From a virus, in the IMG/VR virus record IMGVR_UViG_3300030385_001078, positions 1,550-24,154 of that record: a stretch of 22,605 nt of DNA, one strand, 5' to 3'. Under the pieces are notes generated by a model, which worked only from the letters and a program-made list of their open reading frames with translations, was not told where the DNA came from and made no database searches. Position numbers and translations under genes: made by a program. Positions within the stretch are counted from its first letter, which is position 1. The number at the start of each line of letters is the position of its first letter. Below are positions 1-22,605 of this stretch, piece by piece.

Positions 1-55
1 AGCCGACTATCTCCTTCAGCGATAAACTAAATTTACTCTCTGTATTTAAGCTCAT
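1..55 (-). CDS. Start of unknown gene, cut by window edge
   Basis: An ATG at 55-53 overlaps the stop of the preceding 46-aa gene (ATGA arrangement). Eighteen codons follow, reading MSLNTESKFSLSLKEIVG, before the window ends. Because it directly follows a prohead protease, a head gene (scaffold or capsid) is the natural expectation, but the visible residues do not identify it. Confidence 0.55.
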   Translation of the reverse strand, partial: MSLNTESKFSLSLKEIVG

Positions 56-192
56 TTCTCCTGGCTTTGATTATAGCATATTGCTATTCGTTGACTTTTA
101 GTTTTATATTCTCCTGTCATAACCGGATCATTTACGCATCTTGTCATAAACTCGGTTTGTGACTCTCCTGGATTTTTAGTTGGTAATGGCAT
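52..192 (-). CDS. Small phage protein beside the prohead protease (46 aa)
   Basis: The protein begins MPLPTKNPGESQTEFMTRCV and ends with an R-x-A-x-C-Y segment. The pattern P-x-P-x5-E-x3-(E/D)F-x2-RC followed by an R-(I/V)-A-(I/V)-C-(Y/F) block is recalled from short phage proteins or protein tails linked to head morphogenesis genes; this is memory, not a search. Its ATG overlaps the protease TAA by one base (TAATG), and its own TGA overlaps the next ATG, so the three genes are probably translationally coupled. The enzymatic or structural role is unknown; a head-assembly role is inferred from position only. Confidence 0.7.
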   Translation of the reverse strand: MPLPTKNPGESQTEFMTRCVNDPVMTGEYKTKSQRIAICYNQSQEK

Positions 193-770
193 TAATCTTT
201 TAGTGTATTAATTATTTTATTTAATAATTCTTCGTCTTCCGTTTTTTTCTTACTTGCTTCAGCCCTATCTGCAAAGTAGCCCTCAATAGAAAAGCCTTTA
301 ACTTTTCCCGCTTTGACGTGGTCATTCCAAATTTTGTCATTCTCCACTTTAATAGAACCCATCCAAGTACCCTTTGGCACGTCCATTCCATACACATTAG
401 ACTTGTCGTTAGCCTTGTCTTCAACGATCCAGCTTTCAACCAGATGTAATCCCGTAAGCTTTTCATTATGTTCTAGTGTTGTGTTGTGATGGTTGTCTTG
501 TTTTAAAAATAGCTGACTTGCTTTTCTCACGGTATCCCTTGAAAAATAAATATAGTATTCCTCTTTTGCTGTTTTTCTAAATATCGGTTTGTTCGGAATT
601 AAAATCGGCCCGATCAAAATTTGTTTGTCCCCATCCAACTGTTTAAATTCAAATCTTTTTTGGTCTTTTAAGGCTAAAAACTCCATTTCTATTGCCGGTG
701 TTTCTACAACCGATATGGCTTCAATGTAGGTTTCTTGTTCCTCGTCTAGTACTAATTCAACTATTTTCAT
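192..770 (-). CDS. XkdF-like prohead (capsid maturation) serine protease
   Basis: This 192-aa protein resembles the phage XkdF-like putative serine protease family, which cleaves scaffold and capsid proteins during head maturation. Visible hallmarks are a central beta-rich region from about residue 50, His101 in TLEHN, a VESWIVED block at 111-118, DVPKGTWMGSIKV at 130-142, and GFSIEGYF at 159-166. In this fold His101 and Ser161 are the likely catalytic pair. The C-terminus is lysine- and glutamate-rich. It lies 42 nt downstream of the tape measure gene and is coupled by TAATG to the 46-aa gene that follows. Finding a head protease after the tape measure gene is unusual compared with lambda- or HK97-like order. 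The family call is fairly secure; the catalytic assignment comes from motif reading alone. Confidence 0.85.
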   Translation of the reverse strand: MKIVELVLDEEQETYIEAISVVETPAIEMEFLALKDQKRFEFKQLDGDKQILIGPILIPNKPIFRKTAKEEYYIYFSRDTVRKASQLFLKQDNHHNTTLEHNEKLTGLHLVESWIVEDKANDKSNVYGMDVPKGTWMGSIKVENDKIWNDHVKAGKVKGFSIEGYFADRAEASKKKTEDEELLNKIINTLKD

Positions 771-812
771 ATTATTATAACGCTTTTAATTAATTATTTT
801 GCAATTAAACCT

Positions 813-3266
813 CTAACCTATTGATCCGCTGGAGATAATATTATTCTCTAAACTCTGCGCTGTGGTAACATCTTGGCTAACCACATACGCCTGAACAGGA
901 TTTGCACCCGATACGGCTTCTGCTATGGCGTTCATTCCGGAACTTCCAACCGTTGTCATTGGCGACACCGCAGCCGTGGTTGGGATGGAAGCCGTGGGTA
1001 CACTCGGAGCTGATAATTGGGGGTCGGCTCCCACACTCCCTCCGACCTCCTGAACTGCTCTTTTAGATTTTCCAAAAGCTCCTTTTACTGCCGCAATAAA
1101 AGCTATAGCCTGTGCAGCGTAAGCAATTAACATTGGGATATTTTGAGGAAACCCAATAGAAGCTGTAGCTGGTATTCCTGAAGCAGCATCAACCCCCCCC
1201 TTTGTAACAGAGCCTTTCGCTTGTTTTAAATTTTCTTGAGCAGAAGCTATGGTTTTTTTCCTTCCAAGCATTTTGTCTTTAAAAGCAAATATTTGTTTTG
1301 CTATCATTAAAGCCTTGCCTAATTTGCTTTCCTCTCCAGCTAATCTAATAGCGTCATCAAAGGTTTCGTTTCTCTGATCTCTTTTTACTTTTTCTAAATT
1401 CTCCTCTGCTTGTGCAACTCTATCTCTGTATGCCTGGTCATCTGTTTCTATCTGGTCTTTTTTAGCCTTCGCCTCTTCCTCGTCTGTTATTACCGCCTCT
1501 TCCCTTAACTCCTTGTAATATGCTTCTATTGCTAATTTCGCCTCCTCTTTTTCTGTTTCAGATAAAACTAAAGCATCTAATTCTAGTAAAGCTCTTTCTC
1601 TTTTCCTTTCAACCTTCTCGACATTGGAGATGTCGTCCTCGTCTTCATTTAATTGTCTGTATTTTTTTTCTAGCTTATTTAATGCCTCCAGGTCTTTTTC
1701 TCGCTGTTCTAATCTTTTCGCCTCCGCCTCTTTGTCTTCCTCTTCATATTCGTCTAATTGAATTTCTAATTCTTGTCTGTTTTTCTCTTCCTGTCTTCTC
1801 TCTGCAGCACCTTTTTGTGCTACATTAAACCGGGCTATTCTTGTTCTCGATAACATAAAAGCCTGTTGCGTATTTGTTACTCCTTGCTCAATTTGTGTTT
1901 GACCCTCTTGTAATAACAATTTGGCTTTTTCTATATTTTCTCGCACCTTGTCCTCATCTACTGCTTTGCCGATAATTGGAATTTTAGCAATAGCTAACAT
2001 CGCATTATTTGCAAAAATCGCTATACCCGAACCCATTATTTTAAAAGCACCAACTAATATGTTCTTCGCAGCTATTGTAGACATTTTACTTGTTTCCCAA
2101 ATATCCCCGATCATAAAGCCCATAAACTCAACTGCAGAGGTAACCCCTCTAATTGCTAATGTTAACCCCTGCGTCAACATCCTTCTAATATTATTTAATG
2201 GTCCCGTTCCATCCTCAATGGTTAATAAAAATCCCTCCCAAGCAGACGATAAGGATTTTTGATCCCCAATTAATGAGTCGTATCTTACTTTTGCTAAATT
2301 ATCTGCCGCACCTTCTGCCGTATTCATTGACTCTGTTAATTCGGCAATCATTGGTATATTATTCGCTAGTGTTAATAAAGACTTCGCCCCTACTATTCCA
2401 ACCAAATCAACTGCCGTATTAAGTTGGTCACTAGACCTTGCAACCCTTTGTAAAGCCTCGTCAAGTGAAATCCCTTTTTTGTTTAATTGAATAAAAGTCT
2501 TTGCCAACCCTGTCCCCGCAATAGAACCTTTCAGACCATTATTAGCCAGAACGCCTAATAGTCCCGCTGTTTCCTCAATGGTAACGCCCAAAGCTCTCGA
2601 CATTGGAGCCGCTAATTTGAAGGATTCTCTTAAAGTATTAAAATCCTGGGCTGAAGTAACCGCAGATTTCGCCATCACATCCACAACTCGCTTTGTTTCT
2701 GCCGTGGTTAAACCAAAAGCTCGAACAGTTGACCCAGCAAATTCAGCCGCTTCAGCAAGTGACACATCCAACGCCGCTGCCATAGACAAAATTGAAGGGG
2801 TAGCATCCCCTAGTTGATTAGCAGTAAATCCTAATTTCGCTAATTCTGTTTGTAATTGTATAACTTCCGAAGCCGTAAATATTGTTGTGCTCCCTAATTC
2901 CTTTGCTTGGTCTGTTAAGACCTCTAGCTCTTCTGCAGTAGAACCTGAAATAGCATTTAATCCCGCAACAGCTCCTTCAAATTCTTTAGCTTTATTAGCC
3001 GCCATCGCTAAAAAAGCAATTAAGGATCCTATCGCTACAACAATAGCACCAACACCTGTAGAAATTAACGCTGTTTTTAAAGCCCCTAAAGCTGGAATAT
3101 TAGCCAGAACTGCTGTTCTCATTGCTGAAAACCCGGTGGCTCCAGCTACTCCAGCACCTCCAGCCGCAGCCCCAGCTCCCGTTGCTTTCTTTTTTATAGA
3201 AGTAAGTCCTTTTTCAGCTTTTCCGGACTTAATGTTAAACTTAATATTATACTCTTGATCAGCCAT
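813..3266 (-). CDS. Phage tail tape measure protein
   Basis: This 817-aa protein sets tail length and is threaded through the tail tube. The N-terminus (about 25-110) is rich in Ala, Gly and hydrophobic residues. Residues of about 110-340 match the conserved core of phage tape measure proteins: segments such as GSTTIFTASEV, AEFAGSTVRAFGLT, VDVMAKSAVTSAQDF and ETAGLLGVLANNGLKG. Further hydrophobic stretches follow at about 360-440, then a long charged coiled-coil region (about 480-640), then a Gly/Ala/Pro-rich C-terminus with another hydrophobic patch near 720. At the usual 0.15 nm per residue the tail would be about 120 nm long. Its ATG overlaps the stop of the 53-aa gene by 8 nt. A G8 run in frame at codons 689-691 could be slippery or variable. 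It is the surest structural gene in the window. Confidence 0.95.
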   Translation of the reverse strand: MADQEYNIKFNIKSGKAEKGLTSIKKKATGAGAAAGGAGVAGATGFSAMRTAVLANIPALGALKTALISTGVGAIVVAIGSLIAFLAMAANKAKEFEGAVAGLNAISGSTAEELEVLTDQAKELGSTTIFTASEVIQLQTELAKLGFTANQLGDATPSILSMAAALDVSLAEAAEFAGSTVRAFGLTTAETKRVVDVMAKSAVTSAQDFNTLRESFKLAAPMSRALGVTIEETAGLLGVLANNGLKGSIAGTGLAKTFIQLNKKGISLDEALQRVARSSDQLNTAVDLVGIVGAKSLLTLANNIPMIAELTESMNTAEGAADNLAKVRYDSLIGDQKSLSSAWEGFLLTIEDGTGPLNNIRRMLTQGLTLAIRGVTSAVEFMGFMIGDIWETSKMSTIAAKNILVGAFKIMGSGIAIFANNAMLAIAKIPIIGKAVDEDKVRENIEKAKLLLQEGQTQIEQGVTNTQQAFMLSRTRIARFNVAQKGAAERRQEEKNRQELEIQLDEYEEEDKEAEAKRLEQREKDLEALNKLEKKYRQLNEDEDDISNVEKVERKRERALLELDALVLSETEKEEAKLAIEAYYKELREEAVITDEEEAKAKKDQIETDDQAYRDRVAQAEENLEKVKRDQRNETFDDAIRLAGEESKLGKALMIAKQIFAFKDKMLGRKKTIASAQENLKQAKGSVTKGGVDAASGIPATASIGFPQNIPMLIAYAAQAIAFIAAVKGAFGKSKRAVQEVGGSVGADPQLSAPSVPTASIPTTAAVSPMTTVGSSGMNAIAEAVSGANPVQAYVVSQDVTTAQSLENNIISSGSIG

Positions 3267-3420
3267 TATTTACGCTTTTTAGTTTCCACTTCAATTCTTG
3301 CCTAAAGACTTTGTATCCTTCTTTTATTGTTTCGGGTAATTTATATTTTCCTTTCGCAATTCTTATGTTTTCTGTGTCAGCTTCGACCTCGTGTAATATT
3401 TCTATAATTTGTTTTATCAT
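3259..3420 (-). CDS. Small unknown protein between tail gene and tape measure gene (53 aa)
   Basis: An ATG at 3420-3418 opens a 53-codon frame beginning MIKQIIEILHEVEADTENIR and ending at a TGA that overlaps the tape measure start by 8 nt (ATGGCTGA). It starts 7 nt after the stop of the upstream 719-aa gene and so fills an otherwise empty 160-nt gap. The protein is basic and probably helical; I do not recognise a family. Position and coupling suggest a small tail-assembly factor, which is inference. Confidence 0.65.
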   Translation of the reverse strand: MIKQIIEILHEVEADTENIRIAKGKYKLPETIKEGYKVFRQELKWKLKSVNNG

Positions 3421-3427
3421 AATTTTT

Positions 3428-5587
3428 TTATTGTCCTATCATATTATCGCCATTCTCTAAAATCATATTGTCAGCATTTTCCAGAATTAAGTTGTTAATA
3501 CCTAATACGCTTGGCAAATATTCTAATGTTTTAACTATTAATTCAAGCGAACTCTTGCCGCTTGTTAAATTTGTTCTTATTGAATTTATGTAATAATCCC
3601 TTCCCGCTATTCTAATAACGTCGTTCAGTCGATAATTTAACAAAAAATTATTATCTAAATATGCATCAACTTTTATAATACGCCCTTTTAATTTAAAACT
3701 TTGAATAATAAATTGCTGGTAAAATCTATTAAACAATCCATTGGCATTTACTGCCTGGGTAATCTCATCTGCTTCGGCTCCAAAATGAAGGGTATGGTTT
3801 TTATCTGTTGACACATTGGAAGGGGCTATATAACTATTAAACAAGGTGGCAGTAACAGGATTAGCACTTGTGTCAATTTCGTTTCTAAAAAATAATAAGG
3901 GAGCCGGAACTTGTGTTTTTGCTTGTTCATCAACCATCCAACCCATTGGATAATCTGTAAAATTTAAATTATTTGTGTCCCATATATTTATGTAAATCAT
4001 ATGGCTAAATTTTACTTTTTGTTTAAAGTTTCCTCCTTCGTACCTTTCAGGCGAAGAGTAATCTAGGTTTCCAAATTGTTGACTAAATGAGCTGATGTAT
4101 CTTTTGCTCATCTGGTCTTTTGCAGTAGCGTATTCAAATTCAATATTACTAAAAGGAATTGGTCTGCTAACATCCAGCTTGTTTACATCTATAAATTTTG
4201 TTATATCTCTTGTCACGCCTCCAGACATAAAGTCATCGTATGTTTGAACATAAATTGTTTCGCTTGTTCCTTCCGTATAAGCAACCAAATTAAAGGTCTT
4301 AAATAATGCAGCTAGAAAATCAAGAATTTTCATTTTAGGGATTAAATCCTCAATTAATCCATAAGGTTCTAAACTGAATAAAACATTTGTATAATTAGCA
4401 AGGAGGGCGGAGTTGGTAATAATCTGTGCTGTTCCCGCAGTAAAAGTAGCAGTACCTTCCTGAATTGTAAATTTAAATTCTAAATCGTAAATCCTTTCTG
4501 CTAATGTTCCACTTGTTAAATTTTTTGCATAAACAGACACCGGCACATTTGTTACCATCCTTTCATTAGTATATATTAACTCGCCTGTTATTCGATCTCT
4601 AACATCAAATTTAACTCTGGAGGGAGTGGGAGTTGTCTTTGTCATCGCCCATCTAATGTCAACCGAATCTCCTTGAGCAACCGGCAGTTTTCCTGCAACA
4701 ATAGGATCCGGGTCGCCTCCTACATAAACAAAGTCTGTTAAGTCCTTAATCTCCAGGCGTTTAGAAAAATTTAATCCAAATTTGGGCGGTATGGTTTCGG
4801 CTGGACTTGTAGGGGTTTTTTCTCGATGACACCATAAATACAGCTCGTCAAATACTTGACTGCCAAAAAAACTTGTTTTAGTTCCTACATCAGCAGTTTG
4901 AATCTCTAAACCAAATTGGCTATTAATACATTCAATTACTCGTAAACATTTAATAGCTGGTTTTAATTGGCTTTTTAAATCAAGCCAAAAATTACCATCA
5001 TAAAAATTAGGGGTTGTTATTGTGCTGGAGGAGTCATATTGAAAATAATCAGTTAAGGTTATCATTGGTAAAATTACATTAGCGTCAGAAACTCCTGTCG
5101 CCAATACATTAAAAGTACTTATGCCTTTTTCAAACATTCTGCCGGAGTCATCAGTACCACCCCCAGCCGTTTCGGCATAAAATCTATATTGGAATAAATC
5201 TGTTAGTGCAGCTAATTCAGCATTGCCCAATACCTCTTTTAATTTAGCTGTCTTTCCGAAAAATGTAACTCTATAGCTATGAGCAATATTTTGTTTTAAT
5301 TGTACACTATTCAATTGTATGCTTCCTGTTTGAAAATCAACGCCATTAATTTTTAAAATCGCATCGACCCGGAACCTCGCATCGTACCCTCCGTCAATAT
5401 CAAATTTATAATAATGTTTAAATAATAAATTATTTGTATCAGAAGCCGGAAGAGAAAAGGTCTGTGTAAATGGGATAAAAACCTTGCTAATATCTTTAAC
5501 ATTATTAATCGAATCCCTCAAAGTAACTGCCTCATCTTTGAAAAAATCAACTCTGGTTGACCCAATATATAGTTCGACATTTCGCAT
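3428..5587 (-). CDS. Large tail or baseplate structural protein (719 aa)
   Basis: This 719-aa protein has no signal peptide or clear membrane segment and is rich in beta-type sequence with many aromatic residues. The N-terminus (ELYIGSTRVDFFKDEAVTL, then NGVDFQTGSIQLNSV and HSYRVTFFG near residues 85-115) resembles large tail proteins from Bacteroidota phages as I remember them. The C-terminus holds a near-repeat, NLILENADNMILENGDNMIGQ-like, with the L-E-N-(A/G)-D-N-M-I unit occurring twice. It lies 3 nt after the 405-aa gene and immediately precedes the 53-aa gene and the tape measure gene. A tail tip, hub or baseplate role is likely. It does not look like a portal protein. The specific function is inferred from size and neighbours. 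Confidence 0.6.
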   Translation of the reverse strand: MRNVELYIGSTRVDFFKDEAVTLRDSINNVKDISKVFIPFTQTFSLPASDTNNLLFKHYYKFDIDGGYDARFRVDAILKINGVDFQTGSIQLNSVQLKQNIAHSYRVTFFGKTAKLKEVLGNAELAALTDLFQYRFYAETAGGGTDDSGRMFEKGISTFNVLATGVSDANVILPMITLTDYFQYDSSSTITTPNFYDGNFWLDLKSQLKPAIKCLRVIECINSQFGLEIQTADVGTKTSFFGSQVFDELYLWCHREKTPTSPAETIPPKFGLNFSKRLEIKDLTDFVYVGGDPDPIVAGKLPVAQGDSVDIRWAMTKTTPTPSRVKFDVRDRITGELIYTNERMVTNVPVSVYAKNLTSGTLAERIYDLEFKFTIQEGTATFTAGTAQIITNSALLANYTNVLFSLEPYGLIEDLIPKMKILDFLAALFKTFNLVAYTEGTSETIYVQTYDDFMSGGVTRDITKFIDVNKLDVSRPIPFSNIEFEYATAKDQMSKRYISSFSQQFGNLDYSSPERYEGGNFKQKVKFSHMIYINIWDTNNLNFTDYPMGWMVDEQAKTQVPAPLLFFRNEIDTSANPVTATLFNSYIAPSNVSTDKNHTLHFGAEADEITQAVNANGLFNRFYQQFIIQSFKLKGRIIKVDAYLDNNFLLNYRLNDVIRIAGRDYYINSIRTNLTSGKSSLELIVKTLEYLPSVLGINNLILENADNMILENGDNMIGQ

Positions 5588-5590
5588 TCT

Positions 5591-6808
5591 TTATCTTATA
5601 TTTTGTATAGCATCAAACGACGCATTAAAACTAAAAACATAATTAATAAGCCTATCATTTAAATTAGTTTTAAAACTCAATGACGACTCTATAATATTAA
5701 CCGGGTATAATCCTTTCCCGTCGTCCTCGCTATCTATTTCTAGCCATATTTTTTCAGATAATAATAATTCTTTGAAAACTACATTGTTGTCCTCTGGATA
5801 AAATCCTGTGTTCATTATCCAGCTTTCGCTTCCATTTAATTGAAGCACTCTTATTTGATGTTCTGTTAAATCATAATCGCTAGTGGATCCCCACGCATCG
5901 TTTTTAATTAAATTTCTTTTATATAATTTATCAGTAGTTTTTATGCCTGTTATTGATTTCTTAAACATCCATAAATCTTGTAAAACGCCATACCGATTAA
6001 TAAATACAATTTTGTAAGGAGTATATTTATACTCTCTAATCTGTTCAACTTTTATGTGAGTCGCTATATCTTTTTTTACTACATATATGTCGGTTATACA
6101 ACTTGAATCGCTACAACAAAACAAATGGTCTGTGCATACATTCGGGTCTATTGTACCGCCGTCTGCTAAAACTCTTTGAGCCCATCGCCCCTCGTTGCTT
6201 CCTTCTAAATAATATTTAACTGCATCCTCGCTTTGAGTTAAACCCGAAACCCCATTATGTTCTGCGACTAATTGACCATTGCACCAAAAAGTAATTTCGT
6301 CTATATTTCTAACATCCACCGGAACCCGGACTTGTTCGTTATAAGGAATTAAAATATGCCTGTTAGACATTAGAAGCGGGATGTTGGCTTGAGCTTCCCT
6401 TTGGTTGGACTGACTACCTTGTGAATAATTCAGAAAACCGCCCCAAGCCATATTCCCTAAAGAGGTAACCGTATTTACAACTCCACCGGCAGCATTGAAA
6501 GTTTCGTGCTTAAAATCTACCCATAGATTTGCAAAATTATTAGCTGCCGTTTGGGTATAACTTCCATCAGTCGGGTTGAATCCGGTTTTTATATAATCCT
6601 TTATTAATTCTGCTACTTCAAAATTGATTTGGTTTGTTCCTCCGCCAATATCAATCATTGTCCCGCTTAATGTGTAGTCTTCTGACCCTGGCCACACAGC
6701 AGATTTTGTCCCGCTTATTATTTTAATTTTTAACTCTGCGGTTACCTCTGCTCCAGCTCCTTGTATTTTATAAAACCAGGGCGATCTTGTGTACATTTCT
6801 ATTGCCAT
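5591..6808 (-). CDS. Tail structural protein of unknown type (405 aa)
   Basis: This 405-aa, beta-rich protein begins MAIEMYTRSPWFYKIQGAGA and lacks signal peptide and membrane segments. Around residues 224-240 is a cysteine cluster (C-T-D-H-L-F-C-C-S-D-S-S-C) that could bind metal or form disulfides, which is unusual for a cytoplasmically assembled tail protein. The C-terminal part (NLNDRLINYVFSFNASFDAI) resembles beta-strand endings of tail tube or baseplate subunits. It starts 3 nt after the stop of the 181-aa gene and ends 3 nt before the 719-aa gene, so the tail genes form one operon. A major tail tube role is possible but not shown by any motif I can name. Confidence 0.55.
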   Translation of the reverse strand: MAIEMYTRSPWFYKIQGAGAEVTAELKIKIISGTKSAVWPGSEDYTLSGTMIDIGGGTNQINFEVAELIKDYIKTGFNPTDGSYTQTAANNFANLWVDFKHETFNAAGGVVNTVTSLGNMAWGGFLNYSQGSQSNQREAQANIPLLMSNRHILIPYNEQVRVPVDVRNIDEITFWCNGQLVAEHNGVSGLTQSEDAVKYYLEGSNEGRWAQRVLADGGTIDPNVCTDHLFCCSDSSCITDIYVVKKDIATHIKVEQIREYKYTPYKIVFINRYGVLQDLWMFKKSITGIKTTDKLYKRNLIKNDAWGSTSDYDLTEHQIRVLQLNGSESWIMNTGFYPEDNNVVFKELLLSEKIWLEIDSEDDGKGLYPVNIIESSLSFKTNLNDRLINYVFSFNASFDAIQNIR

Positions 6809-6811
6809 TTT

Positions 6812-7357
6812 TTAACTTATGTTTTTATTTTTAATTATTGACCTTTTTAAATCTTGCGCAAAATCTTTAATAAAAGCCTCCATTATTTTTTTGTCATTTT
6901 TTTTGGTTATTCTTTTTAATGGCTTGGTAAAGAATAAAGTTGTTTTTAATCCTGTAGTCCAAATACTCCTTACAATTAAAAACTGTAAACTCTTTCTAGG
7001 TATAAACCTCCCTTGTTTATCTCTTATATTTTTTAATTCTTTTTTTTGAGTGACCCATTTATTAATAGCTCCTCGTAATGTTCCTCTGCTTTTGTTTCCT
7101 TTACCGAACTTATATGGGCTCTTTGGAGCCTTTTGAGCCGTCTCTGCGCCCTTAACTCCCTTGTCAACAAAGGTTCCGTAACCAAGCATTGAGATAATCA
7201 GCGTGAGCGTGTCTTTATGTTTTTTAATTTTATACTTAATACTCGTATATAAAGCCCCGGTATTGTCTTTTTTGTCTTTTACTAGATTTCGTTTTGCAGT
7301 TTTGACCACATATTTGCCGTACATATTCAGCACTTCCTTTAAATACGTTAGCTTCAT
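6812..7357 (-). CDS. Tail completion / gp10-like protein candidate (181 aa)
   Basis: The protein is 181 aa and very basic. The segment YGTFVDKGVKG at about residues 60-70, preceded by an N-terminal helix with KTAKRNL and NTGALYTSI, is the kind of sequence seen in HK97 gp10-like head-tail joining or tail completion proteins, where an R-x-T-G-xL-x-x-S helix precedes an Y-x-x-x-V-E-x-G-like strand. A Lys/Arg-rich C-terminus follows. It begins 2 nt after the 166-aa gene and ends 4 nt before the 405-aa gene. The family assignment rests on this short pattern and position, so confidence is moderate. Confidence 0.55.
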   Translation of the reverse strand: MKLTYLKEVLNMYGKYVVKTAKRNLVKDKKDNTGALYTSIKYKIKKHKDTLTLIISMLGYGTFVDKGVKGAETAQKAPKSPYKFGKGNKSRGTLRGAINKWVTQKKELKNIRDKQGRFIPRKSLQFLIVRSIWTTGLKTTLFFTKPLKRITKKNDKKIMEAFIKDFAQDLKRSIIKNKNIS

Positions 7358-7358
7358 A

Positions 7359-7859
7359 TTAAGGAGTGTTACATCTATCTATGTTATTTCTCGTGGTTAC
7401 TGAAAAATTAAAACTCCAACCCGCTAAATTATTTTCAAATCGTTCTCTAAATGGTTCAGCATTAACTTCTGAAATATTAATATAATTATTTCCGTCCCTA
7501 TTTACTCCACTACTAAAAGAATCCATTATGTGGTTACCTACATTCAACATTGAATTGAGAACATAAATCTCGTTGTCCCCAGCATACAATTCATTTATTG
7601 CTGATGACGCTACTATATCATCGTTATGTACTATATCCATCAGCATAATTGTAACATCAAAGTCGATTACCTGACTTTGAAAAGAAGCATTGCCGATTAT
7701 CATATGCACTAAAGGAAACATTGTCGACTTTGCCAAATCAACTTCTGTTATATCTCCTTGTGTTATTGTATTGACTAATTTATTAGGTTTTATCGCCAGG
7801 AACAAATCTGTTAAAAGACTTATATAAGCCTGTGATCCTTTATTTTCGTTTACGCTCAT
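7359..7859 (-). CDS. Tail terminator-like phage protein (166 aa)
   Basis: The protein is 166 aa, acidic and without membrane segments. It has a segment VIDFDVTIMLMDIV near residues 64-77 and ends with LAGWSFNFSVTTRNNIDRC, a pattern I associate with Bacteroidota phage proteins at the tail terminator or head-tail junction. Its ATG overlaps the stop codon of the frameshifted chaperone extension (ATGA). That coupling implies ribosomes using the -1 frame reach this gene directly. Function is inferred from size, position and resemblance. Confidence 0.5.
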   Translation of the reverse strand: MSVNENKGSQAYISLLTDLFLAIKPNKLVNTITQGDITEVDLAKSTMFPLVHMIIGNASFQSQVIDFDVTIMLMDIVHNDDIVASSAINELYAGDNEIYVLNSMLNVGNHIMDSFSSGVNRDGNNYINISEVNAEPFRERFENNLAGWSFNFSVTTRNNIDRCNTP

Positions 7860-8122
7860 TTTTTATTTTTAATACTATTATAGTGCATCCTTTCTAAATC
7901 TGCCTTGTCCTTTAAGAAAGCCAAATTAGTCAGACATTGGTTTACTCCCATTTTCGTAATTGTGTCAAATCTTGTAATATCGTTGCCAGAGAGCTGGTAA
8001 ATGCTAGAGTACCATCCCCATTTTGAGGCAAAAGAATCTGTGTTTGTAGCAATTCCATCGCCTCCGCTTTCTTGTCCGAAGATTTCAGAATAGCGGTCAA
8101 GCAATCTATCCCTAAACGCCAA
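7856..8122 (-). CDS. gpGT-type extension of tail chaperone, reached by -1 frameshift
   Basis: This 88-codon frame overlaps the end of the upstream gene in the -1 frame and has no ATG; the only start-like codon is a TTG inside the T-run. A -1 slip at the T9 run places the ribosome exactly in this frame, giving a fusion of residues 1-166 of the upstream protein plus these 88 residues (254 aa). The segment KWGWYSSIYQLSGNDITRFD, then HQC/NQCLTNLAFLKDKADLE-like sequence, looks like genuine protein. Its stop overlaps the next gene start (ATGA). This arrangement matches the G/GT chaperone pair of lambda and many other long-tailed phages, which helps the tape measure and tail tube assemble. Frameshifting itself is inferred. 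Confidence 0.75.
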   Translation of the reverse strand: MAFRDRLLDRYSEIFGQESGGDGIATNTDSFASKWGWYSSIYQLSGNDITRFDTITKMGVNQCLTNLAFLKDKADLERMHYNSIKNKK

Positions 8123-8619
8123 AAAAAAAGCATTGAACTTGTTACTGCATCCATCGGCATCGACTTCATAATCTCGTGGTAAAATTCTCCATCATAATCG
8201 TGTAAAATATATTTCTTTTTTATCCTTTGTTTTATTGGTCGATATAAAACTGCCATCGCTTTGTGAATCTCTTGCATATTACCAATGCACCCCTCTAGGT
8301 CTACATACTCGCCGAACCTCATATTTTCAAGGTCCGGAATAAAGCCAAACTCTGTGTCCGCTAATTTAAAGCTCTGGACTAGATCAGGCTTCGCTATTAA
8401 AACATCATATAGCCCCGACACTATAGCAGCAAAATCTACTAATCGTAATTGAGTGGCTTCCTCATAACTAATGCCACAAAAAATCTCGACCATTTTTAAT
8501 TGTACAAATCTTTCTTGTTCTGCTCCTTTGTTATCCTCCAGGATGGCCTCGTATCTTTGGTATTGACCTAAAGTTATATCCTTCAGGCTTCTAGGCATTA
8601 TTGCTGTTACTTCCTTCAT
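7942..8619 (-). CDS. gpG-type tail assembly chaperone (225 aa)
   Basis: This 225-aa acidic, helical protein opens the tail transcription block. It starts with MKEVTAIMPRSLKDITLGQY and carries repeated helices around FCGISYEEATQLRLVDFAAI and GEYVDLEGCIGNMQEIHKAM. Its size, position upstream of the tape measure gene and overlap with a second frame in the -1 register fit the gpG role, a chaperone bound to the tape measure during tail assembly. The in-frame product ends at 7942, while a -1 slip at codons 165-166 yields the longer GT form. The interval to the tape measure gene (four genes) is larger than in lambda, where GT lies next to it. The ATG is 45 nt downstream of a strong terminator. Confidence 0.75.
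   Translation of the reverse strand: MKEVTAIMPRSLKDITLGQYQRYEAILEDNKGAEQERFVQLKMVEIFCGISYEEATQLRLVDFAAIVSGLYDVLIAKPDLVQSFKLADTEFGFIPDLENMRFGEYVDLEGCIGNMQEIHKAMAVLYRPIKQRIKKKYILHDYDGEFYHEIMKSMPMDAVTSSMLFFWRLGIDCLTAILKSSDKKAEAMELLQTQILLPQNGDGTLAFTSSLATILQDLTQLRKWE
8121..8130 (-). promoter_or_regulatory. -1 ribosomal frameshift site (CTTTTTTTTT)
   Basis: The minus strand reads ATG CTT TTT TTT TGG in the zero frame. The heptamer T TTT TTT is in the correct phase for tandem slippage. After a -1 slip the next codons are TTG GCG TTT AGG, which is the start of the extension frame that stays open to 7856. Confidence 0.75.
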
Positions 8620-8664
8620 ATATTATATTTAACGTTTTTAGTGAATTAATTTTCGACAAGTTAC

Positions 8665-8695
8665 AAAAAAAAAGAGCGAGAATTTCTCGCCCTTC
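8665..8695 (-). terminator. Rho-independent terminator at end of the small-gene island
   Basis: On the minus strand an arm GGGCGAGAA pairs with TTCTCGCTC (one G-U pair), extended by AA/TT outside, followed by nine T residues. It lies 36 nt after the stop of the 76-aa gene and 46 nt before the chaperone ATG, so it separates the small-gene island from the tail operon. The 8620-8664 leader was checked; I see only weak promoter-like sequence there. Confidence 0.85.
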
Positions 8696-8730
8696 TAAAA
8701 ATGAAAACTAAATGCAATACTGCAAATATA

Positions 8731-8961
8731 TCAAGATGAATTTTTTTTCTTGTCTTTCTCTTCCGTAAATAACTCTTCTGTATTGAATTGATAAAGACTC
8801 CCATTCATACAGACCGGAACCTCCTTGTCTAATTCTAAACAATGGGTGCCATCCTCTTTTTTAATTGGTATCATTATCTGGTCTGCCATCATCCACAAGA
8901 GCTGCACCTTTTCAACCGGAGAGGTTTCGTTATAAAATTTTACTATTTTTTTTATTCTCAT
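8731..8961 (-). CDS. Unknown small protein, last gene of island (76 aa)
   Basis: This 76-aa protein begins MRIKKIVKFYNETSPVEKVQ and ends in a Lys/Glu-rich tail (EEKDKKKNSS). The middle part holds a short hydrophobic-aromatic stretch (VQLLWMMADQIMI) that is amphipathic rather than a membrane segment. The ATG overlaps the stop of the 43-aa gene (ATGA). A terminator follows its stop. No family is recognised. Confidence 0.7.
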   Translation of the reverse strand: MRIKKIVKFYNETSPVEKVQLLWMMADQIMIPIKKEDGTHCLELDKEVPVCMNGSLYQFNTEELFTEEKDKKKNSS

Positions 8962-9089
8962 TTTCTAAATTTATTTGCTAGTTCTCTTATAGATTTTTTG
9001 TCTTCTGACCTACTACCTGTGTTATACGCCTCTGTTCTTAAAAGCCAATATAAATAATCTCTGTCTGATTTGTTTATTTCTATTTTCAT
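8958..9089 (-). CDS. Unknown small protein (43 aa)
   Basis: An ATG at 9089-9087 overlaps the TAA of the 73-aa gene (TAATG) and opens 43 codons: MKIEINKSDRDYLYWLLRTE, then a basic, helical remainder ending NKFRK. Its TGA overlaps the next ATG by four bases. The strict coupling on both sides is the main evidence that it is real; the frame itself is short. Function unknown. Confidence 0.65.
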   Translation of the reverse strand: MKIEINKSDRDYLYWLLRTEAYNTGSRSEDKKSIRELANKFRK

Positions 9090-9310
9090 TACATACATTT
9101 TATTTTATTAATTAAGGAGGATAAATAATAATTTTTGTTCTCCATAAATATGCGATATTTAGTCCCATTCGTTTTTCTAAATACAACCATTAATCTGTCG
9201 CATTGTTTTACCCGATTAAGGCAATGGTCCCGGAAGAGGATATCTGTATGGCTAGATAGTCGTTTTAATTTCTCATCTGTATATTGTCCGATTACTTTTC
9301 CTGTTTTCAT
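9089..9310 (-). CDS. Unknown small basic protein (73 aa)
   Basis: The chosen ATG at 9310-9308 overlaps the TGA of the membrane protein gene upstream by four bases (ATGA), giving a 73-aa protein beginning MKTGKVIGQYTDEKLKRLSS. The frame is open further upstream to an ATG at 9382, but that would overlap the membrane protein frame by 76 nt and add an unlikely hydrophobic lead. The protein is basic, with two central cysteines (DHCLNRVKQCDRL) and a pair of predicted strands (LMVVFRKTNGTKYRIFM). It could bind nucleic acid, but this is only charge-based. Function unknown. Confidence 0.65.
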   Translation of the reverse strand: MKTGKVIGQYTDEKLKRLSSHTDILFRDHCLNRVKQCDRLMVVFRKTNGTKYRIFMENKNYYLSSLINKIKCM

Positions 9311-9450
9311 AAAACCTGGTCTATTATATACTCCAACTTTAAAAAGAATAAAGACAGAAAAAATAATATTATCATTAAGCATAAACCAATTAATAAATCC
9401 TCCAGCTCAATATTAAAAAGCCTTTTAATTAATTTTCTTATTGATCCCAT
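9307..9450 (-). CDS. Small single-pass membrane protein (47 aa)
   Basis: An ATG at 9450-9448 opens 47 codons: a basic start (MGSIRKLIKRLF), an acidic short linker and then a strongly hydrophobic run LLIGLCLMIILFFLSLFFL from about residue 19 to 37, one membrane-spanning helix with the basic N-terminus probably inside. It overlaps the 53-aa gene by 13 nt and the next gene by four. Small single-pass proteins in phage accessory loci may act on the host envelope, in superinfection exclusion or in lysis control; which applies here is unknown. Confidence 0.65.
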   Translation of the reverse strand: MGSIRKLIKRLFNIELEDLLIGLCLMIILFFLSLFFLKLEYIIDQVL

Positions 9451-9599
9451 TGTTGTCGTTTTAATTTCTCTTGTAATTTATTTTCTAGTCTAGAAATTAT
9501 CTCGTCATTTAAGCGACCTAATAACTTTATGCACTCTGCCGCTTCGCTGTGTAATTGTTTTGTACTCATTCTAAATATATCTGTTTCTCTTATATACAT
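9438..9599 (-). CDS. Unknown small helical protein (53 aa)
   Basis: An ATG at 9599-9597 starts a 53-codon frame (MYIRETDIFRMSTKQLHSEA...) 4 nt after the preceding stop. A second ATG at residue 11 is possible. The whole protein is a predicted amphipathic helix or coiled coil ending in a basic segment (QEKLKRQQWDQ). No family is recognised. Confidence 0.6.
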   Translation of the reverse strand: MYIRETDIFRMSTKQLHSEAAECIKLLGRLNDEIISRLENKLQEKLKRQQWDQ

Positions 9600-9603
9600 A
9601 GTT

Positions 9604-9813
9604 TCAATCTTTTAATGTAAATTCGTGTTCTACTAATGACACCACCATTTGTAAGTTTAACTTGTCTATTTCATCCAGGGTTTTAATAGCCGCCTCTGCA
9701 CATTCTTTTGGCATTGCCATTTGAATTTGAGCTTGTAGCTTTCCAGACAATTTAGCGTAAGCATAATTGTAATGGTGGGATCCTCTAGTGTTTTTGTTTT
9801 CTTTATTTTTCAT
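9604..9813 (-). CDS. Unknown small protein (69 aa)
   Basis: The 69-aa protein begins MKNKENKNTRGSHHYNYAYA, a basic and disordered lead, followed by a helical half with GKLQAQIQMAMPKECAEAAI. Its ATG overlaps the TAA of the 93-aa gene by one base (TAATG). No family is recognised; it is one of the coupled genes in the island. Confidence 0.65.
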   Translation of the reverse strand: MKNKENKNTRGSHHYNYAYAKLSGKLQAQIQMAMPKECAEAAIKTLDEIDKLNLQMVVSLVEHEFTLKD

Positions 9814-10094
9814 TATATAAAATCTTTGTAGAGTTCTAAATTTTTTTCAAATTTTTTATCAGCCTCTAATTCTTTTGCTAGTTTTTTGCTTTCTTTAGGG
9901 TTAATAAATTGGAGTGATTTAATAAGTTTGCTTTCAGCTTTAATTTGAATATGATATTGAGCTTTAATTTTCTTTTGAATTCTTTCAGCTCTGTTCCTTT
10001 TTACTAAAGGACTATCGTCAGAATATTCTATAAGCTCCATCATTGAATAAATTAATTTTAATTCTGATAATGTAAATGCTATTTTTGTTTTCAT
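9813..10094 (-). CDS. Unknown small helical protein (93 aa)
   Basis: This 93-aa protein is lysine- and glutamate-rich and probably all helical (MKTKIAFTLSELKLIYSMME..., then two charged helices). No signal or membrane segment. It is the first gene after a candidate promoter with an overlapping palindrome (10105-10148), and its initiation region shares a 21-nt identical stretch with that of the 64-aa gene at 15670. No family is recognised. Confidence 0.7.
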   Translation of the reverse strand: MKTKIAFTLSELKLIYSMMELIEYSDDSPLVKRNRAERIQKKIKAQYHIQIKAESKLIKSLQFINPKESKKLAKELEADKKFEKNLELYKDFI

Positions 10095-10104
10095 TATTAA
10101 AGTT

Positions 10105-10126
10105 TTAGATTAATAGTTAAATCTAA
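10105..10126. promoter_or_regulatory. Palindrome overlapping a promoter (operator candidate)
   Basis: TTAGATT and AATCTAA form perfect 7-bp inverted arms separated by 8 nt. The element overlaps the -7 region of the candidate promoter and the probable transcription start, which is where a repressor would act. It could instead form a weak mRNA hairpin, and chance is possible in AT-rich DNA. Confidence 0.35.
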
Positions 10127-10148
10127 TGAATTCTTTTGACTTATCAAA
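10118..10148 (-). promoter_or_regulatory. Bacteroidota-type promoter candidate before the 93-aa gene
   Basis: On the minus strand TTTG (10148-10145) is followed after 19 nt by TAGATTTA (10125-10118), close to the Bacteroidota consensus TTTG and TAnnTTTG. The implied transcript start would leave a leader of about 18 nt before the ATG at 10094. Confidence 0.5.
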
Positions 10149-10179
10149 ATTATTTTACAATTTTTAATTTGGTTGGTTT

Positions 10180-10656
10180 CTATTTTTCCCATCCTTCCTT
10201 GCATTTTTTAGTTGTTTTAAAATTGCGATCTCCTAATTGGTAACCTGTAAGCTCTTTAGTATATCTACTATAATTGTAGCCCTCATTGTTTACTAAAAAC
10301 ATTCTGGTTTTGGTAATTCTAAATTTTTCTTTGCTCCAGATAGTGTTTGCTATTACCAATAAATAAATTAATTCATTTTCATTGTCATCTGCCATTTTAA
10401 ATTCTTTAAATGTTTCAGAGATATATTTTTGGTCTGGAAAAATATTATCAAAAAAAGTAAACTCGTCATCCTCTATTTTAATAAAGGATAAAGACCTTAC
10501 GGCACGAGCTTGGTCTAAATCCAATTCCCCGAAACTCACGCTCCCGGCAACTCTCATAGACTCAAATGGTGTGTCTGCTTTTCTAGCATATTGTAAATCG
10601 CATAGCAATTCAAAATTTTCTAGTACTAATTTTTGGTTGATTTCTTTTGTTTTCAT
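10180..10656 (-). CDS. Unknown protein, largest of the small-gene island (158 aa)
   Basis: A 158-aa soluble protein beginning MKTKEINQKLVLENFELLCD. It has an acidic central part (IKIEDDEFTFFDNIF and MADDNENELIYLLVIANTIW) and a basic C-terminus with GDRNFKTTKKCKEGWEK. The ATG overlaps the stop of the 45-aa gene (ATGA). After its stop comes an 85-nt gap with a candidate promoter and palindrome. No catalytic motif or known domain is apparent. Its location in an island of small genes suggests a host-interaction function, without direct evidence. Confidence 0.7.
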   Translation of the reverse strand: MKTKEINQKLVLENFELLCDLQYARKADTPFESMRVAGSVSFGELDLDQARAVRSLSFIKIEDDEFTFFDNIFPDQKYISETFKEFKMADDNENELIYLLVIANTIWSKEKFRITKTRMFLVNNEGYNYSRYTKELTGYQLGDRNFKTTKKCKEGWEK

Positions 10657-10790
10657 TTCAATTCATTATTAATTTTACTCATTAATTCAGCGTGAGTTTT
10701 CGCTGTTACTTGGTAATCGTAATCCCCTCCGAAAGTTGCTATATAATACTTTTCGTTTGGGTTGTAGTCGGTAGATATTAAGTAAGTCAT
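10653..10790 (-). CDS. Unknown small protein (45 aa)
   Basis: An ATG at 10790-10788, preceded by an A-rich tract, opens 45 codons beginning MTYLISTDYNPNEKYYIATF and containing a GGDYDYQVTA strand-like segment before a C-terminal helix. The stop overlaps the next ATG by four bases, which supports coupled translation with the 158-aa gene. Function unknown. Confidence 0.65.
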   Translation of the reverse strand: MTYLISTDYNPNEKYYIATFGGDYDYQVTAKTHAELMSKINNELK

Positions 10791-10801
10791 TTTATTTTTT
10801 T

Positions 10802-10945
10802 TTAAATTAATTGTGTTTTGTGAAAAGTTTGTCCATTATCCATAAGAATATTATTTCCAGAGATACATACAATAATTATAATTTCTGTAATTTCTTTTCC
10901 AAATCTAGTGGTAAATGTTCTTTTAAATTTATCTCCTCTTTTCAT
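10802..10945 (-). CDS. Unknown small protein, first gene of the island (47 aa)
   Basis: An ATG at 10945-10943 follows an A-rich tract about 24 nt downstream of the expected transcript start and opens 47 codons: a basic strand-rich start (MKRGDKFKRTFTTRFGKEIT), a hydrophobic run (EIIIIVCISG) and a polar end. It may be a small beta-barrel. No family is recognised. Confidence 0.6.
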   Translation of the reverse strand: MKRGDKFKRTFTTRFGKEITEIIIIVCISGNNILMDNGQTFHKTQLI

Positions 10946-10974
10946 TTTATTTTTTTTTGATTATTAATTATAGT

Positions 10975-11006
10975 TAAATATAACACCTATTTACGTTTGC
11001 CACAAG
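10975..11006 (-). promoter_or_regulatory. Promoter candidate for the small-gene island
   Basis: On the minus strand CTTGTG (11006-11001) begins a -33-like box. TATATTTA (10982-10975) follows CTTG after 20 nt, fitting the Bacteroidota form with one change in the first box. The region lies just after the large terminase gene and before a run of small genes. The site at 21010-21041 has the same CTTGTG and the same spacing. Confidence 0.5.
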
Positions 11007-11014
11007 CATTTATG

Positions 11015-11035
11015 AAAAAACTTTCAAAAAAGTTT
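11015..11035 (-). terminator. Weak terminator-like hairpin after the terminase gene
   Basis: The minus strand has AAACTTT and AAAGTTT arms (7 bp) around a 4-nt TTTG loop, followed by TTTC. The stem has only one G-C pair, so termination would be weak. It lies 34 nt after the large terminase stop. Confidence 0.3.
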
Positions 11036-11068
11036 AGTTCCCTTCGAGTAAATAATTTGAATTTTTTT

Positions 11069-12229
11069 TTATCTTACAGCATAAGAGCCGTAATTTGGAC
11101 GTGATAATCTCTGTATAACGCTATATCTCATCGCATCTGTACAATGATTAAAAGCATCCAGGGGTTTATTAGTTAGATTGCCATTTTTGTCTTCAATAAA
11201 TTTATAATTTCTTAACTCCTTTATTAAATTTAATGAGTCTTCCGTTACATTTATTATATATCTTTTTATTAAATCAATACTAATATTAATGCTCCCTTTT
11301 TTTACAGACTTTGTGTTATATCCCATTCTGTGCAATTCCTCTACGCTTTTTGGTTCTGCGCTATCACACCAGATTTCGTCCCTCCTGTCCATTCCTAGCC
11401 GTTTTAATTCATTCCCTATGTCCTGGTTAGTCATTCCCGTTCTGTAAATTAATTCTCTAAAATAGAGGTTATCGCCAATTAAATAAGTTTGGACTAATGC
11501 GGAAGGATCATTACTAAAGCCAAAGTCTAAACCTAAACCAACTAATTTTGCAGAGGGTGGTATTTCTTTTATTGTTTTAAAATCAAAAACTAAACTTCTA
11601 TTCTGTCCCCTTTCTCCTAATCCGTAGATACGCCAATAATTTTCGTCAATCTCTTTTAGCCTTTCAATCTCCTTAATTAATGTTAATGGTAAAAATGGGT
11701 TATCTTTATAGGTAGTTTGAAAAAAAGCACAATCCTCCCGGGGCAGAACCTTGTCATAAATCCAGTGGAACTCTTCGGAGGGGTTATAATCTAAAATTAT
11801 TTGTCCCGCTGTTCTAAATATTAATTGTTGCCAACTTTCAAAATCCAATTCGTTAGCCTCATTAATAAAAAGTATATCTCTTTTCCTTCCTCTAATTCTT
11901 GTTGGTTGGTCAATAGAAATAAATTCAAATCTATTGCCATTAAAATAGTATTCGCTTGCGCTCTTGTGATGGTGCTCTTCAATATAAATATGGTTCTTTT
12001 GTAATATCTCTATAAAGTCCCGCAGTACCGTTCCCCTTACAGCCGGAAATGTTTTGCGACAAATCGTTATTGTTTTACCGGTATTTTTTATTGCATAATA
12101 AAAGATTAGCCAAATAAGTATATTATAGGTTTTTCCAGACCTGGTACCCCCCTGTTGAACTATGATTTTTTTATTTGACTGAATTAAATCCCTGTAGACT
12201 CTATTCGTTTGTATCGTCGCTTCGGTCAA
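11069..12229 (-). CDS. terL: Terminase large subunit (ATPase-nuclease)
   Basis: This packaging motor drives DNA into the prohead and cuts it. Near the N-terminus is Walker A QGGTRSGKT (about residues 26-34), later a Walker B-like DILFINEANEL, and in the C-terminal RNase H-type nuclease GLGLDFGFSND, DEIWCDSAEPKS and a final HCTDAMRYSV, all typical of the PBSX-type large terminase family. No ATG occurs near the N-terminus. The open frame could start at TTG 12289, overlapping the small subunit by 89 nt, or at TTG 12229 with a 29-nt overlap; the latter is preferred and gives 386 aa, about usual for the family. A weak hairpin and a candidate promoter follow the stop. The function is very secure; the start is not. 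Confidence 0.93.
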   Translation of the reverse strand: MTEATIQTNRVYRDLIQSNKKIIVQQGGTRSGKTYNILIWLIFYYAIKNTGKTITICRKTFPAVRGTVLRDFIEILQKNHIYIEEHHHKSASEYYFNGNRFEFISIDQPTRIRGRKRDILFINEANELDFESWQQLIFRTAGQIILDYNPSEEFHWIYDKVLPREDCAFFQTTYKDNPFLPLTLIKEIERLKEIDENYWRIYGLGERGQNRSLVFDFKTIKEIPPSAKLVGLGLDFGFSNDPSALVQTYLIGDNLYFRELIYRTGMTNQDIGNELKRLGMDRRDEIWCDSAEPKSVEELHRMGYNTKSVKKGSINISIDLIKRYIINVTEDSLNLIKELRNYKFIEDKNGNLTNKPLDAFNHCTDAMRYSVIQRLSRPNYGSYAVR

Positions 12230-12563
12230 TGATTTCAATTTTAAAGGTTGACGGCATACCTTCAACGCCTGTAAATTCTTGTCGTTCAATATATCCTCTG
12301 CCTTTGCCTTGTGTTTTTAAATAAAAGATAGTAGCTGCTGTAGAATTAGCTCGGATTTGAGTATGTAATTGAGTTTCGGCAAAATCTAAAGCTACATTCT
12401 TTATGTCATCAACTGCAATTCTAAATTCTTTATCCTCATTGTACCACTCGTAATAAGTTGTCCTTCCGACGCCAGAAACTCTACAGGCTATCGTAACAAC
12501 TCCCAGCGATTTTTCTAATGCTTCAATCAGTCCTTTTTTATGGTGTTCGGTTTTGTTCGTCAT
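12201..12563 (-). CDS. terS: Terminase small subunit-like HTH protein
   Basis: This 120-aa protein has an N-terminal helix-turn-helix (KGLIEALEKSLGVVTIACRV, then SGVGRTTYYEWYNEDKEFR) and a central segment ATIFYLKTQGKGRGYIERQE, a pattern typical of phage DNA-recognition small terminases. These bind the packaging start site and hand DNA to the large subunit. It sits directly before the large subunit gene and overlaps it. Its ATG overlaps the glycosyltransferase stop by four bases (ATGA). The role is secure from motif and position; the exact family is less so. Confidence 0.85.
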   Translation of the reverse strand: MTNKTEHHKKGLIEALEKSLGVVTIACRVSGVGRTTYYEWYNEDKEFRIAVDDIKNVALDFAETQLHTQIRANSTAATIFYLKTQGKGRGYIERQEFTGVEGMPSTFKIEIIDRSDDTNE

Positions 12564-13300
12564 ACTCCTTGTATTGGTATTTTAATTATAGGGTTAAAGT
12601 CGAAGCTCTTTTTACTTCCTTTATCTCTTTTAATAATATCCTTTCCCCATTTTTTTTGCAGATCAAAAAATTGCCGTCTTTCAAAATCAAGGTTTCTGTA
12701 ACTTGAGCAACCTCCTTCTTGTTCTGCTTGTTTAACATTATAATTAGCGAAATTTATTCTTAATGCTCCGCCATATTTTAAAATGTGCTGGAGGGTTATA
12801 TCGTAATCCTCCTTTAATGGTAACGCCTCATCGTAACGAATTTCGCTGGATTTTAAATGAGCTTGAAAAGGTCCGCCTATATATTGCAAAGTTCCGAAGG
12901 GTGTGTACTCCCTGTAAGCTCCTTTATCTGGCAGACAATTCAAACCCCAAAATTTAAAACCAAATTCAAAACATAAATTAGCCCACTCTTCACAATGCTC
13001 TTGTAACTCTTGAGAATTAAACTTATAATGAGTTTGGTCTTGCCACCTTCCAATGCCGTTACAATCATCGTCAACTATAATAATACAATCTGCATCCTCG
13101 TATAGGTTATCTATTATCCAATTCCGTACTCTGCATAAATTCCCTTGTATATTATCGGGACAGACCACAATTTCGTTTCCGTTCTTTTTATATTCCTTCG
13201 CTTCGGATTCTTTGACCACTAATTTAATAAAAGGGTATAGTTTTTGTGTTGATGACTTTTCAGCTCTTTTGTAAGAAGGGGCAAAATATTTAATTCTCAT
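12560..13300 (-). CDS. GT-A glycosyltransferase, TET-associated (TAGT)-like; DNA base modification candidate
   Basis: A 246-aa protein with a GT-A type layout: an N-terminal APSYKRAEK segment (7-15), a nucleotide-sugar-binding strand, IIIVDDDCNG at 73-82 with the metal-binding D-x-D motif (Asp77-79), GLNCLPD and PFGTLQYIGGPFQAH in the middle, and an acidic LKEDYD block at 162-167 followed by TLQHILKYGG. This pattern resembles the TET-associated glycosyltransferases that modify bases in phage DNA, for example by sugar transfer to a hydroxylated pyrimidine. It is coupled by ATGA overlaps to a ParB-like gene upstream and the small terminase downstream, as described for such cassettes. No hydroxylase or other base-modifying enzyme is visible in the window, so the acceptor base is unknown. 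Other GT-A enzymes are possible. Confidence 0.75.
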   Translation of the reverse strand: MRIKYFAPSYKRAEKSSTQKLYPFIKLVVKESEAKEYKKNGNEIVVCPDNIQGNLCRVRNWIIDNLYEDADCIIIVDDDCNGIGRWQDQTHYKFNSQELQEHCEEWANLCFEFGFKFWGLNCLPDKGAYREYTPFGTLQYIGGPFQAHLKSSEIRYDEALPLKEDYDITLQHILKYGGALRINFANYNVKQAEQEGGCSSYRNLDFERRQFFDLQKKWGKDIIKRDKGSKKSFDFNPIIKIPIQGV

Positions 13301-13908
13301 TTGTCTTGTAATTTCTTTATCGCCTTTACGCCGTCCAGAACTCTGCCGATTCCTTTAGACCAGTCTTTGCCATTTGCTCTCCGCCCTGTTTCTGTTTTTA
13401 ATCCGAACAGGGTTTTAGCTTGAAGCCAGTCTATATCTGTATTAAATTTTAAGACTAGATAATTACTTTGTCTATCTAATTCAGTAGCAAAAATATTCTC
13501 CGTATTCATATTATCCGGGTTATTATTCTCTTCTATGTCGTCCTCATCTATAAGAGGATCCAATCCCCAGTCCGTTAAAGTATCTAAATCCCATCCGTTG
13601 CCTAAAGCATCCCAGTCCCACGAACCAAAAGCCGTATTATCCTTAATGATAAACTCTTGTTTTTGCTCATCAGTTAGTCCGTCAGCTTTCATTATATAAA
13701 CCTCTTTCAGTCCTAATTCTATTGCAGCTTTATATCGCATATTGCCGCCTAAAATTATGTTGTCTTGGTCTACTATGATAGGGCGAAGCCTTAACATCTC
13801 CGGGAACTCTTTAATGCTATTTACTAATTTAGCAAATTTATCTTTTGTAATATACCTTGGATTTTCTGGATTTTCTTTTAATGAGTTTGGATTAACTTTA
13901 TGTATCAT
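13297..13908 (-). CDS. ParB/sulfiredoxin-like domain protein
   Basis: This 203-aa protein has the ParB N-terminal motifs NPNSLKENPENPRYI (6-20), RPIIVDQDNIILGGNMRY (42-59) with the GGNMR loop (54-58), and a helix AAIELGLKEV after it. The C-terminal half is acidic and ends with VLKFNTDIDWLQAKTLFGL-like sequence and a basic tail. Such phage ParB-type proteins are often found beside DNA-modification and packaging genes; they may bind DNA, act as nucleases or use nucleotides. It overlaps its neighbours by four bases on each side. It is probably not a plasmid partition protein because no ParA is visible. Biochemical function remains uncertain. Confidence 0.85.
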   Translation of the reverse strand: MIHKVNPNSLKENPENPRYITKDKFAKLVNSIKEFPEMLRLRPIIVDQDNIILGGNMRYKAAIELGLKEVYIMKADGLTDEQKQEFIIKDNTAFGSWDWDALGNGWDLDTLTDWGLDPLIDEDDIEENNNPDNMNTENIFATELDRQSNYLVLKFNTDIDWLQAKTLFGLKTETGRRANGKDWSKGIGRVLDGVKAIKKLQDK

Positions 13909-14348
13909 ATTTTGATGTTTACTTTATAATCTAAACACTGGCTTAATTCGTTAAATAAATGATCCACTAAATGGTCGTCTAATTTATGTGCTTTGTTTTT
14001 CAGAATATCTGCTATGCAGTTAATTCTAACCTTTTCGTTTTTACTCTTTACTGCTAAACTCCGAATAGCATCGTCCAGCATTAAATATTTCTCTCTGTAG
14101 ACTTCATAATTTCTAATAGAATTTAATATAGTCGCTTCAGTTGGGGCCTCGTATTCATTCCCTTTGTTATCAGATAAAATAGCTAGAGAAAACTCACTCC
14201 TTGCCTCCGTCATACTTAAACCTTCATATTTAATAAGATAATAGAAAATAGCCGCTCTAGCTGCTATGATCTTTTGTTCTCTTGATTTCTGTAAAACCTT
14301 ATGTTTTATAGCTCTTTCAAACTTTTTTATAATTGTTTTTGTTGTCAT
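13905..14348 (-). CDS. Unknown helical protein (147 aa)
   Basis: A 147-aa, mostly helical protein with a basic N-terminus (TIIKKFERAIKHKVLQKSRE) and a central segment AAIFYYLIKYEGLSMTEARS. The region ATILNSIRNYEVYREKYLML is helical, and the C-terminus repeats H-rich helices (KNKAHKLDDHLVDHLF). No catalytic motif is evident. It lies between a RecE-like exonuclease and the ParB-like gene, with four-base overlaps on both sides, so a role in DNA processing or modification is possible but not shown. Confidence 0.7.
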   Translation of the reverse strand: MTTKTIIKKFERAIKHKVLQKSREQKIIAARAAIFYYLIKYEGLSMTEARSEFSLAILSDNKGNEYEAPTEATILNSIRNYEVYREKYLMLDDAIRSLAVKSKNEKVRINCIADILKNKAHKLDDHLVDHLFNELSQCLDYKVNIKI

Positions 14349-15133
14349 AATATTTCTGTTATAATATAATTATTTAAATCGCTTTCTATTTCGTCATCTG
14401 TTTTTTTATGAAAAAAATCGAGATATCGATTAATAGCAAGTTTTACTTTGTTTTTTCCATTTAAATAGAATTCCTCGCTGACCTCAAAAATCCCCACATC
14501 CAAAGACCCTTTGTCAATAACCAGGAATTTAAAATCGTAATAATTAAATCCAAATAATTGGCAATATAAATAAACTTGTATGTCATATCCAAAAGCATCC
14601 GCACTATATTTAAAGCCCTTTATATTTTGGCAAGTCTTCAAATCACATATGCCGTCCTCGCTTAATATATCTGCCTTGCCTCTAAAAGGCATTCCCATAA
14701 CCGAACCAATAACCGGCACCTCGTGTTGTGCGTTTGAAAGACATTTTAAAGCAAATTCGTTTTTTAATATCGCATCTGCCAATCTCTCTGTTTCATCCTT
14801 CTGTTTTATTGTAAAGGTAAATTCATTTTCCATTTTCGCTTCCTTAAATTTTTTAGTCGCCTTGGTAGAGCAATCAATCCATTGGAATTTGTCCCATTTT
14901 TCAGGTTCCAGGATTAAGGTATGCAATAGCCATCCGGACTGCATCGCCGCCGTTTGCTTTCCTCCATACTTTTTTACATAATAATACTTTTTAGCCGACT
15001 CTGTCAACAGCTTTAATGAGCTAGAGGATAAAGCGAGTTTATTTAATTCGCCATAATAAAAAGAGTCGTCCTCCATTTTCTGGAGGATCTCCCTTTTTTT
15101 ATAAACCTTTCCATCCAATAATTTAATTGTCAT
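14345..15133 (-). CDS. PD-(D/E)XK exonuclease, RecE/DUF3799-like
   Basis: A 262-aa protein with a nuclease fold of the RecB/RecE-type clan. Visible residues are His71 in GWLLHTLILEPEKW, Glu138 in QHEVPVIG, Asp155 in RGKADIL, Asp164 and Lys166 in CDLKT, Gln186 and Tyr190 in YDIQVYLY. This is the full motif set expected of the phage-type PDDEXK exonuclease family, which trims 5' strands of double-stranded DNA for recombination. No obvious partner annealing protein sits beside it; the OB-fold candidate or the SSB-like protein upstream are the nearest candidates. It overlaps the 111-aa frame by 11 nt and the next gene by four. The fold assignment is secure; exonuclease polarity is inferred. Confidence 0.85.
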   Translation of the reverse strand: MTIKLLDGKVYKKREILQKMEDDSFYYGELNKLALSSSSLKLLTESAKKYYYVKKYGGKQTAAMQSGWLLHTLILEPEKWDKFQWIDCSTKATKKFKEAKMENEFTFTIKQKDETERLADAILKNEFALKCLSNAQHEVPVIGSVMGMPFRGKADILSEDGICDLKTCQNIKGFKYSADAFGYDIQVYLYCQLFGFNYYDFKFLVIDKGSLDVGIFEVSEEFYLNGKNKVKLAINRYLDFFHKKTDDEIESDLNNYIITEIL

Positions 15134-15422
15134 TCCTTTTTTTTAACTCATCAAATGAAATAAATATATCTAGCTCCTCCCGGGCATAATCTAGCAGACC
15201 ATTAAATGCTACCGCCTGAACTGATTTTTCGTTGTCCTCCCAGCTCCAAAGCTGTAGCTCCTTTATAATCTCAACACAATGGACATAGTAAATACATTCT
15301 CTGTCTATTTCTTGGCAGACTAATTCGTCAATGTCATCTGGCCCCTCGATTGATCCATCGTCGGATTGTTCTCGTATTGTTTCGTTTAAATCTCCTATAA
15401 AATTATATTTGTTAAATCCCAT
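15123..15422 (-). CDS. Unknown acidic phage protein (99 aa)
   Basis: The protein is acidic, with a stretch DDGSIEGPDDIDELVCQEID at about residues 21-40 and helical segments ECIYYVHCVEIIKEL and NGLLDYAREELDIF. It resembles small phage proteins of unknown function from memory. I chose the ATG at 15422-15420; an in-frame GTG at 15458 would add 12 residues but lies inside a GC-rich hairpin. The frame overlaps the exonuclease gene by 11 nt. No function is proposed. Confidence 0.7.
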   Translation of the reverse strand: MGFNKYNFIGDLNETIREQSDDGSIEGPDDIDELVCQEIDRECIYYVHCVEIIKELQLWSWEDNEKSVQAVAFNGLLDYAREELDIFISFDELKKRNDN

Positions 15423-15438
15423 TTTAGTTTTTTTTAAT

Positions 15439-15468
15439 AGCCAGGGAGGGATGTGCACCCCCCCCGCT
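15439..15468 (-). other. GC-rich hairpin just upstream of the 99-aa gene
   Basis: On the minus strand a G8 run pairs with CCCTCCC (two G-U pairs), extended by an AGC/GCT clamp past one mismatch, around an 8-nt loop. It ends about 17 nt before the ATG at 15422. It has no T-run on either side, so it is not a normal terminator, and it stands out in this AT-rich DNA. Confidence 0.55.
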
Positions 15469-15475
15469 ATAATTA

Positions 15476-15670
15476 TTATATACTATTAAAATACTTGTTA
15501 AGGACTTGGTGCCTTACGTTAACCAGTGTTTTTCTTTCCTCTCTTTTTTCCTGTAGCAACCTTGATAATATTGTATATTTTTCAAGAATGTCTAATTCTG
15601 TGTTATGAAAGAGAGCAGTTAAAACTATTATCTCTTCCGTAAGTTTTGTTATTCGATTTCTTTTTTTCAT
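15476..15670 (-). CDS. Unknown small helical protein (64 aa)
   Basis: This 64-aa protein is basic and predicted to be helical throughout (MKKRNRITKLTEEIIVLTAL, then ILEKYTILSRLLQEKREERK). It contains no recognised motif. Its initiation region is identical over 21 nt to that of the 93-aa gene at 10094. It follows a 200-nt stretch with only a doubtful small frame. Confidence 0.65.
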   Translation of the reverse strand: MKKRNRITKLTEEIIVLTALFHNTELDILEKYTILSRLLQEKREERKTLVNVRHQVLNKYFNSI

Positions 15671-15696
15671 TATTAAAGTTTTAGTTAATTTTCTTT

Positions 15697-15789
15697 TTAA
15701 ATTATCAGAGGAAGGATTTTCGGAGGATTTTTAGCCATAAGCCCTGGCTCTTTCTTTTTAATGCTCCCGCCGTTTCCGTTAGTGAGCAT
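15697..15789 (-). CDS. Possible small protein (30 aa) in a 200-nt gap
   Basis: Between 15671 and 15874 the only ATG frame of note starts at 15789, directly behind AAAGAAAGG, and reads 30 codons (MLTNGNGGSIKKKEPGLMAK, then a Pro-rich end). It is basic and glycine-rich. A TTG-started 22-codon hydrophobic frame lies just upstream and overlaps it. Both are too short to be certain. Confidence 0.35.
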   Translation of the reverse strand: MLTNGNGGSIKKKEPGLMAKNPPKILPLII

Positions 15790-15874
15790 CCTTTCTTTGA
15801 TAAATCAAATATCCGAATAAGTTTCCGAATAAAAAAGCAATTATCAAATTATTTTTATTATTTTTCTAATCCCT

Positions 15875-16174
15875 TCAAGCAAATAGTTGTAATTTTTTTA
15901 CAGATTTTCGTAATTCGTCGTTGGATTTTTCTGCTTTTCTCGCTCTTTCAACCGCTCTGTTTTTCTTTAACCGATAATCAGAAACGGCTTCTTTGTATAA
16001 TCTAACGTTATTCCTGGATTCGTGGAAGTAAAAAAACAGCCTCCCAATAGCATCTGCCATCTGTGTGTTAATTTTTGTTTCTTTTTTATCAACGCTCTGT
16101 TTTATTATTGAAGCTATGAACTCTAGGTCAGTCCATATTTCAAGATCTTTTAGGTTTTCTATTTTTCTTGTCAT
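15875..16174 (-). CDS. Unknown protein with coiled-coil end (99 aa)
   Basis: This 99-aa protein has an N-terminal helical half with a hydrophobic core (LEFIASIIKQSV, MADAIGRLFFYFHES) and a C-terminal basic coiled coil (KKNRAVERARKAEKSNDELR). Its ATG lies 35 nt inside the end of the preceding nuclease-fold gene. Probably a small DNA- or protein-binding factor; this is only charge- and helix-based. Confidence 0.7.
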   Translation of the reverse strand: MTRKIENLKDLEIWTDLEFIASIIKQSVDKKETKINTQMADAIGRLFFYFHESRNNVRLYKEAVSDYRLKKNRAVERARKAEKSNDELRKSVKKLQLFA

Positions 16175-16622
16175 ACCAATTATATTTGTTTATTATTCTT
16201 GTTTTATTATCAGTTTTATGAATTACACTTGCTAGGTCTTCATCTAACAAATATACATTTTTTTTTATTTTATCGTCATTCCAATAAGTAGTCGTGGGGC
16301 AATCCTTTTCAATTATTTTTAGATCAGTTAATTTGTCTAACCAAAAATAATAACTTCCTCCGGGATCACTTACAAAATAAATTTTAACTATGTCTTTGTC
16401 TAATTTCATTAATCTATCGTATTTGTATTTCTCAATCATTTTAGCTTTGTAATACTTCTTGCGAAATTTTAATTCAATAACACATTTTCTGCCCTTCGGT
16501 GTTATACCTTTAAGATCATAACATAAATTTTTGTCCCCCACCCATTTAAGCTGCCATCCGTTAAACTCATTTAGAATTTTGCAAAAAACCTTCTCAAACT
16601 CATTGGTCTTTTTTATATTCAT
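16140..16622 (-). CDS. PD-(D/E)XK nuclease-fold protein (160 aa)
   Basis: A 160-aa basic protein whose N-terminal half shows a compact PD-(D/E)XK core: a helix with Glu8-Glu10 (NEFEKVFCKIL), Asp36 in CYDLKG, then Glu50-Leu-Lys52 in VIELKFRKKYY. This core is shared by Holliday junction resolvases and restriction-type nucleases. The second half contains YFWLDKL and an Asp/Glu-rich segment and ends in a basic tail. It overlaps the upstream 69-aa gene by 23 nt. Catalysis is predicted from motif reading; whether it resolves junctions, nicks host DNA or processes phage DNA is unknown. Confidence 0.65.
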   Translation of the reverse strand: MNIKKTNEFEKVFCKILNEFNGWQLKWVGDKNLCYDLKGITPKGRKCVIELKFRKKYYKAKMIEKYKYDRLMKLDKDIVKIYFVSDPGGSYYFWLDKLTDLKIIEKDCPTTTYWNDDKIKKNVYLLDEDLASVIHKTDNKTRIINKYNWYDKKNRKPKRS

Positions 16623-16809
16623 CGTAGAGTAAATTCAAGTCCCCGATCCATTGTTTAATTTCTGTTGGCCTACAACTGCAGGGTTCGTGATATTTGTGGT
16701 TATAATATTTAGAATGTAAAAAACAAATTAACTTAAATTCTTTATTCGTTATACTGCCTTTTTTTACAGACCTGAACTCTGACCAGGTTTTTAATTCCTC
16801 TTCGTCCAT
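16600..16809 (-). CDS. Small Cys/His-containing phage protein (69 aa)
   Basis: This 69-aa protein has a conserved-looking centre, LICFLHSKYYNHKYHEPCSC, followed by RPTEIKQWIGDLN. The two cysteines with nearby histidines could bind a metal ion, though four clear ligands in zinc-finger spacing are not obvious. It resembles short Bacteroidota phage proteins seen beside replication genes; function unknown. It overlaps the CxC protein gene upstream by 19 nt and the nuclease gene downstream by 23 nt. Confidence 0.7.
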   Translation of the reverse strand: MDEEELKTWSEFRSVKKGSITNKEFKLICFLHSKYYNHKYHEPCSCRPTEIKQWIGDLNLLYDEYKKDQ

Positions 16810-16937
16810 CTGTCAATTTTTATGTCATTCCAATTATTTCGTCTTTCATCGCACTCGCAGTCTGGGTTTATTTTTTTCCAGACCCAGCGAATGCCAGTAT
16901 ACTTTGTAATATAAAATATTAAATCTCCTAATCGCAT
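16791..16937 (-). CDS. Small CxCxxRR protein (48 aa)
   Basis: An ATG at 16937-16935 opens 48 codons beginning MRLGDLIFYITKYTGIRWVW and containing CECDERR near residues 27-33. The pattern LGD-x3-(Y/F)-x3-(T/Y)TG(I/V)K/R...C-x-CDERR-x2-(L/W)N is one I associate with a widespread small protein of Bacteroidota phages with no known function. The frame overlaps the nuclease-fold gene stop by 10 nt and the next gene by 19 nt, which fits the tightly packed operon. Family recognition is from memory, not a search. Confidence 0.7.
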   Translation of the reverse strand: MRLGDLIFYITKYTGIRWVWKKINPDCECDERRNNWNDIKIDRWTKRN

Positions 16938-17467
16938 AATTTCCCAACTACATAATCTTGTAATAAAGGTTGAATTGGATTAAGTTCTTTTATTTTTATT
17001 TCAAAATTATTAGCTTTTAATTTCATTTTTGACCCATCCTTTCGCTCTCTCTTTTTTCCCTTTTCAAATTTTTCTGCTTTTTTAAAAAATTCCTCTTTAC
17101 TGATCCATCCGCAAACCCATAGCATTGAAGTACGTTTGTTTATAGAGCAGAAAATATAAGCATCGCTATCTAAATCCTTTTGAAACTCTAATACATTAAA
17201 AACGTAGTCAGGTTCTGGGTCTACTTTACGAAGCATTGTTTTAACATCAAATTTTAAATCGCCTAATTTTAAATCATAGCCTCCATCAAATCCGTCTGAC
17301 CATTCGTGTTTGATTTTAAACAGCTGCTTTACCATTATTTCGCCAAGCATTCCTGTAAGCTGATCTTGTTTAGAACCATCGGCTTTGCCTCTGTTTCCTA
17401 ATTCTCTGGTTTGTAATTCTCTCCAAACTTCTTGTTTTAGTTCCTCTGGAATTTTAGTAATAATCAT
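16928..17467 (-). CDS. PD-(D/E)XK nuclease-like protein (179 aa)
   Basis: This 179-aa protein shows a restriction-endonuclease-like core: Glu43 in GMLGEIMVKQLF, Asp65 in GGYDLKLG and Asp74-Val-Lys76 in FDVKTM, which matches E...D...DxK. The third motif has Asp in place of the common Glu. The remainder includes a beta-strand YIFCSINKRTSMLWVCGWI and a Lys-rich linker. It overlaps the sigma-like gene by four bases (ATGA) and the small CxC protein by 10. Possible roles include recombination nuclease, host DNA degradation or DNA repair; none can be singled out. Confidence 0.65.
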   Translation of the reverse strand: MIITKIPEELKQEVWRELQTRELGNRGKADGSKQDQLTGMLGEIMVKQLFKIKHEWSDGFDGGYDLKLGDLKFDVKTMLRKVDPEPDYVFNVLEFQKDLDSDAYIFCSINKRTSMLWVCGWISKEEFFKKAEKFEKGKKRERKDGSKMKLKANNFEIKIKELNPIQPLLQDYVVGKLCD

Positions 17468-17952
17468 ATGTCAAGTTTTTTATTAATTAATTTTTTAATT
17501 TTCTTTGCGGTTCTATAAATCGAATAGTAATTTATTCCGCTTTCCCTTGATACCTGTAACATTGATTTGCCTAATTGGAAAAGCAAAATATATACTAGTC
17601 GGTCATACCTATGCCAGGAATCAATCTCTTTATTTATAATTTCTAGTTGGTCAAAATATAAGTCAATTTGACTACTTGTTTCAGTTCTATGCTTTAATAA
17701 CGCTTCTCGCCTTCTTTTTTCTTTTCTTTTTCTATCTAAAAATAAATGCCTGATCGTTAGAAACACAAAATATTGGTTAACCTCTGTTTCATTATACATT
17801 AAAACCTTATTGTATTTTCCTTTCCAATTAAAAATTTTTATGTACATATCTTGCACCAAGTCCTCACTTTCAACCCCTCCGCCAAAAGACCTCGCCATTC
17901 CCAGCCATTTATTGTGCTGGATACTTAATATTTGCAAAATATCTATCTCCAT
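17464..17952 (-). CDS. Sigma-70-family (ECF-type) transcription factor
   Basis: A 162-aa protein with sigma region 2 features, EDLVQDMYIKIF at residues 30-41 and a basic YFVFLTIRHLFLDRKRKEKR-type segment (about 61-80), and a C-terminal helix-turn-helix (QLGKSMLQVSRESGINYYSI, then YRTAKKIKKLIN) like region 4. It would bind host core RNA polymerase and choose phage promoters. It lies in the replication block after a helicase and a 50-aa protein, suggesting use in middle or late transcription. It could alternatively be a DNA-binding protein that kept only the fold. The candidate promoters in this window are obvious possible targets, but no link is shown. Confidence 0.75.
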   Translation of the reverse strand: MEIDILQILSIQHNKWLGMARSFGGGVESEDLVQDMYIKIFNWKGKYNKVLMYNETEVNQYFVFLTIRHLFLDRKRKEKRRREALLKHRTETSSQIDLYFDQLEIINKEIDSWHRYDRLVYILLFQLGKSMLQVSRESGINYYSIYRTAKKIKKLINKKLDI

Positions 17953-18095
17953 TGAAAACGTATCGCAACTATAAATAAAGCAACCATTATCTCATCGTAC
18001 CAATCGTCCCTGAAAGCCTTTTCGTATTCTGGTGTTTCGTAAAATATAAGACCACATAATAAGCCCTGTATCAAGCTTAAATTTACTCTAAACAT
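17943..18095 (-). CDS. Small unknown protein (50 aa)
   Basis: An ATG at 18095-18093 opens 50 codons: MFRVNLSLIQGLLCGLIFYE, then TPEYEKAFRDDWYDEIMVAL, then a hydrophobic and basic end. It overlaps the sigma-like gene start by 10 nt. A segment DDWYDEIMVALFI is of the kind found in small Bacteroidota phage proteins. It accounts for most of the gap between the helicase and the sigma-like gene. Function unknown. Confidence 0.6.
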   Translation of the reverse strand: MFRVNLSLIQGLLCGLIFYETPEYEKAFRDDWYDEIMVALFIVAIRFQWR

Positions 18096-18129
18096 TTTAC
18101 GTTGTTTTTATTGCTCGTTTTCATTTTTT

Positions 18130-19059
18130 TTAAAAAGGTAAATCGTGTTTATCCTTTAATTCTGTATCTAACATTTTTTCTCCGTTAATTGAAAAGCCGA
18201 CGTTTCCAGGCATTGACCTCATTTTAATTGGGTCGTCTAATGGAGTAGGTTGCCCTCCTGTTTCTATCTCTTTAATTTTTCTAACGTGTATCATTGAAAC
18301 CATCCACTCGGTTTCGTGTTGTAAATATCTATGTATACAAATAAAATCGTCTGCTCTGTTTACAAACTTGCCGCCCCCCTCTACGTCACTAGCAAGGGGC
18401 ACAATCGGATGTCCCGCATACTCGTGACCTATTGGATGTTTCATACGTAAAGCATTAGTATTAGCGTGGGTATTTAACCAAATAGAAACCTTATTGCTTT
18501 TGCAGAAAATTCGCATTTCTGTACAAGCCTGGTAATCATATTCGTGCCCTCCTATTCCTCGCACAAGCTCCGGATCTTTGACTAATGAATTATAAGGGTC
18601 TATTAGTAGCCCTTGATAATCCCACGCCTGTTTCAATGATGTTGCCAATTCTATTATTTGTCTGTAATTAAATAATCTACTTGTGTCTAATATTTTAAAT
18701 CTATCCTCAATAAATTTTATGTTTTTGTCAAACTCTTCTTCTGTTAATTTATTTAATGGTTTTAAACATTGAAACTCTAACAGCTTTCTAACTATTGAAT
18801 GTGGTTCGTTTTCGCTTGAAAAAACAAGCCATTTAACGCCTAGTCTTCTGCTATATAAAAGCATTAAATATAAAACACAGGTCGTCTTGCCGACATTACT
18901 ATGCCCTAAAATTATGTTGAAATTAGAAGGCTTAAATCTAATGTATTTGTCTATTCCATCAATCCCGACCTTGTAACTTTCTTTTATTTGGTTTGTTCTT
19001 ATTAAGTTTAATTTGTGTTTAAGCGAAGAGTATTTTACTAGCATAATTTCAGTTTGCAT
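18130..19059 (-). CDS. DnaB-type replicative helicase / RecA-fold ATPase
   Basis: A 309-aa protein matching the C-terminal RecA-fold motor of DnaB helicases. Walker A is GHSNVGKTT (52-60), a FSSEN block at 80-84 with Glu83 corresponds to the catalytic Glu of DnaB motif 1a, Walker B is GLLIDPYN with Asp154, and IWLNTHANT near residue 195-203 is the motif 3-like sensor. A FICIHR and VRKIKEIETGG segment in the C-terminal half fit the arginine finger region. There is no DnaB N-terminal domain, so it is a shortened type and may need a loader or work like a phage ATPase. The last residues are DLPF, which resemble an SSB C-terminal tip. It begins 24 nt after a strong terminator; no convincing promoter is seen. 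Confidence 0.85.
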   Translation of the reverse strand: MQTEIMLVKYSSLKHKLNLIRTNQIKESYKVGIDGIDKYIRFKPSNFNIILGHSNVGKTTCVLYLMLLYSRRLGVKWLVFSSENEPHSIVRKLLEFQCLKPLNKLTEEEFDKNIKFIEDRFKILDTSRLFNYRQIIELATSLKQAWDYQGLLIDPYNSLVKDPELVRGIGGHEYDYQACTEMRIFCKSNKVSIWLNTHANTNALRMKHPIGHEYAGHPIVPLASDVEGGGKFVNRADDFICIHRYLQHETEWMVSMIHVRKIKEIETGGQPTPLDDPIKMRSMPGNVGFSINGEKMLDTELKDKHDLPF

Positions 19060-19082
19060 AAAATTATAAAAAAATTTTGAAT

Positions 19083-19116
19083 AAAAAAAAAAGAGAGGAA
19101 ATTTATTTTCCCCTCT
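19083..19116 (-). terminator. Rho-independent terminator before the helicase gene
   Basis: On the minus strand AGAGGGGAAA pairs with TTTCCTCTCT (10 bp, one G-U), loop of five bases, followed by a run of ten T. It starts 5 nt after the stop of the 35-aa gene. Confidence 0.85.
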
Positions 19117-19120
19117 AATT

Positions 19121-19228
19121 TTAGTCAGTAATTTTTCCTTTTAACATTTTATGTCTGCTCCGTTGTTTGGTCCTTGTCTGCACTCCTAATAAAATCGCTT
19201 TAGCTAATTGTTGCAAATAGGCTTTCAT
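19121..19228 (-). CDS. Small basic protein (35 aa) after the SSB-like gene
   Basis: An ATG at 19228-19226, one base after the stop of the SSB-like gene, opens 35 codons: MKAYLQQLAKAILLGVQTRT, then a basic segment KQRSRHKML and KGKITD. The terminator follows its stop after four bases, so it closes the transcription unit. Its basic charge suggests nucleic acid binding. No family is recognised with confidence. Confidence 0.55.
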   Translation of the reverse strand: MKAYLQQLAKAILLGVQTRTKQRSRHKMLKGKITD

Positions 19229-19229
19229 A

Positions 19230-19565
19230 TTAAAAAGGCATATCGTCCCCTGTATTTAAGTGATCCTCTACACTCACAGGCTCTGCACTTTTAATTTGCC
19301 ATCCAACAATGCTATTAAAATATTTAGTAGTATTTGTTTTCTTGTCCTCCCATTCTCGACCTCTTAAATTAATGCTAATCTCTACGTCGTCCCCTTCCTT
19401 CCAATTATCTAGCAACGCAACCTTGTCCTGGAGAAACTCAATCGTGATATATTGTGTAAATTTATTTTCTTTGTCTGGAACCTCAATAACGCAATCTCTT
19501 TTTCTAAATTTGGAACTAAACTCTTGTGTGTTCCTTACTAATTTTAATCGTCCTTGTACTTTCAT
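19230..19565 (-). CDS. DUF3127/SSB-like single-stranded DNA-binding protein
   Basis: This 111-aa protein has an OB-fold layout and resembles the DUF3127 family of Bacteroidota: MKVQGRLKLVRNTQEFSSKF at the start, RDCVIEVPDKE, EFLQDKVALLDNWKEGDDVE and LRGREWEDKKTN in the middle, and an acidic end, NTGDDMPF. The D-D-x-P-F tip is the classical SSB tail that binds replication partners. It lies between an OB-fold candidate and a 35-aa protein, upstream of the helicase. It probably coats phage single-stranded DNA during replication or recombination. Family and tip are directly visible; the binding activity is inferred. Confidence 0.8.
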   Translation of the reverse strand: MKVQGRLKLVRNTQEFSSKFRKRDCVIEVPDKENKFTQYITIEFLQDKVALLDNWKEGDDVEISINLRGREWEDKKTNTTKYFNSIVGWQIKSAEPVSVEDHLNTGDDMPF

Positions 19566-19577
19566 AATTATTTGTTT

Positions 19578-19982
19578 TTATATGTTATTTTTGTTTTTTT
19601 GGTTTAATAAAGTGTGAAACCGATCCGTGTACGTTTCTATATCCACCTCGTCAATTACATCCTCCTTGCACAATTCAATCACTCCTTTAAAAGCAACCTG
19701 TCGTAATATACTTTGTCCCGTATCATAATTTCCGGCAATAAATGAGGCAATGGTCCCTGGTTCTGCTACTAATTTAGCAGTTTTATATTTTTCGTTAGAA
19801 ATAATATAGCTTATTTTATCCCCGATCTCATTATTAAAAGGATTTTCGGGTGGGTGAAAAAAGGTAACGTCATCTCCGTTAGATAAACTAACCTTAATTT
19901 TTTTTAATCCTTTATATTCGCCATCATTATTTAACGAAATAATGCGACCTGTTTTCCAATTACTTGTTGGTAAATCATTCAT
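19578..19982 (-). CDS. OB-fold-like phage replication/recombination protein (134 aa)
   Basis: A 134-aa protein with an N-terminal strand-rich half (WKTGRIISLNN..GLKKIKVSLSN, GDKISYIIS), compatible with an OB fold, and a C-terminal helical half with GQSILRQVAFKGVIELCKED and VDIETYTDRFHTLL. The (S/T)-x3-RQ-x2-(L/F)K-x-A-like helix is recalled from Bacteroidota phage proteins beside SSB-type genes. It lies 12 nt upstream of the SSB-like gene. A single-strand annealing or binding role is possible; a homology search would be decisive. Confidence 0.6.
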   Translation of the reverse strand: MNDLPTSNWKTGRIISLNNDGEYKGLKKIKVSLSNGDDVTFFHPPENPFNNEIGDKISYIISNEKYKTAKLVAEPGTIASFIAGNYDTGQSILRQVAFKGVIELCKEDVIDEVDIETYTDRFHTLLNQKNKNNI

Positions 19983-19993
19983 AATTTTTAGTT

Positions 19994-20194
19994 TTAGTTA
20001 TTTATATTATTCCAGTCTTTAAAATGAGCTTCTTTCGTAACATCTAATCGCTGTTGTAAATCTTTAATCATTTTAGCCTGTTTCTTTTTTTCTTGCATTA
20101 ATGCAGCTATGTTTTGAAGCATATCCTTTCTGTCCTGTCTTAATGCTTCAATCTCAAAGTCTTTGATCCGTAATAAATCTTGTGTCCCTGTCAT
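19994..20194 (-). CDS. Coiled-coil small protein (66 aa)
   Basis: The ATG at 20194-20192 starts a 66-aa protein (MTGTQDLLRIKDFEIEALRQ...) with continuous heptad-like leucine and isoleucine spacing to near the end. The frame stays open to a TTG at 20239, but that start lies in the terminator T-tract and would add a hydrophobic lead, so the ATG is preferred. It is the first gene after a strong terminator and a weak promoter candidate. Function unknown; a dimerising accessory factor is plausible. Confidence 0.65.
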   Translation of the reverse strand: MTGTQDLLRIKDFEIEALRQDRKDMLQNIAALMQEKKKQAKMIKDLQQRLDVTKEAHFKDWNNINN

Positions 20195-20205
20195 CTGTTT
20201 TAATG

Positions 20206-20236
20206 GCAATATATAAAAAATATTTGAAAAAACAAA
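20206..20236 (-). promoter_or_regulatory. Weak Bacteroidota-type promoter candidate for the replication genes
   Basis: TTTG (20236-20233) is followed after 19 nt by TATATTGC (20213-20206) on the minus strand. It falls inside and just past the T-tract of the upstream terminator, and the leader to the ATG at 20194 would be only about 6 nt, so it is uncertain. Confidence 0.3.
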
Positions 20237-20270
20237 CAAAAAAGAGGGCTAATAAAAATTAACCCCCTTT
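20231..20270 (-). terminator. Strong rho-independent terminator after ninG-like gene
   Basis: A 13-bp stem on the minus strand, AAAGGGGGTTAAT paired with ATTAGCCCTCTTT with two G-U pairs and a TTTT loop, is followed by TTTGTTTGTTTTTT. It starts about 65 nt after the stop of the NinG-like gene and precedes the coiled-coil gene. The stretch 20271-20335 shows no gene. Confidence 0.88.
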
Positions 20271-20335
20271 AATCTAAAACTGAAATTTATCAAGAACTCC
20301 TATAAACTAAAAATATAGTACTTAATAATGTGAAG

Positions 20336-20731
20336 CTATGAAATCTTTTTTACTTCTGCAATCTTTTTTGAAAAAACATTTATTAGTTCTATCAACTCCG
20401 GATTTGTATATTTTACAATTTTTTTGCTTTCTCTGTATAAATTCTCTGCGGTGTTCTCTCCAAACTCCCTATTTAAAAATATGCCAAATTTAAATTGTTC
20501 TCCATATTTAAAGACATTACATCCCGGGCATTGTACCTGGCAATTAGTTTCATCCCATCTAGTTGAATAATGCCTTCGGCTCATAAAGTGTCCGCATTGT
20601 AAATTTTTATAATGATCTTTTTTGCCACAGGTACAGCATTCAGCAAAACCAAATATATTAGCATTTCGCTTTCTTATATATTCACTAAATACTTTGTCAA
20701 GTTTTTTAACTATCTGTTTCCTAGTCTTCAC
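20336..20731 (-). CDS. ninG: NinG (Rap)-like recombination protein
   Basis: This 131-aa protein matches phage NinG/Rap, a Holliday-junction endonuclease in lambda recombination. The zinc-binding HNH-type core is visible: Cys32, Cys33 and Cys35 (CCTCG), Cys46-Gly-His48 (QCGHF), RRHYSTRWDETNCQVQCPGC with Cys64, Cys68 and Cys71. The C-terminal helical part (YRESKKIVKYTNPELIELIN) is also typical. A GTG start at 20731 overlaps the upstream 81-aa gene by 11 nt; no later ATG precedes the core. A strong terminator follows. Family assignment is strong; its substrate in this phage is inferred. Confidence 0.85.
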   Translation of the reverse strand: MKTRKQIVKKLDKVFSEYIRKRNANIFGFAECCTCGKKDHYKNLQCGHFMSRRHYSTRWDETNCQVQCPGCNVFKYGEQFKFGIFLNREFGENTAENLYRESKKIVKYTNPELIELINVFSKKIAEVKKIS

Positions 20732-20966
20732 GATAGCGCAACAATAATATACCTGTTTGTTCGTCTAGCGTTTTTATAGCTTTGTATAAATATCTGGAAT
20801 TACTTCTGGCATCCTCTCTCTCATATATAGCGGAGGTACGGCCTAAATTACAATATTGGTCTGCATTTAAAAAAAGTAATCGGTCTATTTTTTCTGAAGG
20901 AGGGATGGTTTTGTAGCCAACTATTTTGTCAACTTGAGATCTGAATAATATTTGCGCTTCTCTCAT
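20721..20966 (-). CDS. Unknown small protein upstream of ninG (81 aa)
   Basis: This 81-aa protein begins MREAQILFRSQVDKIVGYKT and contains YCNLGRTSAIYEREDARSNS and a helical end LYKAIKTLDEQTGILLLRY. It is basic and probably helical, with no catalytic motif that I recognise. It is the first gene after a candidate promoter and its end overlaps the NinG-like gene, which suggests a joint role in recombination or its regulation. Related phage proteins seem to exist but no function is known to me. Confidence 0.65.
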   Translation of the reverse strand: MREAQILFRSQVDKIVGYKTIPPSEKIDRLLFLNADQYCNLGRTSAIYEREDARSNSRYLYKAIKTLDEQTGILLLRYRED

Positions 20967-21009
20967 TTGTAACTTTGTTTTTGTAGTTTCAAAGTAACAA
21001 AGTCGAAAA

Positions 21010-21041
21010 CGAATTTACACATTTTTTTTCACGTACACAAG
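21010..21041 (-). promoter_or_regulatory. Bacteroidota-type promoter candidate (CTTG-N20-TAAATTCG)
   Basis: On the minus strand CTTGTG (21041-21036) is followed after CTTG by 20 nt and then TAAATTCG (21017-21010), near the TAnnTTTG consensus. It lies 8 nt after the holin-like gene stop and gives a leader of about 38 nt before the ATG at 20966. The same CTTGTG and spacing occur at 10975-11006. Confidence 0.5.
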
Positions 21042-21048
21042 TATTTTG

Positions 21049-21501
21049 TTATTTACCTATGCTTTTAAATTTTTCAACTCCTCTGCTACCAAAATAAGCC
21101 ACATACACTGTAACCAATAAATTTTTTAATAATTCAATCCAGCTCCCCTCAACAGCAAAATCAATATTAAAAGAATCTAATAATATTAAAATAACCATTG
21201 ATATAGTTAAAAAGATTAAAGACATTGGGCGGGTATTTTTACTTAACCAGCTATCGCTTTTCATATCACTGCTCCAACGTTTTGAAACCTCTTGCATTTC
21301 TACAACGTCCATCTCTAATAACTTTAACGCCTGTTCTTTGTCTTCTGGAGATAATGTGTCATCGTGTGAAATTAAATTTTTAACAATTCCTAAAGCCCCC
21401 TGATCTGGTAGTAAATCTCCCATAAAAGAAAGTACTTTGGATCCCTTTTGTTTTAAAAATTCACCAACTTTTGTTTCGCTAAATTTCTTTTTTTTACTCA
21501 A
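21049..21501 (-). CDS. 3TM-type phage holin-like protein
   Basis: This 150-aa protein begins with a basic segment (MSKKKKFSETKVGEF), an acidic helical part and then the hallmark KSDSWLSKNTRPMSLIFLTI (about 80-98), followed by the hydrophobic SMVILILLDSFNI and a second hydrophobic stretch VTVYVAYFG near 131-139, ending GSRGVEKFKSIGK. This matches the Bacteroidota-type phage holin family, which forms lesions in the inner membrane to release the amidase. It starts at TTG with a four-base overlap (TTGA) to the amidase stop, and a candidate promoter for the next genes follows its stop. The lysis role is inferred from family and neighbours. Confidence 0.8.
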   Translation of the reverse strand: MSKKKKFSETKVGEFLKQKGSKVLSFMGDLLPDQGALGIVKNLISHDDTLSPEDKEQALKLLEMDVVEMQEVSKRWSSDMKSDSWLSKNTRPMSLIFLTISMVILILLDSFNIDFAVEGSWIELLKNLLVTVYVAYFGSRGVEKFKSIGK

Positions 21502-21935
21502 ACTAAACTGCTAATCCATTCATATTCGCACCTCGCATTAAAACTCGGGCAATCTTTAGTTGAAAAATCTTGGTGACCATACACCACCGCTTGTGGGTAT
21601 AGGTCTTTCATATATAATAAAAAATCCTCCAAAGCATCTTTTTGCGCTAGGGTTCTTGTGTCTTTTGAAACCCATTCGCCATCGCTATTTTTTTTAGACT
21701 CTACGCCTCCAATATAACAAACACCAATCGAATCGTAATTATGTCCCTTACAATGCGCCCCTGTCCGCTCTATTGGGCGGCCTTCGTGTAACTCTCCATC
21801 TAAACCAATTACAAAATGGTAACCAATATCAGACCAGCCCCTGGCTAAATGCCATTCTCTTATTGTTTGAACTGAAAAATCCTTTCCTTCCGGAGTAGCA
21901 GAGCAGTGTATTATAATTTTTTTTATTTTTCTCAA
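21498..21935 (-). CDS. T7-lysozyme-like N-acetylmuramoyl-L-alanine amidase (endolysin)
   Basis: This 145-aa enzyme cleaves the amide bond between N-acetylmuramic acid and L-alanine in peptidoglycan at lysis. It matches the type 2 amidase family: His10 in IIIHCSATP, Tyr39 in DIGYHFVIG, His121 in YGHQDFS, Lys127 and Cys129 in TKDCPSF. Zinc ligands are His10, His121 and Cys129; Tyr39 and Lys127 correspond to the catalytic residues of T7 lysozyme. Length is the usual minimal size, without a cell-wall-binding domain. The start is TTG at 21935, overlapping the upstream stop by four bases; no ATG precedes the His10 motif. The holin-like gene follows. Confidence 0.92.
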   Translation of the reverse strand: MRKIKKIIIHCSATPEGKDFSVQTIREWHLARGWSDIGYHFVIGLDGELHEGRPIERTGAHCKGHNYDSIGVCYIGGVESKKNSDGEWVSKDTRTLAQKDALEDFLLYMKDLYPQAVVYGHQDFSTKDCPSFNARCEYEWISSLV

Positions 21936-22605
21936 TCGCTTGTTAATTCTTTTAAAAAACTTTGTAATTCGCTAGAGCTATAATGAGTAGGATTATAAAC
22001 TCTAATCTCGTGAACGTAGCCGTCCATTCTATTAAGTGCCGAACCCTGATGTAATCCGACCTCATTTAATACAAATGGGTTTACAGGCGTAACAACTAAA
22101 TCCTCCCTATATTCAACGCCATTTAAATAATGGTAGCATAAATTTTTCTGGAAACTAATAGCGATTTTCGTTCTCTTTGCAGAAGTGCTTATAGTTTCTG
22201 TACTTTGTGCAACACCTCCGCTTGTAAATGTTGTATGAATATCGCCTGTACCAGCATCCCTTGCCATAAATACCCGATTACTAGCCGTACCATCACTTAA
22301 CGAAATAGAGGCATCAGAATCCGAGTCTTGGCTAAAGCTAACATCTACATAAAAAACACCCGCAGTTGAATTAACTAGGTTCCCTAATGAAGCTGTTTCT
22401 ATTGTTTCATTAGCTCTTGTTAAAGGGACTGCGTTGGTTTTAATAAATGAACTAGGTTTTACTATGGCAGAAAATTCAGTTTGTACCCCCCAAATATAAA
22501 CCGACTCGTTACCGGATCCTTGCCACGTTTCAGACCCCGCAGTAAGTCCATCTGTAACATATATTGCTGGAAAAAAATTATTCATCCCCGCATCAGTATC
22601 GGCTT
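21932..22605 (-). CDS. C-terminal part of tail fibre/spike-type structural protein
   Basis: The frame is open beyond the right edge of the window (residues before the first ATG at 22585 read ADTDAG), so this is the C-terminal portion of a larger protein. The segment NESVYIWGVQTEFSAIVKPS, followed by PLTRANETIET, is the pattern seen in phage tail fibre or head spike proteins, with a beta-rich, lectin-like end: ISTSAKRTKIAISFQKN, NGVEYRE and GYVHEIRVYNPTHYSSSELQ. It probably forms part of a fibre or appendage that binds host surface glycans. It is coupled to the amidase gene by a four-base overlap. The exact target is unknown. Confidence 0.75.
   Translation of the reverse strand, partial: ADTDAGMNNFFPAIYVTDGLTAGSETWQGSGNESVYIWGVQTEFSAIVKPSSFIKTNAVPLTRANETIETASLGNLVNSTAGVFYVDVSFSQDSDSDASISLSDGTASNRVFMARDAGTGDIHTTFTSGGVAQSTETISTSAKRTKIAISFQKNLCYHYLNGVEYREDLVVTPVNPFVLNEVGLHQGSALNRMDGYVHEIRVYNPTHYSSSELQSFLKELTSD

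Follow-up and report, generated by a model that had tools for sequence, protein, structure and literature searches.

The window analyzed here is a stretch of 22,605 nucleotides covering positions 1550-24154 of the 26,668-base IMG/VR virus record IMGVR_UViG_3300030385_001078. It contains a minus-strand operon composed of, in order, a DUF3799 exonuclease-like gene, a 147-aa ORF, a gene for a ParB-like protein (hereafter ParB), a glycosyltransferase gene (GT) and the genes for the small and large terminase subunits (TerS and TerL; Table 1). The ParB-GT-terminase arrangement at 12201-13908, proposed in a preliminary description of the same sequence, is borne out by the ORF coordinates and by the family matches, which for TerL are to the Pfam families Terminase_3 and Terminase_3C. 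The genes had also been described as all joined by four-base overlaps. Inspection of the DNA confirms ATGA overlaps of this length at three junctions (upstream ORF/ParB, ParB/GT and GT/TerS), but that between TerS and TerL is 89 bases long when TerL is taken to begin at TTG, the start of its longest ORF (11069-12289).

Table 1. Coordinates of the operon members and their motifs in the window, and of the related pair in E. coli.
Feature	Position	Strand	Basis
DUF3799 PD-(D/E)XK exonuclease-like recombination gene, operon member	14345..15133	-	PF12684 (E 3e-20); phrog_412
Upstream ORF (147 aa), no assigned function	13905..14348	-	Overlaps ParB by 4 bases; not conserved along with the cassette
ParB/Srx-type NTPase-like protein, 203 aa, partner of GT	13297..13908	-	PF02195 ParB_N (E 2.5e-6); AlphaFold model; Foldseek
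ParB_N domain, residues 2-84 of ParB	13657..13905	-	Pfam envelope
Conserved C-terminal domain of ParB	13300..13500	-	N-Y-x-V-L-x-F ... D-W ... G-x-G-R-V-x-x-G
TAGT-family GT-A glycosyltransferase (GT), 246 aa	12560..13300	-	PF20691; phrog_842; model; fold matches
DDD77-79, DxD-type sugar-nucleotide/metal motif of GT	13064..13072	-	Invariant in 84 sequences
LKEDYD162-167 of GT, probable catalytic and acceptor-side motif	12800..12817	-	Invariant in 84 sequences; aligns with ED motif of distant TAGTs
Terminase small subunit TerS, 120 aa	12201..12563	-	phrog_309, phrog_4044, phrog_4102; position; family
Terminase large subunit TerL, 406 aa	11069..12289	-	PF04466 (E 5.4e-22); PF17288 (E 6.6e-14)
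E. coli ParB-TAGT pair	NZ_CP023820 1563269-1564985 (L237 19959-21675)		

Profile hidden Markov models place the GT in the TAGT family, as had been suggested: it matches Pfam PF20691 with 40.2 bits (E 4.8e-10) against a curated cut-off of 27.5 bits, and 37 of 39 related records score above this cut-off too. It also matches phrog_842, annotated as 'beta-glucosyl-HMC-alpha-glucosyltransferase' (E 8.2e-17), and profile-profile comparison aligns it over 221 columns, with 99.7% probability, to a set of distant TAGTs covering E. coli, Nocardia, Lactobacillus and haloarchaeal viruses. The Asp77-79 triplet and the LKEDYD block (L162-D167) that had been picked out from the sequence are both conserved without exception across 84 diverse relatives (Table 1). 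An alignment-based AlphaFold2 model (pLDDT 91.6, pTM 0.89), its fold matches and the DxD motif with the downstream ED motif agree with the GT-A type assigned earlier. Named TAGT-domain proteins are among the best fold matches to viral models, as is a T-even-type beta-glucosyl-HMC-alpha-glucosyltransferase from a Klebsiella phage (TM 0.75). Matches in the PDB are mainly GT-A enzymes of low identity (TarS, TarP, RmlT, ppGalNAc-T and cellulose synthase), with no TAGT structure among the matches listed, and a sequence search of solved structures returned no relative, the best hit being an unrelated protein (E 0.05). Comparison of the predicted fold settles the GT-A class but not the acceptor. TarS, TarP and RmlT, the best Foldseek matches in the PDB, are wall-teichoic-acid GTs, as would suit an enzyme altering a host surface glycan or teichoic acid for superinfection exclusion or seroconversion. 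We regard such a role as highly improbable given that no flippase neighbor was seen in the neighborhoods with annotation, that the gene occupies a late-operon site by the terminase and not a lysogenic-conversion site, that the hosts include both Gram-negative bacteria and archaea, whose surfaces are unrelated, and that the ParB partner is near-universal.

The N-terminal domain of ParB (residues 1-90 modeled by AlphaFold at pLDDT about 85-96) gives Foldseek matches to CTP-bound ParB, Noc and sulfiredoxin, and the nucleotide-site residues G55 and R58 are conserved. The predicted ParB_N fold and these residues place the protein in the ParB/Srx superfamily. A plain chromosome or plasmid partition ParB was considered and rejected (TIGR00180, 24.9 bits against a cut-off of 58.45 bits), and a search of this ParB for a centromere-binding HTH gave no HTH domain match. 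The C-terminal domain is modeled with moderate confidence only and has no Pfam or NCBIfam match; its single match in 393 Bacteroidales genomes lies directly upstream of the one close GT found there.

ParB is located upstream of the GT, on the same strand, in 103 of the 109 sources carrying this GT, usually with an overlap of 4 or 11 bases, and in the remaining 6 no more than about 200 bases separate the GT from the contig end. A second, more distant set of contigs, partly overlapping with the first, again has ParB upstream, the two contigs without ParB being truncated. Wherever related contigs have room to show it, ParB is found directly or one gene upstream of the GT, and the pair occurs in phages of many phyla. 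Gene clustering across 31 genomes or loci recovered ParB in 31, the GT in 30, the TerL family in 25 and any other family in at most 11; the single miss, in L094, is an artefact of the ORF filter, the GT of this locus having been found in the 109-source survey. The close pairs are under strong purifying selection, with dN far below dS (e.g., 0.003 versus 0.101 per site), and this, together with the recurrence of the ParB-GT order in more than 100 contigs, excludes chance.

The terminases beside the pair vary, TerL E-values running from below 1e-180 to no match, while ParB is constant. The proposal of a GT-ParB-terminase cassette holds for the link to packaging and for the ParB partner, but the conserved unit is ParB plus GT; GT plus terminase was rejected in this role since ParB is retained next to differing terminases. 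The C-terminal domain of ParB diverges in step with the GT (Spearman rho 0.80, against 0.25 for TerL versus GT), a correlation similar in strength to that between the two halves of the GT, on distances that saturate. Such correlated divergence supports the inheritance of ParB and GT as one unit and is no proof of contact. We also considered whether the C-terminal domain co-evolves more with the GT than with its own ParB_N domain and rejected this, the two correlations being equal within the near clade (0.42 with ParB_N, 0.40 with GT). The tight linkage to the terminase, along with the GT-A similarity to protein GTs (e.g., ppGalNAc-T, Z 13.9), could be explained by a GT whose target is a protein of the virion or of packaging (terminase, portal or capsid), next to a ParB that is an unrelated neighbor or a scaffold. 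This explanation appears quite unlikely to us: the pair travels with unrelated terminases, its divergence follows ParB and not TerL, and the related TAGTs of T-even-like phages have DNA as their substrate.

Bacteroidales genomes provided four distant TAGT loci. ParB and GT are followed by TerS/TerL in L222 and L225, and in L224 ParB is directly upstream of the GT with no terminase within the stretch fetched. L223 (5975-7563) contains two GT-like genes, an ORF without assignment, TerS and a terminase-like gene, with no adjoining ParB, and is the one clear exception to a pairing that is near-obligate. The ParB-TAGT order is also present in Lactobacillus phages c5 and jlb1, in E. coli phage vB_EcoS-613R10 and in the haloarchaeal virus HHTV-2. 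In Nocardia NTR1, the TAGT comes after Orf1, which has no Pfam ParB hit and whose C-terminal region resembles the distant ParBs. These pairs have in common a second conserved type of ParB C-terminal domain (RH.VF...IA.YYAHA...ALVIID; L233, L234, L235, L236 and L232), which is found in bacterial and archaeal viruses alike and goes with a different TAGT clade. In gene 1 of Lactobacillus phage Ld17 (L228 75-833), a TAGT part precedes a segment that has 80% identity to the ParB of phage Ld25A; the gene appears rearranged and is possibly a decayed or shuffled pair.

The pair is also widespread in E. coli, where at least 80% of it is present in 885 of 5426 genomes (about one in six). In strain 7/2, the Rac prophage that carries it is intact; the lysis genes and trkG precede the pair, and the terminase comes right after it (Table 1). 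In K-12, all that is left is a ParB stump, ynaK, adjacent to ydaY (BW25113, L238 3959-4562); the GT and the subsequent genes as far as ydaY, which intact Rac prophages have, are missing. The ynaK product thus resembles a ParB that has been truncated and has lost its TAGT partner. Literature searches on HHTV-2, ynaK and GREB1 returned no paper that, judging from titles and abstracts, deals with DNA glycosylation by these pairs.

Further enzymes are encoded around the pair in some of the loci. SAM-dependent methyltransferases of different families are inserted in several of them. Those of the FkbM type, which are often linked to sugar O-methylation, are located between ParB and GT in L095 (3254-3922) and L100 (9273-10004), and other class-I methyltransferases have the same position in L082 (9053-9616), L083 and L162 (1268-2038, assigned by sequence motif only). 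L088 has a second TAGT between ParB and GT, and L222 combines ParB with two TAGTs and a third GT-like gene. In L225, genes for a UDP-galactopyranose mutase and an acetyltransferase precede ParB, an ATP-grasp ligase separates ParB from the TAGT-like GT, and the last gene is that of a PLP decarboxylase. This single run before the terminase (2812-7783) is a candidate complex DNA-hypermodification cassette. The neighboring enzymes fit a sugar that is built up and decorated on the product. Genes of other kinds were seen as well: a Roseibacillus prophage encodes a GmrSD_N protein (type IV restriction, DUF262; L094 11723-12772) ahead of TerL, at a distance of about 1 kb downstream from the ParB-GT pair, and L113 has, at 2606-3862, a PAPS-reductase/DUF3440 gene with a second ParB just upstream of the pair.

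To our knowledge, characterized DNA glycosyltransferases need a base hydroxymethylated beforehand by another enzyme, and all characterized DNA GTs of the TAGT type known to us act on hydroxymethyl bases. A thymidylate-synthase-type hydroxymethylase (PF00303) was found in none of 41 records, some of which are fragments, while the control matched in 9 genomes; the T-even arrangement, with a PF00303 hydroxymethylase in the phage, was thus not observed. The TET/JBP dioxygenase (PF12851) matched none of the 41 records, nor any of 23 records or host genomes (ten host genomes among them), in searches whose positive control gave no match. Neither the gene table of Javan291 nor the 41.7 kb shown of the E. 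coli Rac prophage names a TET or a hydroxymethylase. The absence of a recognizable acceptor-making enzyme, reported earlier for the window, now extends to the whole 26.7-kb record, about 40 relatives, the complete Javan291 and most of the intact Rac prophage. Of the earlier label 'TET-associated', the family (PF20691) holds, but a TET partner was seen in none of the relatives (by the search lacking a positive control), and the name misleads for this cassette.

These results bear on how the acceptor would be made. The DNA could be glycosylated on a hydroxymethylated base supplied by an unrecognized phage gene or by the host, as in T-even or TET systems; the precedents named above point this way, and the window's record is a 26.7-kb fragment that could lack a gene. 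We nevertheless consider this unlikely: nothing is shared beyond ParB and terminase in the 31 genomes or loci, the PF00303 search was negative with its control working, no TET was seen in the phage records or the ten host genomes (again without a positive control), and hundreds of E. coli genomes hold the pair. Since E. coli is not known to us to make hydroxymethylated DNA bases, supply by the host is disfavored there. The missing phage gene or host enzyme that the preliminary description had entertained as the source has become less likely because the carriers have no other gene family in common; the acceptor would come from non-homologous genes in each case, from the hosts, or would involve no separate enzyme. 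In the last case, ParB and GT alone would put sugar on a never-hydroxymethylated base, ParB activating or exposing the base, be it canonical or no more than methylated, for direct glycosylation by the GT. We know of no such chemistry for DNA and advance it tentatively, as possible rather than probable.

Comparison with known systems reveals partial similarities. The cassette resembles the T6-type beta-glucosyl-HMC-alpha-glucosyltransferases in its PF20691 match above cut-off, its GT-A fold and its DDD and ED motifs, but identity to these enzymes is about 25% or less, and the cassette is found without dCMP hydroxymethylase or recognized TET, in small phages and with a near-obligate ParB. In T6-like phages, the TAGT acts on hydroxymethylcytosine DNA (PMC13390438). 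TET-linked hypermodification (5-glucosyl-hmC type) has the same GT family by HMM, whereas here TET/JBP was not found in the record, its relatives or host genomes (positive control likewise without a match). ParB-methyltransferase fusions of the phrog_498 type contain a related ParB domain (E 4.7e-26), and those of Javan254 and Funu1 occupy the slot before the terminase, as the ParB-GT pair does; unlike these fusions, the cassette has a separate GT in place of the methylase and a ParB with a different, GT-matched C-terminal domain. A ParB-like ATPase is also paired with a base-modifying transferase in DpdAB, in which the ATPase activity of DpdB is reported to drive deazaguanine insertion into DNA by DpdA (7-deazaguanine insertion; PMC12839542). 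DpdA is, however, a TGT-like enzyme, the partner here being a GT-A sugar transferase (TAGT), and DpdAB is found in a defence island whereas the pair is in a phage late operon. In the CmoX/ParBc phage cassettes (carboxymethylcytosine), a ParB_N protein similarly recurs next to the phage DNA-base modifier CmoX (PMC12783734), with a methyltransferase-like enzyme and a ligase used instead of a GT. In addition, ParBc proteins have been described as of unknown role next to DNA methyltransferases (PMC12783734), and a ParB_N-like domain forms the N-terminal domain of the GmrSD enzymes, a type IV restriction family (PMC12373910).

Overall, we consider it likely that the pair constitutes a two-component, ParB-assisted DNA-glycosylation module working around packaging. 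This reading follows from the TAGT membership and the TAGT-domain proteins among the closest viral fold matches, from the near-constant ParB partner whose C-terminal divergence tracks the GT more than TerL does, and from the ParB-GT-terminase order kept in distant TAGT clades. It is further supported by the ParB-like domains that accompany other DNA-base modifiers, by the GT, methyltransferase and UDP-galactopyranose mutase genes adjoining the pair in some loci, and by the place of the E. coli pair, with the lysis genes upstream and the terminase immediately after it. Against it stand the lack of a hydroxylated-base gene with the pair, the nearest PDB folds, which are low-identity matches to wall-teichoic-acid, protein and polysaccharide GTs, and the moderate confidence of the model for the ParB C-terminal domain. 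The preliminary description of this DNA is hence upheld in what it observed and partly supported in its interpretation.

More specifically, the TAGT-family GT would move a sugar from a nucleotide-sugar donor onto bases of newly synthesized phage DNA. The ParB-like NTPase, whose translation is coupled to that of the GT, would be its DNA-loading or activating partner, with the ParB_N domain predicted to bind nucleotide and DNA and the cassette-specific C-terminal domain to dock the GT or select the site. By analogy with the ParB-containing systems above, ParB probably loads or activates the GT on DNA. Made together with the terminase, the pair may mark replicated phage DNA shortly before or during packaging, which would shield the virion DNA against restriction once it enters the next host. 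Further decoration of the sugar may come, in some relatives, from an additional GT, an O-methyltransferase or another tailoring enzyme.

The cassette is a TAGT system whose ParB partner is near-obligate and which comes without a recognized acceptor-making gene. The conserved pair is found without a recognized hydroxymethylating gene in every genome examined, and because these include metabolically well-understood E. coli strains, the acceptor question is directly testable in ordinary laboratory strains. If ParB and GT alone modify DNA, they would represent a new route to glycosylated DNA, give a function to ParB-like proteins beside phage terminases and explain E. coli ynaK as the truncated first half of a pair. 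Direct glycosylation would then be a chemistry spread among bacterial and archaeal viruses and present in the Rac prophage of E. coli.
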